Shown: in pieces, positions 1-64,000 of the stretch
Position numbering within the stretch: position 1 is the first letter of the stretch
Layout: each line of letters starts with the position of its first letter
NCBI RefSeq assembly: GCF_900109955.1
Contig: NZ_FOJB01000001.1
Coordinates: forward strand, 1,984,001-2,048,000
Source: Aliiroseovarius sediminilitoris
Lineage (GTDB): Bacteria > Pseudomonadota > Alphaproteobacteria > Rhodobacterales > Rhodobacteraceae
Length of the DNA stretch: 64,000 bases
Reading direction: 5' to 3'
Program-made: the position numbers and the translations under genes
Notes under the pieces: generated by a model
The model's input: the letters and a program-made list of their open reading frames with translations, nothing else
Told to the model about the DNA's origin: nothing
Databases searched by the model: none

Positions 1-1
1 G

Positions 2-1015
2 GACCTGCTGACCCAACTGATGACGGAACGCGATTGGCTGATGGCCGATGGCGCGACCGGAACCACTCTGTTCAACATGGGCCTGACCTCCGGCGATGCG
101 CCCGAGTTGTGGAATGTCGACAAACCCGACAATATTCGCGCGCTTTATAAAGGCGCAGTGGATGCGGGGTCGGACATTTTCCTGACCAACTCGTTTGGTG
201 GCAATGCCTCACGGCTGAAACTGCACGATGCCCAAAGCCGGGTGCGCGAACTGAACCGCGCCGCCGCCGAACTGGGCCGCGAGGTCGCCGACGCCTCGGG
301 CCGCAAGGTGGTCGTGGCCGGGTCCGTTGGCCCGACCGGTGATATCATGGAGCCGATGGGCAGCCTGACCTTCGACAGCGCGGTCGAGATGTTTCATGAA
401 CAGGCCGAAGGCCTGAAAGAAGGCGGCGCGGATGTGCTTTGGGTCGAAACCATCTCGGCGCCCGAGGAATACAAGGCCGCCGCCCGTGCCGCCGAACTGG
501 CCGACATGCCATGGTGCGGCACGATGAGCTTCGACACCGCTGGGCGCACCATGATGGGCATCACGTCGGCTGATCTGGCGAAAATGGTGGAAACACTCGG
601 CAAGCCGCCGCTGGCTTTTGGGGCGAACTGCGGTGTCGGCGCGGCAGACTTGCTGCGCACCGTTTTGGGCTTTGCCGCGCAAGGCAGCGAACGACCGATC
701 ATCGCCAAGGGCAATGCGGGCATCCCGAAATATGTGGACGGCCATATTCACTATGATGGCACCCCGGAATTGATGGCGGATTATGCAGTTCTGGCCCGCG
801 ATTGTGGCGCCACGATCATTGGCGGATGCTGTGGCACAACGCCCGATCACCTGCGCGCCATGCGCGACGCGTTGGAGACCCGCCCGCGAAGCGACAGCCG
901 CCCGACGCTGGAACAGATCGCAGCCGCGCTTGGCGGGTTCTCGTCTGCCTCTGATGGCACTGGCGACGACGCGGGACCGAAACGCGACCGCCGGTCTCGT
1001 CGCCGCCGCAGTTAA
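2..1015 (+). CDS. Homocysteine S-methyltransferase-like catalytic subunit of split methionine synthase (5' end outside window)
   Basis: Zinc-dependent homocysteine methyltransferase domain (pfam S-methyl_trans), equivalent to the N-terminal module of MetH. The zinc-ligand cysteines are visible in GANCGVG and in the IGGCCGTTPDHL motif near the C-terminus. The substrate-barrel start DGATGT is close to the N-terminus. The frame stays open upstream of the first in-window ATG (position 20), so the true start is probably outside the window. The protein is about the length of the isolated domain and lacks the folate, B12 and activation domains of MetH. A corrinoid protein and a DUF1638 protein lie just downstream. 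In Rhodobacteraceae this set is known to replace MetH, so I infer methyl transfer from the corrinoid protein to homocysteine. The basic C-terminal tail (RDRRSRRRRS) is unremarkable. Confidence 0.85.
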   Translation, partial: DLLTQLMTERDWLMADGATGTTLFNMGLTSGDAPELWNVDKPDNIRALYKGAVDAGSDIFLTNSFGGNASRLKLHDAQSRVRELNRAAAELGREVADASGRKVVVAGSVGPTGDIMEPMGSLTFDSAVEMFHEQAEGLKEGGADVLWVETISAPEEYKAAARAAELADMPWCGTMSFDTAGRTMMGITSADLAKMVETLGKPPLAFGANCGVGAADLLRTVLGFAAQGSERPIIAKGNAGIPKYVDGHIHYDGTPELMADYAVLARDCGATIIGGCCGTTPDHLRAMRDALETRPRSDSRPTLEQIAAALGGFSSASDGTGDDAGPKRDRRSRRRRS

Positions 1016-1037
1016 GCATATCTGGCTAGATCGTCCC

Positions 1038-1067
1038 GAAAACGAGGGTGCAACCGCCCTCGTTTTC
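1038..1067. terminator. Bidirectional intrinsic terminator between convergent genes
   Basis: A perfect 11-bp inverted repeat (GAAAACGAGGG / CCCTCGTTTTC) with an 8-nt loop sits between the methyltransferase gene and the convergent radical SAM gene. The arms supply a T-rich end in both directions. Confidence 0.75.
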
Positions 1068-1091
1068 TGTTGGCCATCTGGGTGCATCCTG

Positions 1092-2177
1092 TCAGAACAG
1101 AGACAGTTGATCCCCGGCTTTCGGCGGCACCGAAAACAGATCACAGCGCAGCTTTTGCAAGTCTTTGGACAGATCAAGCCGCCTGCGTGCAATGTCGAAC
1201 CGACAGCGCAACAGATCAGAAAATGTGCCCTTCCCAACCATCCGAGAACCAAATTCCGAATCATAGTCATCACCGCCGCGCATCTCGCGCATCCGGCCCA
1301 TCACGCGGGCGGCGCGGTCTGGCACCTGCTCAGTCAGCCAATCCTGAAACAGTTCTGACACCTCACCGGGCAGACGCAGCAGAATATAGCTTGCCGCCCC
1401 TGCACCCGCGTCCTTTGCCGCGCTCAGAATCGCTTCAAGTTCGTGGTCTGTCAGGCCGGGCACAACCGGCGCGACCATGACGCGCACAGGAATCCCGGCG
1501 GCAGACAAGCGTTCGATCATCTGCAACCGTCTTTTCGGGCTGGGCACCCGTGGTTCCATCTTGCGCGACAGCGCCGCATCCATCGTGGTGACGGAAACGC
1601 CCACATGGGTCAGCCCGGCCTGCGCCAGTTCTGCCAGCAAATCAATGTCGCGTTCGATCAGGGTGCCCTTGGTGACGATTGTAACCGGATGGCGAAACCG
1701 CGACAGAACCTCCAACACCCCGCGCATGATGCGATACCGCGCCTCAATCGGTTGATAGGGATCGGTATTGGTCCCAATCGCGATCGGGGCCACGTCATAA
1801 CGCCGGCGTGACAATTCCTGCTCCAGCTGTCTTGGCGCATTTGGGCGGGCGATCAGGTGTGTTTCAAAATCCAGCCCGGCGGAATACCCCAGATAGGCGT
1901 GGGTTGGCCGGGCGAAGCAATAGATGCACCCATGTTCGCAGCCGCGATACGGGTTGATCGACCGGTCAAAGCTGATATCGGGCGATGTGTTGCGGGTGAT
2001 CACACTGCGCGGGTTTTCGATGGCCACATGGGTCTGGATCGTGCGCGGCACCTCTTGCTGCCACCCGTCATCCACACCCACACGCTGATACGGCTCGAAC
2101 CTGCCGGTGTCGTTGCTGACCGCGCCCCGCCCGCGCCTTGCCTCGGCCCTGATTTTGTTATCGCCGTCTGAAACCAT
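1092..2177 (-). CDS. PA0069-family radical SAM protein
   Basis: 361-residue radical SAM enzyme. The [4Fe-4S] motif C80-x3-C84-x2-C87 lies in RGCEHGCIYCFARP, which is typical of the PA0069/Rv2578c family, a relative of spore photoproduct lyase. The reaction of this family is not established. The ATG at 2177 is preceded by a GTTC-N7-GTTC repeat 13 nt upstream, so expression is probably under LexA control, which would fit a role in DNA damage. The gene is convergent with the methionine-synthase subunit and divergent from the corrinoid-protein gene. It interrupts the methionine-synthase gene set without an obvious metabolic link. Family assignment is firm; function is unknown. Confidence 0.85.
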   Translation of the reverse strand: MVSDGDNKIRAEARRGRGAVSNDTGRFEPYQRVGVDDGWQQEVPRTIQTHVAIENPRSVITRNTSPDISFDRSINPYRGCEHGCIYCFARPTHAYLGYSAGLDFETHLIARPNAPRQLEQELSRRRYDVAPIAIGTNTDPYQPIEARYRIMRGVLEVLSRFRHPVTIVTKGTLIERDIDLLAELAQAGLTHVGVSVTTMDAALSRKMEPRVPSPKRRLQMIERLSAAGIPVRVMVAPVVPGLTDHELEAILSAAKDAGAGAASYILLRLPGEVSELFQDWLTEQVPDRAARVMGRMREMRGGDDYDSEFGSRMVGKGTFSDLLRCRFDIARRRLDLSKDLQKLRCDLFSVPPKAGDQLSLF

Positions 2178-2189
2178 GCCTCATCATAA

Positions 2190-2204
2190 GAACATATCGG
2201 GAAC
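2190..2204 (-). promoter_or_regulatory. Putative LexA (SOS) box
   Basis: Plus strand reads GAAC-ATATCGG-GAAC, i.e. GTTC-N7-GTTC toward the radical SAM gene. This direct repeat is the LexA recognition form known in alphaproteobacteria. It lies 13 nt before the start codon of the minus-strand gene, where binding would block transcription or initiation. A second site of the same form, with a similar spacer, occurs at 14947-14961. Confidence 0.6.
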
Positions 2205-2357
2205 ATATGAAGCAGATTCACCATTTCGTCGCGGATTATTCATTTGCCATCAGGTCGGTCAAAGGGCACTCAGTGTCGCAATCGGTCCAGACCAAACGTG
2301 CGAAATCGTCGCATGTGGGATTTGAAGACCACGAGTTTTAGCTAGGGAACGGCAGAC

Positions 2358-3062
2358 ATGTCCGACCAAGAAGACGATATCATCCTGAGCGAGTTGAACG
2401 ACGAAGAGCTTGTCCAGCAGATGCATGACGACCTGTATGACGGTCTTGCGGAAGAAATCACCGAAGGCGTCAACATCCTGCTCGAGCGCGGTTGGGAACC
2501 CTACAAGGTTCTGACCGAAGCATTGGTGGCAGGCATGACCATTGTCGGGCATGACTTCCGCGATGGCATCCTGTTTGTGCCCGAAGTGCTTCTGGCCGCC
2601 AACGCGATGAAGGCTGGCATGGCCATTCTGAAACCTCTTTTGATCGCCACCGGCGCGCCGCGCATGGGCAAGATGGTCATCGGCACCGTGAAGGGCGACA
2701 TCCACGACATCGGCAAGAACCTTGTGTCGATGATGATGGAAGGCGCTGGCTTCGAGGTTGTCGATCTGGGCATCAACAATGCGGTCGAAAGCTATCTTGA
2801 GGCGCTGGAAGCCGAACAGGCAGACATCCTTGGCATGTCGGCCCTGCTGACCACCACGATGCCTTATATGAAGGTCGTGATCGACACGATGATCGAAAAA
2901 GGCATTCGCGACGACTATACCATTCTGGTCGGTGGTGCGCCCCTGAACGAGGAATTCGGCAAGGCGATTGGTGCGGACAGCTATTGCCGTGATGCCGCAG
3001 TCGCGGTCGAGACGGCCAAAGACTATATGCTGCGCAAACATAACCAGCTTGCTGCGGGCTGA
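2358..3062 (+). CDS. Corrinoid (B12-binding) protein of split methionine synthase
   Basis: 234 residues, with a methionine-synthase-type B12-binding cap (roughly residues 15-95) followed by a Rossmann B12-binding domain. The cobalamin motif D114-x-H116-x-x-G119 is in GDIHDIGKNLV, so H116 is the expected lower axial ligand. A downstream GG-rich stretch (VGGAPLNEEFG) is also typical. It would carry the methyl group on cobalamin between a folate methyltransferase and the homocysteine methyltransferase encoded at 2-1015. A modest SD (AGGGA) precedes the ATG. An intrinsic terminator follows at 3084-3112. I see no cobalamin or SAM riboswitch in the 180-nt leader. Confidence 0.88.
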   Translation: MSDQEDDIILSELNDEELVQQMHDDLYDGLAEEITEGVNILLERGWEPYKVLTEALVAGMTIVGHDFRDGILFVPEVLLAANAMKAGMAILKPLLIATGAPRMGKMVIGTVKGDIHDIGKNLVSMMMEGAGFEVVDLGINNAVESYLEALEAEQADILGMSALLTTTMPYMKVVIDTMIEKGIRDDYTILVGGAPLNEEFGKAIGADSYCRDAAVAVETAKDYMLRKHNQLAAG

Positions 3063-3083
3063 CCTTGTCCGATAAATTCTAAC

Positions 3084-3112
3084 AAGGCCCTGCCCCAACG
3101 GCGGGGCCTTTT
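3084..3112 (+). terminator. Intrinsic terminator after corrinoid-protein gene
   Basis: AAGGCCCTGCC / GGCGGGGCCTT stem (one G-T pair) followed by TTTT, 22 nt after the corrinoid-protein stop codon. Confidence 0.8.
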
Positions 3113-3144
3113 CATTTGCCACACCAGCCCCCAGATATGAGAGC

Positions 3145-3330
3145 ATGAGTAAAACACGGTTCTTTTTCCTGATCGCCTTGGTGATCCTGTCTGGCGGGTT
3201 GACGATCTTGGTCGGCAGCCTGGCGGTGACATCCGGCAAACTGGATGGGCAGGTGGCCATGGCAGTGTTGCCGCTGGTCATGCTGGCCTCGATCGGGATC
3301 CGTGCCTTGTCGGGACGGAACGGATCATGA
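3145..3330 (+). CDS. Small two-helix membrane protein
   Basis: 61 residues with two hydrophobic segments (about 5-27 and 37-54), predicted integral to the inner membrane. Its stop overlaps the start of the DUF1638 gene (ATGA at 3327-3330), so the two are probably translationally coupled. No family recognised. The SD is weak (GAGAG). The overlap and clean hydrophobic pattern are the main support that it is real. Confidence 0.6.
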   Translation: MSKTRFFFLIALVILSGGLTILVGSLAVTSGKLDGQVAMAVLPLVMLASIGIRALSGRNGS

Positions 3331-3965
3331 AGCCAAGCGACGAAGAACTCACCCGCAACGGGTTGGCGCCCACGGATGCCTCGGCCAAGGTCCTGATCCT
3401 GGCCTGCGGTGCGCTGGCGAACGAAATTCTGGCCCTGATCCGCCTGAACGGCTGGGATCATATGAGCCTGACCTGCCTGCCCGCGATCCTGCACAACACG
3501 CCGGATAAAATCCCTGGCGCTGTGCGCGCCGCGGTCGAAAAACACGGCGCTGATTTCGACCAGATCTTTCTGGCCTATGCCGATTGCGGCACCGGCGGCG
3601 AATTGGCCACCCTGTGTGACGAAATGGGGATCGAGATGATCCGGGGGCCGCATTGCTATAGCTTCTTTGAAGGCAATGATGCTTTTGCGGCCCGCGCCGA
3701 GGATGAAATCGACGTGTTTTACCTGACCGATTTTCTGGCGCGCGGGTTTGAGAGTTTCGTGATCAAACCGCTGGGTCTGGACCGCCACCCGGAACTGCGG
3801 GACATGTATTTTGGGCATTACACGCGGCTGATTTATCTGGCGCAAACCGACAATCCCGATCTTGACCGTATGGCCGAAGCGGCAGCGGAACGGATTGGCT
3901 TGAAATATGAACGAAAGTTCACCGGATTTGGCGATCTGGCCGCGGCCCTGAAGCCCCTGGCGTGA
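3327..3965 (+). CDS. DUF1638 domain protein, probable methionine-synthase partner
   Basis: 212 residues. The CGALANEI and YADCGTGGELA motifs, with ordered cysteines, are typical of DUF1638 proteins. These occur beside corrinoid proteins and methyltransferases in methylotrophic and split-MetH loci. No catalytic role is established; published fitness studies in a Phaeobacter relative point to a need in methionine synthesis, as far as I recall. The gene overlaps the upstream membrane-protein gene by 4 nt and is convergent, with no gap, with sufE (stop codons adjacent at 3965/3966). Confidence 0.8.
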   Translation: MKPSDEELTRNGLAPTDASAKVLILACGALANEILALIRLNGWDHMSLTCLPAILHNTPDKIPGAVRAAVEKHGADFDQIFLAYADCGTGGELATLCDEMGIEMIRGPHCYSFFEGNDAFAARAEDEIDVFYLTDFLARGFESFVIKPLGLDRHPELRDMYFGHYTRLIYLAQTDNPDLDRMAEAAAERIGLKYERKFTGFGDLAAALKPLA

Positions 3966-4376
3966 TCAGACCGCGTCGGCGGCTTGCATCCGAATACGCT
4001 CGACCATCGCGCGCAGACCGTTTGAACGCTGCGATGACAGGTGTTCGTTCAGGCCCAACCGCGCAAGTTCGGCAGGCGCGTCGACCTTGCCGACCTCGGT
4101 CACGGGCAAACCATTGTAAAGCGCTGCCAGAACCGCGATCAGGCCCTTTACGATCATCGCATCGCTGTCGCCGTGGAAACGGTAAATGCCGCCATCAATT
4201 TCAGGATGCAACCAGACCTGACTGGCGCAACCTTCGACCTTGGTGGACGGTGCTTTCAGCGCGTCCTCCATCGGCGGCAGTGCTTTTCCCATGTCGATGA
4301 CCATCGCATAGCGGTCTTCCCACTCGTCCAGAAACGCAAAATCCTCGACAATTTCTTCAAAGGCGGGGCTGGCCAT
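3966..4376 (-). CDS. sufE: SufE-family sulfur acceptor
   Basis: 136 residues from the ATG at 4376. An upstream extension in the same frame runs over the neighbouring promoter and is rejected. The sulfur-accepting cysteine is C50 in VEGCASQVW, the hallmark of SufE/CsdE. The protein takes persulfide from a SufS-type desulfurase and passes it to Fe-S assembly. Length matches the family. It stands alone here and is not inside a suf operon, as is common in alphaproteobacteria. Demand is likely high in this genome region, since the formate dehydrogenase locus encodes many Fe-S clusters. Confidence 0.85.
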   Translation of the reverse strand: MASPAFEEIVEDFAFLDEWEDRYAMVIDMGKALPPMEDALKAPSTKVEGCASQVWLHPEIDGGIYRFHGDSDAMIVKGLIAVLAALYNGLPVTEVGKVDAPAELARLGLNEHLSSQRSNGLRAMVERIRMQAADAV

Positions 4377-4515
4377 AGGGTTGGTCCTTCTTCTTCGTTG
4401 TCCATCAGTTAGGGCGATCTGCGTCAAAGGTCCAGACCCCCACAGGGTTCGCAGTGTTCTCTTTTCAAAACCCTGCACATGGGCTAACCCTTTGGACAGA
4501 AGAAGAGGAGCGACC

Positions 4516-4995
4516 ATGACCCTGCGCCGTTTTGCCCTGCCCGCCGTGACGACCAGCCTTGTTCTGGGGCTGACCGCCTGTGGCAGCACATCGAACCTGA
4601 ACCCTGTCAACTGGTTCCGGTCGGATGGCGTCAAGGCTGTGGCCGTCATCCCGGAAGGCGGGTTCCTTGAGGATCAGGAGTATCGCGGTTTGGTGACTGA
4701 CGTGGTGGAACTGCAAGTGCTGCGCAGCACCGGCGGCGCCATCATTCAGGCCAAAGGTCTGCCCCCCCGACTTGGCTATTGGGATGCAGAATTGGTGCCG
4801 GAGAATTTCGAGCGTCCGGTCGATGGCGTCCTGACCTATATGTTCCGCATCAGCGAGCCGCCATATCGCACGAATACCGGACGCCCCAAACAGCGCGAAG
4901 TGCTGGTCGGACAGTTTGTGTCCAATACCAAGCTGCAAGGGGTCCGCATGATCCGTGTGGTCGGTGAACGCAACAGCCGGTCTTCCAGCCGCTAG
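4516..4995 (+). CDS. Putative lipoprotein of unknown function
   Basis: 159 residues from the ATG at 4516, chosen because AGAGGAG lies 5-10 nt upstream. The signal peptide is MTLRR plus a hydrophobic core and the lipobox L19-T20-A21-C22, giving a lipoprotein with C22 as the lipidated residue. Glycine after the cysteine suggests outer-membrane sorting under the usual Asp+2 rule. The mature part is a soluble beta-rich domain without a family I recognise. It is convergent with rnd. Confidence 0.7.
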   Translation: MTLRRFALPAVTTSLVLGLTACGSTSNLNPVNWFRSDGVKAVAVIPEGGFLEDQEYRGLVTDVVELQVLRSTGGAIIQAKGLPPRLGYWDAELVPENFERPVDGVLTYMFRISEPPYRTNTGRPKQREVLVGQFVSNTKLQGVRMIRVVGERNSRSSSR

Positions 4996-5013
4996 GCCAG
5001 AATGACAGGGTGA

Positions 5014-5032
5014 CGAGGTCGCTCAGACCTCG
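5014..5032. terminator. Hairpin between lipoprotein gene and rnd
   Basis: CGAGGTC-GCTCA-GACCTCG, a 7-bp perfect stem overlapping the last codons of rnd. No strong T-run follows on either strand, so termination is possible but weak. Confidence 0.3.
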
Positions 5033-6183
5033 AACACCTCGACCCGTTGACCTTTGGCGGCCAGCGCCAGCTTGCCCTCGCACAGGCGCAGCGCGTCGTT
5101 GCCAAACACGTCTGCCCGCCAGCCGCGCAGCGCTTGGACATCGCGTCTACCGGCCGCCAGTGCATCCAGATCAGCCGCCGACGCGATAAGTTTCTGCGCC
5201 ACTTTTTCCTGCTCGCAACGCGCTTTCAGCAGCACGCGCAATAAGTCGGCCAACGCCGGGTTCACTTGCAGCTTGTCGCGGGCCTTGTCGGACGCTTTCG
5301 GCAAATCTTCCTGCGCCATTTCAAGCCCAGCGGTGACTGCCTGCAATATCCCCTCGGCAATCTCGCCCTTGCGGGCTTCGCGCAAAAGCAAACGTGACCG
5401 CCCCAGATCCTGCATGTTGCGCGGCTTGGTCGAGGCCAGTTCAAGCAACGCATCATCCTTCATCACTCGATTACGGGGGACGTTGCGGGACTGGGCATAA
5501 GCCTCGCGAAAGCGGGCAAGTTCCTTGGCAATACCCAGAAAGCGTGAAGAATTGGTGCGGGTTTTCAGGCGCATCCACGCCTCTTCCGGGTGGATCGTAT
5601 AGGTCGCGGGGTCTGTCAATATGGCCAATTCCTCTTCGACCCACGGCCCGCGCCCGCTTTTCTTCAGCTCTGCGGCCAGGTATTCGTAAATCTGGCGCAG
5701 GTGCGTGACATCCCCGATGGCATAGTTCTTCTGTGCATCTGTCAGAGGGCGGCGGGACCAGTCGGTGAAGCGGCTGGATTTGTCCATTGGCGCGCGCGCG
5801 ATCTTGCGCACCAATGTTTCATACCCCGCCTGATCGCCGAAGCCGCAGACCATTGCGGCCACCTGCGTGTCAAACAGCGGTTTGGGAAACACGCCCGCCT
5901 CGACAAAGAAAATCTCAAGATCCTGCCGGGCAGCATGAAACACCTTCACCACATTTTCGTCGCGGAAGAGGTCGTAGAGCGGTTCGAGCGACAACCCCTC
6001 GACCAGCGGATCCACCAGCACGGCATCTTCGTCCGCATCGCCGGGAACTGCCAGTTGCACAAGACAAAGCTTCGAATAATAGGTGCGTTCGCGCAGAAAT
6101 TCCGTATCGACCGTGACGTAAGCGTGTTTGGCGGCGCGGATGCAGAACTCGGCCAGCGCCTCGGTCGTTGTAATCGTAATCAT
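5023..6183 (-). CDS. rnd: Ribonuclease D
   Basis: 386 residues from the ATG at 6183. The DEDD 3'-5' exonuclease motifs are all present: Exo I V-D26-T-E28-F, Exo II HAARQDLEIF, and Exo III with YAIGDVTHL. The DEDDy tyrosine is in YAIGD. HRDC domains follow from about residue 210. RNase D trims 3' ends of tRNA and other stable RNA precursors. Length is normal for the family. It is followed on the same strand, after a short gap, by nothing related; purN-purM lie upstream and may be independent. Confidence 0.92.
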   Translation of the reverse strand: MITITTTEALAEFCIRAAKHAYVTVDTEFLRERTYYSKLCLVQLAVPGDADEDAVLVDPLVEGLSLEPLYDLFRDENVVKVFHAARQDLEIFFVEAGVFPKPLFDTQVAAMVCGFGDQAGYETLVRKIARAPMDKSSRFTDWSRRPLTDAQKNYAIGDVTHLRQIYEYLAAELKKSGRGPWVEEELAILTDPATYTIHPEEAWMRLKTRTNSSRFLGIAKELARFREAYAQSRNVPRNRVMKDDALLELASTKPRNMQDLGRSRLLLREARKGEIAEGILQAVTAGLEMAQEDLPKASDKARDKLQVNPALADLLRVLLKARCEQEKVAQKLIASAADLDALAAGRRDVQALRGWRADVFGNDALRLCEGKLALAAKGQRVEVFEV

Positions 6184-6279
6184 ACAGAGTCTTTCTGCTC
6201 GTTTCCGTGTGCCGTCCGGCATTTTGACGGGTTTACGGTGAAACCGTGAAAAAGGGAAGCCTTGGGCGACAAGGGCGCA

Positions 6280-6885
6280 TCAGGGCAGGATGATCGGCGT
6301 GCGGTCGTCACATGCGAAGCGGCGCAGGACGGCTGGATAAAGCAGGTGTTCCTGCACCAGAACCCGAGCGGCCAACGTATCAGCAGTGTCATCGGGTTCG
6401 ATGGGGACGCGGGCTTGCCCAAGGATCGGTCCGCCATCCAGTTCTGCCGTCACTTCATGCACCGAACAACCCGCTTCGGTATCGCCTGCGCCAATCGCGC
6501 GCTGATGGGTGTGAAGCCCCCTGTATTTGGGCAAAAGCGAGGGGTGGATGTTCAGACAGCGCCCGGACCATTTGTCGGTAAAACCCGCAGTCAGAATACG
6601 CATGAACCCGGCCAGACAGATGATGTCCGGGTGCGCCTGTTCCAAGACATTGTTCAGCGCGGTTTCGAAACCTTCGCGGTCGCCCTTGAAGTTTCGGTGG
6701 TCCACCACGGCGGTTGGAATGCCAAGCGCACGCGCTTTTTCAAGCCCGCCAGCTTCAACCACGTTCGACAAAACCAGACAGGGACGCGCCGGGTGATCGC
6801 CGGTCATCGAATTCGCCAATGTGACCATATTTGATCCACTGCCGGAAATCAGAATTGCGACCCGCTTATGCGCCCCGTCTTTCAT
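6280..6885 (-). CDS. purN: Phosphoribosylglycinamide formyltransferase
   Basis: GAR transformylase of purine biosynthesis. ISGSGSN is the phosphate-binding loop and LNIHPSLLP carries the catalytic Asn and His. The DGGPI aspartate motif completes the active site. About 201 residues from ATG 6885. A GTG at 6891 overlapping the purM stop is an alternative start. The purM TGA and purN start are 2 nt apart, so the pair is an operon transcribed purM-purN, the usual arrangement in this group. Confidence 0.93.
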   Translation of the reverse strand: MKDGAHKRVAILISGSGSNMVTLANSMTGDHPARPCLVLSNVVEAGGLEKARALGIPTAVVDHRNFKGDREGFETALNNVLEQAHPDIICLAGFMRILTAGFTDKWSGRCLNIHPSLLPKYRGLHTHQRAIGAGDTEAGCSVHEVTAELDGGPILGQARVPIEPDDTADTLAARVLVQEHLLYPAVLRRFACDDRTPIILP

Positions 6886-6887
6886 GG

Positions 6888-7937
6888 TCACAGAAGCGAC
6901 CCAATATAGCTGACACCCGTGCCCGACCGGATGCGGCCCAATTGGGTGACACGCTCGCCCGCGTTTGTCAGCCGCTCGGTCACGGCGGCGGCCTGTGTTG
7001 CGTCAACGACCAGCACCATGCCCTGCCCCGAATTGAAGGTCTTGAGCAGTTCTGCCTGATCCATCCCGCCGGTTGCCGCCAGCCATTTGAAGACGGGCGG
7101 CAAGTCCCATGTATCCAGATCGACCAGCGCGCCCAGCCCATCGGGTAGAATGCGCGGCAGGTTTTCAGTCAAGCCGCCGCCGGTGATGTGGGCCAGCGCA
7201 TGAACGCCCCCTGCCCGCACGGCCTCCAACGCCTGACGCACGTAAAGGCGCGTGGGGGCCAGCAAGGCCTCGCCCAGCGTGACCGAGCTGTCCCACGGGC
7301 AGTCCGCCTCCCAACCAAGGCCCGAGACCTCGACCAGCTTGCGCACCAGCGAATAACCGTTCGAATGCACCCCATCCGACGCCAAGCCCAGCAACACGTC
7401 ACCTTCCTTGACGCCTTTCGGTAAGTCCTCACCGCGCTCCATCGCACCGACCGAAAAGCCGGCCAAATCAAAATCGCCATCTTCATACATGCCGGGCATT
7501 TCAGCGGTTTCGCCCCCGATCAGGGCACAACCGGACAACTCGCACCCCTTGGCGATGCCTTCGATGATCCGCGCGGCCTTGTCGGTTTCCAGACGTCCTG
7601 TCGCAAAGTAATCAAGGAAGAACAGCGGCTCAGCGCCCTGACACACAAGGTCATTCACGCACATGGCGACCAGATCAATCCCGATCGTGTCCACATTGCC
7701 GGTGTCAATCGCGATGCGCAGCTTGGTGCCTACCCCGTCGGTGGCGGACACCAGAACCGGGTCTGTGAACCCAGCGCCCTTCAGGTCAAACAGCGCGCCA
7801 AATCCGCCCAGCCCGGCCATGACGCCCGGACGATTGGTGCGTTTGGCAGCCGGTTTGATCCGTTCGACCAGCGCGTTGCCCGCGTCAATATCCACGCCTG
7901 CGTCCGCGTATGTAATACCTTTGGATGCGTCGCTCAT
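6888..7937 (-). CDS. purM: Phosphoribosylformylglycinamidine cyclo-ligase (AIR synthetase)
   Basis: 349 residues from the ATG at 7937. The open frame continues 46 codons upstream but without family character. Typical PurM motifs are visible: [10 protein letters not shown], the metal/ATP-site region [18 protein letters not shown], and [11 protein letters not shown]. It converts FGAM to AIR with ATP, one step after PurL. It leads a purM-purN operon. The 120-nt spacer before the divergent tRNA gene must hold its promoter. Confidence 0.95.
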
Positions 7938-8060
7938 CTGGTCCCCCGATTGACCTGCATAAAAACTGCGCTTGCGATAGCTCAAGGGGGGCAAAGAGTC
8001 CACGCCTCGCTTGACGCCGCGCACCAGTTTGCTAGCAAGGGCGCACGATGAGAATACAGT

Positions 8061-8136
8061 GGGCCTGTAGCTCAACGGTTAGAGCAGAGCGCTCATAACG
8101 CTTTGGTTGGGGGTTCAAATCCCTCCGGGCCTACCA
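8061..8136 (+). tRNA. tRNA with CAT anticodon, probably tRNA-Ile2 (lysidine type)
   Basis: A 76-nt cloverleaf with encoded CCA. The 7-bp acceptor includes G-T pairs, the D-stem is GCTC/GAGC, and the anticodon loop CTCATAA gives CAT. The T-loop is TTCAAAT. CAT could be Met or the Ile2 isoacceptor modified by TilS. The anticodon arm GAGCGCTCATAACGCTT and the TTGGTTG variable region resemble ileX-type tRNAs more than elongator tRNA-Met, so Ile2 is preferred. Integrase-like debris begins 36 nt downstream. Confidence 0.88.
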
Positions 8137-8171
8137 CAACACCGGATCGATGCGATTGCGCATGAAAGGAT

Positions 8172-8270
8172 TTCTTCATGCCCCAGCCAAAGAGCAATGA
8201 TTGTTCGATCAACACCGCTCTCTGGCAGTTGCATTGCAGCCGTATGGCGCAGCACATGGGGTGTGACGCG
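8172..8270 (-). pseudogene. Fragment of a tyrosine recombinase (integrase) catalytic domain
   Basis: A short in-frame remnant with RVTPHVLRHTAAM and IALWLGHEE, which are the HxLRH and LGH motifs of phage/XerD-type integrases. Both N- and C-terminal parts, including the catalytic tyrosine, are missing. It lies just beyond the 3' end of the tRNA gene, the normal place for an integrase left over from tRNA-targeted insertion. Confidence 0.65.
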
Positions 8271-8393
8271 CTTCAATCTGAATGTTGAACGGTAGTGTCC
8301 AGAGTCTTTCAAACTTTTGGCTCATGCGAAGACGACTCCTTGAGTTTGATCCGCGAATAGCAGTGTCATGTTCATGTACTTTCGGGTTGCCCA

Positions 8394-8510
8394 TTATGTT
8401 CCGGCGATATGGCGCAGGCGGGCGGCGGCCAAGTTTAGGCAGAGGCCTTCCTGGTATTTGGTGACGTAGTTGAGTGCCTCGCCCAAAGGTGCGTTGGTGA
8501 AGCGTGGGCA
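8394..8510 (-). pseudogene. Possible IS66-type transposase scrap
   Basis: A reading frame ending at a TAA (8394-8396) contains PLGEALNYVTKYQEGL, which resembles the segment before the DNNxxER motif of IS66 TnpC transposases. The DNNxxER part itself is absent and only about 40 codons remain, so the assignment is tentative. Confidence 0.4.
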
Positions 8511-8549
8511 CGGTGGGCTGTCCGCCAGACTTCAAACGCCGCGATCAAT

Positions 8550-9040
8550 GGGGCTGATCGGTCTTGCCGTGCGACCAGACGTTCCTCGGCGGTCAGACCC
8601 CGGATATCCATCATCTGTCACATCGCGATTGTAGAACGTCGCGCAGTTCTGGCCGATGGGTGGCGTATTGCTGTCTGCAAACGATGCCAATACTGTTGCG
8701 TGGATCGAATGCACATGCATCGCGCAACGTGCTTGTAAGCACAATCGATGGATCGCCCCATGCAGTCCCCACGCGGTTGGGCCGGGCGCGTGCGGACGGT
8801 GCTACGCTGTTGGGTCTCCAGCATCCAGAAGAGGAAGGTCAGAGGCACGGATGCACGCGACATGCACCGGTTGGGGGTCATCTGAAATTGGGTGCTCGCA
8901 GTGTTCACGGCCAGACTGAAGTGATTTGCCACGCCTCCGTGCATGTTCAAACGCTCAGTCCAACGAAATGCCGCCGCCACGTCCACGCGCTGTTGCCAGC
9001 GCTCGATATCTGGAACGGGTTTGGGGTGCCCACGGGCCAT
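8550..9040 (-). pseudogene. Frameshifted class II aldolase/adducin-family gene
   Basis: An N-terminal block starting at 9040 (AAAFRWTERLNMHGGVANHF) matches class II aldolase-fold proteins. The reading then moves to other frames: IRASDLPLLDAGDPTA followed by an in-frame stop, then an HVHSIHATVLASFAD block containing the metal-binding HxH, and IGQNCATFYNR. At least two frameshifts and one stop are needed to connect them, and the C-terminal third is missing. The intact gene would have encoded a metal-dependent sugar-phosphate-type aldolase or related enzyme. It lies beside the integrase scrap, between a tRNA and a sensor kinase. Confidence 0.75.
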
Positions 9041-9123
9041 GCTTCAGTTCACTTCTTGGTCCTTGTTGCAGGTCATCGGACAGAACGGGACTTGTCGTGC
9101 CTGTTTGCAACATCTGAAGACGG

Positions 9124-10467
9124 CTATCGCGGCAAGACGAACTCCACCTTCAACCCCCCCAGATCAGCGCTGTCACCCAATCGAAGGTGGCCGCCGTGAC
9201 CCCGTGCAATGTCACTGGCGATGGCCAACCCCAATCCGACGCCCGACCCTTTGTCCTGATTGCGCGCCTTGTCCAGGCGGGCAAAGGGTTTCAGGGCTTC
9301 CTCGCGCGCTTGGGGCGGAATACCTGGCCCGTCATCTTCGATCACGAACCGCAAATCGCCGCGCCCGGTGACAAGTGACAACCGCACCTGCGACCCGTAG
9401 CGTGTGGCGTTGCCCAGCAGGTTTTCCAACGCCCGCTCAAGCGCAGCGCGACGTACGGGATAGGTTCCGGGATCGGCCAACTCGCCCAACACGACATTCT
9501 GTCCTGCGCGCGCCGCGTTGTCGGCCAGATGCCGGGTCAGCGCCGCCAGATCAACCGGTTCCGGATCATCCTCCAGCGCATCGGAGCGCGCGAAGCTCAG
9601 GAATCGGTCAACCAGACGTTCCATGTCTTCGACATCCCGCTCCAGATCCTCGCGGCTTTCATCGTCGATCATTGCCAGCCCAAGTCGCAGCCGGGTCAGA
9701 GGGGTGCGCAGATCGTGGCTGACGCCAGACAGCATCAGCGTGCGCTGTTCGATCTGTCGCTCGATGCGCGACCGCATATCCAGAAACGCCTTACCCGCCG
9801 ATCGCACCTCGGTTGCGCCTGCCAGCTTATAGGGCACCACCTGGCCCTTGCCGAACGCCTCGGCGACCTTGGCCAGTTGACGGATCGGGCGCAGCTGGTT
9901 GCGCAGGAAAAGATAGGCAATCAGCGTCATCAGAATGCCGGTCGCCACCATCAACACCAACAACTGGTGCGGGTTCGACGCCGACACCCGGTCGCGCGAA
10001 AACCCGACCCGCATCGGCCCATGATCGGTGATGACGCCGACAATCACCCCAGCATGTTCGGATGCCAAATCCACGCCCGTCAGGTCCGGCACGCCTGCAT
10101 GCAGCGTCTTTGCCACCCAAGGCCCGGTGAAGTCTGTCAGCCGGATTGTCGTATCCACCGGCGCGCCGGGAAGCTCGATCCACATCGCCAGCGGGTCAAT
10201 CACCCTCTCGACACTCTGACGCGCCGCTTTTGGCGTAGTGGCCCGGTTTACTTCGGTCAAAAGATAATCCAGCTCCAGCACCAGCGCCGATGTCATTTGC
10301 ACCGTGATCCGATTGAAATGCCGCTGAATGAAGACCACGGACACCACCAGTTGCAATGTCACAATTGGCACGATCAGGATCAGCGCTGCCCGCCCATACA
10401 GTCCGCGCGGCATGAATTGCTTCAGCCAGCCGAAATCGAGAAATCTGTTCTTGGGCAATTGAACCAT
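9124..10467 (-). CDS. EnvZ-like sensor histidine kinase, orphan
   Basis: 447 residues. An N-terminal membrane helix (about 24-46), a roughly 110-residue periplasmic sensor domain, a second helix (about 170-190), then HAMP. The dimerisation box is SGVSHDLRTPLTRLR with H251 as the phospho-acceptor. N, G1 (EDDGPGIP) and G2 (GSGVGLGLAI) boxes form a complete HATPase domain. It resembles EnvZ-type osmo/membrane sensors. No response regulator is adjacent: upstream is a divergent MBL-fold gene and downstream is pseudogene debris. Its partner must be encoded elsewhere or was lost. Confidence 0.88.
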   Translation of the reverse strand: MVQLPKNRFLDFGWLKQFMPRGLYGRAALILIVPIVTLQLVVSVVFIQRHFNRITVQMTSALVLELDYLLTEVNRATTPKAARQSVERVIDPLAMWIELPGAPVDTTIRLTDFTGPWVAKTLHAGVPDLTGVDLASEHAGVIVGVITDHGPMRVGFSRDRVSASNPHQLLVLMVATGILMTLIAYLFLRNQLRPIRQLAKVAEAFGKGQVVPYKLAGATEVRSAGKAFLDMRSRIERQIEQRTLMLSGVSHDLRTPLTRLRLGLAMIDDESREDLERDVEDMERLVDRFLSFARSDALEDDPEPVDLAALTRHLADNAARAGQNVVLGELADPGTYPVRRAALERALENLLGNATRYGSQVRLSLVTGRGDLRFVIEDDGPGIPPQAREEALKPFARLDKARNQDKGSGVGLGLAIASDIARGHGGHLRLGDSADLGGLKVEFVLPR

Positions 10468-10557
10468 AGCCAGACCCTATGACGCAGCGACCTGCTTGCC
10501 AAGCAACCACCGCGCGGCATTACTTTCGGTGAGGATTCGCGAGATACGGAGGCCCCC

Positions 10558-11481
10558 TTGGCAAACAGGATCGACGCGTCAGACCGTCCGCCCGCAGGTG
10601 TGATGATCCCACTGGACCCCGGCATCCGGCGCATCATCGCGCCGAACCCGTCGCCGATGACCTATTGGGGCACCAACAGCTTTGTGCTGGGCGAAGGCGA
10701 TGTCGCGGTGATAGATCCCGGCCCCGCCGACCCTGAACATATGGAGGCGCTGCTCTCCAGCCTCCAGCGTGGCGAACGGATCACGCAGATACTCGTGACC
10801 CATGCGCATCTGGACCATTCGCCCTTGGCACGCCCCCTGTCCGAGGCCACCGGCGCCCCCGTCATCGCGTTTGGAGATGCACAAGCGGGGCGAAGCGCGG
10901 TCATGCAAGACCTCGTCGCACGCGGCCTGACCTCGGGCGGAGAAGGTGTTGACGCAACGTTCAAACCCGACATCACTGTGGAAGATGGCGAGCTGTTCCA
11001 AGCAGGCGGGATGGAAATCGAAGCCATCTGGACCCCCGGCCACTTTGCCAATCACCTGAGCTTTGCATGGCAAGATGCTGTTTTTACAGGGGATCACGTA
11101 ATGGGTTGGGCCAGCTCTCTGGTTTCACCCCCAGATGGCGACCTGACGGCCTTCATGGCATCCTGCACCAAACTCGCCGCGCGGGATGACCGCATCCTCT
11201 ACCCGGCACATGGCGCGGTCATCACCGACCCCGCCGCGCGCCTGGCCTGGCTGATCGCGCACAGACAATCGCGTGAAACGGAAATCCTGGCCGCCCTGTC
11301 TGACGGACGACCGGCGACAGTCGCCACACTGACCCGCGCGATCTATGTGGAGACCCCCCCGGCCCTGATCCCAGCCGCTGAGCGCAACGTTTTCGCCCAC
11401 CTGATAGACCTTGCGACCCGCGAAATCGTCGAGGCAGAACCCCGCCTTGAAGCCAACGCGGTATTTCGGCGAATTGGCTGA
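10558..11481 (+). CDS. MBL-fold metallo-hydrolase (LACTB2-like)
   Basis: 307 residues with the metallo-beta-lactamase core. H82-x-H84-x-D86-H87 are in THAHLDHSP, with further metal-ligand regions GHFANH, GDHVMG and YPAHG, followed by a C-terminal winged-helix-like domain as in LACTB2-type proteins. Start chosen as TTG 10558 because GGAGG lies 5 nt upstream; ATG 10603 is the alternative. Substrate unknown; relatives include nucleases and thioester hydrolases. It is divergent from the sensor kinase. The tRNA-Asn gene follows 58 nt after its stop. Confidence 0.85.
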   Translation: MANRIDASDRPPAGVMIPLDPGIRRIIAPNPSPMTYWGTNSFVLGEGDVAVIDPGPADPEHMEALLSSLQRGERITQILVTHAHLDHSPLARPLSEATGAPVIAFGDAQAGRSAVMQDLVARGLTSGGEGVDATFKPDITVEDGELFQAGGMEIEAIWTPGHFANHLSFAWQDAVFTGDHVMGWASSLVSPPDGDLTAFMASCTKLAARDDRILYPAHGAVITDPAARLAWLIAHRQSRETEILAALSDGRPATVATLTRAIYVETPPALIPAAERNVFAHLIDLATREIVEAEPRLEANAVFRRIG

Positions 11482-11539
11482 AAAAAACACTAATCCCTCT
11501 TGCGGCCCTGAATCGCACTTGCTATATCGCCCCTCGTGT

Positions 11540-11614
11540 TCCGGCGTAGCTCAGCGGTAGAGCAGTTGACTGTTAATCAATTGGTCGTAGGTTCGATCCC
11601 TACCGCCGGAGCCA
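11540..11614 (+). tRNA. tRNA-Asn (GTT)
   Basis: 75-nt cloverleaf with encoded CCA. The acceptor is TCCGGCG/CGCCGGA, the anticodon loop is CTGTTAA (GTT) and the T-loop is TTCGATC. The 3' 45 nt are the left attachment repeat of the integrated element, and an identical copy lies at 21148-21192. The tRNA remains complete after integration. Confidence 0.95.
11570..11614 (+). repeat. Left attachment site (attL), 45-bp direct repeat
   Basis: Identical to 21148-21192. It runs from the anticodon loop to the CCA end of tRNA-Asn. Identity breaks on both sides (A versus C before, A versus T after), which defines the ends. Confidence 0.9.
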
Positions 11615-11643
11615 ATTAAACCAATAAAAGCAGCTACTTACCG

Positions 11644-11665
11644 AGACCGCCAATGGCGGTCTTTG
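11644..11665 (+). terminator. Intrinsic terminator after tRNA-Asn
   Basis: AGACCGCC-AAT-GGCGGTCT followed by TTGTAGTT. A perfect 8-bp stem 30 nt past the tRNA end, inside the element, so the element supplies the tRNA transcript's terminator. Confidence 0.65.
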
Positions 11666-11680
11666 TAGTTCATGAATGCT

Positions 11681-11727
11681 GCGTAAGTTGGGCGTAAGAC
11701 CTCCCGATAGGTCCGCAACTGCGTAAG
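11681..11727 (+). repeat. GCGTAAG repeats at left end (candidate integrase arm sites)
   Basis: Three direct copies of GCGTAAG at 11681, 11692 and 11721, within 115 nt of attL. Matching copies occur near attR (20997, 21009 partial, 21102 inverted). Spacing and position fit arm-type binding sites of a tyrosine integrase. Other copies at 16331 (inverted), 16422 and 16443 weaken exclusivity. Confidence 0.45.
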
Positions 11728-11919
11728 CTCCTGATTCATCATGCAAACAAAAAGCGACCCGCTGCACATGCACCCGGGCCGCTCTACAGGTCACGGGGAA
11801 AGGAGTTACCCCGCCCTGACTGCGGTTGTTGCGCTTAACGAGGAACTGAACCGCTATGCCTCGGGCGGCTGGCGAGACCGCTCCCCGTGCGCCACTCCAG
11901 CCACGGGGGTTATGGGTTT

Positions 11920-12327
11920 TCACCGCCGCCTGTCAGGCGGCTTTTTGCAGTTCTCGCACATGCGGACTCCTATTACGTCTTCACTCCAGAAGGGACTGGC
12001 GCAACTCATGCAGACACGCCAGCCGACTCGACGGACGATGCGCGGCGGGTCGTGGTCATGGTCGAGCACGGGTTCCCGCCGTTTGCCGCCGTCCCACTTC
12101 CAAGGTGTCGGTTCTTCAAGCCGCTCCCCCATCAGCACCACCTTGGCGCGCTGCTTACGCTCGCGCTTGCCGGTGCTACCCCCTTGGCTCGGTGCGGCCT
12201 GCGGCTGTAGCGGCGGCTTTTCGGGGGCTACGGGCTGCTTTGCCTGCCATGCCACCAGCCATGTTGGTGCCTCATCCGTCACCGTCCCGCCTGCCAAGTT
12301 CCGTCTCGTTCCCACTTGGCCAGACAA
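11920..12327 (-). CDS. Hypothetical protein with C-terminal zinc ribbon
   Basis: 135 residues. A proline- and lysine-rich N-terminal two thirds leads to CMSCASPF and MCENCKK near the end, a CxxC-x12-CxxC pattern expected to bind one zinc. Such small zinc ribbons are common in phage and satellite proteins that bind DNA or RNA. It is the last gene of a six-gene overlapping operon and overlaps its upstream neighbour by about 49 nt. No family recognised. Confidence 0.6.
   Translation of the reverse strand: MSGQVGTRRNLAGGTVTDEAPTWLVAWQAKQPVAPEKPPLQPQAAPSQGGSTGKRERKQRAKVVLMGERLEEPTPWKWDGGKRREPVLDHDHDPPRIVRRVGWRVCMSCASPFWSEDVIGVRMCENCKKPPDRRR
11925..11946 (+). terminator. Plus-strand intrinsic terminator inside the end of a minus-strand gene
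   Basis: GCCGCCT-GTC-AGGCGGC followed by TTTTT, a textbook rightward terminator. The stem encodes the last residues of the minus-strand zinc-ribbon gene. No plus-strand gene is assigned upstream (11615-11919), so it may end an unannotated RNA or read-through from the tRNA side. The roughly 305-nt stretch 11615-11919 otherwise holds only the tRNA terminator and the GCGTAAG repeats. Confidence 0.65.
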
Positions 12328-12488
12328 TCGATGGGGAAGTCCTTCGCCAGCACCCCGTCAGCCATCTCATCAAGGCACTTCGCCTCGAAGGTCGCGAACG
12401 AACCGAACAGGCGGACGAATGGCGAGGGTCGCGGCAGTCGAGCCTCTTCCAGACGCCGAACCCGGCCAAGGAGACCCCGGACGCTCAC
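12279..12488 (-). CDS. Hypothetical small protein, element operon
   Basis: 69 residues, starting with ATG inside the last codons of the preceding gene (4-nt overlap at 12485-12488). Arginine-rich N-terminus (about residues 1-22), then a helical part with FATFEAKCLDEMADGV. It overlaps the next gene substantially (12279-12327). No family recognised. Operon position and coupled start are the support. Confidence 0.5.
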   Translation of the reverse strand: MSVRGLLGRVRRLEEARLPRPSPFVRLFGSFATFEAKCLDEMADGVLAKDFPIDCLAKWERDGTWQAGR

Positions 12489-12784
12489 GCCTCGCCCCGC
12501 AGCACTTTCAGCGCCGCGCCCAACTCCAAGGCGCGGGCGAAGTTCGCGTCACTGCGGGCTTGCCGATCTTCCGCTTCCTCCGCGCTCCGCTCCCGCATCG
12601 CCGTCAGGTCGTCCGCCTTCACCGAATAGTCGGGGTCGCGGATGGTGCTTTCGTTGCGGAAGTATCGCCCCGCATGGAAGGTGAGGTTGCGGTAGTCATC
12701 GTGGTCATAGCTCCGCACCCGTCGCGGCGGTGGATCGTCCCACGAGCGGCCACTAAACGGCAGTTCTGCGGGGTCGCGTCTCAT
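12485..12784 (-). CDS. Hypothetical protein, element operon
   Basis: 99 residues. The N-terminal half is rich in Arg, Asp and Tyr (SYDHDDYRNLTFHAG); the C-terminal half is a predicted long helix (about 60-99). It overlaps both neighbours by 4 nt, so translation is coupled along the operon. No family recognised. Confidence 0.6.
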   Translation of the reverse strand: MRRDPAELPFSGRSWDDPPPRRVRSYDHDDYRNLTFHAGRYFRNESTIRDPDYSVKADDLTAMRERSAEEAEDRQARSDANFARALELGAALKVLRGEA

Positions 12785-13158
12785 CGCACCTCCAACTTCG
12801 CTAGGAGCGCGTCGACCTCGGGCCAGAAGTCGCGGTTCGCCTCGTCGTTGCGCAAGCCGGTCAAGACAGCGAGGGCACGACTGACCACGGCAGCGGCATC
12901 GGCAGGGTCGGCCCCGTCCAAGCGCTCGGTCAGCGCCTTGTCGAACAGTGCGACGAACTCGGCGCCGCTGTAGGTCATCAGGTAGGGCGTGCCGACCTCG
13001 GGCGGGTTGCGTAGCAGGGTGTCAACGGCCTCGCGATAAAGCTCGCTGGTGGTCACGCAGACCATTCGCCCGTTGAGCGTCACCATGCAGAACGCGGCCT
13101 CGTCGCGCAGCGGGCCGATGGCAGCATATCGCCCGTCACCTGTGGAAACGATCTCCAT
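12781..13158 (-). CDS. Hypothetical protein, element operon
   Basis: 125 residues, mixed alpha/beta, no membrane segment or signal. The first 50 residues look like a small beta domain (VSTGDGRYAAIGP, MVTLNGRMVCVTT); the rest is helical. ATG at 13158 overlaps the last base of the upstream DUF5681-type gene. No family recognised. Confidence 0.6.
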   Translation of the reverse strand: MEIVSTGDGRYAAIGPLRDEAAFCMVTLNGRMVCVTTSELYREAVDTLLRNPPEVGTPYLMTYSGAEFVALFDKALTERLDGADPADAAAVVSRALAVLTGLRNDEANRDFWPEVDALLAKLEVR

Positions 13159-13649
13159 CAGTTCACCGCCTTCGCTTCGAGTTGAATAATGCGTTGCTCC
13201 AATTCCTCGGTGGCTCGCACCGAGGACAGGGTGCCAATGGCGGAGACGATTTGCTGCGCCACCTCCGGGCTGACCTTCCCTGTGGCTACCGCATCCAGCA
13301 CCTTCTCGACCTGGGCGCTAATCGGCAACGAGGGGTCGAAGTCGAACTTGACCCGTCCGCTGTCGGCACGGAGCGGGGCGACGACCCGCGAAAGGACGAG
13401 CTGGGCGGCAGCGCTGTCACCGTCCCTCGCCTTGGCGATCATCACGTCCAAAATCTCGCCCGCGCTGTCTTGAAGCATCTTGGCGATCTTGGTGCGCGCG
13501 GTGCCAAACTCAGCCTTCCGACCTGAGGGGTTGGGACTCGCCATCCCTTTGTGCCAGTTCGGGTTGCCCATCTTCGGCTTGGCGGGAACATGGTTCTTCA
13601 ACCAGTCCGGTTGCTCCGCATCGGTCTTCTGGTCACTTTGTTGGCTCAT
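13158..13649 (-). CDS. DUF5681-type protein, element operon
   Basis: 163 residues. Residues about 24-46 carry the GNPNWHKGMASPNPSGRKAE stretch, matching the NPxG/GR signature of DUF5681. This domain is often found near terminase or other phage-type genes, and its function is unknown. A helical middle and a C-terminal coiled-coil (TEELEQRIIQLEAK) follow, suggesting an oligomer. In a satellite-like element a small-terminase-like, DNA-binding role is conceivable, but nothing in the sequence proves it. Confidence 0.65.
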   Translation of the reverse strand: MSQQSDQKTDAEQPDWLKNHVPAKPKMGNPNWHKGMASPNPSGRKAEFGTARTKIAKMLQDSAGEILDVMIAKARDGDSAAAQLVLSRVVAPLRADSGRVKFDFDPSLPISAQVEKVLDAVATGKVSPEVAQQIVSAIGTLSSVRATEELEQRIIQLEAKAVN

Positions 13650-13673
13650 GGATCAATGTGCCTCTCTGACGGT

Positions 13674-14420
13674 TCACGCGTGTTTCTTGTAGACAGCGGC
13701 GCTGGCATTGCGCGCGGCGCGAACCTCGCGGGGCGTGACCTTTCCGACGATGCGGGAGACGCCCGCTTTGTCCTGCTTGATGATCGGCACGGTGCCGACC
13801 GCGCGTTCCATCTCACGAAGGATCAGCCCACCCCGGTTCTCGAGGTGCGTCCGGGCGGCCGTGAGCGCCTTCAGCCGCTTGCTGGCCTCCGGTTTCCGCT
13901 GCTCGTTGTAGGCGCGGAGGAAGACGGCGTGCAGCTCGCGCGTCAAGCCCGAGAGCATGGGCGGTGCGCCCAGCACCGCGGACAAAACTTCGTCGTCCTT
14001 CTCCGCCAGCGCCTGCTCCATCAGCTTCACGCGGTCCTTGCTTGCCTTCATGTGCGCCCGCACCTCGCCGCTGACCGCCTTGCTTGCCTGCTCCTTCACG
14101 GACGCGGACAGGTCGCTTTCCAGCGACTTGATGGTCGTGGTGAACCGGGCAATGGTGCTGTCGAACCGCTGCGTCACAGCGGCCAGCTTGCCCGCCGCAT
14201 GGTCGTCGGTGCGGAGCAATGCAGCTTCCGGGGTCAGCGTCGGGTCGGCAAACGCCGCCGCGCGCACCTCGTGGATGCTGGTAAGGTAGGAATACGCGCC
14301 CTCAAACGCCTCGACCGCCGGGGCGATGAAAGGCGCGGTGTCGGCGTCCACGCCATCCAGCTTCATCACGGTTTCGGGGTGAAGGTCGATGGAGACGCGG
14401 GTGTCAATCTCGGTTGCCAT
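13674..14420 (-). CDS. Hypothetical helical protein, first gene of element operon
   Basis: 248 residues, almost entirely helical with a probable coiled-coil about 80-130 (SVKEQASKAV, VKLMEQALAEKDDEV) and a basic C-terminus ending VYKKHA. No signal or membrane segment. It leads the minus-strand operon that runs to 11920. The 212-nt gap to the plus-strand gene at 14633 must hold divergent promoters. No family recognised; a structural or scaffolding role is possible but unsupported. Confidence 0.65.
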   Translation of the reverse strand: MATEIDTRVSIDLHPETVMKLDGVDADTAPFIAPAVEAFEGAYSYLTSIHEVRAAAFADPTLTPEAALLRTDDHAAGKLAAVTQRFDSTIARFTTTIKSLESDLSASVKEQASKAVSGEVRAHMKASKDRVKLMEQALAEKDDEVLSAVLGAPPMLSGLTRELHAVFLRAYNEQRKPEASKRLKALTAARTHLENRGGLILREMERAVGTVPIIKQDKAGVSRIVGKVTPREVRAARNASAAVYKKHA

Positions 14421-14632
14421 TTTGTCCTCGGATAGAGAGTGAAACTTATGCTTGCAGTTTCAGGGTAGGACTTTCGCAAATAGGTCCGCTAGGATTTTGT
14501 TTTGCGATCAATTAGTTGCATCAAGTCTGCGCCGCACAGACGGGCTGACCGCACATCAAGCGTTCGTCCTTGCGCGGTCGTTCTGAACTATCGTATGGGT
14601 TGTGTAGGGGCTTTGGACAAAAGGTGAACGAA

Positions 14633-14836
14633 ATGGATATGGTGCAAGAGCTGCTGGCAGAGATTGACGAGGGCAACACGCTGCTGGCGACCTTTGAGGA
14701 TGGCGAATACGCGGTATGGGTGGACTATGGCCACAAGACCAGCACAGCGCCCTACGAGGGCGTGACGCAGGATGAGCTTGACGCTGTGGTTAAGCAGTTC
14801 CCCGACAAGGTGACGATCCGCCACCTAGCGGGCTGA
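14633..14836 (+). CDS. Small acidic hypothetical protein
   Basis: 67 residues from the ATG at 14633, chosen over an upstream in-frame ATG because AAAGGTG precedes it at normal spacing. Acidic, with MVQELLAEIDEGNTLLATF at the start and TIRHLAG at the end. A strong intrinsic terminator follows 20 nt after the stop, so it is likely a single-gene transcript. No family recognised. Confidence 0.65.
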   Translation: MDMVQELLAEIDEGNTLLATFEDGEYAVWVDYGHKTSTAPYEGVTQDELDAVVKQFPDKVTIRHLAG

Positions 14837-14855
14837 CAGGTCCAGCAATTCGCGC

Positions 14856-14882
14856 AAAGGCGGGCCATTGGTCCGCCTTTTT
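14856..14882 (+). terminator. Intrinsic terminator
   Basis: AAAGGCGGGCC-ATT-GGTCCGCCTTT followed by TT, an 11-bp stem with one G-T pair, downstream of the 67-residue gene. Confidence 0.8.
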
Positions 14883-14946
14883 GCTGGCCGGGGGCAGTTT
14901 GCCGTTGCGCTGCCCCCGAGACGTGTCGTGCTTAGGGGGTCGTTCA

Positions 14947-14961
14947 GAACATAGGGGGAAC
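14947..14961 (+). promoter_or_regulatory. Putative LexA (SOS) box inside the element
   Basis: GAAC-ATAGGGG-GAAC, the alphaproteobacterial LexA spacing, ending 2 nt before the ATG of the 96-residue gene and covering its SD (GGGGGAA). The site differs from the one at 2190-2204 mainly at three spacer positions. LexA here would repress until DNA damage. Confidence 0.6.
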
Positions 14962-14963
14962 CG

Positions 14964-15254
14964 ATGAACGACATGACAATGACCACACGGCAGGCCCGCC
15001 GCGTCCGTCCTGCCGGACCGAAACCGCTGCCGCTCTACCTGCGCACCGAGTGGCGCAGCGACATGCCAGCACCGGCCCCGGTGGATGGTGCTGCGCTGCT
15101 GGCGCAGGCACGGGCCGGGCGCATACGCGCGCTGGCCGCGTGCAAGCCCGCCCGCAGGTTGGCGGCGCTCAAGCCAGTGGAGGCGGTATGGGCAAGCCCG
15201 AGCTTCCGGGCGCGGATCGAGGCCATACAGGCGCGGCGCGCACTAGCAGCGTAG
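14964..15254 (+). CDS. Small basic protein, likely SOS-induced, element gene
   Basis: 96 residues, rich in Arg and Ala, with a proline-rich first third (VRPAGPKPLPLY) and a helical rest. No family recognised. The start is well fixed: SD GGGGGAA and ATG at 14964. A LexA-type site overlaps the SD. An intrinsic terminator follows at 15278. By analogy with SOS-controlled antirepressors of temperate phages, it could be the induction trigger of the element; this is inference from the site alone. Confidence 0.65.
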   Translation: MNDMTMTTRQARRVRPAGPKPLPLYLRTEWRSDMPAPAPVDGAALLAQARAGRIRALAACKPARRLAALKPVEAVWASPSFRARIEAIQARRALAA

Positions 15255-15277
15255 CGCGGCTGTCCTGGCGCTGTAGC

Positions 15278-15305
15278 AAGGGGGGCGGGGCAACTCGCCC
15301 CCTTT
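15278..15305 (+). terminator. Intrinsic terminator
   Basis: AAGGGGGGCG / CGCCCCCTT stem-loop followed by TTG, after the 96-residue gene. Confidence 0.6.
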
Positions 15306-15431
15306 GCATTGGCGGGGTGTTGGTGCCACTGTAGCGGCGGCTCTGTGTGCGCACTACATCGTGTTATTAGGCATGGAAAATTGCGCACATATGGACTACT
15401 TATTGATCGATGTGCAATTTCGGACCTTTCG

Positions 15432-16328
15432 ATGACAGAAGACGCATTGGTGACAACGGACCGCAAGCCGGTGGGCTGGTATGAAGAGGTAATACCTGTC
15501 CGCGGCTGTCGGCTCTCGTTGGAGAACATTAAGGACGTCTATCGCGACCTTCACGCCATCAACAGGAAGTTTGGCGAGCAGGTAATTTCGACATTACCGC
15601 GCGAACCGGACTTGACCGATGAGCAGTGGGAGGCGCGGAAGGCTTTTCTCCTTGATGATGCGTTTTGCCTCACCATCACTGTGAACGGCTTGCGGGATCA
15701 GCAGCTATATGGCGAATCCGCAGCGGTCTTTGACGACCCGAACCTTCCGAAGCCCATTAAGTCCATCTTCTTCACCAACGCCACCGCCTTCAAACGACAC
15801 GCCAGCGGCAACGAGCCAGTAAACCGTATCTCGGTCTTTTTGGACTTCGGCAAACCGGAGGTGTTTGACCCGAACCCGCTGGTATCAGCAGCCACAGCCA
15901 ACGAGGGCAACGTAACGGTCATTGCGCAGGACATTACCTTCTTCAACGCGGTTCAGAAGGCCGTTGAGAAGAAGGTGACTACGCACAAAACTTGGTATGG
16001 CGCGATTCACCGGAACTTCGCGTATGACATTGGCATGTGGCTCATCGCGCTGCCGGTGTCGCTCTACTTCTCTGCCTACTACATGGATCAGCTAATACCG
16101 ATTGGCGGGAAGTTTGAGCTGTTTCGCTGGCCGCTGTTCATCTACTTTGTGGGCCTCTCGCTAATCCTCTACCGGGCACTGACGGCCTACGCGAAGTGGG
16201 CTTTTCCCGTGAACGTTCTCGAGGAGAATAAGGATCGCGCGCTAAAGCACCGCCTCGCCTTGGGCGGGTTTGCGTCATGGCTGTTCTACAAGGTCGCCAG
16301 CACGGTCTATGGCATCATTGTGGGGTAG
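15432..16328 (+). CDS. Membrane protein of unknown family, probable cargo gene
   Basis: 298 residues from the ATG at 15432; the longer open frame upstream runs through the preceding terminator region and is rejected. The first 190 residues are a soluble domain. Three hydrophobic segments follow at about 199-222, 233-255 and 276-297. The gene has its own leader (15306-15431) behind a terminator and is transcribed away from the unassigned operon. No family recognised. A single membrane-anchored gene of this kind in a satellite-type element is often an antiphage or superinfection-exclusion factor, but nothing here proves that. Confidence 0.7.
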   Translation: MTEDALVTTDRKPVGWYEEVIPVRGCRLSLENIKDVYRDLHAINRKFGEQVISTLPREPDLTDEQWEARKAFLLDDAFCLTITVNGLRDQQLYGESAAVFDDPNLPKPIKSIFFTNATAFKRHASGNEPVNRISVFLDFGKPEVFDPNPLVSAATANEGNVTVIAQDITFFNAVQKAVEKKVTTHKTWYGAIHRNFAYDIGMWLIALPVSLYFSAYYMDQLIPIGGKFELFRWPLFIYFVGLSLILYRALTAYAKWAFPVNVLEENKDRALKHRLALGGFASWLFYKVASTVYGIIVG

Positions 16329-16508
16329 TTCTTACGCACGCCGTGCCGCTCGGTATAACCACATACCAGACCCATGCAGTTCCCGCCGCTTCCGCCAGAT
16401 GCGCCCTTGAGTGTTGGTAAAGCGTAAGGCGGGCTGGCCCCGGCGTAAGGCACCAATACCCGCATAGGGGGCCTTTCTCACGGCGAGGACAGCTTAAAGC
16501 CGGGAATC

Positions 16509-16858
16509 GTAGCCTATCGTAGCCGCGAGAAATCGGGCTTTTGCCCCAATTGTAGCCACATGATACCTAATAAAAACAGCCACTTGCCGGAATCGTAGCC
16601 ATTGTAGCCGTAGCCGCAGGGGCGTTTGCGAAAATGGTAGCGATTGTAGCGTAGCCCCCAAACACACTTAATCGGATGTATTTTTAGTAAGAGCTAATTG
16701 CGCTACCGAGGTAAACAGACGTTTAATCGCGGCTGCGTGGCGAGATGCGGGAAAGTGGCTACAGTGGCTACGTTTCCCGAAAGCGGCCCGTAACCCCTTG
16801 GCGCATATAGAAATGCACCGTAGCCAGCAAACGGCTACGGTGCGGCTACAGTTGCTAC
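16509..16858. other. GTAGC(C) iteron array, candidate replication origin of the element
   Basis: Sixteen copies of GTAGC in 350 bp. Ten are in plus orientation (16509, 16519, 16552, 16595, 16604, 16610, 16637, 16646, 16651, 16820). Six are inverted (16702, 16757, 16766, 16833, 16844, 16854). Most are GTAGCC. The left block is mostly direct and the right block mostly inverted, with an AT-rich stretch at about 16657-16735 between them. A perfect 8-bp inverted repeat CCGTAGCC-N7-GGCTACGG sits at 16818-16840. There is no coding frame. The array lies just downstream of the DUF3987 gene. Multiple iterons beside a replication-type P-loop protein is the layout of a satellite or plasmid origin. Confidence 0.6.
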
Positions 16859-16886
16859 GGTTGGCGGGCCTTTGCGCTGCCCGTGG

Positions 16887-18347
16887 TCATGCCCATTCCT
16901 TCATCACCTGCGGCGCGACCATAATGAAGCGCTTTTTGCTGCCGATGGCTTGGATAACCCGGATGCGTCCATGGTCCTCCAACAGCTCCACCGCCGCGTC
17001 CAGTTTGGCGCGAACCCTCAGCGGACCCGGACCCTTCTGCTGAACCGTGCGGACGGTGATGCCGGAATCCACCAAGCTCTTGTCCATCCGCAATTGCTGC
17101 GTCAGGTATTCTTCCAACTTCTCCGCGTTCCGCACCTCCTCGGTCATTTCAGCCACCTGTCCAAAGCGCACCGCCTCGTCCAGATACCAGCGCATCAGGG
17201 CGCAGGCATCGACCATTGCTTCCTCGGTGATTGCCGGTTCAGGGGCACCGCTGAAGGTGTGGTAACAGCAGGCCAGCCGCGCCGCGTTCTCCGCCGCCTT
17301 GCTCGCCACGTCTGGAATCCGCGCGTATTCCTCGTCACCGCCCATCCGTTCCTCCACCTCGTCGTGAAAGAACATCCATGTCCGGTGCGCCCTCTCATCG
17401 AGGGAGATGTATTGCGTCACCAGTCGGTCAAACTCGTCAAACACCGCTGGCGCGGCAAGGAGTGCGGTGACGCGGGCGTGGAAGGCACGGAGGGCGGGCA
17501 TGTCGCTTGGCGGGTCGCTGTAGAACCGCGTGCCGCGTGTGGAGGTGGGCTGGCTGAACAGGAACCGGGCGAAATACCCGATGCCCCGCGCGAGGCCCCC
17601 GGCGCGCTGGACAAAGTGATCCAGAACGGCGGGTTGGACTTGCAGACCCATCGTGGCGCACAAGCGTTCAACGTGAATGCTGTCGCGCCCAATCCGGTCC
17701 TGGCTGATTGGTCCGCCATCCCACATCACGTTCACCTGCGCCAAGTTGCCCTGCACGCTCTCAGCTTTCATGCTGTGGGAACCGAAGATCACTCCGGCCT
17801 CAGACGTGATGACAGCGGCGATGGGATAGCTCTGCAATGCCCTGCTCAGTGCCTCCGGGGTATCGTCGCCCCGGAGCATCCGGGCCACCCGAGGCTCGGT
17901 GGGCTTGTCCAGCGGGTTCTTCCCCGCCGCCTCCCAAGCCTCAAGCGCCGCCTCGAAAAGCACCTTCTCGTCACGAGCCTCGCGCATCTGCTGGGCTTCC
18001 CATTCCCGCAGCGGTTCCATGAACAGCTTGTCGATCAGGGTTTTGCGCTCACCCGACTCTGCGACGGTGAGCAGGTAGAGCGAAGCTGGACCGCGAAGCA
18101 CGGCGTCACGCTGGACCCCGAAGCGCGTTTGCACGGCGGCTGACACCACCGACAAGGCGCAGGCCGCAACCATCGCCATAGGCGCTTGCGCGTATGCCTG
18201 CACCTCGCGCACGGCGTCCGCAATGACGGGCGGCAAGCGGTGAACCGGGTATTCCTCCGGTTGCACCCCCTTCCACAGAGGCCGGGGGTTCCAGCCAATG
18301 CCGTTCTTCATAAAGTCGTTCATCGCCTCAGGGGTCAACTTAACCAT
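16887..18347 (-). CDS. DUF3987 (YfjI-family) P-loop protein, probable replication helicase-like
   Basis: 486 residues. A GESG-type P-loop (VAESGERKTLID) near residue 95 and the IAAVITSEAGVIFG and VMWDGGPISQDRIG blocks are characteristic of DUF3987/YfjI proteins from P4-like and CP4-57-like elements. These lie next to primases or helicases and are thought to act in element replication. No primase (zinc finger, TOPRIM) domain is seen in this protein. An iteron-like array follows directly after its stop, supporting an initiator or helicase role. It is transcribed away from the AlpA-like gene, in the same direction. Confidence 0.75.
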   Translation of the reverse strand: MVKLTPEAMNDFMKNGIGWNPRPLWKGVQPEEYPVHRLPPVIADAVREVQAYAQAPMAMVAACALSVVSAAVQTRFGVQRDAVLRGPASLYLLTVAESGERKTLIDKLFMEPLREWEAQQMREARDEKVLFEAALEAWEAAGKNPLDKPTEPRVARMLRGDDTPEALSRALQSYPIAAVITSEAGVIFGSHSMKAESVQGNLAQVNVMWDGGPISQDRIGRDSIHVERLCATMGLQVQPAVLDHFVQRAGGLARGIGYFARFLFSQPTSTRGTRFYSDPPSDMPALRAFHARVTALLAAPAVFDEFDRLVTQYISLDERAHRTWMFFHDEVEERMGGDEEYARIPDVASKAAENAARLACCYHTFSGAPEPAITEEAMVDACALMRWYLDEAVRFGQVAEMTEEVRNAEKLEEYLTQQLRMDKSLVDSGITVRTVQQKGPGPLRVRAKLDAAVELLEDHGRIRVIQAIGSKKRFIMVAPQVMKEWA

Positions 18348-18410
18348 GTCGCACCCCCGGCATATCCATGTGCATGGCGTCGTTGCCGATACCGGCGTTA
18401 TTTCCCATAC

Positions 18411-18617
18411 TCATTGCATGAGCTCCTTATCCTGCTCGGTGGGGTTCATTGTCCACTGTCTTTTCAGCGGTCGGGTGCCCCCAGCATCCGGCCGCTTTTC
18501 ATGGTGGTTCTTACGCATGTCTTTTCGCGTGGCGGGCGCACGCAAACGCGCCCGCAGTTTGAGTCCGTTAGGGTTGCTGAACATTGTATGCACCCTCAGA
18601 CGGTCGGCCGAAGCCAC
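18411..18617 (-). CDS. Small basic hypothetical protein
   Basis: 68 residues, strongly basic (LKLRARLRAPATRKDMRKNHH). Its ATG lies inside the 3' end of the AlpA-like gene (22-nt overlap), and its stop is 63 nt before the DUF3987 start. An internal Met (about residue 12) is another start. Position between regulator and replication gene is the main support; the composition could also be chance. Confidence 0.4.
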   Translation of the reverse strand: MASADRLRVHTMFSNPNGLKLRARLRAPATRKDMRKNHHEKRPDAGGTRPLKRQWTMNPTEQDKELMQ

Positions 18618-18940
18618 GGCGGGGTGACATGCGAGGTGCGCGCGGGGATGCTGGTGCGCGCACGGCTCTGCGAATGGCGCGCCACGGCGCTGTATTCAGC
18701 GGTCGAGGCGAATGTGCGCTCCGTCAGCCATGCGTCAATGTCACCGCGACGGTAACGCACAGCGGCATTCTTGCCGTCTCCGAGCTTGATGAACTTGGGT
18801 CCGCGTTTAAGGTGACGGTTGAGCTTCATGGTGCTCTCCGCGTAGCCGCAGAGGGGCGCAGCTTCCGCCGTCGTCAGCATATCGTCGGGGTGAGAAGCGG
18901 ACGCAGGTTTTTCACCGCCGTTGGGTTTTGAGTGGGACAT
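18596..18940 (-). CDS. AlpA-like helix-turn-helix regulator/excisionase
   Basis: 114 residues. Residues about 21-72 form the MerR-like AlpA/excisionase winged helix (LTTAEAAPLCGYAESTMKL ... RYRRGDIDAWL). AlpA-type proteins in such elements control integrase expression and excision. A 40-residue tail rich in Ser, Thr and Arg follows. The start follows AGAAAT at a short distance (weak SD). The gene heads the replication module and points away from the integrase. Confidence 0.75.
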   Translation of the reverse strand: MSHSKPNGGEKPASASHPDDMLTTAEAAPLCGYAESTMKLNRHLKRGPKFIKLGDGKNAAVRYRRGDIDAWLTERTFASTAEYSAVARHSQSRARTSIPARTSHVTPPWLRPTV

Positions 18941-19102
18941 TTCTGTATCTCCCGCGAATGTCGATCCGCGGAGAACCCAGAGCGGTGGTGGGGTGCCCAG
19001 CTCCCAATTCGGGAGCCTGTTGAGTGGACAACCCGCACCATATTGATTAGCGCGGGCCGTTAATTTTAGTTAGCACGCTTTCGCGCGGCAATGTTGGATA
19101 AT

Positions 19103-19315
19103 TTACTCGGCGGCGTGCCTCGCAATATCGCGGTCCTCAACCAACTTGCAAATGGCCTGATATGCCGCGTTCAAGCAACGCGTCAGGTCCATGTAATTGT
19201 AGGTCTTGTTCCCGCCGGGAACGTCAAAGCCATACTCACCAGTCGTGAGGGTTGCTTTGAAAAGGTCTGCAAGTTCCTCGGCTTGATCGTCATTAAGAAT
19301 GTACACGGGGTTCAT
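19103..19315 (-). CDS. Small hypothetical protein
   Basis: 70 residues with a clear SD (AAGGAG, about 7 nt before the ATG at 19315). Acidic, helical, no membrane segment; starts MNPVYILNDDQAEELADLF. No family recognised. Stretch 19316-19668 (353 nt) before the integrase stop holds no gene I can support. Confidence 0.6.
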   Translation of the reverse strand: MNPVYILNDDQAEELADLFKATLTTGEYGFDVPGGNKTYNYMDLTRCLNAAYQAICKLVEDRDIARHAAE

Positions 19316-19668
19316 AACCCATCTCCTTGCGATAAATGCTGGAGCGCACGATAAATCGCTGTGTCAGAGATGATGCGTCTTGTGGGGACCAGCGGGAACC
19401 TAGAGACACGGACCGCGCAGGGCGGAGAGCTTCAGCGTGCATGTCCGAAAATACATCGGTCGATGGCTGCGTCAAGCCACAGAATTCGCTGCATCGAAAT
19501 TCGGGCTAGACCGATCTTTCGCTAAGTGACTGATTCATTGAAGTGAAAATTTTACTATCGGGGGGCACAGGCCGCGCTACAGGGGCAAGCCGCGCACGCC
19601 GCCACCCTACCCCTGGCAGGCCCCGAGCCATGCACACAGCCGGCATTTTTTGGGGGTATACGGGGCGA

Positions 19669-20985
19669 CTATGCGCGCTGCATGTCCACCACGTTCTCGC
19701 TCGCCGCCTTAGCCGCCGCAATCCGCCCCTGCTCTTCAATCCAGCCCGCCACCTGTTGAACCTCGGGGTAAAGCCATCGAAGATCGGTCAGGTCCAAATA
19801 GCTATTTGCGCCAACATCCCGTTGGTCGGGCTTGTGACCGATCAACAGGTCACCGCGAAACCGCTCTATGCGACAGGCTTTGACCGAGGTTTCGCTAAAG
19901 GTGCGACGCATGTCATGGAGTGAAAGGTGAAGCCCCGCCACCTCGCTCACCTTTTTCATCGTCGCGCGAGGGTCCGTCACGTGACCGGTCCTACCCCGGC
20001 TCGGGAATACAAAGTCGCCATTCGTCATCCGCCGCCGCTCTTTCAGCAGTGCAATCGCCTGCGTCGGCATCGGCAGATTAATCGGCTTGCCCTGTTTCCG
20101 GTCCTTGAGGTGCCAGTAGCACCGCGCCGGGTCGCTTTCGAAATGCACTCTATCCCAAGTCAATCCCGCCCCCTCGTTCTTCCTTCCTCCGCATAGGAGG
20201 CTGAAAATTACCAGATCAACTGCGGACAGCGTGTCGCTATGCGTCGTCTTCTGCCGCAGCTCTTGCAACATGTTCCAGACCGCTCCAAGGCGATCCACCG
20301 GGATATACCGATCCGTCCTGTCGCCCTCGGGTGCCCAACGCTTATTCTTGCCGCGACCATTCAAGACCTGCACCGGGTTTGTGGTAATCAACTGCGTCCC
20401 GTCCGGCAGCGTATAGTCCTCGATGGCGAAGTTGATGAGGGTGCGCAAAACGACCATCGCGGCATTGGCGGTAGATGGCGCGGGCTTCTTGCCGTGCAGG
20501 CCACCCCGCTTCAACTCGGCGTGACGCTCTTTCACCATGTCGCGGTTGATGGAGGCAATGGGCTTGTCCGCCCAATCAGCAAATACCTTGGTGACGTAGT
20601 AGTTGATCCACTTGACCGTGGTGGGTTTCAGGTTGCCGATGGCCAGATATTCCTTGGCCACAGCGCCAAGTGTCACCATCTCAACCTCGTGCTTCTTCTT
20701 CAGTTCGTTCGGGTCAACGCCGTCTTGGAAGAGCTTGCGGTAGTCATCCGCGCGTATCTGCGCTTCTTCCAATGTCAGGCCGCCCTTAACCCCATAGTTC
20801 CCGATGGTGACGCGCCTGTCCTTCGTGGTCCCGCGCACCCGGCCCTGGCAGATGTAGCTGTATACCCCGCCTTTCGTGATCCGCAGGCCAAGGCCGCGCG
20901 TGCTGGTATCCCAATACAACGTGTCCCGCTCGGGGTCGGGTCGCAGCTTCTCAAGGGCAGTTCTGGTGAATTTCATTTTGGGCAT
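19669..20985 (-). CDS. int: Tyrosine integrase of the tRNA-Asn element
   Basis: 438 residues. N-terminal DUF4102-type arm-binding domain, core-binding domain (about 100-190), and catalytic domain with R268 (CGGRKNEG), H357-x-x-R360 (LHDMRR), the LIGHK histidine and nucleophile Y396 (NSYLDL). All catalytic residues are present, so it should be active. It lies 163 nt from attR and reads toward the interior. P4-type integrases with this N-terminus commonly use tRNA 3' ends, in agreement with the attachment repeats here. Confidence 0.93.
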   Translation of the reverse strand: MPKMKFTRTALEKLRPDPERDTLYWDTSTRGLGLRITKGGVYSYICQGRVRGTTKDRRVTIGNYGVKGGLTLEEAQIRADDYRKLFQDGVDPNELKKKHEVEMVTLGAVAKEYLAIGNLKPTTVKWINYYVTKVFADWADKPIASINRDMVKERHAELKRGGLHGKKPAPSTANAAMVVLRTLINFAIEDYTLPDGTQLITTNPVQVLNGRGKNKRWAPEGDRTDRYIPVDRLGAVWNMLQELRQKTTHSDTLSAVDLVIFSLLCGGRKNEGAGLTWDRVHFESDPARCYWHLKDRKQGKPINLPMPTQAIALLKERRRMTNGDFVFPSRGRTGHVTDPRATMKKVSEVAGLHLSLHDMRRTFSETSVKACRIERFRGDLLIGHKPDQRDVGANSYLDLTDLRWLYPEVQQVAGWIEEQGRIAAAKAASENVVDMQRA

Positions 20986-20996
20986 CGTTGAACCTC

Positions 20997-21108
20997 GCGT
21001 AAGACTGACGTAAGACTTTTCAGCTAACTTGCGCTAACCTACGCTAACGTCCAATTGATGTAAACGAGCTTCAAGCACCTGTTTTTAAAGGAACTTGTAT
21101 ACTTACGC
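20997..21108. repeat. GCGTAAG-type repeats at right end (candidate arm sites)
   Basis: GCGTAAG at 20997-21003, CGTAAGAC at 21009-21016 and an inverted copy CTTACGC at 21102-21108, between the integrase start and attR. GCGCTAAC/ACGCTAAC variants lie between them. They match the three copies near attL. Confidence 0.45.
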
Positions 21109-21147
21109 AAACCACCGATAACCACTGCTAACCACAATTACGCTTTC

Positions 21148-21192
21148 CTGTTAATCAATTGGTCGTAGGTTCGATCCCTACCGCCGGAGCCA
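21148..21192 (+). repeat. Right attachment site (attR), 45-bp direct repeat
   Basis: Exact copy of 11570-11614 (3' 45 nt of tRNA-Asn including CCA). It is not a complete tRNA; the 5' half is absent. Confidence 0.9.
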
Positions 21193-21278
21193 TTTTCCCC
21201 TTGAAAGTGGTGAAATATTAATAAAATAGGCGGCATGACCCTCCTCTCGGTACACATCTGAGTACACAAGGAGCACAC

Positions 21279-21670
21279 ATGGGGCTAATCTTGAAGTATG
21301 TAAGGCAACTAAAATCAGGCAGTTGGGAATATCGACGATGAGTTCCCAAGGCGGCAGCAGGGGTTATCACCCAGCGTGAGTTCAAACGCGTTCTCGGAGA
21401 TTGCGAACGGGAAGCTCTCAAGGCCTATCCTGAGTTTCGTCCACAGGTCGAACGGGTGATTGAGCAGGCTCAGCGTCAATCGCGTAAAAAACAGCCGCAG
21501 ACCGTGGTGAACTGACAGCGCGAGCGGCACTTGAAGTGGCCGATGAAAGAGTTGCCTCCCTAGTGGAACGAGCTTACGCCTCCGACGAGCTGGGTGTACG
21601 GGACGCTGTCGCCCGTCGACTTCGAAAACAGACAACAAAACGTCAACAAAGAAGGTGTCTGGAAAACTAG
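21279..21670 (+). pseudogene. Decayed DUF6538-type integrase, N-terminal part
   Basis: ATG 21279 follows AAGGAG. The first frame gives GLILKYVRQLKSGSWEYRR, typical of the DUF6538 N-terminus of another tyrosine-integrase group, then hits TGA. Shifting frame continues with VPKAAAGVITQREFKRVLGD, and a third frame gives ARAALEVADERVASLVER before a stop at about 21668. At least two frameshifts and the loss of core and catalytic domains make it a relic. It starts 87 nt past attR, so an earlier element probably used the same tRNA-Asn site. Confidence 0.7.
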
Positions 21671-21855
21671 GGGCACCTCACCTCTTCCTCACCTCGACGC
21701 GGCAACCGGAAAAGGGCATACATCGTCACTGCAAAGCGAATGATTTCCGGAAGCTTCTTGAAATAACTGACCAGGGCAACGAATGTGACATTCAGAACGG
21801 TGAAATGACCGCCCTGCCCGGCACGGGTAGATTTTCGTTTACGATGCCCGACAGC
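21667..21855 (-). other. Open frame without start, possible gene remnant
   Basis: About 60 codons ending at TAG (21667-21669), with a protein-like hydrophobic stretch (FTVLNVTFVALVSYFKKLP) and EIIRFAVTMYALFRLP. No start codon exists before an internal ATG. It begins where the 43-residue FDH-linked gene ends, one frame over, so it might be its frameshifted continuation or a separate relic. Confidence 0.25.
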
Positions 21856-21859
21856 AGCC

Positions 21860-21991
21860 TCAGTCGCTCAGTCTTACATTTTCCGATGATGCTGTAACGG
21901 CACTCGACGAAAAGTCGCTGTTCACCAAGATCTGATTTGCGCCGACGGTGATCACCACGAGGGCGAATAATGCTGCCAAAAACGCTTTCAT
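21860..21991 (-). CDS. 43-residue membrane/exported protein coupled to formate dehydrogenase
   Basis: ATG at 21991 lies 1 nt after the stop of the cytochrome subunit gene, with a perfect AGGAG inside that gene's last codons. Sequence: short basic start (MKAF), a hydrophobic segment to about residue 20 (LAALFALVVITVGA), then a polar Ser-rich tail. It is either a single-pass small membrane protein or an exported peptide. The coupling suggests a role with the formate dehydrogenase complex. No family recognised. Confidence 0.6.
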   Translation of the reverse strand: MKAFLAALFALVVITVGANQILVNSDFSSSAVTASSENVRLSD

Positions 21992-21992
21992 C

Positions 21993-23177
21993 CTACGCCT
22001 CCTTGCCCTGCTGGATTTCGGCCTCGCGCACCTCGTCGACCCACAGACTGTGGTGTTCGCGGGCCCATTGCTCTTCAACGTCGCCGCTGCCCATGGCGTC
22101 AAATGCACCCTCCATCCCGATCGAACCGATATAGATATGAGCAAAAATGATGGAGAGCAGCACGAAGCTGACGACCGCGTGCCAAAGCTGAGCGTATTGC
22201 ATTTCTTCTTGAGGCGTCAGCGGATAGGGTAGACGGTCCTGCCCGAACCAGTTGGGAACACCCCAATCGTTCAGCTTTGCAAAGGTAGCGCCGAACAAAT
22301 TGAACTCGAACGGAAACAGCAGCGATAGACCTGAAAGCGAAATCGATGCACCCAAGATGATCGTGGACCAGAAGATCAGCTTTTGCCCCGCATTGAATTT
22401 CTTGGCCGGAGGATGTCCGCCGCCGACGATGCCACCCCCTTCCGCCATCCATTTCAGATCGGTGCGGTCCGGCAGATTGTGGGCCACCCAGAAGACAAAG
22501 ATGATGACCAGCGCCGCGATGAACGCCCAAGATATATTGTTATGCACCCATTTGGTGCCAATCGCGAGGGTCGAGAACGCGTCGTGCCCGAAGGCTGGTA
22601 TCAACACTTTGCGCCCGAACAGAGAGATCAGGCCAGTCAAACCAAGGATGAGGAAAGAACCCGCCAGCAGCCAATGCCCGAACCGCTCAACACCGGAAAA
22701 CCGGGTGATCGTGCGGCCGCTCTTTTCGCCGTCAATTCGGATACGTCCACGAAACAGGTAGAACAGCGCCAGCAGCAGCAGCGTGACCCCCAAAAGGCCC
22801 GCGCCATAGGTTAACAGCGGCCCTTCGCGAAACTTCAGCCACCACATGCCGCCATCCTGAATCAGAGTCTTTGCGGCAGGTCCGCGTGTCTGTGTCGTTA
22901 TGTCCGCCGTGCTATAGCGCAGCGCGCGCCACAGGTCAGGGTCAGATTGCCCACCGAGCGTCCCAAGCGGGGCGGTGATCGGCGCGGCAGAGTCCGGGTC
23001 ACCCGTGACGGAACGGCGGAATGTGTCGTCCACCTTCTGGTCGGCCTGACGGCGCAGGATGTCGGCCAATGTCTGCGCCCCGCCTGTTTCGGCGCGCGGA
23101 TTGTCCACAGCCTCTTGTGCCGACACGGGCGTCAGCAGGCCAAAAACCAGGACAAAAACGGCGAATAGACGAAGCAT
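21993..23177 (-). CDS. Formate dehydrogenase gamma subunit (cytochrome b)
   Basis: 394 residues from the ATG at 23177 (SD AAGGA). Signal peptide 1-20 (cleaved after VSA), a periplasmic part of about 100 residues, an extra TM helix (about 125-145), then the four-helix cytochrome b561-type domain that binds two haems. Histidines in RFGHWLLA, VHNN, WVAHN, LWHAV and AHIYIG fit haem ligation. It anchors the FdhAB dimer at the periplasmic face and passes electrons to quinone. The start at 23204 in the same frame was rejected for lack of signal-peptide form. Confidence 0.88.
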   Translation of the reverse strand: MLRLFAVFVLVFGLLTPVSAQEAVDNPRAETGGAQTLADILRRQADQKVDDTFRRSVTGDPDSAAPITAPLGTLGGQSDPDLWRALRYSTADITTQTRGPAAKTLIQDGGMWWLKFREGPLLTYGAGLLGVTLLLLALFYLFRGRIRIDGEKSGRTITRFSGVERFGHWLLAGSFLILGLTGLISLFGRKVLIPAFGHDAFSTLAIGTKWVHNNISWAFIAALVIIFVFWVAHNLPDRTDLKWMAEGGGIVGGGHPPAKKFNAGQKLIFWSTIILGASISLSGLSLLFPFEFNLFGATFAKLNDWGVPNWFGQDRLPYPLTPQEEMQYAQLWHAVVSFVLLSIIFAHIYIGSIGMEGAFDAMGSGDVEEQWAREHHSLWVDEVREAEIQQGKEA

Positions 23178-23258
23178 TTGGACGATCCTTACCTTGTGTC
23201 GCAAAAGACAGGCGGCCCGGTCAGGACCGCCCGTTCAACGCAGGGAATGCGGGCGGGT

Positions 23259-23879
23259 TTATCCGCCGCTTCCCAATCGTGGTCCGGCCTGACCTTTCCT
23301 GCCATAGGCCGTACCCCAACCCCAGGCGCCTGCGCCAAAACCACGGGCGACGATCCGTTCGCGATAGATGCTGGACACGGTGTCACCATCGCCCGCCAGC
23401 AGGGCCTTGGTGGAACACATCTCGGCGCAGATCGGCAATTTGCCTTCAGCGATCCGGTTGCGGCCATATTTGGCGAACTCGGCAGCCGAGTTATTTTCCT
23501 CGGGGCCACCGGCGCAGAAGGTGCATTTGTCCATCTTGCCCCGCGACCCGAAATTCCCCGCTTGGGGGAACTGCGGTGCGCCGAACGGGCATGCATAGAA
23601 ACAATAACCGCAACCGATGCACAGATCTTTGGAATGCAGCACGATCCCGTCTTCCGTCTGATAGAACACATCAACCGGACAAACTGCCATGCAGGGCGCG
23701 TCCGAGCAGTGCATGCAGGCCACGGAAATCGAGCGTTCGCCCGGCTTGCCGTCGTTGATCGTGACCACCTTGCGGCGATTGATACCCCACGGCACTTCGT
23801 TTTCGTTCTTGCAGGCGGTGACACAGGCGTTGCATTCGATGCAGCGTTCGGCGTCAACGAGGAACTTTGCTCTTGCCAT
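23259..23879 (-). CDS. fdh3B: Formate dehydrogenase FDH3 beta subunit (4x[4Fe-4S])
   Basis: 206 residues. Cysteine groups CIECNACVTAC, CMHCSDAPCMAVCPVD, CIGCGYCFYACPF and CTFCAGG...C...C provide ligands for four [4Fe-4S] clusters, carrying electrons from the alpha subunit to the cytochrome. No own export signal is visible, so it is likely exported with the Tat-dependent alpha subunit. It lies 12 nt after fdhA and 81 nt before the gamma gene. Confidence 0.9.
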   Translation of the reverse strand: MARAKFLVDAERCIECNACVTACKNENEVPWGINRRKVVTINDGKPGERSISVACMHCSDAPCMAVCPVDVFYQTEDGIVLHSKDLCIGCGYCFYACPFGAPQFPQAGNFGSRGKMDKCTFCAGGPEENNSAAEFAKYGRNRIAEGKLPICAEMCSTKALLAGDGDTVSSIYRERIVARGFGAGAWGWGTAYGRKGQAGPRLGSGG

Positions 23880-23891
23880 TTCTCTTCTCCC

Positions 23892-26891
23892 TTACGCTGA
23901 CCAGATTTTGCAGAGGGTCGCTTTGGTCTCTTGCATCTGGGTTACGCTGTCATAGCCATAGGTCTGGGCGACGTTGGTGGATTCCCCCAAAACATAAGGA
24001 TCGGCCCCCTCGGGGTATTTGTCGCGCAGATCCTTGCCCTCTAGATGGCCACCAAAATGGAACGGCATAAAGGCGACGCCTTCTCCGACCCGTTCAGTGA
24101 CCATTGCCATCACCTTGACTTTGCCGCCCTCGGGCCCTTCGACCCAGACTTGTTCGCCATCACGGACGCCCAGATTGTTGGCATCGCGGAGGTTGATTTC
24201 GACGAACATATCCTGCTGCAATTCCGCCAACCACCGGTTCGAACGGGATTCGTCGCCCCCGCCCTCGTATTCGACCAAACGGCCCGACGTCAGGATGATC
24301 GGATAATCCTGCGAGAAATCGTTCTTCTGGATCGATTCGTACATCGTCGGCACGCGCCAGAATTTCTTGTCCTCATATGTCGGATAGTCGGCCACCAGAT
24401 CGCGGCGGTTGGTATACAACGGTTCGCGGTGCAGTGGCACCGGATCGGGGAAGGTCCAGACCACGGTGCGGGCCTTGGCGTTGCCGAAGGGCGCACAGCC
24501 ATGCTTGATGGCCACCCGCTGGATGCCGCCCGACAGGTCGGTTTTCCAGTTCACGCCACCGGATTTGGACTGGTAATCCGACGGCATATCGCCCTGCTGA
24601 GATGTCTCGCCAACTTCCTCGGTAGTGCCGCCGTCATCCGCCGGTTCCGCCGCCAATGGTGCCCCGTCCGGGAAGCCGGCAACCCGGTCGATGCTGGCGC
24701 GTTCCACGTCCGTCAGATCGCCGTCCCAGCCCAGATCACGCAGCATCTGCATGGTGAACTCGGGATAGCCGTCCTTGATTTCGGACCCCGCGGAATAGAC
24801 GCCTTCTGCCAGAAGGTTGTCGCCGTCACGTTCCACCCCGAACCGGGCGCGGAAGGTCAGGCCGCCTTCGGCCACCGGGATCGACATATCGTACAGAACC
24901 GGCGTGCCGGGATGGTTCATCTCGGCGGTGCCCCAGCAGGGCCAAGGCAGTCCATAGACATCACCATCCGCTGGGCCGCCCACGGCGCGCAGCGAGGTTT
25001 TGTCGAACGTGTGCTGATTGGCCATGTGCATCTTCAACCGCTCGGGGCTTTGACCGGTATAGCCGATGGTCCACATGCCGCGGTTGAACTCGCGGGTGAT
25101 GTCCTCGACATTAGGCTCGCCTCCGTCGTCAATCGCGATATTTCGGAACATCCTGTCATGGAAACCGAATTTCTCGGCAAACTTCGCGAGGATCGTATGA
25201 TCGGGCAGCGATTCAAACAGTGGCGCAACTGTCTGTTCACGCCATTGCAGCGATCGGTTGGAGGCCGTCACCGAGCCACGCGTCTCGAATTGCGTGCTGG
25301 CTGGCAGCAGATAGACGCCATCGGTGCGGTCATGCAACACGGCCGAGACGGTCGGATACGGATCGACGACGACAAGCATGTCAAGCTTCTCCATCGCGGT
25401 CTTCATCTCTTTCATGCGAGTCTGCGAGTTCGGCGCATGGCCCCAAAGCACCATCGCGCGGGTATTGTCGGGCTGGTCAAGGTTGGCCTTGTCCTCCAGC
25501 ACCCCGTCGATCCAACGGCTGACAGGAATGCCCGTCAGGTTCATCATCTTGGTGTCGCCGAACGTCGCATCGGAAAACTGTCCCTTGAGCCAGTCAAGAT
25601 CTTCTTCCCAAACACGTGCCCAATGCGCCCACGAGCCATCCGACAAGCCGTAATAGCCTGGCAGTGTATCAGCCAGAACCCCAAGATCCGTGGCCCCCTG
25701 CACATTGTCATGGCCGCGGAAAATATTGGTGCCACCACCCGGGCGGCCCATATTTCCAAGGGCCAGTTGCAGGATACAATAGGCGCGGGTGTTGTTATTG
25801 CCGTTGCTGTGCTGCGTGCCACCCATGCACCAGATCACGGTGCCGGGACGGTTGTTGGCCAAGGTGCGCGCAACCCGCTCCAACTGCTCACCGGGAGCGC
25901 CAGTTACACGCTCGACCTCTTCCGGTGTCCAGCGTTTCACTTCGTCGCGGATCTGGTCCATGCCCCAGGCACGGGTGCGAATGAATTCCTGATCCTCCCA
26001 TTTGTTCTCGAAGATATGCCACAGAATGCCCCAGATCAGCGCCACGTCGGAGCCGGGCCGGAAGCGCACATATTCGTCGGCATGTGCCGCCGTGCGGGTA
26101 AAGCGCGGATCACACACGATCACCGGCGCGTTGTTTTCCTCTTTCGCCTTGAGGATATGCAGAAGCGAAACGGGATGCGCCTCGGCAGGGTTGCTGCCGA
26201 TCAGAAAGATTGCCTTGGAGTTATGAATGTCATTATAGCTGTTGGTCATGGCGCCGTAGCCCCATGTGTTCGCCACACCGGCCACCGTGGTCGAATGGCA
26301 GATCCGCGCCTGGTGATCGACGTTGTTGGTGCCCCAGTAGGCGGCGAACTTGCGAAACAGATAGGCTTGTTCGTTGCTGTGCTTGGCAGACCCCAGCCAA
26401 TACACCGAATCCGGCCCGCTTTCTTCGCGGATCTTCATCATGCCATCGCCGATTTCATTGATCGCCTGTTCCCAACTCAGCCGGACCCATTCGCCATTTT
26501 CTTTCTTCATGGGGTATTTCAGGCGACGTTCACCATGGGCATGTTCGCGCACCGATGCGCCCTTGGCGCAATGCGCGCCGAGATTGAACGGGCTGTCGAA
26601 GCCGGGCTCCTGCCCGATCCAGACGCCATTATCCACCTCGGCAATGACCGTGCATCCGACCGAGCAATGGGTGCAGACTGTTTTCTTGATCTCAATCGCC
26701 CGTTCCGCTGCGGTTTGTGCCGTAGCCTGCGTGACGGTGCCGCCAGTTGCAGCAACAGCCGCCAGCCCGCCAATTGCAAGTCCCGAGCCGCGCAAGAAAG
26801 TGCGGCGGTCAACGGTGGTGGTTGCAGCACGTGTGATTGACGGTCTTGCGGAACGCCGCGCGCTGCCATTTGTTTTTTTTCTAAGCATCAT
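23892..26891 (-). CDS. fdhA: Formate dehydrogenase alpha subunit, Mo/W-bisMGD
   Basis: 999 residues. Twin-arginine signal with R29-R30 (DRRTFLRG). [4Fe-4S] ligands are C73, C76, C80 and C108. The metal-ligand residue is C198 in QARICHS, a cysteine, so this is not a selenoprotein. Long molybdopterin oxidoreductase domain plus C-terminal Mo-dinucleotide-binding domain. It oxidises formate to CO2 in the periplasm and feeds the cytochrome b subunit. It belongs to the FDH3 type and the surrounding accessory genes fit that. Operon order on the minus strand: DUF3305, DUF3306, TorD-like, Tat peptide, alpha, beta, gamma. Confidence 0.93.
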   Translation of the reverse strand: MMLRKKTNGSARRSARPSITRAATTTVDRRTFLRGSGLAIGGLAAVAATGGTVTQATAQTAAERAIEIKKTVCTHCSVGCTVIAEVDNGVWIGQEPGFDSPFNLGAHCAKGASVREHAHGERRLKYPMKKENGEWVRLSWEQAINEIGDGMMKIREESGPDSVYWLGSAKHSNEQAYLFRKFAAYWGTNNVDHQARICHSTTVAGVANTWGYGAMTNSYNDIHNSKAIFLIGSNPAEAHPVSLLHILKAKEENNAPVIVCDPRFTRTAAHADEYVRFRPGSDVALIWGILWHIFENKWEDQEFIRTRAWGMDQIRDEVKRWTPEEVERVTGAPGEQLERVARTLANNRPGTVIWCMGGTQHSNGNNNTRAYCILQLALGNMGRPGGGTNIFRGHDNVQGATDLGVLADTLPGYYGLSDGSWAHWARVWEEDLDWLKGQFSDATFGDTKMMNLTGIPVSRWIDGVLEDKANLDQPDNTRAMVLWGHAPNSQTRMKEMKTAMEKLDMLVVVDPYPTVSAVLHDRTDGVYLLPASTQFETRGSVTASNRSLQWREQTVAPLFESLPDHTILAKFAEKFGFHDRMFRNIAIDDGGEPNVEDITREFNRGMWTIGYTGQSPERLKMHMANQHTFDKTSLRAVGGPADGDVYGLPWPCWGTAEMNHPGTPVLYDMSIPVAEGGLTFRARFGVERDGDNLLAEGVYSAGSEIKDGYPEFTMQMLRDLGWDGDLTDVERASIDRVAGFPDGAPLAAEPADDGGTTEEVGETSQQGDMPSDYQSKSGGVNWKTDLSGGIQRVAIKHGCAPFGNAKARTVVWTFPDPVPLHREPLYTNRRDLVADYPTYEDKKFWRVPTMYESIQKNDFSQDYPIILTSGRLVEYEGGGDESRSNRWLAELQQDMFVEINLRDANNLGVRDGEQVWVEGPEGGKVKVMAMVTERVGEGVAFMPFHFGGHLEGKDLRDKYPEGADPYVLGESTNVAQTYGYDSVTQMQETKATLCKIWSA

Positions 26892-26975
26892 TGTTCTCCC
26901 TGGTTCTGCGCTGCAGACGTCTTGGTCCCAGTCTCATTCGCCCTGCCAAGTGGTGGCGGGGCGGGTCGCGCGGCT

Positions 26976-27167
26976 TTAGAAGCGGGTGCTTTTCAGATAC
27001 GCGCGGGTATGTTCGGTGTCCTGCATCACTTGCGATGACAGATCGACTTCGGCAGGCGCTGCCTGCGCGGCGGTGGTGCCGCTGGCGACGGCGACCGCCC
27101 CCGGCACGGCGGTGCCGGCAATCTTCAGGAAATTCCGACGCGTTGTGCCTTGCTTTGTATCAGCCAT
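26976..27167 (-). CDS. Formate-dehydrogenase-region Tat-signal small protein
   Basis: 63 residues from the ATG at 27167. Almost all of it is a twin-arginine signal (TRRNFLKIAG) with a hydrophobic core, followed by about 25 residues. It matches the small Tat-target proteins found beside FDH3 operons (TIGR02811 type). Function is unknown; it may help export or membrane assembly. It lies between the TorD-like chaperone gene and fdhA. Confidence 0.8.
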   Translation of the reverse strand: MADTKQGTTRRNFLKIAGTAVPGAVAVASGTTAAQAAPAEVDLSSQVMQDTEHTRAYLKSTRF

Positions 27168-27233
27168 TTGAATGTGTTCCCTCCCTGTTGTCGTCTCAAG
27201 GCAGCCCCCGGCCACCCTTATATCGACAGGCCG

Positions 27234-27842
27234 TCAGCCTGCCATCATGCGAAATGCTTCCTGCTCTATGCTCAGAAACTCTGAACCGACGGCTCCAATC
27301 GAAGCATAAAACACCGACCCCTTGGCACCTTGTAAATCCGCAAAGAAATACGTGGCCCATGGCCCGATATGTGTGTTGTAGAAATCTTTCTGGCGCTGCA
27401 ATGGTGTCGCATTGCCGAAGCGCCCGACGATCATGCCACCCATCATCTCCATCAACGAGGCGATGTTGTCTTCCGGCTCAAACGTGTTCTGTGCCCGGGT
27501 GATCCCAAGGGCAGCCATGTCGGCGCGCAGATTGGCGAGTGGTTTCTCGTTCAGAAAACCGGTCATGTAATAACTGGCATAAGGCAACAGCTCACCACGC
27601 CCAAGGCCGATGAACAACGCGTTGTATTCCCTGCTTGCCGCTTTGGGTTTCGTAACTTTCGCAACCCGCGCAAGCCCCTCAATCGCCTGACCCAGTGGGG
27701 ACGCATCCCCTGTCAGCCCCGCAGTCTGCTCCAACAGCATCTCATCCGGCGGGCCCGCCAACATAACGCCGAGATAATTGTAGAGGTCAGCGCGCAACCG
27801 GTCCTCTTCGATTGTCTCGGGATGAGTTTGTGCCAGGGTCAT
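27234..27842 (-). CDS. TorD/DmsD-family chaperone for formate dehydrogenase
   Basis: 202 residues, all-helical, with the TorD-family pattern (YNYLGVMLAGPPDE, LPYASYYMTGFLNEKPL, EPEDNIASLMEMMGGM). These chaperones bind Tat signals and hold molybdoenzymes until cofactor insertion. The start at 27842 overlaps the DUF3306 gene by 4 nt. The target is presumably the alpha subunit two genes downstream. Confidence 0.88.
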   Translation of the reverse strand: MTLAQTHPETIEEDRLRADLYNYLGVMLAGPPDEMLLEQTAGLTGDASPLGQAIEGLARVAKVTKPKAASREYNALFIGLGRGELLPYASYYMTGFLNEKPLANLRADMAALGITRAQNTFEPEDNIASLMEMMGGMIVGRFGNATPLQRQKDFYNTHIGPWATYFFADLQGAKGSVFYASIGAVGSEFLSIEQEAFRMMAG

Positions 27843-28441
27843 ACGTCATGTCCGTCGAAATGAAATACCATTCTGCGCGGCGTGGGGTGGTCAGTCTTCT
27901 GTCCCTGATCTTCCGCAACGTCTGGGGCCGTAGCTTCAACCCCATCTGCCAGAACGTCCTTGCCAATATCTTCGGCCAGTTTGTCTTCTTTGCCAAGTGG
28001 TTTCACGTCGTCTTCTGCCGCGTCCCCCTCAGCTTCGTCCTGACGCGCCGCGTCAAGCACATGCGCAAGCAGTCCTTTACCCACCTGATATGTGGTCTGA
28101 AGCGGTGCGCTGCCGTAGCTTCCGGTCAGATAATCATCGTCGTAGTCATTCAGCCCGTCCACGCAAGCCAGCACCGGATTGCTACGCCACAGCTTGCGCA
28201 GTGCGCGCTTGCGGATACGTTCAGGGACGGCCTTGGCCATAAAGGCGGCAAAGTCGTCGCCCTCGGACATAGTGTCGGGATCAGGCAGACCCAACTCCAA
28301 CAGAATATCCTCGTCGCTTTTCTCTTCCAAGGCGCTGCGCTGCTCGGCCTCAATCGCTGCCTGCCTCTCGGCCGCGATGGCTTCCGCCTCAGCCTCGACA
28401 GCGGCGCGGCGACGGTCCCAGAATGTCGCGTTTCGGCTCAA
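27839..28441 (-). CDS. DUF3306 protein
   Basis: 200 residues. An N-terminal coiled-coil rich in Glu, Ala and Arg (about 10-55) leads to the conserved DUF3306 core (LPDPDTMSEGDDFAAFMAK, RALRKLWRSNPVLACVDGLNDY). An acidic, low-complexity tail follows. No known activity; it always accompanies FDH3 operons, so a maturation or assembly role is inferred. 4-nt overlaps with both neighbours indicate coupled translation. Confidence 0.85.
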   Translation of the reverse strand: MSRNATFWDRRRAAVEAEAEAIAAERQAAIEAEQRSALEEKSDEDILLELGLPDPDTMSEGDDFAAFMAKAVPERIRKRALRKLWRSNPVLACVDGLNDYDDDYLTGSYGSAPLQTTYQVGKGLLAHVLDAARQDEAEGDAAEDDVKPLGKEDKLAEDIGKDVLADGVEATAPDVAEDQGQKTDHPTPRRMVFHFDGHDV

Positions 28442-29007
28442 TTCATGGACTCCCTTCGGCGGCGTGGCGAGCGGTAGACATCGCTGTCCTGCACGATGCG
28501 CGGATCACCGATGCCGTCCTGATCACCATCCACGTTCATATTCTTGCGCTTGCGTTTCACAAATTCTTCTTCTTCGTGGTGGCGGTTCACGAAATCTGCG
28601 ACCCAGGCCAACATGCCTTCGGGCATAGGCACTTTTTCCACCAGAACCTCAGAGGAATCACAATAATCCTGCGCCTCATAGGGCGATGCCGTGGCAAGCG
28701 ACAGCTTCCACGGGGTCTCCGGCGATGTCTCATCCGGGCTAAGTATCACGTAGATGGAGGGTTGGCGCGCTTGCAATTCATGCACGTAAGCCTCGGTATC
28801 CGAAACAAAAAGCTCCAGCGGCACGGTTGCGGCGTGATAGTCTGTCACCTGACCTTCGGTGCGCAGAACCTTCCACCGCGCAGGCCCTGCACCCGGCAAC
28901 ACATCAACCGCCCGCCAGGCCCATTTCGCCCACCGCGTCACACCGGGCGTTTTCCGCATCACAACCCCAAGCGGGATGGATTGGGAATTGGGAAAGATGA
29001 AGGACAA
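28438..29007 (-). CDS. DUF3305 protein, first gene of formate dehydrogenase operon
   Basis: 189 residues. SIPLGVVMRKTPGVTRWAKW near the N-terminus and the WKLSLATASPYEAQDY region are DUF3305 hallmarks. The C-terminus is highly charged (EEEEFVKRKRK). Function unknown; partner of DUF3306 in FDH3 loci. It is divergent from the 4Fe-4S protein gene across a 256-nt spacer, which should hold both promoters. I find no FNR-type box there by eye. Confidence 0.85.
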   Translation of the reverse strand: MSFIFPNSQSIPLGVVMRKTPGVTRWAKWAWRAVDVLPGAGPARWKVLRTEGQVTDYHAATVPLELFVSDTEAYVHELQARQPSIYVILSPDETSPETPWKLSLATASPYEAQDYCDSSEVLVEKVPMPEGMLAWVADFVNRHHEEEEFVKRKRKNMNVDGDQDGIGDPRIVQDSDVYRSPRRRRESMN

Positions 29008-29263
29008 ACTGGCACCTGTTGATTACGACGTTATCTCGAGTCTCAATCAGTCTACTGAAACGACGAGAAAAATAAAGTACGTTGTCGGCTTTGGGCAGCC
29101 ACGCAACCTTGTTTCGGCCAACGCTCTGACCAAGACCAACTGCGCCGACACATCGCTGTTACGGTCCTTTCCCACCGATCTTCGGAAATGATCGCCGAAT
29201 TTGGTCACACCGCCTTTCATCCGGCGCCGTTCCATCCTACCAATACATGGGTGAGGGGTCGAA

Positions 29264-31219
29264 ATGAAAAAAACACTGCTGATCTGTGATTGTCTGGGCA
29301 CGCAAAATATTGACGGCGACGCATTGGGCGCGGCGACGGGATTAGAATGCTCGCGCATGCACACTGCACTGTGTCAGGCGCAAGCCGACCTGGCCGCCAA
29401 GGCGATGGCCAAGGGCGGTGTGATGATTGCCTGCCAGCAGGAAGCCAGCCGCTTCGCAGACCTGGCCGAAGATATTGGTGCGCCCATCCCCGACTTTGTC
29501 GATATACGCGACCGAGCGGGCTGGACCGCAGACGCCGCGCACACGACCGCAAAAATGGCAGCCCTTGTGGCCGACGCAGCACTCGTGATGCCCCAGCCCA
29601 AGACCGTCGATGTCGTCTCGCAGGGCACTTGCCTTATATTGGGCGCACCGGATGCGGCCTTTGGTGCCGCTGAGAAACTGGCCGATATTCTGGCGGTGAC
29701 GGTGCTTGTCTCGCAACCGGCGGACATGCCCGTGACGACCCGCTATGACAGTTGCGTCGGGCAGTTGCGCCGGGTCGCAGGCACGCTGGGCCAGTTTGAG
29801 GTGACGATTGACGCGTTCCAGCAGGTCTTGCCGGGCGGGCGCGGTACACCCGCGCTGACGGCACCACGCGACGGCGCGCAGTCAGGCTGTGACCTGATTC
29901 TTGACCTGACTGGTGATACGCCCCTGTTTCCCGCCCCGGACAAGCGCGATGGCTATGTGCGCGCCGACCCGGACAGCCTGCCGGCGGTCGCCGATGCCAT
30001 TCTTGCCGCCAGCCAGATGGTCGGCACGTTTGAAAAACCGCTCCATGTACGACTGGAGCCGTCTCTTTGCGCGCATTCCCGCGCCGAGAAACCTGCCTGC
30101 TCCAACTGTTTGAATGTCTGCCCCACGGGTGCAATCCTGCCTGCCGGCGAACATGTAAGCGTCGATCCGTTGATCTGCGCCGGTTGTGGCGCTTGTTCAG
30201 CGGTCTGTCCCTCCGGGGCGATCACCTATGACGCGCCGCCGCTTGATCATGTGTTTCGCCGCATCTACACGCTGGCCACGACCTACCGTAAGGCTGGCGG
30301 GCAGACCGGAACGCTTCTCGTGCACGACGGCCACGGTGCCGAAATGATCCGCCTTGCCGCTCGGTTTGGCAAGGGGCTGCCCGCCCATGTGATCCCGCTG
30401 GAAATCGACGCTTTGGCGATGTTCGGTCATGCCGAGATGCTCGCGGCCCTGGCCAGCGGTTTTGCCGGGGTGGATATCCTGCTGGCCCCGAAAAGCGATC
30501 GCGATGTATTGCAGACGCAGGTCGATCTGACCGCAGCCATCTGGTCAGGCGATCACGTCGCACTGCTGGATATCACAGACCCCGATAGGCTGTCGGATCA
30601 CCTGTTTGACCGCAATGTCCCCACCACACAGCTTGCCGCGCCGATCCTGCCGCAAGGATCACGCCGCCAGATTACCCGGCTGGCCGCAAAGACGCTGCAA
30701 CCCCAAGCAGAAATCACCCCCCTGCCCGCCCACGCACCTTATGGCGCTGTGATCGTTGACACCGATGCCTGCACACTGTGTCTGGCGTGCGCCTCGCTCT
30801 GCCCATCCGGCGCATTGGTGGACAACCCAGACAAGCCACAATTGCGCTTTCAGGAAGATGCCTGCCTGCAATGCGGTCTGTGCGCCAATGTTTGCCCCGA
30901 AAACGCCATCACTTTGCAACCGCAGCTTAACCTGACCGACGCGGCGCTATCGCAGGTGGTCTTGCACGAGGAAGAGCCGTTCGCCTGCGTCGAATGCGGT
31001 AGCCTGTTCGGCGTCAAATCCACTGTTGAGCGGATCGTTGAAAAGCTGGCGGGCAACCACGCAATGTTTGCCAACCCCGCCGCTGCGCGGATGATCCAGA
31101 TGTGCGAAAATTGCCGCGTGCAGGCACAATTCCATTCGCAAGACAATCCATTCACTGGCGGCGAACGACCTGCCGTGCGCACGACCGAAGACTACTTTTC
31201 CAAACGCAAGGATCACTAG
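29264..31219 (+). CDS. 4Fe-4S polyferredoxin associated with formate dehydrogenase
   Basis: 651 residues. Two pairs of ferredoxin motifs: CSNCLNVCP (from C279) and CAGCGACSAVCP, then CTLCLACASLCP and CLQCGLCANVCP, giving up to four [4Fe-4S] clusters, plus CVECG and CENC near the end. The N-terminal 270 residues have ICDCLGT and other cysteines. It has no signal peptide and so is cytoplasmic. It leads the plus-strand arm of the FDH locus and is usually conserved there; it may supply electrons or take part in sulfur/cofactor maturation. Exact role unknown. Confidence 0.88.
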   Translation: MKKTLLICDCLGTQNIDGDALGAATGLECSRMHTALCQAQADLAAKAMAKGGVMIACQQEASRFADLAEDIGAPIPDFVDIRDRAGWTADAAHTTAKMAALVADAALVMPQPKTVDVVSQGTCLILGAPDAAFGAAEKLADILAVTVLVSQPADMPVTTRYDSCVGQLRRVAGTLGQFEVTIDAFQQVLPGGRGTPALTAPRDGAQSGCDLILDLTGDTPLFPAPDKRDGYVRADPDSLPAVADAILAASQMVGTFEKPLHVRLEPSLCAHSRAEKPACSNCLNVCPTGAILPAGEHVSVDPLICAGCGACSAVCPSGAITYDAPPLDHVFRRIYTLATTYRKAGGQTGTLLVHDGHGAEMIRLAARFGKGLPAHVIPLEIDALAMFGHAEMLAALASGFAGVDILLAPKSDRDVLQTQVDLTAAIWSGDHVALLDITDPDRLSDHLFDRNVPTTQLAAPILPQGSRRQITRLAAKTLQPQAEITPLPAHAPYGAVIVDTDACTLCLACASLCPSGALVDNPDKPQLRFQEDACLQCGLCANVCPENAITLQPQLNLTDAALSQVVLHEEEPFACVECGSLFGVKSTVERIVEKLAGNHAMFANPAAARMIQMCENCRVQAQFHSQDNPFTGGERPAVRTTEDYFSKRKDH

Positions 31220-31266
31220 ACCGGACAGGCGCGGCGGTGATGAACAACCCTGAAAAGGAGATGAAG

Positions 31267-31455
31267 ATGAGCGAAGATTTCAACATGTCGATGCGCAAAT
31301 TCCTGAAACAGGTCGGCGTGACCTCGCAGCAGGCCATCGAAGAAGCGGCCCGCAAGGCGGGTGGCACGGACGGCAAAACCTTCGAAGCGCGGATGGTGCT
31401 GACAATCGACGGTCTGGATCTGGAACACGTCGTCACCGGCACGATCAAGGGGTGA
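31267..31455 (+). CDS. DUF6494 protein
   Basis: 62 residues from the ATG at 31267, chosen because AAGGAG sits 6 nt upstream (an ATG at 31261 is too close). Matches the DUF6494 pattern, MSMRKFLKQVGVTSQQAIEE, and VTGTIKG at the end. Function unknown; conserved between the 4Fe-4S protein and Mrp genes in FDH loci. The stop is 7 nt before the mrp start. Confidence 0.8.
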   Translation: MSEDFNMSMRKFLKQVGVTSQQAIEEAARKAGGTDGKTFEARMVLTIDGLDLEHVVTGTIKG

Positions 31456-31462
31456 GCCGAAC

Positions 31463-32530
31463 ATGACGCTTTGTCGTGAGGATGTGTTGGCTGCGCTGAA
31501 CACGCTGACCGATCCGGTCAGTGGTGGCTCGCTGGTCGAGGCCGGGTTGATCAAGGCACTGACTGTCGAAGACGGCGTGGTGCGCTTTGTGCTGGAGGTA
31601 AGCGGCAGCCATGCCGCCGCCTATACAAAAGTGAAGGACCAGGCCGAAGCGAAGGTGCAAGCCCTGCCCGGAGTTGAAAAACTATCCGTTGTGATGACGG
31701 CGCATAGCGCACCCGCTGCTCCGCCCGATCTGGGTCTTGGGCGACGTTCTGAGCCAACAGGACCTGAGAAAGTACCGGGTGTGGACCGGATCATCGCAAT
31801 CGCATCCGGCAAGGGCGGCGTGGGCAAGTCCACCGTTGCCGCCAACCTGGCCTGTGCGCTGGCGGCAGAAGGGCGACGCGTCGGTCTGCTGGATGCTGAT
31901 GTCTATGGCCCCTCGCAACCGCGGATGCTGGGGGTGTCGGGACGTCCGTCTTCACCCGATGGCAAGACCATTCTGCCAATGCGCAATTTCGGCGTCACGA
32001 TGATGTCCATCGGACTGATGACAAACGACGATCAGGCTGTGGTCTGGCGTGGACCGATGCTGATGGGCGCGCTTCAGCAGATGCTGACGCAAGTTCAATG
32101 GGGTGCATTGGATGTGCTGATTGTCGATTTGCCGCCCGGCACTGGCGATGTGCAGATGACACTGGCACAAAAGGCGCAGCTTGACGGCGCGATCATCGTT
32201 TCGACCCCGCAGGATGTGGCGCTGCTGGATGCGCGCAAGGGAATTGATATGTTCAACCAGTTGGGCACATCCATCATCGGGATGATCGAAAACATGTCGA
32301 CCCATATCTGTTCGAAATGCGGCCATGAAGAACACACGTTCGGCCATGGCGGGGTTGCAACCGAAGCGGCCAAACTTGGCGTGCCATTGCTGGCGGAAAT
32401 TCCACTGCATCTGGATATCAGGCTGGCCGCAGATGGCGGCGCGCCGATCGTGGTGTCCAAGCCGGACAGCCCGCAGGCGGCGGCGTTCCGCGAGGTTGCG
32501 CAGAAGCTGGTCGCAGCCGGTCACGCATGA
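31463..32530 (+). CDS. Mrp/NBP35-family Fe-S cluster carrier ATPase (ApbC-like)
   Basis: 355 residues: an N-terminal MIP18/DUF59-like domain (about 1-80), then a ParA-type ATPase with the deviant Walker A GKGGVGKS, and the Fe-S binding C-x-x-C in CSKCGHEE. ParA-like ATPases of this family carry [4Fe-4S] clusters to apo-enzymes. In this operon the likely clients are the formate dehydrogenase subunits or the polyferredoxin. It overlaps the next gene by 4 nt. Confidence 0.9.
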   Translation: MTLCREDVLAALNTLTDPVSGGSLVEAGLIKALTVEDGVVRFVLEVSGSHAAAYTKVKDQAEAKVQALPGVEKLSVVMTAHSAPAAPPDLGLGRRSEPTGPEKVPGVDRIIAIASGKGGVGKSTVAANLACALAAEGRRVGLLDADVYGPSQPRMLGVSGRPSSPDGKTILPMRNFGVTMMSIGLMTNDDQAVVWRGPMLMGALQQMLTQVQWGALDVLIVDLPPGTGDVQMTLAQKAQLDGAIIVSTPQDVALLDARKGIDMFNQLGTSIIGMIENMSTHICSKCGHEEHTFGHGGVATEAAKLGVPLLAEIPLHLDIRLAADGGAPIVVSKPDSPQAAAFREVAQKLVAAGHA

Positions 32531-33231
32531 CACGGCCTGTCTTTCCCCCCTTGTTCTCTGGCGTTGATGCAGATGGTTCAGACCCGTTCGCACTGGCCTG
32601 CGCGCAGGCGGTTGGGGTGTGCGACGCGGGGTTGGTTACGTATGATCTGGCCCATGACCGCCTGCGCGCGGCGATGGTTTTCGCGCCCGAGGTTCCGCTG
32701 GGCAACGCAGCCTGCATGTTGCCGCTTTGCGGGATCGGGTTCCAGAACGCCCTTGGCGCGCTTGCCCCACCCGAAGTCGCAGTGCATCTGGGCTGGAGCG
32801 GGGAGATATACCTGAATGGCGCGCGCTGTGGCGCGCTGAACATGGCGGCGTCCGCACCGGACCCCGATGCGGTGCCCGACTGGCTGGTGGTCGGGCTGTC
32901 ACTGGACCTTTGGCCCGCGTCGGAGGAAACCGGGCTGACACCGGACATCACCGCGCTTTATGCCGAGGGCTGCACCGATGTGGACGCCGTGACCCTGCTT
33001 GAGGCATGGGTGCGCCATACGTTGGTGGCGTTGAATACCTGGGCCGAAGATGGTCCCGCGCGCCTGCATCAGGACTGGATTGGCGTGGCCTATGGGCGCA
33101 ACACCGAAATATCCGTCGCCGGGCAACGCGGCACGTTCGTCGGCCTTGACGAAAACCTCGGCCTGCTGTTGAAAACCGACGGCCAATCCCATCTGATCCC
33201 CCTGACCGCCCTGTTAACGGAGCCCGCATGA
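32527..33231 (+). CDS. Biotin/lipoate ligase-like protein (DUF4444 C-terminus)
   Basis: 234 residues resembling the biotin/lipoate--protein ligase fold, with a C-terminal DUF4444-type segment (YGRNTEISVAGQRGTFVGLDENLGLL). The GRGRxGR adenylate-binding loop usual in BirA/LplA is not visible, so ligase activity is uncertain. Conserved in FDH3 loci; 4-nt overlaps with the mrp and DUF6505 genes tie it to the operon. Role unknown. Confidence 0.75.
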   Translation: MTRPVFPPLFSGVDADGSDPFALACAQAVGVCDAGLVTYDLAHDRLRAAMVFAPEVPLGNAACMLPLCGIGFQNALGALAPPEVAVHLGWSGEIYLNGARCGALNMAASAPDPDAVPDWLVVGLSLDLWPASEETGLTPDITALYAEGCTDVDAVTLLEAWVRHTLVALNTWAEDGPARLHQDWIGVAYGRNTEISVAGQRGTFVGLDENLGLLLKTDGQSHLIPLTALLTEPA

Positions 33232-33716
33232 AACTTGCCCGCGCAATCCATTTTGACGAAAGCGATACCCGTGTTTTCCATAATCCCGCCAGGACCGGCG
33301 AATGGTGCATCTCCGGCGGGTTCGAATTTTCCAACTGGTCCGAGGCTGATCTAGTCGGCAAGGCCCGTCAGGCGTTTGCCAATGGCTGGTTGGGGTGCGA
33401 AACATTTGGCCGCGTCAGCTTTGTCGCTGTCACCCAGATCGAGTCCGGCGAACGCGACACCCTGGCCGACCGTCTGGCCCAGCACTTTGTCGATGTTTAC
33501 GGCGCACCGTCGCTTGAGACCGCACGCGAAGTCGCCATCGAAGAACTTTCACAGATGGCGGATCTGTGTGACGAACATGCGGCCAACACCTTGCTGACCG
33601 TTGCGCGCGATTTGACGGAAGCGGGCGTGCGCGAAACCTATCGTGTGATTGAAGCTCAGGACGCCGGGCTTGAGCAATTTGCGATCCACGGCGCACTGGA
33701 CGATCCGCAATCCTAG
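33228..33716 (+). CDS. DUF6505 protein, last gene of formate dehydrogenase arm
   Basis: 162 residues, soluble, starts MKLARAIHFDESDTRVF and contains a GEWCISGGFEFSNW block typical of DUF6505. Overlaps the upstream gene by 4 nt. Function unknown. It ends the five-gene plus-strand arm. Confidence 0.8.
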   Translation: MKLARAIHFDESDTRVFHNPARTGEWCISGGFEFSNWSEADLVGKARQAFANGWLGCETFGRVSFVAVTQIESGERDTLADRLAQHFVDVYGAPSLETAREVAIEELSQMADLCDEHAANTLLTVARDLTEAGVRETYRVIEAQDAGLEQFAIHGALDDPQS

Positions 33717-33890
33717 ACCGTTCGGCGCCCGAAACCGGGCAGTCCCTTACCGATCATTCCCACGCCACCAAAGCTGTTTCATTTGCCTTCCGCGCAGTGG
33801 CCTGGATGATCGACCTTTTGTTCGGGGCCGTGGTTTGCGCGCGCGGCTTTCGGTTGCGCACTGGCGTGATCGTCATGTGACAACGATAAT

Positions 33891-33917
33891 GTGGGATGGT
33901 GTGGGATGGTGTGGGAT
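33891..33917 (+). repeat. Tandem 10-bp repeat
   Basis: GTGGGATGGT repeated 2.7 times. It lies in the 396-nt gene-free stretch 33717-34112, where I see nothing else besides a 5-bp hairpin at 33727-33740 without a T-run. Confidence 0.8.
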
Positions 33918-34112
33918 ATGCGTTGCCGCCCGCTGACCGCAGGTCATCTGTGTGACACTGACGCCACAATGTTTCAACAGACAACACAATTGTGAAATAT
34001 TTATTCGCCACTCATCGTTCATAATCTGTTAACATGTGAATACCGAAAGGTCTCTGGTGGGAAAAATGGTGCGTCATATTCAGGCGCAAACCTCAGCAAC
34101 TGGAGTGGGGAA

Positions 34113-34262
34113 ATGGTATATAAGTCACAGAATAAACAGATTAAAACACCAAAACGTGTCGTTCGTTATCTTCGACAGCAAACACCGCCGAAAACCGACA
34201 GAACAAAGACCGAGGAACCGGAAACGCCCGCCGTGGTGTTTACGGACTGGGCCAGTATCTGA
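34113..34262 (+). CDS. 49-residue basic peptide
   Basis: ATG 34113 preceded by GGAG at 7 nt. Highly basic, then acidic/hydrophobic at the end (VVFTDWASI); rich in Lys, Gln, Thr, Pro. A longer plus-strand frame (34036-34305) overlaps it but has less protein-like composition. No family recognised. The TfoX-like gene starts 39 nt after its stop. Confidence 0.5.
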   Translation: MVYKSQNKQIKTPKRVVRYLRQQTPPKTDRTKTEEPETPAVVFTDWASI

Positions 34263-34301
34263 CGTATTTTCACGGTCGAGCTACACGCTTAAGTTGGGAT
34301 C

Positions 34302-34643
34302 ATGACTGATCCTGTTTCGTCCATACGCAATCTTGGGCCCGCGTCGGATGCGTCCTTCGCGCGTGCCGGTATCCACTCGGCGGATGAATTGCGGGAGTTG
34401 GGCGCGGATGAGGCCTATCGCCGCCTTCTGGCTGCGGGCTCTCGTCCACATTTCATCGGATATTACGCCATGGTCATGGGGTTGCAGGGGCGTCCCTGGA
34501 ATGATTGCAAGGGCAAGGAAAAGTCTGAATTGCGCGCGCGGTTTGATGCGCTGAAGGCTGAAGCGAGCGCAAACACGCCTTCGGAAGACAAGATGGAAGC
34601 GATCTTGGATGAAATTGGAATTCCAAGACAGTCGGGCGTCTGA
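34302..34643 (+). CDS. TfoX C-terminal domain protein
   Basis: 113 residues matching the TfoX/Sxy C-terminal helix-hairpin-helix domain (IRNLGPASDASFARAGIHSA, ELRELGADEAYRRLL). The N-terminal TfoX domain is absent. In gammaproteobacteria full-length TfoX promotes competence; single C-domain proteins are of unknown role. Stand-alone gene. Confidence 0.85.
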   Translation: MTDPVSSIRNLGPASDASFARAGIHSADELRELGADEAYRRLLAAGSRPHFIGYYAMVMGLQGRPWNDCKGKEKSELRARFDALKAEASANTPSEDKMEAILDEIGIPRQSGV

Positions 34644-34649
34644 TCGGGT

Positions 34650-34684
34650 GGCTCACGATGTGAGCCTGAGGGGCGCTGCCCCTC
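34650..34684. repeat. Two adjacent hairpins, possible repeated extragenic element
   Basis: GGCTCA-CGATG-TGAGCC (34650-34666) followed by GAGGGGC-GCT-GCCCCTC (34668-34684), then CCCCGGGATATTTTC. The combination recalls extragenic repeats common in roseobacter genomes (inference from memory). No other copy was seen in this window. Confidence 0.4.
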
Positions 34685-34742
34685 GCGGCGAGGCCGCTCA
34701 CCCCGGGATATTTTCAAGCCAGAAGAAAGCGGCAGACATGGA

Positions 34743-34774
34743 AAAGGCCGCCCGAGTTCCCTCGCGCGGCCTTT
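34743..34774 (-). terminator. Intrinsic terminator of ndk
   Basis: AAAGGCCGC / GCGGCCTTT, 9-bp stem with 14-nt loop; reading leftward it ends in a run of T. About 20 nt beyond the ndk stop. Confidence 0.75.
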
Positions 34775-34794
34775 CATTCGTCCGACAAACCTGC

Positions 34795-35217
34795 TTAGCC
34801 CACCAGTTCCAGACCTGAGAAGAAGTAGGCGATTTCTTCGGCGGCGGTTTCCGGCGCATCCGAGCCGTGCACCGAGTTTTCGCCAACCGACTGGGCGAAC
34901 TCTTTGCGGATGGTGCCTTCATCAGCGTCAGCCGGGTTGGTGGCGCCCATCACGGTGCGGTAGGTTTTGATCGCGTCTTCGCCTTCCAGAACCTGCACGA
35001 CGACGGGTTCCGAGATCATGAATTCGACCAGTTCACCGAAGAAGGGGCGCTCTTTATGGACGCCATAGAAGGTTTCGGCTTGTTTCTGCGTCATGTGGAT
35101 GCGCTTTTGCGCGATGATGCGCAGGCCAGCGGCTTCGATCTTGGCGTTGATGGCGCCTGTCAGGTTGCGTTTCGTGGCATCGGGTTTGATGATCGAGAAT
35201 GTGCGTTGAATGGCCAT
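34795..35217 (-). CDS. ndk: Nucleoside diphosphate kinase
   Basis: 140 residues from the ATG at 35217, the standard length. Starts [13 protein letters not shown]; active-site histidine in [10 protein letters not shown]. Transfers the gamma-phosphate from NTP to NDP through a phosphohistidine. Single-gene transcript with its own terminator, divergent from the ABC-F gene. Confidence 0.96.
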
Positions 35218-35383
35218 GTCGGTCCCTTTTGCGTTTGGGCAACGGGACCCCTGCCCCGATGCATATGTGATTGGCGCGTCCCGTAACATGGGATCAAGGA
35301 TTTGGGAAGCGGCGATTGTGACCTGTTCTGACCGTGCGTGACAGCGATTGACGCCCGCGCGCGGCTCAGGCACATGAGACAAC

Positions 35384-37240
35384 ATGCTAAAGATTTCAGA
35401 TATAACCTACGCCGTTGAGGGCCGCCCCCTGTTTGACGGTGCCACCGCAGCGATCCCCGATGGTCACAAAGTGGGCCTTGTCGGGCGCAATGGCACGGGC
35501 AAGACGACGCTGTTTCGCCTGATCCGGGGTGAGCTGGCGTTGGAATCCGGCGAGATTTCAGTTCCCAAAGGCGCGCGGATTGGCGGGGTGGCGCAGGAAG
35601 TGCCCGCCTCGCAAACCTCATTGCTGGACACCGTGCTGGCGGCGGATACTGAACGGGCGGCGTTGATGGAGGAGGCCGAAACCGCCACCGACCCCCACCG
35701 GATTGCGGACATCCAGACCCGGCTGGCCGATATTGATGCCTGGAGCGCCGAGGCGCGCGCCTCGGCGATTTTGAAAGGGCTGGGGTTTGACGACCACGAG
35801 CACGCCCTGCCCTGCGCGGATTTCTCGGGCGGCTGGCGGATGCGCGTGGCGTTGGCGGCGGTATTGTTTTCCGAACCGGATCTGCTGTTGCTTGATGAAC
35901 CGACCAACTATCTGGACCTTGAGGGCGCGCTTTGGCTGGAGCAGTACCTGACGAAATATCCTCATACGGTTCTGATTATCAGCCACGACCGGGGGCTGCT
36001 GAACCGGTCCGTCGGCGCAATCCTGCATTTGGAAGACCGTAAGCTGACGCTGTATCAGGGTGCCTATGACCGGTTTGCCGAGACCCGTGCGGCGCGTCTG
36101 GCCGTTGCCGAGAGCGAAAACAAGAAGGTCGAAGCGCGGCGCGCACATCTTCAAAGTTTCGTGGATCGGTTCCGGGCGAAGGCGTCAAAAGCTGTGCAGG
36201 CGCAGTCGCGGCTGAAGATGATCGAGAAACTCAAAACCATCACCACCCCGCAAGAAGCAGCTTTGAAGGCGTTCAGCTTCCCGGAACCTGAAGAGCTGTC
36301 GCCCCCGATCATCAACATGGAGGGCGCATCCTGCGGCTATGGCGACACGACGGTTCTGTCGCGGATGGATTTGCGCATCGATCAGGATGACCGGATCGCG
36401 CTTCTGGGCAAGAACGGTCAGGGCAAATCGACCCTGTCGAAACTGCTGTCGGATCGTCTGCCGCTGATGACGGGGAAGATGACCAAATCATCGAAGCTGC
36501 GCATCGGGTATTTCGCGCAGCATCAGATGGACGAGCTGTATGAGGATGAAACCCCCATCGAACACCTGCGTCGCCTGCGCCCCAACGAGCTTCCCGGTCG
36601 CCATCGGGCGCGGCTGGCAGGCTTCGGGCTGGGCGCGGATCAGGCGGAAACCATCGTTGCGCGGCTGTCTGGCGGGCAGAAGGCGCGGTTGACGCTGCTA
36701 CTGGCCACGTTGGATGCGCCGCATCTGCTGATCCTTGATGAACCGACCAACCACCTTGATATCGAAAGCCGCGAGGCCCTGGTCGAGGCGCTGACCGCCT
36801 ATTCCGGTGCGGTCGTTTTGGTCAGCCACGACATGCATTTGCTGGGGCTGGTGGCCGACCGGCTTTGGCTGGTCAATGACGGGGGCGTCGCGCCCTTCGA
36901 GGGCGATCTTGAAGATTATCGCAAAATGTTGCTGTCATCAGAGGACGACAAGAAATCCGCCAAGGCGAAACCTGCGCCTGCGAAACCGAAACGCGCCGAC
37001 CGGGACACGATCCTTGCCCTGCGCGCCGAGTTGAGAAAAGCAGAAGCGCGGGTCGAAAAACTGGAAGCGATGCGCGACAGGCTGGACGCCAAACTGGGCG
37101 ATCCGGGGATATATGAACCAGAGCGCAAGGACGAGGTCGTGGTCTGGCAAAAGAAACATGCCGAGGTTCACGAAGCCCTGGACCGCGCCGAGGAACTGTG
37201 GCTGCGTGCGCAGGATAAACTTGAAAAAGCCGAGGGTTAG
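35384..37240 (+). CDS. ABC-F family ATPase
   Basis: 618 residues, two ABC domains without membrane segments. Walker A motifs [10 protein letters not shown] (about 34-43) and [10 protein letters not shown] (342-351), with [17 protein letters not shown] and [13 protein letters not shown] / [13 protein letters not shown]. The inter-domain linker and the C-terminal coiled-coil (from about 535) are those of ABC-F proteins, which act on the ribosome. No Uup-specific DNA role can be inferred. It is followed by marC 3 nt after the stop, so both may share a transcript. Confidence 0.93.
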
Positions 37241-37242
37241 AG

Positions 37243-37866
37243 ATGGATCTTGATCTGTTCATTCCCGCCTTTGTCACGCTTTTTGTGGTGATGGACCCGA
37301 TTGGGATCTCGCCCTTGTTCATGGCATTGACTCAAGGCAGGACGGCGCGGGAAAGGCGGGGCATTGCACTTCGGGCCTGCGGAACCGCCGGTCTGTTGCT
37401 GATCCTGTTCGCCTTTCTGGGCGAAAATGTTCTGAATTTCCTTGGCATCTCGATGCCCGCGTTCCGAATTTCGGGCGGTATCCTGCTGTTGCTGTTGGCT
37501 TTGGACATGGTATTTGAACGCCGCACAGCACGTCGCAAGGATCAATCCGAGGACGGCGTTGACAGCCACGACGACCCGTCGGTGTTTCCATTGGCAATCC
37601 CGATCATGGCCGGTCCGGGGTCGATTGCGACGGTGATCCTGTTGTCGGGACAGGGCGACGGCTTTTCCGGTGTCGTGCTGGCGGTGGCGGTGATGGTGGT
37701 GGTGCTGTTGATCGCTTTCATTCTGTTCAACGCATCCTCACTGCTGGAACATGTCTTGCGCGAAACGGGGATCAAGGTCGTAACCCGGCTATTGGGTATG
37801 CTTCTGTCTGCTTTGGCCGTTCAGTTCATTCTGGAAGGGCTGCGCGACTTTGGGCTAATGGGCTGA
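37243..37866 (+). CDS. MarC-family membrane protein
   Basis: 207 residues with six hydrophobic segments. N-terminal VVMDPIGISPLFMAL and the second-half AIPIMAGPGSIATVI are the repeated MarC signatures. Inner-membrane protein; function not established, despite the multiple-antibiotic-resistance name. Confidence 0.88.
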   Translation: MDLDLFIPAFVTLFVVMDPIGISPLFMALTQGRTARERRGIALRACGTAGLLLILFAFLGENVLNFLGISMPAFRISGGILLLLLALDMVFERRTARRKDQSEDGVDSHDDPSVFPLAIPIMAGPGSIATVILLSGQGDGFSGVVLAVAVMVVVLLIAFILFNASSLLEHVLRETGIKVVTRLLGMLLSALAVQFILEGLRDFGLMG

Positions 37867-37941
37867 CACGCGGCGCCCTGCCCCGATGACAAATGCGCCT
37901 GCCCTTCCTATATCTTTCGGGTAAGGGTTTCGGAGACCAGT

Positions 37942-38529
37942 ATGACAGGCGACGACTATGCACGTGCGATATATCTTACGCTGCTGCTGGCAGCGATCGG
38001 CGGGTATTTCATTGCCGAGAATCGAAAAAATATCGGTCAGACCTTCCGCCACGCCCTGATTTGGGGCTTGATTTTCATCGGCGCGATGGCGGGTGTCGGG
38101 CTTTGGCAGGATATCAGAAACGACATTACACCGCGTCAGAGCGTGGTGCAGGAAACAGGTCAGATCGAGCTGCCGCGGGCACGCGACGGCCATTTCTATG
38201 CCACCCTTTTGATGAACGGGCAGCCGATTGATTTTGTTGTCGACACCGGAGCCAGCCAAATCGTTCTGACCAAAGAAGATGCCGAACGGGCAGGGGTGCA
38301 GATGGAGGCGCTGCGCTTTTTCGGTCGCGCGATGAGCGCAAATGGCCCGGTCCGCACCGCCCCCGCCCGCATTGCGCGCGTCGAATTTCTGGGCGTCGAG
38401 GATTTCGGCGTCGAGGTCTGGGTAAACGATGGCGAAATGCCGGGGTCGCTGCTTGGAAACGACTATTTGCAGCGGTTTGAAAAGATCGAGATCGAGCGGG
38501 ATAGATTGATCCTGACGCGCGGAAACTAG
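37942..38529 (+). CDS. Membrane-anchored retropepsin-like aspartic protease
   Basis: 195 residues. Two N-terminal hydrophobic segments (about 8-24 and 36-55), then a clan-AA retropepsin-type domain with D101-T-G-A-S in FVVDTGASQIVLT and a LLGNDYL flap-end motif. This is the TIGR02281 family common in alphaproteobacteria. Protease activity by dimerisation is inferred from the family; substrates unknown. Confidence 0.88.
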   Translation: MTGDDYARAIYLTLLLAAIGGYFIAENRKNIGQTFRHALIWGLIFIGAMAGVGLWQDIRNDITPRQSVVQETGQIELPRARDGHFYATLLMNGQPIDFVVDTGASQIVLTKEDAERAGVQMEALRFFGRAMSANGPVRTAPARIARVEFLGVEDFGVEVWVNDGEMPGSLLGNDYLQRFEKIEIERDRLILTRGN

Positions 38530-38557
38530 GCGTTCAAAACTAATTGCTATCAACTAC

Positions 38558-39070
38558 TTACGAGCTTGCCTTCATCTCCCACCGCCCACTTTCCTGGCTC
38601 CAGTATTTCGCGGTCAGACCTGCGGCCGCCACCTCTTTCCACTGGGAGCGCGCGTGGACCACCGCATCTGGGTCATTGCCGTCAAACAGAATGCTGACCC
38701 GTGTCAGACCCGCCAATTCTTCAGCATCTACCGCCGCACCATCGACCGCAATCAACGCATTGGCCTGATTGGGAATGGTTGTGTCCGTGGTCAGCAGCAC
38801 CGGCTGATCCGCATCATGCGGTCCACCCGATTGGCCATGCGGCAGGAACCCATCATCCGATGTTGTCCAGAGACGCTCGTCCAACCACGCCATGCGCTTG
38901 GGATCGGTGCCGCGCAGGCAGATTTTCCAACCTGCCTCCAATGACCTTTGCAAAAGAACCGGCAATGTTGCCTCAAGCGGGCTGCGCGTCATGTGATAGA
39001 AAAAGACCTCGCCGGTCTTGTCGTGCAACGCACCCTGCCCGTCTTGGGTCCCTGTTGCCGGGTCGGACAT
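38558..39070 (-). CDS. holC: DNA polymerase III chi subunit
   Basis: 170 residues with the HolC pattern (VFFYHMTRSPLEATLPVLL, CLRGTDPKRMAWLDERLWT, ILFDGNDP). Chi joins the clamp loader to SSB. A roughly 20-residue extension precedes the usual start. It sits 1 nt after the pepA stop in the same direction, a linkage known in many proteobacteria. Confidence 0.9.
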   Translation of the reverse strand: MSDPATGTQDGQGALHDKTGEVFFYHMTRSPLEATLPVLLQRSLEAGWKICLRGTDPKRMAWLDERLWTTSDDGFLPHGQSGGPHDADQPVLLTTDTTIPNQANALIAVDGAAVDAEELAGLTRVSILFDGNDPDAVVHARSQWKEVAAAGLTAKYWSQESGRWEMKASS

Positions 39071-39071
39071 G

Positions 39072-40550
39072 CTATTCAGCCTCGAACATGTCGTGCACCA
39101 GACGGTTCAACGCCAGAACCCCCCACCCGGTCGCGCCTTTCGGCGCAAGTGGTCCGTCCTGCGCCACTTGCGCGGTGCCCGCGATATCCAGGTGAATCCA
39201 GGGTTGGCCTTCCTTTACGAAGCGGCCAAGGAACTGCGCGGCAGTCACCGACCCAGCGGCGCGACCGCCGACATTCTTCATGTCCGCCTTGTTCGACTTG
39301 ATCAACTGATCATAGCCCGGTCCCATCGGCATTCGCCACGCGCCTTCACCTTCGGCTTTTGCCGCGTCCAGCAAACCGTCGCACAACGTGTCGTCATTGG
39401 AAAAGACGCCCGTGTTCTCATGCCCCAGCCCGATGATGATCGCGCCGGTCAGGGTTGCCAGATCGATCATCCCGGCGGGTTTGTATTCCTCCTGAGCATA
39501 CCACATCACGTCACACAAAACGAGCCGTCCCTCGGCGTCGGTGTTGATCACCTCGATCGTGTCGCCTTTCATCGAGGTAACAATGTCGCCGGGACGCTGC
39601 GCGCGGCCATCGGGCATGTTTTCAACCAGCCCGACCAGCCCGACCACGTTGGCTTTGGCATTGCGGGTGGCCAATGTTTTCATTACGCCCGCGACGGTGC
39701 CCGCTCCACCCATGTCCATGGTCATGTCTTCCATGCCGGCGGCGGGCTTGATGCTGATGCCGCCGGTGTCGAACACGACCCCTTTGCCGACCAAAGCCAG
39801 CGGCGCCATATCCTTTTCGCCGCCCAACCATTCCATGACGACCACTTTTGACGGGGCTTCCGACCCTTGCCCCACGGCCAGAAGCGCGCGCATCCCAAGT
39901 TTTTCAAGCGCGTCTTCTTCCAGCACCTTGACCTTGACCCCAAGTTTTTTCAGCGCAACCAGTCGGTCCGCAAACTCGGTGGTGGTCAGAACATTCGCAG
40001 GCTCGTTCACCAGATCGCGGGTGAAGAACACCCCATCGCTTTGCGCATTGATGCGGTCCGTCGCGCCTTCGAACTGGTCAACCCGCGACACCATCACGGT
40101 CAGGCTGCCCGGCTTGACCTGGGCGTCTTTGCCTGTCTTGTGATCGGTGAACGCATAGGCCCGCAACACCGCCCCCAGCGCCAGATCATCGGCATGTTTG
40201 ACCGGTCCGGCCAGAACCAGAACATCCTTTCCTGCCATGGACTTACCAATCGCCCCGCCCGCTTTGCGTGCGGTGTTCATATCGGCACGCGGCGCAAGAC
40301 GAATGACCTGCACCGCCTCGGCGTTCATACCCGTAGGAAAAGCCAATTCATGCGCGTCGCCGTCTTTCATCTTGTCGAATGCCTCGCTTTCCGCGAAACG
40401 CAGAAGCGCACCACGGGTCAGCTTGTTGACCCGCCGCGCCGCCGGATGCAGCTTGCCCGGTTCGGACAAAACGACCACAACGCGGCCTTCATGTTCGCCG
40501 ATGGGATCAAGGTTGACTTCGCTGAAAACGGGCTGGATCGGGGTCGTCAT
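39072..40550 (-). CDS. pepA: Leucyl aminopeptidase
   Basis: 492 residues, M17 family. The signature NTDAEGRLVL and metal-ligand regions (LVGKGVVFDTGGISIKP, MDMGGAG) are intact. Cytosolic, hexameric, two metals per subunit. Divergent from lptF across a 96-nt promoter gap; this pepA/lptFG divergence is conserved widely. Confidence 0.95.
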   Translation of the reverse strand: MTTPIQPVFSEVNLDPIGEHEGRVVVVLSEPGKLHPAARRVNKLTRGALLRFAESEAFDKMKDGDAHELAFPTGMNAEAVQVIRLAPRADMNTARKAGGAIGKSMAGKDVLVLAGPVKHADDLALGAVLRAYAFTDHKTGKDAQVKPGSLTVMVSRVDQFEGATDRINAQSDGVFFTRDLVNEPANVLTTTEFADRLVALKKLGVKVKVLEEDALEKLGMRALLAVGQGSEAPSKVVVMEWLGGEKDMAPLALVGKGVVFDTGGISIKPAAGMEDMTMDMGGAGTVAGVMKTLATRNAKANVVGLVGLVENMPDGRAQRPGDIVTSMKGDTIEVINTDAEGRLVLCDVMWYAQEEYKPAGMIDLATLTGAIIIGLGHENTGVFSNDDTLCDGLLDAAKAEGEGAWRMPMGPGYDQLIKSNKADMKNVGGRAAGSVTAAQFLGRFVKEGQPWIHLDIAGTAQVAQDGPLAPKGATGWGVLALNRLVHDMFEAE

Positions 40551-40646
40551 GGGACATTCCTTTCAGGCAATCTTTTGCCATTCCTAGCCAGCCACACACC
40601 GATTGACCAGATAGCAGTTTTCCCCGGCGGTGGGATGGGCTAGAAA

Positions 40647-41846
40647 ATGACCCACAACATGTTGGGGTTCACCGGGGGTATCGTGGCCAGATTCGACCGC
40701 TATATGCTGTCGCAGCTTATTTTGCTGTTTGGCTTTTACGGGCTGGTGCTTGTTTTGCTCTTTTGGGTGAACCGGGCGGTCAGGCTGTTCGATCAGCTGA
40801 TCGCCAATGGTCAGACCGCCATGGTGTTCCTTGAATTCTCGGCGATGATCGTACCCGGTGTCATTGTGTTCATCATCCCGATTGCGTCCTTTGCGGCGGC
40901 CGTATCAGTGACGAACCGGCTGAATTCTGAAAGCGAACTGGTCGTGGCGCAAGCCGCCGGGTTCGGCCCGTTCCGTCTGGCGCGACCGGTTCTGGTGTTT
41001 GGGGTTTTCACCGCGCTGTTCATGCTGGTGTTGACCCATGTTTTGGTGCCGATGAGCCAGCTGCGCTTTGCCGAACGGCAGGCCGAGATTTCCGAAAACA
41101 TCACCGCGCGGTTCCTGACCGAAGGCAGTTTCGTCCATCCGGTGGACGGCGTTACCCTCTATATTCGCGAGATCAGCCCGGCTGGCGAACTGCTGGACAT
41201 CTTCTTGTCCGATGAACGCAATGCGGCGCAGAAATATACATATACCGCCAAGAAAGCGCTGATCCTGCGCACCGATGCGGGGCCGCGGCTGATCATGTTT
41301 GACGGGTTGGCACAGGTCTTGAATGCCAAATCGCAACGGCTGTCGACCACAGGGTTCAAGAATTTCACCTATGACATTTCAGCCCTTCTGTCGGGGCCGA
41401 TCGGCGGCAATCGCACCGTCACCCAGATTTATACGCCCGAGCTTCTGGATCCACCTGTCGCCACCCTGTCTGAGACAGGTGAGACACGCGCGGCCTTGCG
41501 CGCCGAGGGACATTTCCGCAATGCGCAGGCGCTCTATTCCGTGGTCACGGCGATGACCGGGTTCTCGATGCTGATCGTCGCGGGGTTCAGCCGCTTCGGG
41601 CTTTGGCGGCAGGTCGTGTTGGCGCTTGGCGCTGTTGCGCTGCTTCAAACGCTGGACAACACGATGCTGGATATGGCACGCCGGGACGCAAACTATTTAT
41701 GGCTGGTTTATGTCGCAACAGGCGTCGGGGTCGTGTTGAACATCGTTGTCCTGATCATGGCAAGCCGCCCATCGCCACGCGATATGCGGCGGCGGCGGCG
41801 CACCTTGCGCGAGATGTCCAGGATACCGGCGGCGGGGGCTGCATGA
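40647..41846 (+). CDS. lptF: LPS export permease LptF
   Basis: 399 residues with TM helices at both ends (three N-terminal, three C-terminal) and a periplasmic beta-jellyroll between (about 135-300). It pairs with LptG and LptB to extract LPS from the inner membrane. ATG 40647 has no good SD; a GTG at 40683 (residue 13, VARFDRYMLSQ) matches the usual family start. Overlaps lptG by 4 nt (ATGA). Confidence 0.93.
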   Translation: MTHNMLGFTGGIVARFDRYMLSQLILLFGFYGLVLVLLFWVNRAVRLFDQLIANGQTAMVFLEFSAMIVPGVIVFIIPIASFAAAVSVTNRLNSESELVVAQAAGFGPFRLARPVLVFGVFTALFMLVLTHVLVPMSQLRFAERQAEISENITARFLTEGSFVHPVDGVTLYIREISPAGELLDIFLSDERNAAQKYTYTAKKALILRTDAGPRLIMFDGLAQVLNAKSQRLSTTGFKNFTYDISALLSGPIGGNRTVTQIYTPELLDPPVATLSETGETRAALRAEGHFRNAQALYSVVTAMTGFSMLIVAGFSRFGLWRQVVLALGAVALLQTLDNTMLDMARRDANYLWLVYVATGVGVVLNIVVLIMASRPSPRDMRRRRRTLREMSRIPAAGAA

Positions 41847-42940
41847 AACTACACCTCTATATCGCACGCCGGTTTCTGTTTGCCTTTCTGACCATGCTGG
41901 TTGTGTTGGCGATGATCTTCGTGCTTCTGGACATGGTGGAAAGCATGCGCCGGTTTGACAGTGCCGCGGTCGGCTTCGGAAATGTTCTTGGCCTGACTCT
42001 GTTGAACGCGCCGGTCTGGATGTACCGCATTCTGCCATTGATCGTCATATTGGCAACGCTTTGGATGTTCCTCAGCCTTGCACGCAGTTCCGAGATGGTC
42101 GTGACCCGTGCCGCCGGACGGTCTGCTCTGAATACACTCGTCTCGCCCGCATTGACGGTATTCCTGTTCGGCCTGATCGCGGTGGCTGTCGGCAACCCGA
42201 TCGCGGCGGCAACGTCCAAGAAATACGAGCGCATCGCGGCCCAGTATAAAGGCACCGGCGGGTCGGTCTTGTCAATCTCGACCGACGGGGTGTGGCTGCG
42301 GCAAGGAAACGAGGATGGGCAGACCGTGATCCGCGCGACAAAATCCGATCTGGAAGGCACCAGCCTGTCGGGCGTTACCTTCTTTTCCTTCGCACCGGAC
42401 GGTCTTCCCACCCTTCGGATCGAGGCCAAAACGGCCAGTCTTGAACCCGGCCAATGGATGTTGACCAGCGCCAAGGTCTGGGATCTTGAGAACGCCGACA
42501 ATCCCGAGATGGAGGCCGTGTCCTATGACGAATATATAGTGGATTCGAACCTGACACAGGAACAGATCAGGGACAGTTTCGGCAAACCAAGTTCGATCTC
42601 GATCTGGGACATGCCACGCTTTATCAACCAGTTGGAAACCGCCGGTTTCTCAGCCCGTGCGCATCGTGTCTGGTTTCATATGGAGCTTGCCACTCCGTTC
42701 TTTCTGGTCGCGATGGTGCTGATTGGCGCAGGCTTTACCATGCGCCATACCCGTTTCGGCCGCACCGGCATCATGGTCTTGCTGGCGCTGATGATGGGCT
42801 TCGGGGCGTATTTCATTCGTAATTTCGCACAAATTCTGGGTGAAAACGGCCAGATCCCCGTGCTCCTGGCAGCATGGGTGCCCCCCATCGCTGCAATCAT
42901 GATGCCTATGGGGCTTCTCTTGCATTTGGAGGACGGGTGA
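41843..42940 (+). CDS. lptG: LPS export permease LptG
   Basis: 365 residues from the ATG at 41843, which overlaps the lptF stop (ATGA). Same topology as LptF: N-terminal helices (MKLHLYIARRFLFAFL), periplasmic jellyroll, three C-terminal helices. The longer open frame upstream lies inside lptF and is rejected. The stop overlaps the lptD start. Confidence 0.94.
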   Translation: MKLHLYIARRFLFAFLTMLVVLAMIFVLLDMVESMRRFDSAAVGFGNVLGLTLLNAPVWMYRILPLIVILATLWMFLSLARSSEMVVTRAAGRSALNTLVSPALTVFLFGLIAVAVGNPIAAATSKKYERIAAQYKGTGGSVLSISTDGVWLRQGNEDGQTVIRATKSDLEGTSLSGVTFFSFAPDGLPTLRIEAKTASLEPGQWMLTSAKVWDLENADNPEMEAVSYDEYIVDSNLTQEQIRDSFGKPSSISIWDMPRFINQLETAGFSARAHRVWFHMELATPFFLVAMVLIGAGFTMRHTRFGRTGIMVLLALMMGFGAYFIRNFAQILGENGQIPVLLAAWVPPIAAIMMPMGLLLHLEDG

Positions 42941-45090
42941 TGGGCGTTCGCTCAAGATTACGCACTGGCCTTCTGGCAGCTTGGCTGGGATCTGCCGTCG
43001 CTGCCATTGCTGTCATCACCCCCATGCGACCTGCAATGGCAGGTCAGGCCAGCCTGATCGCGGATCTCGTTCGTGTCGATGGCAACACCGCGTTGATCGC
43101 ACAGGGCAATGTGGTCGTCTTGTATGAAGGCACGCGGCTAACCGCTTCCCGCGTGGTCTATGACAAGGTCACGGACAATCTGAGCATCGAAGGACCGATC
43201 ACGATCAGCCGTGCAGACGGCACGGTCCTGATTGCCGATGCGGCCGAATTGTCGTCAGACCTGCGCAACGGCATCCTGAAAAGCGCGCGACTTGTGCTGA
43301 ACGAACAGTTGCAGATCGCAGCCGCCCAGATCAATCGCGTGAATGACCGGTATACGCAAATGACGCGCGTTGCAGCCTCGTCCTGCCAGGTGTGTAAAGC
43401 CAACCCGGTGCCGCTATGGCAGATCCGGGCTGACCGCGTGGTGCATGACGAGAAGGCGCGACAATTATATTTTCACGGCGCACAGTTCCTGGTGGCGGAC
43501 GTGCCGATCTTCTATCTGCCGCGCCTGCGCCTTCCCGATCCCACTCTGAAACGCGCGACCGGGTTCTTACCGCCAAGAATTCGCACCACGTCAACGCTGG
43601 GCGTGGGTTTGGTTGCCCCGTTCTTTCTGAGATTGGGCGATCACGCCGATCTTACCCTGTCGCCGTTTCTGGCAGCCAAGACCACCACGCTTGAGCTGCG
43701 CTATCGTCAGGCGTTCCGGGCGGGCGATATCGAGTTTTCCGGTGCGTTCAGCCGCGACAGCGTTCTGCCCGACCAGACGCGGTATTACGTCTTTGGCGAG
43801 GGTGAGTTTGCCCTGCCCCGCGACTACACGCTCAGCTTTGAGCTGCAAGAGGTCTCGGACCCCGCTTACTTGCTGGATTACGGTTATTCCGATCAGGACC
43901 GGTTGCGCAACGCGATCAATGTGATGCGGGCGCGTCGGGACGAGTTCGTGTTCGGCGGCATCACCCGCTATGACACATTGCGAGAATCCGAACTGCCGAT
44001 ATCTGACCAATTGCCCTTTGCCCAGATCGACACATTCTATGAGCGCCGTTTCTTCCCGACCTGGCTGGGCGGCGAGGTGCGCGGCAACCTGTCATGGCAG
44101 GCGCATTTCCGCGAAAGCAACGAAGATATCCTTGGCCGTGACATGGCGCGTCTGGGGGCCGGGCTGGGCTGGACCCGCAGTTGGATCGGCCCCTCCGGTC
44201 TGGTGATCGAAGCAGAGGCGGGCGTTGACGCAAACGTCTACTGGATCGAACAGGACAGCCGTTTCGAGTCCGAACAAAGTTTCGCCGCACCATCGGCCGG
44301 TGTGACACTCAGATGGCCCATGTCGCGCGTGGCCGCATCGGGCGCGGTGGATATTCTGGAACCCGTCGCCCATGTGGCGTGGTCCAAGCAAGTCGGCGCC
44401 GATATTCCCAACGAAGACAGCGTGTTTGTCGAATTTGACGAAGCCAATCTGTTCGATCTGAACCGCTTTCCCGGCTATGATCGGCGCGAAGATGGCGCGC
44501 GCGCGGCGGTCGGGATGAGCTGGACACGGCATTCGCCGTCTGGCTGGGCCTTCACGCTGGCCGCCGGTCGGGTGTTCCGCGAAAGCGGGTTTGACCAGTT
44601 CACCGATGCGTCCGGGCTGGCCGGAGATCGTTCGGATTGGCTTCTGGGCGCGCATGTGAATTTCGGCGGACGCTTCGCCTTGCAGGGCCGCGCGTTGCTG
44701 GACGATGATTTCGGGATAACCAAATCCGAAACGCGCGCCGCCTATCTGGCCGACGATTTCGAGTTCAGCGCGGCCCATATCTGGGTCATCGAAGACAGTG
44801 CCGAAAACCGCCCCGACCCGACCCATGAATTGCGGCTGGACGGGGCCTATCAGATCAGCGACTTCTGGCGCGTGTCGGCAGATGGCAGCTTTGATCTTGA
44901 GGCCCAGCAGGCCACACGGGCCGGATTGGGGCTGCGCTATCAAAATGAATGCATTTTTGTGGACCTTTCCCTCTCGCGTCGTTTCACATCCTCCATTAAT
45001 GTGACGCCAACAACGGATTTCGGCTTCAAGGTCGAACTGACGGGGTTTGGCGGTGCGCGGGGCAAAACGTCCAACAAATGCAGCGGCTGA
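42940..45090 (+). CDS. lptD: LPS assembly outer-membrane protein LptD
   Basis: 716 residues from the ATG at 42940 (SD GGAGG). Signal peptide to about residue 34 (cleaved after AMA). N-terminal OstA/LptA-like beta-jellyroll (about 35-160), then a large beta-barrel with many alternating strands to the C-terminus. It inserts LPS into the outer leaflet with LptE. Cysteines are few (e.g. SSCQVCKAN), so the E. coli disulfide arrangement may differ. Coupled to lptG by start/stop overlap. Confidence 0.93.
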   Translation: MGVRSRLRTGLLAAWLGSAVAAIAVITPMRPAMAGQASLIADLVRVDGNTALIAQGNVVVLYEGTRLTASRVVYDKVTDNLSIEGPITISRADGTVLIADAAELSSDLRNGILKSARLVLNEQLQIAAAQINRVNDRYTQMTRVAASSCQVCKANPVPLWQIRADRVVHDEKARQLYFHGAQFLVADVPIFYLPRLRLPDPTLKRATGFLPPRIRTTSTLGVGLVAPFFLRLGDHADLTLSPFLAAKTTTLELRYRQAFRAGDIEFSGAFSRDSVLPDQTRYYVFGEGEFALPRDYTLSFELQEVSDPAYLLDYGYSDQDRLRNAINVMRARRDEFVFGGITRYDTLRESELPISDQLPFAQIDTFYERRFFPTWLGGEVRGNLSWQAHFRESNEDILGRDMARLGAGLGWTRSWIGPSGLVIEAEAGVDANVYWIEQDSRFESEQSFAAPSAGVTLRWPMSRVAASGAVDILEPVAHVAWSKQVGADIPNEDSVFVEFDEANLFDLNRFPGYDRREDGARAAVGMSWTRHSPSGWAFTLAAGRVFRESGFDQFTDASGLAGDRSDWLLGAHVNFGGRFALQGRALLDDDFGITKSETRAAYLADDFEFSAAHIWVIEDSAENRPDPTHELRLDGAYQISDFWRVSADGSFDLEAQQATRAGLGLRYQNECIFVDLSLSRRFTSSINVTPTTDFGFKVELTGFGGARGKTSNKCSG

Positions 45091-45121
45091 TCGAAACCGA
45101 TGATTGAGATGACAGGTTGAG

Positions 45122-46435
45122 ATGACGATGAGCAGATCGGACAGAACTATGGTGAAACGCATGAACAACAGCCGCGCCTGCACGTTGCCGGAACCCCGGT
45201 GGATCCAGCGCCTTGCGGCAATCTTGATGACCGGACTGTTTGTCTTGGCACCGTTCAGCGCGGGACCAGCAATGGCCCAGGATCTGTTCGCACCGGTAAA
45301 GAAGATCAACGACCGGGTCATCACCGCCTATGAGTTGTCGCAGCGCATGGCATTTCTGACCATCCTGAAGGCCCCCGGCAACCTTCGGCAACTGGCCTTG
45401 GAGCAACTGACGAACGAAGCCCTGCAACGCCAGGCCGCCGAGAATGCGGATGTGAAACCGACCGCAGAAGAAATTCTTGCCGGGATGGAGGAATTCACGG
45501 GCCGGTTCAATCTGGATGTCGAAGCCTTCAACAATATCATTTCGCAGGCCGGTATCGCACCTGAAACATTTCGTGACTTCGTGTCGGGCGGGATCGCCTG
45601 GCGTGGCGTGGTGCGGGCCCGCTGGGCTGGTCGCGTTCAGGTCTCAGACGATGAGGTGGATCGCCAATTGGCCCTGACCCGCCCTGGCCAGGGTGTGCGT
45701 GTGCTTTTATCCGAGATAATACTACCCGCCCAGACCCCAGCGCAATTGCAGGCGTCGAACGCGCAGGCCTCGGAACTCAGCGAGATCACCACCCTGCCCG
45801 CTTTTGCCGCCGCAGCACGGCAGTATTCCGTGGCCCCGTCACGCGAACGCTCGGGTCGGTTGCAGTGGATGGATCTGTCCAACCTGCCCCCAGCAGTCGC
45901 CGCGCAGATCCTGCCGCTGGCCCCCGGACATGTCAGTGACCCGATCCCCGTCAATAACGGCGTGGCGGTGTTTCAGATGCGCGCCATTGAAGAGATCGAG
46001 ACCCCGCAGCCGACGGATGTGACGGTGGACTATGCCACGCTGCTGCTGCCCGGTGGGCGGACCGAAGCCGCCCTTGGCGAGGCTGCAAATATTCGCGCGA
46101 AAGCAGATACTTGCGACGATCTCTACGGCATCATCAGGGATGCTTCGCCCGAGCAGTTGCAACGTGAAACGCTCTCCATTGGTGAGATTCCCACCAACTA
46201 TGCGCTGGAATTGGCCAAGCTGGACGAAGGCGAGGTGTCGACCAACCTGACCTCGGCCTCGGGCCAGAATCTTGTGTTCCTTATGCTATGCTCGCGCACC
46301 CGCGACCTGCCGGAAGAGGTCAGCCGCGACGACATCAAGCTGCGATTACAAAACCAGCGTCTGCAAAGTTTCGCCAATGCCTATCTGGACGAGTTGAAGG
46401 CAGCGGCCCATATCGAAGATTACAGCGATCAATGA
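45122..46435 (+). CDS. surA: SurA-like periplasmic peptidyl-prolyl isomerase
   Basis: 437 residues. Basic N-region, hydrophobic core and AMA cleavage site at about residue 51 (several possible starts at 45122, 45128, 45149 and 45161). SurA N-domain (VKKINDRVITAYELSQR), one parvulin domain (about 185-300) and a C-terminal helix. It escorts outer-membrane proteins; position between lptD and pdxA is the conserved surA order. Confidence 0.88.
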   Translation: MTMSRSDRTMVKRMNNSRACTLPEPRWIQRLAAILMTGLFVLAPFSAGPAMAQDLFAPVKKINDRVITAYELSQRMAFLTILKAPGNLRQLALEQLTNEALQRQAAENADVKPTAEEILAGMEEFTGRFNLDVEAFNNIISQAGIAPETFRDFVSGGIAWRGVVRARWAGRVQVSDDEVDRQLALTRPGQGVRVLLSEIILPAQTPAQLQASNAQASELSEITTLPAFAAAARQYSVAPSRERSGRLQWMDLSNLPPAVAAQILPLAPGHVSDPIPVNNGVAVFQMRAIEEIETPQPTDVTVDYATLLLPGGRTEAALGEAANIRAKADTCDDLYGIIRDASPEQLQRETLSIGEIPTNYALELAKLDEGEVSTNLTSASGQNLVFLMLCSRTRDLPEEVSRDDIKLRLQNQRLQSFANAYLDELKAAAHIEDYSDQ

Positions 46436-47433
46436 CCACTGGCGCGCCGTCCGCGGACAGTTTGCCGCCGGTGGCTTTAACCATGGGCGAACCGGCAGGG
46501 ATTGGCCCCGATATTGTCGGTCCTGCCTTTGACGCATTGAAGGGTGAGGTGCCGTTTTTTCTGATCGGTGATCCATCACACCTGCCGGACGGCGTCGCCT
46601 TCGCTGAAATCTCCGCACCCTCCGAGGCGCTGATGGCTGACCACCTTCCGGTTCTGCCTCACGGCTTCGGCAGCCCCCGCCGCCCCGGCCTGTCCCAAGC
46701 GGACCATGCGCAACATGTGATCGCGGCAATCGAACGCGCTGTGGAACTGACCGGATCTGGCGAAGCGTTGGCGGTTTGCACCAACCCGATCCACAAGAAG
46801 GCGCTGAAAGACGGCGCAGGCTTCGCCTTTCCCGGTCACACAGAATTTCTGGCCCATCTTGCAGGCGGCGCTGAGGTCGTGATGATGCTGGCCTGTGATG
46901 GGCTACGGGTCGTACCCGCCACCATCCATATCCCCATCGCCGAAGTGCCATCCACGCTGACCCGTGATCTTCTGGCACAGGTCATTCGCACGACACATGC
47001 AGCATTGATCCATGATTTTGCCAAACCGTTCCCGCGTATCGCCGTGGCGGGGTTGAACCCCCATGCAGGCGAAGGCGGCGCGATGGGGTATGAAGAGATC
47101 GAGATGATCACCCCCGTGCTGGACGGTCTGCGCGCCGAAGGGCTGGACCTGATCGGGCCGCAATCTGCCGACACGATGTTCCACGCCGCAGCCCGCGCAG
47201 GCTATGACGCGGCGATCTGCATGTATCACGATCAGGCCCTGATCCCGATCAAGACCATCGACTTTGCCGGCGGCGTGAACGTCACCCTTGGCCTGCCCTT
47301 CGTGCGCACTTCGCCCGATCACGGCACCGCGTTTGATATCGCGGGCACTGGCAAGGCCGACCCAAGCTCGTTGGTCGCGGCGTTGCGCATGGCGCATCAG
47401 ATGGGCCGCATCCGACAGAAGCGTCGGACATGA
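46432..47433 (+). CDS. pdxA: 4-hydroxythreonine-4-phosphate dehydrogenase
   Basis: 333 residues from ATG 46432, which overlaps the surA stop (ATGA). Motifs [22 protein letters not shown] and [11 protein letters not shown] carry the metal-binding histidines and substrate site. Part of pyridoxal phosphate synthesis. An upstream in-frame start within surA is rejected. Confidence 0.95.
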
Positions 47434-48269
47434 GCCAGATCGACGGCCTCCCCCCCTTGCGCGACGTCATTGCGGCCCATGGGTTGATCGCCAAGAAGTC
47501 GCTCGGGCAGAACTTCTTGCTCGATCTGAACCTGACCGCCAAAATCGCGCGGCAGGCGGGTGATTTGGCGAACTCTGACATTCTGGAAATCGGCCCCGGA
47601 CCCGGAGGGCTGACGCGCGGGCTTCTGGTCGAAGGGGCACGCAAGGTGCTGGCAGTGGAAAAAGACAGCCGCGCCATGGCGCCGCTGGCCGAGATACAGG
47701 CGGTCTATCCCGACCGGCTTGAAGTGATCAATGCCGATGCTTTGGACCTTGATCCGCTGGAGCACCTGACCCCGCCCATCCGTATCGTGGCAAACCTGCC
47801 CTATAACGTCGGGACCGAGCTTCTGGTACGATGGCTGACCCCTCTGTCTTGGCCGCCGGTCTGGGCCAGCCTGACCCTGATGTTCCAGAAAGAGGTCGCC
47901 GAACGGATTGTCGCCCAGCCGGGATCGAAGAAATATGGCCGTCTGGCGGTGCTGTCGCAATGGCGCACCACCCCGCGCGTGGTAATGGAACTACCGCCCG
48001 AAGCGTTCACCCCGCCGCCCAAAATTCATTCCGCCGTAGTGCATTTTGACGCCCTGCCTGCGCCCCGGTTCGAAGCCGACCCGGACAAGCTGCAAGCCCT
48101 TGTGGCGAAGGCGTTCGGGCAGCGCCGCAAAATGCTGCGCGCGTCTTTGAAAGGGTTGCGACCCGATATCGAGGATGTGCTGACCTCGGTCGGAATCAAG
48201 CCGACGTCGCGCGCCGAAGAAATCGGCATCGAAGAGTTCTGCGCCCTCAGCCGCGCGCTGGCGAGTTGA
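47430..48269 (+). CDS. rsmA: 16S rRNA (adenine1518/1519-N6)-dimethyltransferase
   Basis: 279 residues, the KsgA/RsmA family. SAM-binding motif [11 protein letters not shown], catalytic NLPYN (VANLPYNVG) and substrate helix. It dimethylates two adenines late in 30S assembly. Overlaps pdxA by 4 nt; the order surA-pdxA-rsmA is conserved in proteobacteria. Convergent with the CLC gene. Confidence 0.95.
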
Positions 48270-48281
48270 TCCGTTCAAGAA

Positions 48282-49970
48282 TCAACTATGTTCCTCGGCC
48301 GCCGTTTCCGCCAGTGCCCGGTTGAAAGCCTTCAACGCGTCCACCTGGAACACCGCTCCCCAAAGTTCGGGCGGATCCCCCTCGCCGCCCAACGTGACCA
48401 CAGGTATGAACCGCGCGGCAGAGGTTTCGAACATGGGCATCACGGCCTCCAGCGTCGCGTTCCCGTCAATATACACGCCCTGTTCGATCAGATCCCAACA
48501 CTGTTCTTCATTCGCCGCCCTGTCGTGATTACTTGCCCGCATGATCGACGCCACGCGCACTGTGGATAGCAGATAAGCTTGAGGGCCAGCGGCAAGGTGA
48601 ACACCTCGTCTTTCCAACTGGGTCAGGAAGAACGACCGATCCACCCAGCGGCTGGCCAGCGCCGTGGACAGCGACACCGCGGCCATCACTGCGATCCCGG
48701 TTTGCCAGTCGCCCGTCAGCTCAAACACAATCAATGTGGTCGAAATCGGTGCGCCCAGCACCGCCGCCGCGACAGCACCCATGCCCGCCAGCGCATAGAG
48801 TGTCTCGGACCCTGATACGTCGGGAAACACAGCGGTCGCCACGATCCCGAAGGCCAGCCCGGTCAAAGCCCCGACCATCAAGGCCGGTGAGAACACCCCG
48901 CCGCCCATGCGTCCGGCCATGGTGATTGCGACTGCGGCAACCTTGACGACGACAAAGGTGATCGCCAGTTGCAGCCCCATCCCGCCGGTCAGGGCAACCG
49001 ATGTGGTTTCATAGCCCACGCCGATGATATGTGGATACCAGATGGCTATGGCACCAAGGATCAGCCCAGCACCGGCCGGTCGCAACACCCGAGGCAGTCG
49101 CGTGGCAGTCTGGATGGTGTCGCCCACATCCTCGGCCCAGAAGATGGACCGCATCAAGATGACAGCGACCACTCCGCAGACAAGCCCCAGCAGCAAAAAG
49201 GCAGGCAGTTCGACATAGAAAGCAAGCGATCCTTCGGCGGGCAGGACAAACTCGGTCACATCGCCATATTCAAGGCGGTTGATCACGGTTCCAGCGACCG
49301 ACGCGATGGCAATCGGCGCAAAAGCGTGCACAGCGAAATGACGCAGCACGACTTCCAATGCGAACAAAGCCCCCGCGATCGGGGCGTTGAAACTGGCCGA
49401 CACCGCCGCCGCGACCGCACAGCCCAACAGATCACGCCCGGTCACGCCATTGGCGTTGATCCGCGCCGAAACCCAGCTTGAGATCACAGCGGCAAGATGC
49501 ACAACCGGGCCTTCGCGCCCCGACGACCCACCGGTCGACAGCGTGATCAGCGAGGCCAGCGCCGATCCCAGTCCGGCGCGTTTCTCGACACGCCCGTCCC
49601 ACAAGGCGGCGCCTTCGATCACGTCGGCCACCGCGCGCACCCGGCCGTCATGGGTGAACCAGTTCAGGATGATCCCGACAACCAATCCGCCGAACGCGGG
49701 CAGCAGAAGCACCCAATACCATGGCAAGGTGCCCGCAAAACTGTGCAGATGGGCCAGATCGTCAGTGCCATACAGCGCCGCCTGAAGCGTCTCGATTCCC
49801 TTTCGGAATCCCAATGCCGCAAAACCCGACGCGATCCCGATCATCAGCGCAATCAGCCAGAATTGCACTTGGCTTGGTCCTTTCTCGATCAAGATATGCC
49901 AACCGGTAGAGGACCGATCCTGCAAATCCCGCCAAGCGCGATCTAAGAACAATTTTAGCCGATTAGGCAT
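48282..49970 (-). CDS. CLC-family chloride channel/transporter with CBS domain
   Basis: 562 residues, about ten membrane segments. GSSGREGPVVHLAA contains the gating glutamate in GREGP, the mark of CLC proteins. A C-terminal soluble part (from about 450) with one or two CBS-like stretches ends the protein. Chloride/proton exchange is likely but channel behaviour cannot be excluded. Convergent with rsmA, divergent from the FAD oxidase. Confidence 0.9.
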   Translation of the reverse strand: MPNRLKLFLDRAWRDLQDRSSTGWHILIEKGPSQVQFWLIALMIGIASGFAALGFRKGIETLQAALYGTDDLAHLHSFAGTLPWYWVLLLPAFGGLVVGIILNWFTHDGRVRAVADVIEGAALWDGRVEKRAGLGSALASLITLSTGGSSGREGPVVHLAAVISSWVSARINANGVTGRDLLGCAVAAAVSASFNAPIAGALFALEVVLRHFAVHAFAPIAIASVAGTVINRLEYGDVTEFVLPAEGSLAFYVELPAFLLLGLVCGVVAVILMRSIFWAEDVGDTIQTATRLPRVLRPAGAGLILGAIAIWYPHIIGVGYETTSVALTGGMGLQLAITFVVVKVAAVAITMAGRMGGGVFSPALMVGALTGLAFGIVATAVFPDVSGSETLYALAGMGAVAAAVLGAPISTTLIVFELTGDWQTGIAVMAAVSLSTALASRWVDRSFFLTQLERRGVHLAAGPQAYLLSTVRVASIMRASNHDRAANEEQCWDLIEQGVYIDGNATLEAVMPMFETSAARFIPVVTLGGEGDPPELWGAVFQVDALKAFNRALAETAAEEHS

Positions 49971-50046
49971 CGTCCTCCGCCCGCGCGGCCCTTCCCAAGA
50001 TCACGCATTTACCATAAGTTGTTCCGGCTTTGCTGGGGAGGATGGG

Positions 50047-51420
50047 ATGACCATCGACACCGTGTTTACCGAGCTTTCGTCCATGCTAGGCGATCGGCTC
50101 AGCCGCTCCAAGTCCGATCTGTCGCATCATGGCGGTTCCGAAACTCATTTCGCCCCGGCCCCTCCCGATGCGGTGGCATGGCCCGAAACCACGGACGAGG
50201 TCAGCCGCATTCTGCACCTGTGCCATGCGGCCAGTGTGCCGGTCATTCCCTATGGCGCGGGCACGTCGTTGGAAGGTCACACCAGCGCGCCGATGGGGGG
50301 GCTATGTATCGACATGTCGCGTATGAACCGTGTTGTTTCCGCCGATCCGGGCGACATGATCGCAGTCGTTCAGCCCGGCGTGACACGCGAAGAACTGAAC
50401 CATGAACTGCGCGCGTTGGGCGTGTTCTTTCCGGTCGATCCGGGTGCCAATGCCTCGATTGGCGGAATGGCGGCGACGCGGGCCTCGGGCACCACAACAG
50501 TGCGTTATGGGTCGATGCGTGACAATGTGCTGGGCCTGACGGTGGTGCTGGCAGACGGGCGGATCATCAAGACAGGATCGCGCGCGGCGAAATCCGCCTC
50601 TGGCTATGACCTGACCGCGCTGTTTCTGGGATCGGAAGGCACGCTGGGCATTATGACCGAACTGACCCTGCGCCTGCACGGTGTGCCAGAACAGATCAGC
50701 GCGGGCATCTGCGCCTTTCCCGACATGGCGTCTGCCGTGGGGGCCGTGCAGCAGGTGATCCAGATGGGGATCCCAATGGCGCGGATCGAGTTTGTGGACG
50801 CCGACACCGCACGCGCCTTCAACGGCTATGCCGGGACCGACATGCCTGAATGCCCGCATTTGCTGGTCGAATTTCACGGAAGCCCCACCGCCGTTGCCGA
50901 AGCCAGCGAAGCCTTTGGCGAAATTGCCACGGATTTCGGCGCCACCGGATACGAACACGCCACCCGGACCGAAGATCGCAATGCGCTGTGGAAGATCCGC
51001 CACCACGCATATTACGCGGTGCTGTCCCTGCGCCCCGGCGCAAAGGCCGTGGTCACGGATATCTGCGTGCCGATTTCAAAACTGGCCGAGGCCATCACCG
51101 AGACGCAGGCGGACATCGCAGCATCGGGCCTTATGGGACCGATCCTGGGTCATGTGGGGGACGGCAATTTTCACGCCGCCCTGCTGATCGAAGACGGCAA
51201 CGAGCCCGAGAAAGCGGCGGCCAAGGACTTGGCCGCCCGAATGAGCACCCGCGCCCTTGCGATGGGTGGCACAATCACTGGCGAACATGGGATCGGTATG
51301 GGGAAACTGGGCTTGATGGGCGCGGAACATGGCCCGGCCTGGTCGGTCATGGGCGACATCAAGACCGCGCTCGACCCCAAGGGCATTCTGAACCCCGGCA
51401 AACTTGTGCCGCAAGGGTGA
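50047..51420 (+). CDS. FAD-linked dehydrogenase (D-lactate/glycolate type)
   Basis: 457 residues: FAD-binding PCMH domain (about 35-215; PYGAGTSLEGHT, DPGANASIGGMAATRASGT) and FAD-oxidase C domain (GHVGDGNFHAAL, GEHGIGMGK). Resembles D-lactate dehydrogenase (cytochrome) and GlcD-type enzymes that oxidise 2-hydroxyacids. No glcE/F partners are nearby, so the D-lactate type is favoured. Ends 6 nt before the convergent recN stop. Confidence 0.88.
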   Translation: MTIDTVFTELSSMLGDRLSRSKSDLSHHGGSETHFAPAPPDAVAWPETTDEVSRILHLCHAASVPVIPYGAGTSLEGHTSAPMGGLCIDMSRMNRVVSADPGDMIAVVQPGVTREELNHELRALGVFFPVDPGANASIGGMAATRASGTTTVRYGSMRDNVLGLTVVLADGRIIKTGSRAAKSASGYDLTALFLGSEGTLGIMTELTLRLHGVPEQISAGICAFPDMASAVGAVQQVIQMGIPMARIEFVDADTARAFNGYAGTDMPECPHLLVEFHGSPTAVAEASEAFGEIATDFGATGYEHATRTEDRNALWKIRHHAYYAVLSLRPGAKAVVTDICVPISKLAEAITETQADIAASGLMGPILGHVGDGNFHAALLIEDGNEPEKAAAKDLAARMSTRALAMGGTITGEHGIGMGKLGLMGAEHGPAWSVMGDIKTALDPKGILNPGKLVPQG

Positions 51421-51426
51421 TCGCCC

Positions 51427-53079
51427 CTAACCGTCCAGAAGTTCTTGCGCGGCGGCCCGTCCGGCATCGGTGATCGTGTCGCCGGAAATCATGCGCGCCA
51501 CCTCGTCCACGCGGGCGGGCGCATCCAGCGGTGTCACATTGGTCAGCGTCATGCCTTGCGACACGGTTTTCTGCACCTGCCAATGATGATCGCCCAAGGC
51601 GGCCACCTGCGGGCTGTGGGTCACAACAAGCACCTGCCCACCCAGGGACAAAGCCGCCAGACGTCGCCCAACCGCGTCGGCCGTCGCCCCACCCACACCG
51701 CGATCAATCTCGTCAAAGATCATGGTCAAGCCGTCAGCTTCACGCGTCAGGCACACTTTCAACGCCAACAGGAACCGGCTGAGTTCGCCACCCGATGCGA
51801 TCCTGTTCAATGGACCTGACGGCGCTCCGGGGTTGGTCGCGACGGTGAATGTAACCTGATCACACCCATCCGGACCCGCATCCATCGGGGTGATTTCTGT
51901 GGTGAATACCGCGCGCTCCATTTTCAATGGCGCCAATTCGCCCGACATGGCCTTATCCAGCGCCTTGGCGGCCGTGACGCGCGCTTGAGTCAGCAAGGCG
52001 GCGGCACTGTTGTAGTGCGTCAGCGCCTTGGCGACATCCTTCTCAAGCCCGGCAATCGCATCCACGCCCGCGTCCAGCGCGTCAAGCCGCGCACGCAGGT
52101 CTTCAGCGAAACCGCCCAGATCATCGGGGGCCACCTGATGCTTGCGGGCCATGGCGCGGATCGCAAACAGACGCTCTTCAACCACTTCCAATTCGTGCGG
52201 ATTGAAAGACAGGGTATCAAGCGCAGCCTCGACCCCCTGCACCGCGTCGCCCAATTCTGCCAAAGCCCGCCCAAGGGCCGAGATCGGCGGATCCAGCGCC
52301 TCGCCCGCCTGATCGGCCACCGCTTCCAGCCACCTGAGCGCATCACCCATCCGCGCCTCGGCCCCCTCGCCAGATGAGAGCGCCTGATGGGCTTTGGTGA
52401 TGTCCTCGCCAATGCGTTCTGCGGCCTGCATCAATCGGCGGCGGCTGTCCAGCTCGGCGTCTTCACCTGGTGCCGGGGCAAGCGCATCCAACTCGGCCAC
52501 CGCGTGGCGCAGGAAATCTTCCTCGGCCTGCGCGGCGGTCAGATCGGCGCGGGCCTGATCCAACGCCTTCGTCGCGCGGGACAGGTCGCGCCATGCCGCG
52601 CGGGTCGCGCCAACTTGGGGACCAAGCGCGCCAAATTCATCCAACAATTGCCGATGCACACGCGGGTTCAGTAGCCCGCGATCATCCTGCTGGCCGTGCA
52701 GCTCGACCAGCGTATCGGACAGCGCGCGCAACACATCGCCCGACACGCGGCGATCATTCACCCACGCCGTCTTGCGCCCATCCGCACGGTTTATGCGCCG
52801 CAATACCAACTCGTCCTCGGCCGGGATCCCCGCTTCATCCAGCACCGCGCGGGCGGGGTGACCATCCGCAAGATCGAACACCGCCGTGACCTCGCCCTGT
52901 TCGGCCCCGGCACGCACAAGATCGGCGCGTCCGCGCCAGCCCAGCACAAAACCAAGACTGTCCAGCAAAATGGATTTTCCCGCACCGGTTTCCCCGGTCA
53001 GAACATTCAGCCCCGGCTGAAACTCAAGCTCCAGCCGGTCAATAATCAGAAGGTCGCGGATATCAAGACCACGCAGCAT
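51427..53079 (-). CDS. recN: DNA repair protein RecN
   Basis: 550 residues, SMC-like. Walker A GETGAGKSILLDSLG near residue 30, long coiled-coil arms, ABC signature ASGGELSRFLLALK and Walker B (FDEIDRGVGG). Acts in double-strand-break repair. No GTTC-N7-GTTC box is seen in the short gap to bamD, so SOS control is not evident here. Follows bamD on the same strand with a 39-nt gap. Confidence 0.95.
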   Translation of the reverse strand: MLRGLDIRDLLIIDRLELEFQPGLNVLTGETGAGKSILLDSLGFVLGWRGRADLVRAGAEQGEVTAVFDLADGHPARAVLDEAGIPAEDELVLRRINRADGRKTAWVNDRRVSGDVLRALSDTLVELHGQQDDRGLLNPRVHRQLLDEFGALGPQVGATRAAWRDLSRATKALDQARADLTAAQAEEDFLRHAVAELDALAPAPGEDAELDSRRRLMQAAERIGEDITKAHQALSSGEGAEARMGDALRWLEAVADQAGEALDPPISALGRALAELGDAVQGVEAALDTLSFNPHELEVVEERLFAIRAMARKHQVAPDDLGGFAEDLRARLDALDAGVDAIAGLEKDVAKALTHYNSAAALLTQARVTAAKALDKAMSGELAPLKMERAVFTTEITPMDAGPDGCDQVTFTVATNPGAPSGPLNRIASGGELSRFLLALKVCLTREADGLTMIFDEIDRGVGGATADAVGRRLAALSLGGQVLVVTHSPQVAALGDHHWQVQKTVSQGMTLTNVTPLDAPARVDEVARMISGDTITDAGRAAAQELLDG

Positions 53080-53118
53080 GATGCCCTCGGTCAGTCGTCG
53101 CCCCGCCCCGGTGAGGGA

Positions 53119-54150
53119 TCAGAGCCATTCGCCCTTGATCAGTTGGCGGTAGACCGCGCTGAGCCAGTTGTTGCCCTTTACCTCGGGTTTCAGCCCGGAC
53201 TTGGTCAGCAAACGATAACTGCTTTGATACCATTCGCTCGACTGGAAATTATACCCCAGAATGGCCCCTGCGGTCTGGGCTTCCTCGACCAATCCAAGCG
53301 ACAGATAGCTTTCCACAAGACGATGCAACGCTTCGGCGACGTGCGTTGTGGTCTGGAACTGCTCGACGACCACGCGGAACCGGTTGATCGCCGATGAATA
53401 ATGTTTGCGTTTCAGGTAATACCGTCCGATTTCCATCTCTTTCGCGGCAAGATGGTCGAAGGCGAGGTCAAATTTCAGGATCGCCGACTTTGCATATTCG
53501 GTGTCAGGATAGCGTTCGATCACGGTGCGCAAAGCTTGCAACGCCTGATATGTCAGGCCTTGGTCGCGGCCGATTTTGTCAATCTGGTCATAATAGCTGA
53601 GCGCCAGAAGATATTGGGCATAGGCCGCATCTTCCGAAGCGGGGTAAAAGTCGATGTAACGCTGTGCGCTGGCGCGCGCCTGTTCATAGTCCTTGTCTTT
53701 GTGGAACGCGAAAGCCTGCATGATCAACGCACGTTTCGCCCATTCCGAATACGGATACAGGCGTTCAACTTCGCCAAACCACTTGGCCGCTTCCGAGGGG
53801 TCTCCGCGGTCAAGATCGTATTCACCGCGCTTATAGATTTCTTCCGCGGTCCACTGATCGATCGGCTTTTTTTCTACCGGTTGGGAAAACGCGCCAAACA
53901 ATCCGCGCCCACCGCCGCCTGAACTGCCTCCAAGGCTGCCAAACCCCAAACTGCCAGACCCACCACCGCATGATGACAGAACGATGCCGGACGCCAGCAT
54001 CACACTGATTAAGCGTTTCGTTTTGAAGCTGCGGCATTCATTTGAAGCGAAACGTGCGCAACGCTCAGATGTCGCGCCGCGTTTCGCAAAAAGCTGTGCG
54101 ACAGGTTCTTCGCGAAACGCTTTAGCTTTGCCAAATTTCACACGGATCAT
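53119..54150 (-). CDS. bamD: Outer-membrane assembly lipoprotein BamD
   Basis: About 343 residues from ATG 54150. Lipobox L-S-S-C in ASGIVLSSC, then an unusual Gly/Ser-rich linker, then five TPR-type repeats (about 105-330) ending in the BamD/ComL fold. The start is problematic: no ATG, GTG or TTG with a basic n-region lies close to the lipobox, so the only start giving KTKRLISVML adds about 48 residues before the signal. The upstream part contains four GCGTTTCG-type repeats. Order lpxC-bamD-recN is conserved in this group. Confidence 0.85.
   Translation of the reverse strand: MIRVKFGKAKAFREEPVAQLFAKRGATSERCARFASNECRSFKTKRLISVMLASGIVLSSCGGGSGSLGFGSLGGSSGGGGRGLFGAFSQPVEKKPIDQWTAEEIYKRGEYDLDRGDPSEAAKWFGEVERLYPYSEWAKRALIMQAFAFHKDKDYEQARASAQRYIDFYPASEDAAYAQYLLALSYYDQIDKIGRDQGLTYQALQALRTVIERYPDTEYAKSAILKFDLAFDHLAAKEMEIGRYYLKRKHYSSAINRFRVVVEQFQTTTHVAEALHRLVESYLSLGLVEEAQTAGAILGYNFQSSEWYQSSYRLLTKSGLKPEVKGNNWLSAVYRQLIKGEWL
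54013..54120. repeat. Four alternating GCGTTTCG/GCGAAACG repeats
   Basis: GCGTTTCG at 54013, GCGAAACG at 54047, GCGTTTCGC at 54079 and GCGAAACGC at 54112. Orientation alternates and spacing is 32-34 bp, about three helical turns. All lie in the N-terminal extension region of bamD. Confidence 0.6.
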
Positions 54151-54306
54151 GACCGGTGCCACCCCAAAAAATTGTCATTCGACCGACTGGTCTGAATTGT
54201 TCCCGCCTGTCCTAGCACAGAAATTTTCGAGGCAAAATGGTTTGCTCGGCAATTTTCGCGCCTCTGGGTCACTTGGCGCATGTTCGCCCCACCCACACGG
54301 TCCGAA

Positions 54307-54337
54307 AAACGCAGAAACCACGCCTGAAAAGCGTGGT
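54307..54337 (-). terminator. Likely terminator of lpxC
   Basis: ACCACGC / GCGTGGT 7-bp stem with 7-nt loop; leftward it runs into TTCTGCGTTTTT. 34 nt beyond the lpxC stop. The rest of the lpxC-bamD gap (54163-54370) shows nothing else. Confidence 0.5.
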
Positions 54338-54370
54338 ATCCGATTTGAAATCAACAGGTTCCGGCCGCGA

Positions 54371-55303
54371 TCATGCCGTCATGGGCAGATCAGAGCGGCG
54401 CACCCCCACGCCCGGCAACCGACGCGCGGTTGCGGCGTCACATTCGACCATGCGCCACGCATCAGGTTTGTCGAACAGGGCGCGCAGCAGTTTGTTGGTC
54501 ATCGCATGGCCCGCCCGATGCCCGACATAGCGTGCTTTCAGCGGCGCGCCCGCCAATGCAAGGTCGCCCACCGCATCCAGCATCTTGTGGCGCACGGCCT
54601 CGTCGATGCGGCGCAGACCACCGGGCGACAGAACATCATCGCCGTCAACGACGACAGCGTTGTCATAGGTGCCCCCCAGCGCAAGCCCCGCCTCGTGCAT
54701 CGCTTCCACGTCGGCACGACGGCAGAAGGTGCGGCAATCGCTGAGTTCGCGCACGAAATTGCCGTTCGACAGGTCCAGACGCTTGTTTTGCGTGCCAATC
54801 ACACGGTCCGGGAACGAAATGTGAAAATCGATCTCAAATCCGTCGGATGGCTCTAACCGGGCCCATATGGCGTGTTCGCCGTCGTCTTCCCGGTATTCGA
54901 CGGGTTTCAGTATCTCAATCACCCGCACAGGTGCGGACAATTCGCGCACGCCGGTCTTCACCAGACCATCGACGAACCGCGCCGCACTGCCGTCCATGAT
55001 CGGCACTTCCGGGCCATCCAGTTCAACCAAAGCGTTATGAATACCACATCCTGCAAGTGCGGCCATGATATGTTCGATGGTTTTGACCTCGACCCCCGCA
55101 TCGTTGCGGATCAGGGTGCATAACGGTGTGGGAACACCCGAGGCCCAATGGGCGGGGACAAGATTGTCCCGGTCCAGAACGTCGATGCGTTTGAACCAGA
55201 TGCCGTGTTCTGCCGAAGCAGGTCGCACGCGCATACGTGCCGGTCGCCCGGAGTGAAGTCCGGTGCCGGTAAATGTCACACTGCTTGCAACTGTGGTTTG
55301 CAC
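54371..55303 (-). CDS. lpxC: UDP-3-O-acyl-N-acetylglucosamine deacetylase
   Basis: 310 residues from a GTG at 55303 (SD AGAGG at 6 nt); the longer in-frame upstream sequence exceeds family length. Zinc ligands in KTIEHIMAAL and in the later HKMLDAVGDLAL region, and catalytic H in the VGHRAGHAMTN block. First committed step of lipid A synthesis. Downstream of ftsZ on the same strand, the usual dcw-end position. Confidence 0.94.
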   Translation of the reverse strand: MQTTVASSVTFTGTGLHSGRPARMRVRPASAEHGIWFKRIDVLDRDNLVPAHWASGVPTPLCTLIRNDAGVEVKTIEHIMAALAGCGIHNALVELDGPEVPIMDGSAARFVDGLVKTGVRELSAPVRVIEILKPVEYREDDGEHAIWARLEPSDGFEIDFHISFPDRVIGTQNKRLDLSNGNFVRELSDCRTFCRRADVEAMHEAGLALGGTYDNAVVVDGDDVLSPGGLRRIDEAVRHKMLDAVGDLALAGAPLKARYVGHRAGHAMTNKLLRALFDKPDAWRMVECDAATARRLPGVGVRRSDLPMTA

Positions 55304-55850
55304 GTGTTGCCTCTTTATTTGCCTCAGTTCGGATCGCGCCGCCTTGGGGTCATGCTTGATGATCCAGCATCCGGTTCGATCCACATTCTTCGCCGCGCCA
55401 GGAGCCGCAGACAACAAGGTTCTGTGTGGAGTGGCACAGGTCCTTAGCGTCTTGGGTCTGTGTGGCGTCCGGTTCTATCCGTTCACCACTGCCAGTCTCC
55501 GTGCGTAAAAAGGTGTTTGAAACCGTTCCATGCAGCGGCAGGTCTGACGCGCTCCAAGCATGTATGGCTTGGTGACACAGAGGTAAATCCTGCCCGGTGC
55601 AATAACAATTCAAACCTCTGTAACGGTCTGTAACATCAGGACTCGCTCGGGCGGGAGGTTGCCGAAGCGCCTATCCCCGAGCCACAAAGGGTTGTTTCCA
55701 AAAGAAAAAGACCCACCACATGGCAGGTCTCTTTTGGTGATTTAGTGAACGGTGAAACAGTGTCTCGGCACAGAAGTCGTCCTGCTGTGGACCTGGTGCA
55801 ACATCAGGATCACGCGAAGCTGCTGTCGCGCGATCCTGTTTGTCACAAAC
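55304..55850. other. ftsZ-lpxC intergenic region
   Basis: 547 nt without a convincing gene on either strand. It contains a likely ftsZ terminator at about 55701-55734 (leftward stem AGACCTGCC / GGTGGGTCT with two wobble pairs, then TTTTTCTTTT). The lpxC promoter must lie in the remaining part. Confidence 0.6.
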
Positions 55851-57494
55851 CTAGTTCGCCTGACGTCGCAGGAAGGCCGGAATTTCAACCTTGTCGTGTT
55901 CTGGGTCGGCTGCCGGCGCCTGCGGTTGGGCGGGCCGTTCGGATTGCACCGGCGGTTGGCTGCGAGCCTGATCTTCGGCGCCTGCGGCCCCTGATCCGGT
56001 CATCCGATTGATCAACGAGTTGATGCCAAAGCGCGGTTTGTCATGCGCGGCGGCGTCGGAGTGGGCCGGGGCTTCGCGATGCGGCGCGGGCTGTTGCGCG
56101 CGCGGCTGATTGTGCACGGCGGCTTGCAAACGGGCCAAAGCCTCGGGCGATGGGGTGCCCGGTGTTGGCGCCCGCGGGGCCACAAATGTTGCCACATCCG
56201 GTTGCTCGTCATAACCCGTGGGCGCGGCTTCCTGTTCGCGCGGCTGATAAGCCGGTGGTGGAATATCACCGCCGGCCTGATCGGCGTGGAACACGTTTTC
56301 GGTCGGCGCTTTCGGGGCGACTTCTTCCCGCTCCAGATCGCCAAACAATGTTGGTTCACTGGCGGCAACCTCAGCCGAGGGAGCTTTCGGCGCAGGCGAA
56401 TTTTCAATCGCAGCCGCTGCGGCAACCGCATCAGGTGCTTCGGCTTCCATCTTCTGCTCGACTTCAAGCGGCGCTTGCAGCGGTGAAGCAAGGCTGCGAC
56501 GCGGCAACGGCATTTCGGTGTTCACATCCACCGCGTCGATGCCGGTGGCCACCACGGACACACGCATCGCGCCTTCCATGTCGGTGTCCAGCGTCGAACC
56601 GACGATGATATTGGCGTCCTGATCCACTTCCTCGCGGATACGGTTGGCCGCTTCGTCCAGTTCGAACAGGGTCAGGTCGTAACCGCCGGTGATGTTGATC
56701 AACACACCTTTCGCGCCGCGCAGGCTGATTTCATCCAGCAGCGGGTTGGCAATGGCTTTCTCGGCGGCCTGAACGGCGCGATCTTCGCCATTTGCTTCGC
56801 CTGTGCCCATCATGGCTTTGCCCATCTCGTCCATCACGGCGCGGACATCCGCGAAGTCGAGGTTGATGAGGCCGGGGCGAACCATCAGGTCCGTAACACC
56901 CTTAACGCCTTGATAAAGCACGTCATCCGCCATCGAGAACGCCTCGGTAAAGGTCGTTTTCTCATTGGCCAGACGGAACAGGTTCTGGTTCGGGATGATG
57001 ATCAGCGTATCGACCATCTTTTGCAAAGCTTCCACACCGTCTTCCGCCTGACGCATCCGTTTTGCGCCTTCGAATTGGAAGGGTTTGGTCACAACACCAA
57101 CGGTCAGAACACCCAATTCACGCGCGGCTTGCGCGATGATCGGGGCTGCACCTGTCCCGGTGCCACCACCCATACCGGCGGTGATAAAGCACATATGCGC
57201 ACCAGCAAGGTGATCGACGATCTGTTCAATCGATTCCTCGGCTGCGGCTGCACCGACCGACGCGCGGGCACCTGCGCCCAACCCCTCGGTCACTTTCACA
57301 CCCATCTGGATGCGGTCTTTCGATCGCGAATGCTGCAAAGCCTGCGCGTCTGTATTTGCTACAACGAATTCAACGCCCTCGAGTTCCTTCTCGATCATGT
57401 TGTTGACAGCGTTGCCACCGGCACCGCCTACACCAAACACCGTGATACGAGGTTTCAACTCTTCCTGACCGGGCAAGGTAAGGTTCAAAGTCAT
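55851..57494 (-). CDS. ftsZ: Cell division protein FtsZ
   Basis: 547 residues. Tubulin-signature GGGTGTG at 109-115, complete GTPase core to about 320, a long linker rich in Ala, Pro and Glu, and a conserved C-terminal peptide (EIPAFLRRQ) for FtsA/ZipA-type partners. The linker is long even for alphaproteobacteria. A 234-nt gap to ftsA contains one GANTC (57571-57575), the CcrM methylation motif; one site is weak evidence of cell-cycle control. Confidence 0.97.
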
Positions 57495-57728
57495 GATTTG
57501 TCCGCCTGTCTATGTCCGCGCCGCACCGATGTCCCCCGATGGCGGCCAATATGGTCTTTTAATTCCGACTGAATCGCCGGTTACTGCCTCATTTGGTCCA
57601 TGTTAACCCATAAAACAGCCTTCCGTCACGCCCTAAAGGGTCGGAAAGCCGCAAAATATTGAGGGATTATCGAAGATTTCAGCAGGATTTCGCCGAAGCC
57701 ACCGCATGTTGCTGCCCGGACGACCCAT

Positions 57729-59063
57729 TCACCAATTGTCTTTGAACCACCGGAAGGCGCGCCGCAGGCTGCGGGCGGGGTAGCTTTCCGCAGGAATGTC
57801 GAAATCCCACCATTCGTCCTGCGGGTGAGCGGCGAACAGGCACAGCCCGACGGACGAGGCAAACCCAGCCCCCGTGGCGGCCTGTGGCAAACCCTGCACG
57901 CGCAAAGGCCGACCGATCCGCACTTGCTGGCCCAGAATTTTCGGGGCGAGCCCGTCCAATCCGGGAATTTGGCTGCCGCCGCCGGTCAGCACGATCTGCT
58001 GGCTGCGCAAATGCTCAAACCCAGACGCATCAAGACAGGCCCGGACCTCCTCCAGGATTTCCTCGACCCTCGGTCGCATGATGCCGATCAGTTCGGCCCG
58101 GCTGACGGTGCGGCGGTCATGTTCCCAATCACCCGTGTCGCCGCCGATCTCGATCATCTCGCGATCATCCATGCCGGTGGCAACGACGCCGCCATAGAAA
58201 GTCTTGATGCGTTCCGCCGTCGACAAGGGCACTTGAAGCCCCTTCGAGATGTCCGAGGTCACGTGATCCCCGCCCAATCGCACACTGTCAGAATAAATCA
58301 TGTGCTTTTTCATGAAGATGGACAGACCAGTTGAACCACCACCCAAATCGATACAGGCCGCGCCCAGCTCCTGTTCGTCTTCCACCAAGGCGGAAATGCC
58401 GGACACATAGGCCGAGCTGGCCAGCCCCGCCAGTTCAAGATCGCAACGTTTGATGCAATAGAGCAGGTTCTGAATGACCGCTGAATCGACGGTCAGAACA
58501 TGCATGTCCACCGCAAGCCGGTTGCCGATCTGCCCGCGCGGGTCGCTCAGTCCCGACCGGTGATCCAGCGCGAAATTGACCGGCTGGGCGTGCAACACTT
58601 CGCGCCCGTCGCCGATATCCGGCATGTCGCACGCAGCCAGCACCCGCGCGACGTCATCTTCCGTCACGGCCGAGTCGTTCAGCTCCACGACACCATCCAG
58701 CCCATAGCTGCGCGGGTTTGCACCCGAGAAACATGCAATCACGTGGTCAACACGGATGTTTGCCATTTTCTGCGCGGCCTGGATGGCGGTGCGAATGGCG
58801 CGTTCGGTTTCCTGCATCGCATCAATCTCGCCGAAGCGCACGCCGCGTGACCGCGTGGTCGCCGCCCCGATGATACGAAACGCGCTTTGCCCGGCCAGGC
58901 TGCCCACCCCATCGCTTTCCCGAAACTGGTCCGGCCCGTCGAAGCGCAGGATCAGACAGGCGATCTTCGAGCTGCCGATATCCAGAATTGCGATCACACC
59001 TCGCTGCATGGCGGCTTCGCGCATCGAGCGCATGGCGCGCTGCTGGCTGTAAATATCGGTCAT
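57729..59063 (-). CDS. ftsA: Cell division protein FtsA
   Basis: 444 residues, actin-like. ATP-binding IAILDIGSSKIACLI near residue 25, then ACIDLGGGSTGLSIF and VLTGGGSQIPGL. C-terminal amphipathic helix (SLRRAFRWFKDNW) for membrane anchoring. Links FtsZ to the membrane. Its start overlaps ftsQ by 4 nt. Confidence 0.95.
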   Translation of the reverse strand: MTDIYSQQRAMRSMREAAMQRGVIAILDIGSSKIACLILRFDGPDQFRESDGVGSLAGQSAFRIIGAATTRSRGVRFGEIDAMQETERAIRTAIQAAQKMANIRVDHVIACFSGANPRSYGLDGVVELNDSAVTEDDVARVLAACDMPDIGDGREVLHAQPVNFALDHRSGLSDPRGQIGNRLAVDMHVLTVDSAVIQNLLYCIKRCDLELAGLASSAYVSGISALVEDEQELGAACIDLGGGSTGLSIFMKKHMIYSDSVRLGGDHVTSDISKGLQVPLSTAERIKTFYGGVVATGMDDREMIEIGGDTGDWEHDRRTVSRAELIGIMRPRVEEILEEVRACLDASGFEHLRSQQIVLTGGGSQIPGLDGLAPKILGQQVRIGRPLRVQGLPQAATGAGFASSVGLCLFAAHPQDEWWDFDIPAESYPARSLRRAFRWFKDNW

Positions 59064-60022
59064 TGGTCTTCTACTCCAAACTCAATCGCACGAATGCGGC
59101 GCAATTCTTCGACGGCAGGCTCGCCCAATCGAAGCGTCGGTCTCAGGGGATTTCTCATGTCAACTACGGTCAAATCGCGCGCCATCACCTCTTGCGCCTG
59201 ATCCAGCGCGATCACTTGCTCCAGGGCTGCGACGGGGTCGTTTTCCGGCAACAGGATGCGCTGCTTGGTGGCCAGCACCACGTCCCAGCGGCGTTCGCCC
59301 ACTCGAACGAGGCCGCGCAATTGCGGGCCAAACGGATGCGCCGTCTCGATCAGGTCCAGGGCTTCTTTTACAGCCTTGTCAGCCCCGACACCGGCAATCA
59401 GCGGCAGGTCCGACCGACCATCGCGCGCCAACAGGCTTGCGACGCGGTGGCCGGTGCGATCCAGCAGATCAAGGATGCCGTCGTGGCGCCAGATGATGAC
59501 CGGCTGGCGTTCGGTGATGGCGACTTCCAACACCCCGCCAGGCCGCACCCGCAGATCGGCCTTTTCAACCACGTCCAACTGGGTGATTTCCTGTCGCATC
59601 GCTTCCAGATCCAGATCAAAGCTGGAAATGGGGAAGTCGACCGGTAGCATTTGCCGCACCGCGTCGGCAACCACCGGTGTCGCACCTTCGACCGCCATCA
59701 GTTTGACCATAAATTCAGGCCGCTCCTGCACAGACCTCTGTATCTGGGTGTATTTTTCAGCAAGGGCTTCGCGATTGTCGGGGATTGAGAAATACCATCC
59801 GACCGTCAAAAGCACGGCAAAGACGGGAAGCCCGACCCGCAGGAATGACCGAAACGCCGGGGTCAGCCAGAGCCGATGCACCTTATAGGCCATGCGTGAC
59901 GGTGCCGGATCACGATGAAGGGTCTCGCCCCCTCGCGCGGTGCCATTTGAACCCGTCGGGCGTGGCGCGGCAACGGAATGATACGGGCCCGAAGGGCGTG
60001 ATTTTCGCATCAACGATCGCAT
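59060..60022 (-). CDS. ftsQ: Cell division protein FtsQ
   Basis: 320 residues from ATG 60022, chosen because GGAGG lies 7 nt upstream; ATG 60010 is an alternative at the ddl stop. Cytoplasmic Arg/Pro-rich part (about 1-60), one TM helix (about 64-84), then POTRA and beta domains. Coupled by overlap to ddl and ftsA. Confidence 0.92.
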   Translation of the reverse strand: MRSLMRKSRPSGPYHSVAAPRPTGSNGTARGGETLHRDPAPSRMAYKVHRLWLTPAFRSFLRVGLPVFAVLLTVGWYFSIPDNREALAEKYTQIQRSVQERPEFMVKLMAVEGATPVVADAVRQMLPVDFPISSFDLDLEAMRQEITQLDVVEKADLRVRPGGVLEVAITERQPVIIWRHDGILDLLDRTGHRVASLLARDGRSDLPLIAGVGADKAVKEALDLIETAHPFGPQLRGLVRVGERRWDVVLATKQRILLPENDPVAALEQVIALDQAQEVMARDLTVVDMRNPLRPTLRLGEPAVEELRRIRAIEFGVEDQ

Positions 60023-60924
60023 GAGGCGTCCTCCACCATCCATGCGCAGAATTGTCCGAAAGTGATCCCGTGATGCGCCGCTTGTTCAGGGGCCAGAGAT
60101 GTGGGCGTCATGCCCGGCTGCGTGTTTGTCTCAAGCAGGATCAATCCGTCCAAACCGCGCGCCTCGTCCCAACGGAAATCCGTGCGGCTGACACCGCGGC
60201 AGCCCAACACCGCGTGGGCGCGCAAGGCGTAATCCAGACAGGCGGCTTCGATGTCAGCAGGGATGTCGGCGGGCATGATGTGGCGCGACCCACCTTCGGC
60301 ATATTTCGCGTCATAGTCATACCAGCCATCGGTCAGAATGTCGGTCACGCCAAGCGCCCGATCCCCCATGACAGTGGTCGTCATTTCGCGCCCCGGCGCA
60401 TAGGTTTCTACCATCACCGTTTCGGGCATGGTCGGGGCAAGTTGTGGGGGCGTGTTCGCCCCGTCCTGAACAATGTAGATACCGACCGAGCTGCCCTCGT
60501 TATACGGCTTCACCACATAAGGCGGCTCCATCACATGACGTGCGCGCACCTCGTGGGCGGGCGCCAGCACGCTATCGACAACCGGTAGACCAGCGACGCG
60601 GAATGCGTCCTTCGCGCGCTCCTTGTCCATCGCAAGCGAGGACGCCAACACGCCGGAATGGGTATAGGGGATTTGCAGCCACTCAAGCAGACCCTGCACA
60701 CAGCCATCTTCGCCCCAGCGGCCGTGTAATGCGTTGAACACCACGTCGGGGGCCTCTGCGCGCAAACGCTCGGAAAGATCGGAACCGGCGTCAATCGCGA
60801 CCACGTCATAGCCCTCGCCCTTCAGTGCCGCAACGCATTCGCGCCCGGAACTCAGCGAGACCTCCCGTTCAGCCGAATGGCCGCCCAGAAGAACCACAAC
60901 TTTCGAGACTGTCTTGCCCGACAT
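60010..60924 (-). CDS. ddl: D-alanine--D-alanine ligase
   Basis: 304 residues, ATP-grasp. LLGGHSAEREVSLSSG at the start, HGRWGEDGCVQGLLE, and ETNTQPGMTPTSL at the metal site. Overlaps ftsQ. A 231-nt gap to murB upstream shows no gene I trust; it contains a GCCCTTG/CAAGGGGC hairpin-like sequence without a T-run. Confidence 0.95.
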   Translation of the reverse strand: MSGKTVSKVVVLLGGHSAEREVSLSSGRECVAALKGEGYDVVAIDAGSDLSERLRAEAPDVVFNALHGRWGEDGCVQGLLEWLQIPYTHSGVLASSLAMDKERAKDAFRVAGLPVVDSVLAPAHEVRARHVMEPPYVVKPYNEGSSVGIYIVQDGANTPPQLAPTMPETVMVETYAPGREMTTTVMGDRALGVTDILTDGWYDYDAKYAEGGSRHIMPADIPADIEAACLDYALRAHAVLGCRGVSRTDFRWDEARGLDGLILLETNTQPGMTPTSLAPEQAAHHGITFGQFCAWMVEDASCDR

Positions 60925-61155
60925 GCCTGCTCTTTTGCCTCGTCCTTGATCGCGAGAACGCGACCAACTGCCCAGCCGTTTCCGGCGCCTATCCGCACTT
61001 TGCGCGCGGCGTTTATCTTTATCGGAGGCTGTACCGCCCCTTTGCTCAGGGCTTTATGCCCCTTGTTTGCAAGGGCGTTTGCCCCTTGTCGCCGGTTCAT
61101 TTCGACCGGATCTGAAGGGCCTGCCCGACCCCGGTATCTGCGCGCATACGTTGGC

Positions 61156-62088
61156 TTATTTATCTGCCAATTCACCCACGCGCATGATTTCCCATACTAG
61201 CTCTATGCCACTGTGTTCGTAAACCTTTTTTCTGACCTCTTCGCCTAATCCTTCAAGTTCTGCGGCACTGGCGTCGCCGGTGTTTGTCAGAAAATTGGCG
61301 TGCATCGGGTTCATCTGCGCCCCGCCAAGGGTCGCGCCGCGCATCCCCGCGGCCTCGATCACCTTCCACGCCTTCAACTCGTGACTGTCATCGGCGCGCC
61401 CGGTCGAACTGAAACCGACCGGGTTGCGGAAGGTCGATCCGGCGGTGCGGTCCTTGGTGGGTTGGGTCTCGTCGCGCTTGGCCAGTTGCGCCTCCATCCG
61501 GGCGACAAGCCGGGCAGGATCGCCCATCGGGCCTTCAAATGTTGCGCTGGTGATCACGCAACCGTCCGGAAGATCGGTCTGGCGGTATTGAAAATTGAGG
61601 TCGTCAGCAGTCAGTGTCACCCGCTCGCCTGATCGCGTGATGGCCTGCGCTTCGACGAAAACATCAGCGACATAAGAGCCATAGCACCCGGCGTTCATCC
61701 GAACCGCGCCACCGATGGCACCCGGAATTGTGCGCAGAAAGGTCAGGTCGACACCCGCGTCCGCAGCTTTGCGCGCCACATGGGCGTCCAGTGCGGCGAC
61801 GCCAGCGGTGACGCGGTTGCCATCAACCGCAATCCGGTTGAAGCTTCGCCCCAACCGGATCACCACGCCACGAATACCGCCGTCGCGCACGATCAGGTTC
61901 GACCCGACCCCCATCGGAAAAACCGGCACATCCGGGTCAAGCGCGGCCAGAAACTGCGCCAGATCACTGTCATCGGCAGGCATGAAGAACCAGTCGGCGG
62001 GGCCGCCCACGCGCAGCCAAGTCAGGGTGGACAAGTCCTTGTCAGACACCAGCGCCCCGCGCGTTTCGATCTTGCTTGGATGGGTCAC
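61156..62088 (-). CDS. murB: UDP-N-acetylmuramate dehydrogenase
   Basis: 310 residues, FAD-dependent. [12 protein letters not shown] and [10 protein letters not shown] (FAD site), AGSTFRNP and the final glutamate (GIELVWEI) mark MurB. Reduces the enolpyruvyl group to make UDP-MurNAc. Follows the two DUF2484 genes with a 1-nt gap. Confidence 0.95.
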
Positions 62089-62089
62089 T

Positions 62090-62335
62090 TCAACCTCGTA
62101 TCTTGCGCAGCCAGCGGATCAGGTAAATCACTGGCCAGCGCAGTATGGACATTGCTGCGATCATGACCAGCCCACCAACCAGCGGCCCGTTTTGATAAAC
62201 CACGTAACCCAATAGCGGAATGCCCATGGCGATCAAGACGTAAGCCACGCGCCAATGATGATCCCGCGATGGAAACAGCGCGATGACCTGCGCAAGGACG
62301 GCCCAGAAACAGGCAAGGATCAGCGACAGCGTCAT
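62090..62335 (-). CDS. DUF2484 membrane protein
   Basis: 81 residues from ATG 62335. Three hydrophobic stretches (about 1-18, 28-45, 50-66), with [12 protein letters not shown] and [13 protein letters not shown] typical of DUF2484, a Rhodobacterales family located between murC and murB. Function unknown. Start overlaps the upstream DUF2484 gene (ATGA). Confidence 0.85.
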
Positions 62336-62571
62336 ACCCGCCCCGACGCCTTGCGAGTCAGATACCAAAGGGGTCGACGAAACATCGAAAGGAAGGCCGC
62401 AAGACCAAGCCCGGCCCACAGCCAGCCATGGTTAGCCCCGATCCAAAGGATCAAGAACGGCGCGGCCACCAGAAGCACCAGACCTGGCACAAACTGACGT
62501 CGCATGGGCAGAAACGCTACAGCGGTGGCGGCAATCACCCACAGGGCGGCGGCGATCAGCGGCGCGCTCAT
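62332..62571 (-). CDS. DUF2484-like membrane protein
   Basis: 79 residues from ATG 62571, a divergent paralogue of the next gene (AFLPMRRQFVPGL and FRRPLWYLTRK at the same positions). Three hydrophobic stretches. Start overlaps the permease stop (ATGA), so translation is coupled to both neighbours. Confidence 0.8.
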   Translation of the reverse strand: MSAPLIAAALWVIAATAVAFLPMRRQFVPGLVLLVAAPFLILWIGANHGWLWAGLGLAAFLSMFRRPLWYLTRKASGRV

Positions 62572-63764
62572 CCAGCACCCGAGGTCAGGAATGAAGCCCC
62601 AAGCGCCAGCAGCGCCGCGATCAGACCCAGCCACGGCACCCAGTTTGCGGTGCGAAACGGCGCTTTGGGGTCTTTGCGTTTCAACGCAATCAGGGCGACA
62701 TTTACGACCGCGAACACGATCAGAAGGACGGTCGAGGTGACTTCCGCCAGGTCCGAGACAGGCAATGCCAGCGCCGCTGCCACCACGCCGAGACCCAAAA
62801 GCACCGTCGCCAGCACGGGCGTGCCGAACCGGGGATGCGCGCGATAAAAGATCGACAGCCGCTTTTCCCGCCGTCCCAATCCAAACAGAACCCGTGCAGC
62901 CATGATGATCTGCGCCAGCACACCGTTTAACGCGGCGACAACCGCGATGGCACCCAGCATGGCCGGGGACATTAGAAACGCGGCCTCCCAGACCAGAACC
63001 AAGGGTCGGTCAGAGCCAGCCAGTTCGTCCACCGGAACGGCCCTGATCGCCGCCAGCGAGACCATTGCGTAAAGCGCAGTCGTCACAACCAGCGCAATCA
63101 AGATTGCTCTTGGCACGGTGCGGGTGGGGTCGCGGGCTTCTTCGGCCATGTTCACCATGTCCTCGAACCCGATAAATGCAAAGAAGGCAAGAGCGGCGGC
63201 ACCTGCCACGCCGGGCCAATAGATAGATGGCAGATCGGTAAACTCGGCCACTGGCGGGGCGGTGAACCCGGCCCAGATCACGGTGGCCAGACCCAACACC
63301 TCGATGATGGTAAACAGGGCCACAAGGGCAAGGCTTTCCAGAACTCCTGCCACAGCGACAAGGGTCAGGGCAACGCCAAACCCGATGATCGCCCAAGTTG
63401 CGGGAATGTCGATCAGTGACAGCAGATAGCCGACCCCGCCCCGCAGGACTGCCGCGGCTGACACCGTGCCCGCAAGCACGATGGCCAGACCGATCAACAC
63501 CGCCAGCAAGTGGCTGTTCAGCCCTTTCTCGACATAAGCCGCCTCGCCCGAGGCTTCGGGGATGCGCGAACTGAGTTCGGCATATGACAGGGCTGACGGG
63601 GCGGCGACGATCCCGGCCAGAACGAAAGCCATTGGCGCCCAGATGCCTGCCTCGGCTGCGACGGCACCCACAAGCACGTAGATGCCCGCGCCGACCATGA
63701 CGCCGATACCATACATGGTCAGAAGGCCAAGGCCGAGATTGCGTTTTAACGGGGCTGGTTCCAT
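62568..63764 (-). CDS. APC-family amino acid permease
   Basis: 398 residues from ATG 63764 (a TTG at 63782 is possible). About twelve TM segments. The first helix has the broken GIGVMVGAGIY substrate motif, and AFFAFIGFEDMVNMAEEARDP is the APC signature. Substrate unknown. Its location inside the dcw cluster, between murC and DUF2484, is unusual, but the ATGA overlap with DUF2484 shows it is part of the operon. Confidence 0.88.
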   Translation of the reverse strand: MEPAPLKRNLGLGLLTMYGIGVMVGAGIYVLVGAVAAEAGIWAPMAFVLAGIVAAPSALSYAELSSRIPEASGEAAYVEKGLNSHLLAVLIGLAIVLAGTVSAAAVLRGGVGYLLSLIDIPATWAIIGFGVALTLVAVAGVLESLALVALFTIIEVLGLATVIWAGFTAPPVAEFTDLPSIYWPGVAGAAALAFFAFIGFEDMVNMAEEARDPTRTVPRAILIALVVTTALYAMVSLAAIRAVPVDELAGSDRPLVLVWEAAFLMSPAMLGAIAVVAALNGVLAQIIMAARVLFGLGRREKRLSIFYRAHPRFGTPVLATVLLGLGVVAAALALPVSDLAEVTSTVLLIVFAVVNVALIALKRKDPKAPFRTANWVPWLGLIAALLALGASFLTSGAG

Positions 63765-63869
63765 GTACCCATCTTCTATCAAACGGCGCTTGTCCGCGCG
63801 TGTTTCGTCAAATGTGCACCTCTGCCACCCGAAAGACAGACGGTGCGACGTCTGTTGCGACGAAAGACC

Positions 63870-64000
63870 TCAACCCAACCGCTTCGGCAGGTTGTTGGCC
63901 CAGGTCGAGATTGTGCCAGCCCCAAGACACACCACCATGTCGCCGGACCTGGCATGGTCTTTGACAAGCGCAGTCAGGGCGTCTTCGTCCGGGATCGCAA
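63870..64000 (-). CDS. murC: UDP-N-acetylmuramate--L-alanine ligase, C-terminal end only
   Basis: 43 codons ending at TGA (63870-63872). [16 protein letters not shown] is the conserved MurC C-terminus. The gene continues past the window edge. It precedes the permease by 105 nt on the same strand. Confidence 0.88.

What the first reader, a model, noticed from the sequence alone, without database searches (positions are those of the whole stretch)
16480..16860. Iteron-like GTAGC array next to a DUF3987 gene: candidate new origin of replication
Sixteen GTAGC copies in 350 bp, ten direct and six inverted, flank an AT-rich core in a gene-free stretch, and a perfect 8-bp palindrome of the same unit is included. 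The density is far above the scattered copies seen elsewhere in the element. It lies right after a YfjI/DUF3987 P-loop gene. P4-like satellites replicate from short-repeat origins, but I know of no described origin built on GTAGCC. This may be the control centre of an undescribed satellite-type replicon.
Basis: partly seen in the sequence, partly recalled or inferred. Interest (0 to 1): 0.8.

Follow-up and report, generated by a model that had tools for sequence, protein, structure and literature searches.

The report
Satellite-like element's DUF3987 helicase origin
A cluster of short GTAGC repeats beside a helicase gene in a small mobile DNA element is very probably the site where that helicase starts copying the element, and comparison with dozens of relatives suggests which two amino acids of the helicase read which two bases of the repeat.

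Summary
In detail: 10 GTAGC and 6 GCTAC lie at 16509-16858, directly 3' of a DUF3987 gene, in a 9.6-kb tRNA-Asn integrative element of a Rhodobacteraceae genome. A relative (L006, DUF3987 76% identical) keeps 14 of 16 copies; repeat bases match in 78 of 80, other array bases in 189 of 274. Many DUF3987 genes are followed by such arrays: a 5-mer three times at exactly 9-bp spacing lies within 300 bp downstream in 31 of 44 discovery loci and 50 of 115 later ones, against under 1% of other tiles and no upstream region tested. The unit varies as GC[G/T]A[C/A/T] and covaries with two residues of the DUF3987 winged helix: Gln437 with T and Arg437 with G at base 3, Arg433 with C at base 5, over 61 proteins and independently on the tree. 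The predicted fold is an MCM-like helicase with a C-terminal winged helix. Best reading: an initiator-helicase with its iteron origin, working like SaPI/PICI rep-ori but from another helicase family. Binding, replication and satellite status remain untested.

The parts
16509..16858 (.). whole iteron array (16 GTAGC/GCTAC), proposed origin of replication
16509..16655 (+). distal set: nine GTAGC in one direction (spacings of 9-10 bp recur)
16656..16701 (.). AT-rich core between the two sets, proposed melting region (16661-16700 is 70% AT)
16702..16858 (-). proximal set: six GCTAC plus one GTAGC, opposite direction
16815..16843 (-). perfect 11-bp-arm inverted repeat made of two head-to-head units; stem conserved and loop changed in L006
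16562..16588 (.). 27-bp AT-rich stretch unchanged in L006, possible second melting element
16887..18347 (-). DUF3987 (YfjI-type) MCM-like helicase, 486 aa; proposed initiator; winged helix about residues 403-478 with Arg433 and Gln437
18596..18940 (-). HTH_17 / AlpA-like small DNA-binding protein (below the Pfam gathering score)
19669..20985 (-). tyrosine integrase of the element
11570..11614 (+). att copy 1: 45-bp direct repeat, 3' part of tRNA-Asn (11540-11614)
21148..21192 (+). att copy 2: identical 45 bp at the other end of the element
13674..14420 (-). conserved downstream gene, 32% identical over 214 aa to the gene in the same place of L082
13158..13649 (-). weakly DUF5681-like gene (below the gathering score), 47% identical over 137 aa to its L082 counterpart

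Best explanation
The array is the replication origin of a 9.6-kb tRNA-Asn integrative, satellite-like element. After excision by the element's integrase, the DUF3987 protein (an MCM-like AAA+ helicase with a C-terminal winged helix) binds the GTAGC units on both sides of the AT-rich core, Gln437 reading the middle A/T pair of GTAGC and Arg433 its first G; two oppositely facing assemblies melt the AT-rich DNA, load themselves and start replication. Shown by computation: repeat conservation, gene-array linkage, covariation of two repeat bases with two residues, predicted fold. Inferred: physical binding, melting, replication and the order of events.
Against: No experiment. In the wider phylum sample only 5 of 22 loci have the triplet, and the enterobacterial YfjI loci L076, L079, L088 have none. 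Four of 61 break the base-3 rule (T with Arg or Lys: L046, L049, L053, L054). At base 5, L175 has C with Ser433, and L186 and L218 have Arg433 but no C at that place as I read their units. Residues 433 and 437 lie in predicted helix 432-438, the helix before the usual recognition helix (446-458). The window array is irregularly spaced and does not pass the strict 9/9 test. Its RNA would fold unusually well (z -5.2). No primase gene was recognised in the window element (not every small ORF was searched).
Confidence: 0.82

Rival explanations
1. The array is a binding site of DUF3987 (or another element protein) used for gene control, for example to repress or activate the genes downstream, not a replication origin.
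For: The array lies between the DUF3987 gene and the next same-strand genes; binding sites in both orientations also suit regulators.
Against: Triplet arrays were found 3' of the gene and in none of the 300-bp upstream regions tested (0 of 45, 0 of 78), where autoregulation would put them; the protein has an MCM-like helicase fold; the layout is that of SaPI/PICI origins.
Confidence: 0.08
2. The array acts as RNA: a long hairpin 3' of the DUF3987 message (terminator, attenuator or stability element).
For: RNA z-score -5.2 and a terminator-like hairpin at 16843-16815; in the 23 rows two sets of units are mutually inverted, and their spacers match across the arms slightly more than with shuffled partners (48% against 40%, sd 3.3).
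Against: Spacer matches of 48% are far from a paired stem, while the units are fully kept; gaps between arms follow the DNA helical turn; the units covary with a winged helix; in L006 no T-run follows the hairpin (sequence).
Confidence: 0.05
3. The array serves recombination, partition or packaging (integrase arm sites, a centromere or a pac/cos-like site).
For: Such sites can also be clustered short repeats; the element has an integrase.
Against: A different repeat, CGTAAG, clusters near both att ends and better suits integrase arm sites; the array unit covaries with the helicase; no partition family was hit among the element proteins searched.
Confidence: 0.05

Closest known systems
SaPI / PICI rep-ori (origin directly 3' of rep, iterons)
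   Same: Initiator-helicase gene followed directly by two sets of short repeats around an AT-rich region; SaPI Rep reads them with its C-terminal domain (PMC7581432, PMC6092414: passages).
   Different: Helicase family: DUF3987 here, DUF927- or Primase_Cterm-type in the SaPIs named there; unit GC[G/T]A[C/A/T] with a 9-bp period; no replication shown here. [quoted passage not shown]
PICMI satellites of Vibrionaceae (PMC10803314)
   Same: Small element with int, an AlpA-type gene and prim, prim being sought by DUF3987 or DUF5906 profiles and needed for normal copy number (passages).
   Different: tRNA-Asn instead of fis; 9.6 kb; no helper phage known; 'iteron' does not occur in the PICMI text and the passages shown name no origin sequence.
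SCCmec Cch2 helicase
   Same: Self-loading-type helicase whose C-terminal domain binds short repeats (AAGTG) 3' of its gene (PMC7581432 passages).
   Different: Primase_Cterm family rather than DUF3987; three iterons; cassette elements. (The related Cch is the MCM-like one.)
E. coli CP4-57 (intA, alpA, yfjI)
   Same: Same core gene order and a DUF3987 protein.
   Different: No 9-bp-period triplet after yfjI.

Membership tests
DUF3987 (PF13148) | match above the gathering score | tested here: met
   258.9 bits against 27, residues 54-394
PICI-type rep-ori organisation | iterons directly 3' of the initiator gene | tested here: met
   28 bp between the stop codon (16887-16889) and the first unit (16854-16858)
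[quoted passage not shown]
   nine and seven copies around 16656-16701; not tested for the compact 3+3 arrays of distant relatives
PICI-type rep-ori organisation | rep plus ori drives autonomous plasmid replication | not testable with these tools
   needs an experiment
PICI (phage-inducible chromosomal island) | induction and packaging by a helper phage | not testable with these tools
   no helper known
PICMI | integrase, AlpA (PF05930/PF12728) and DUF3987/DUF5906 together | tested here: inconclusive
   integrase and DUF3987 met; HTH_17 22.6 bits, below its cut-off of 27
PICMI | integration at fis | tested here: not met
   45-bp att repeats in tRNA-Asn
MCM-like AAA+ helicase fold | structural match over the ATPase domain | tested here: met
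P4-like satellites | P4 alpha primase-helicase and P4 capsid/regulatory genes | not tested
   no P4 gene was sought one by one; the only Pfam hit in the helicase is DUF3987

The most novel reading that the evidence does not exclude
DUF3987 proteins are a large family of self-loading initiator-helicases of bacterial satellites and related integrative elements whose origins are 9-bp-period iterons next to the gene, and their origin specificity is written in a simple two-residue, two-base code (437: Gln with T, Arg with G at base 3; 433: Arg with C at base 5) that has switched many times, so that origin and compatibility group of an element could be read from its sequence.
Probability: 0.62. Interest if true: 0.85.

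Novelty: new variant of a known kind. Interest (0 to 1): 0.76.

Why it matters
DUF3987 is still a 'domain of unknown function' although it is a presumed replication gene of many small mobile elements. If right, this gives the family a mechanism (an origin-reading MCM-like helicase), gives candidate origins to elements for which the passages I read name none, and offers a protein-DNA recognition code with many natural switches that can be tested with simple binding assays on natural pairs.

Tried and rejected
RNA-structure reading tested and judged unlikely. Autoregulation upstream of the gene: no triplet arrays there. The idea that every DUF3987 locus carries the array was rejected: enterobacterial YfjI loci and most of the wider phylum sample lack it. 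A DNA pattern from 22 conserved bases found nothing in IMG/VR. A right-flank search for an empty site in the 12 tRNA-Asn loci fetched gave no match, not even in the window's own locus, which does not reach that far, so an empty site was neither shown nor excluded. Sequence searches of PDB gave no match below E 0.1. The 50 VIA rows are MCM and replisome chains; SaPI Rep was not among them, which excludes nothing.

How the covariation set was made: of 73 proteins with an extracted unit (the extraction favoured words starting GC) 11 were left out because the unit was not of the form GCNNN (L036, L043, L055, L064, L068, L073, L107, L138, L149, L151, L155) and 2 because the protein was under 400 aa (L135, L140); L082 was added, giving 61, one protein pair of L083 being identical in the tree columns. 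Units set by hand: window, L006, L082, L046, L086, L093. Looked at afterwards, L151, L155, L073 and L064 fit the trend, L068 does not at residue 437, L043 and L138 are unclear. The two columns were picked as the best of the alignment. Shuffles in my scripts are first-order Markov resamplings. The 60 IMG/VR proteins include partial ones, one of them (L140, 126 aa) counted as positive. The phylum test used the 22 new loci with enough 3' DNA of those fetched, not all 40 places listed.

Literature: searches (PMC open-licence library only). 'DUF3987' is in 10 papers (listing); I saw passages of two of them, PMC10803314 and PMC5862659, and of PMC7145576, PMC7581432, PMC6092414; no paper was read whole. 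No origin sequence for a DUF3987 helicase is named in those passages. That is not proof that none is in print.

Full report
What is there. The window lies at 1,984,001-2,048,000 of contig 1 of a 3.4-Mb genome; the one close named match to its DUF3987 protein is in a Rhodobacteraceae MAG. A 45-bp direct repeat, the 3' part of tRNA-Asn, stands at 11570-11614 and 21148-21192 and bounds a 9.6-kb element with an integrase (19669-20985, minus strand), a weak HTH_17 / AlpA-like gene (18596-18940, minus) and a DUF3987 gene (16887-18347, minus). 28 bp after the DUF3987 stop codon, in DNA without a credible gene, begin ten GTAGC and six GCTAC at 16509-16858: nine in one direction on one side, and six opposite plus one on the other side, of an AT-rich core.

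Chance and conservation. Elsewhere the window has 0.18 copies per 350 bp, and of 11 close GTAGC pairs in the whole genome 6 are here. High counts of other 5-mers (CGCGC) do occur elsewhere, so the count alone is not decisive. In L006, whose DUF3987 protein is 76% identical (72% in the best tblastn segment), the same array follows the gene: 14 of 16 units are identical, unit bases 78 of 80 against 189 of 274 for the remaining array columns, and 0 of 5000 random sets of 16 5-mers are as well kept. A second relative, L082 (53% identical), has the same order int, DUF3987, array and two homologous downstream genes, but its array is built of GCGAC: 16 of the locus's 65 copies lie in the 500 bp after the gene.

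A wider rule. Of 394 family genomes 49 have a DUF3987 match. Reading the DNA 3' of these genes showed short arrays, often three direct and three inverted units with an exact 9-bp period. Strict test, some 5-mer three times at 9 + 9 bp within 300 bp of the stop: 31 of 44, against 0 of 45 upstream, 15 of 2366 other tiles, 2 of 463 stretches downstream of other ORFs, 0 of 880 resamplings; the window and L006 arrays have spacings 9 and 11 and are not among the 31. Because the rule was seen in this set, later sets are the test: 13 of 17 order-level loci, 25 of 60 IMG/VR proteins and 1 of 5 plasmid-collection records, with 0 of 78 upstream and 17 of 2377 tiles; 5 of 22 phylum loci; 6 of 11 class loci outside the family. 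An integrase similar to the window's or to IntA lies upstream on the same strand in 29 of 41 larger loci, one of them (L076) the source of a query. In several relatives the array lies within a small ORF after the helicase gene (read by eye).

The unit and the protein covary. Oriented alike, units read mostly GC[G/T]A[C/A/T]. Over 61 proteins, base 3 is G with Arg437 in 30 of 34 and T with Gln437 in 23 of 27; base 5 is C with Arg433 in 40 of 43, and Arg433 occurs in none of the 18 with another base. Residue 437 stands out among the columns (57 of 61, next 46). On a tree built without the C-terminal part, 12 independent pairs differing in base 3 have residue 437 changing the same way in 10.8 on average and the other way in 0 (median p 0.001), and 9 pairs for base 5 and residue 433 give 8.5 and 0 (median p 0.004). 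The tree is a quick one with some long branches. In later loci Gln437 went with T in 4 of 4 (phylum) and 5 of 5 (class; rule noted beforehand). For base 5 the class set gave one Arg433 with C (L215) and one without (L218), the other residues met there not being covered by the noted rule. Arg with G and Gln with A are common pairings in DNA-binding proteins (general knowledge, no call). Exceptions: L046, L049, L053, L054 at base 3; L175, L186, L218 at base 5; and Ser433 goes with T in 7 of the 8 T units of the first set but with A in L166 and L178.

DNA, not RNA. The array would fold well as RNA (z -5.2), as inverted arrays tend to. But spacers between units match across the arms in 88 of 184 places (48%; shuffled partners 40%, sd 3.3%), slightly above shuffles and far from a paired stem, while the gap between the arms in 22 elements takes the values 13-14, 23-25, 35, 47 and once 4 bp, in phase with the DNA helix (R 0.91 for 10.5 bp; 0 of 20000 uniform sets). 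That fits protein assemblies placed on a fixed face of the double helix.

Mechanism and comparison. The simplest account is an initiator-helicase that reads iterons beside its gene, melts the AT-rich core and loads itself, as described or proposed for SaPI Rep, E. coli PICIs and SCCmec Cch2 (PMC7581432, PMC6092414: passages). [quoted passage not shown] the window array would extend it to a DUF3987 element. In PICMI115 loss of prim lowers the number of circular copies; the paper's profiles for prim are DUF3987 and DUF5906 and the passages do not say which applies to PICMI115 (PMC10803314). The window element resembles PICMIs in its core genes but not in its site (tRNA-Asn, not fis), so it is not filed as a PICMI. 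In none of the passages seen is an origin for a DUF3987 helicase named; ten open-licence papers mention the name (listing).

What is not shown. Binding, melting, replication, excision and any helper phage. The rule does not cover the enterobacterial YfjI loci examined. The covariation could be inflated by the six hand-set units, by the exclusion of 11 loci with other units (listed under Tried and rejected) and by choosing the best two columns, though the tree-based test and the later sets speak against that for base 3; base 5 is less well tested outside the first set.

Noticed in passing
11540-11614 and other genomes of the genus: Further exact copies (45-62 bp) of the tRNA-Asn 3' end occur in 6 of 20 other genus genomes (G001, G007, G011, G014, G016, G020), in four of them 9-29 kb from the matched tRNA-Asn region: the gene looks like an integration hotspot.
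   Followed up: partly
11682-11722, 16423-16444, 20998-21009, 21102: CGTAAG repeats cluster near both att ends and also beside the array; candidate integrase arm sites.
   Followed up: partly
21279-21608: Just right of the second att copy lies a reading frame with stops that looks by eye like a broken integrase start, perhaps the remnant of an earlier neighbour element; no family search was run on it.
   Followed up: no
L067, L053, L056 and others, 3' of DUF3987: The iterons often lie inside a small ORF, so that they would be translated as repeats such as ATSATSAT and VAKVAEVA: DNA sites shaping a protein sequence (read by eye).
   Followed up: partly
L076, L079, L088, L091, L168: Enterobacterial-type YfjI loci lack the array but share a GGTAATATAT stretch 3' of the gene, possibly their own control site or origin.
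   Followed up: no
15309-16328 (+): Accessory gene, opposite in direction to the core genes, with hydrophobic stretches near its C-terminus (by eye); no Pfam, PHROG, NCBIfam or PADLOC match.
   Followed up: partly
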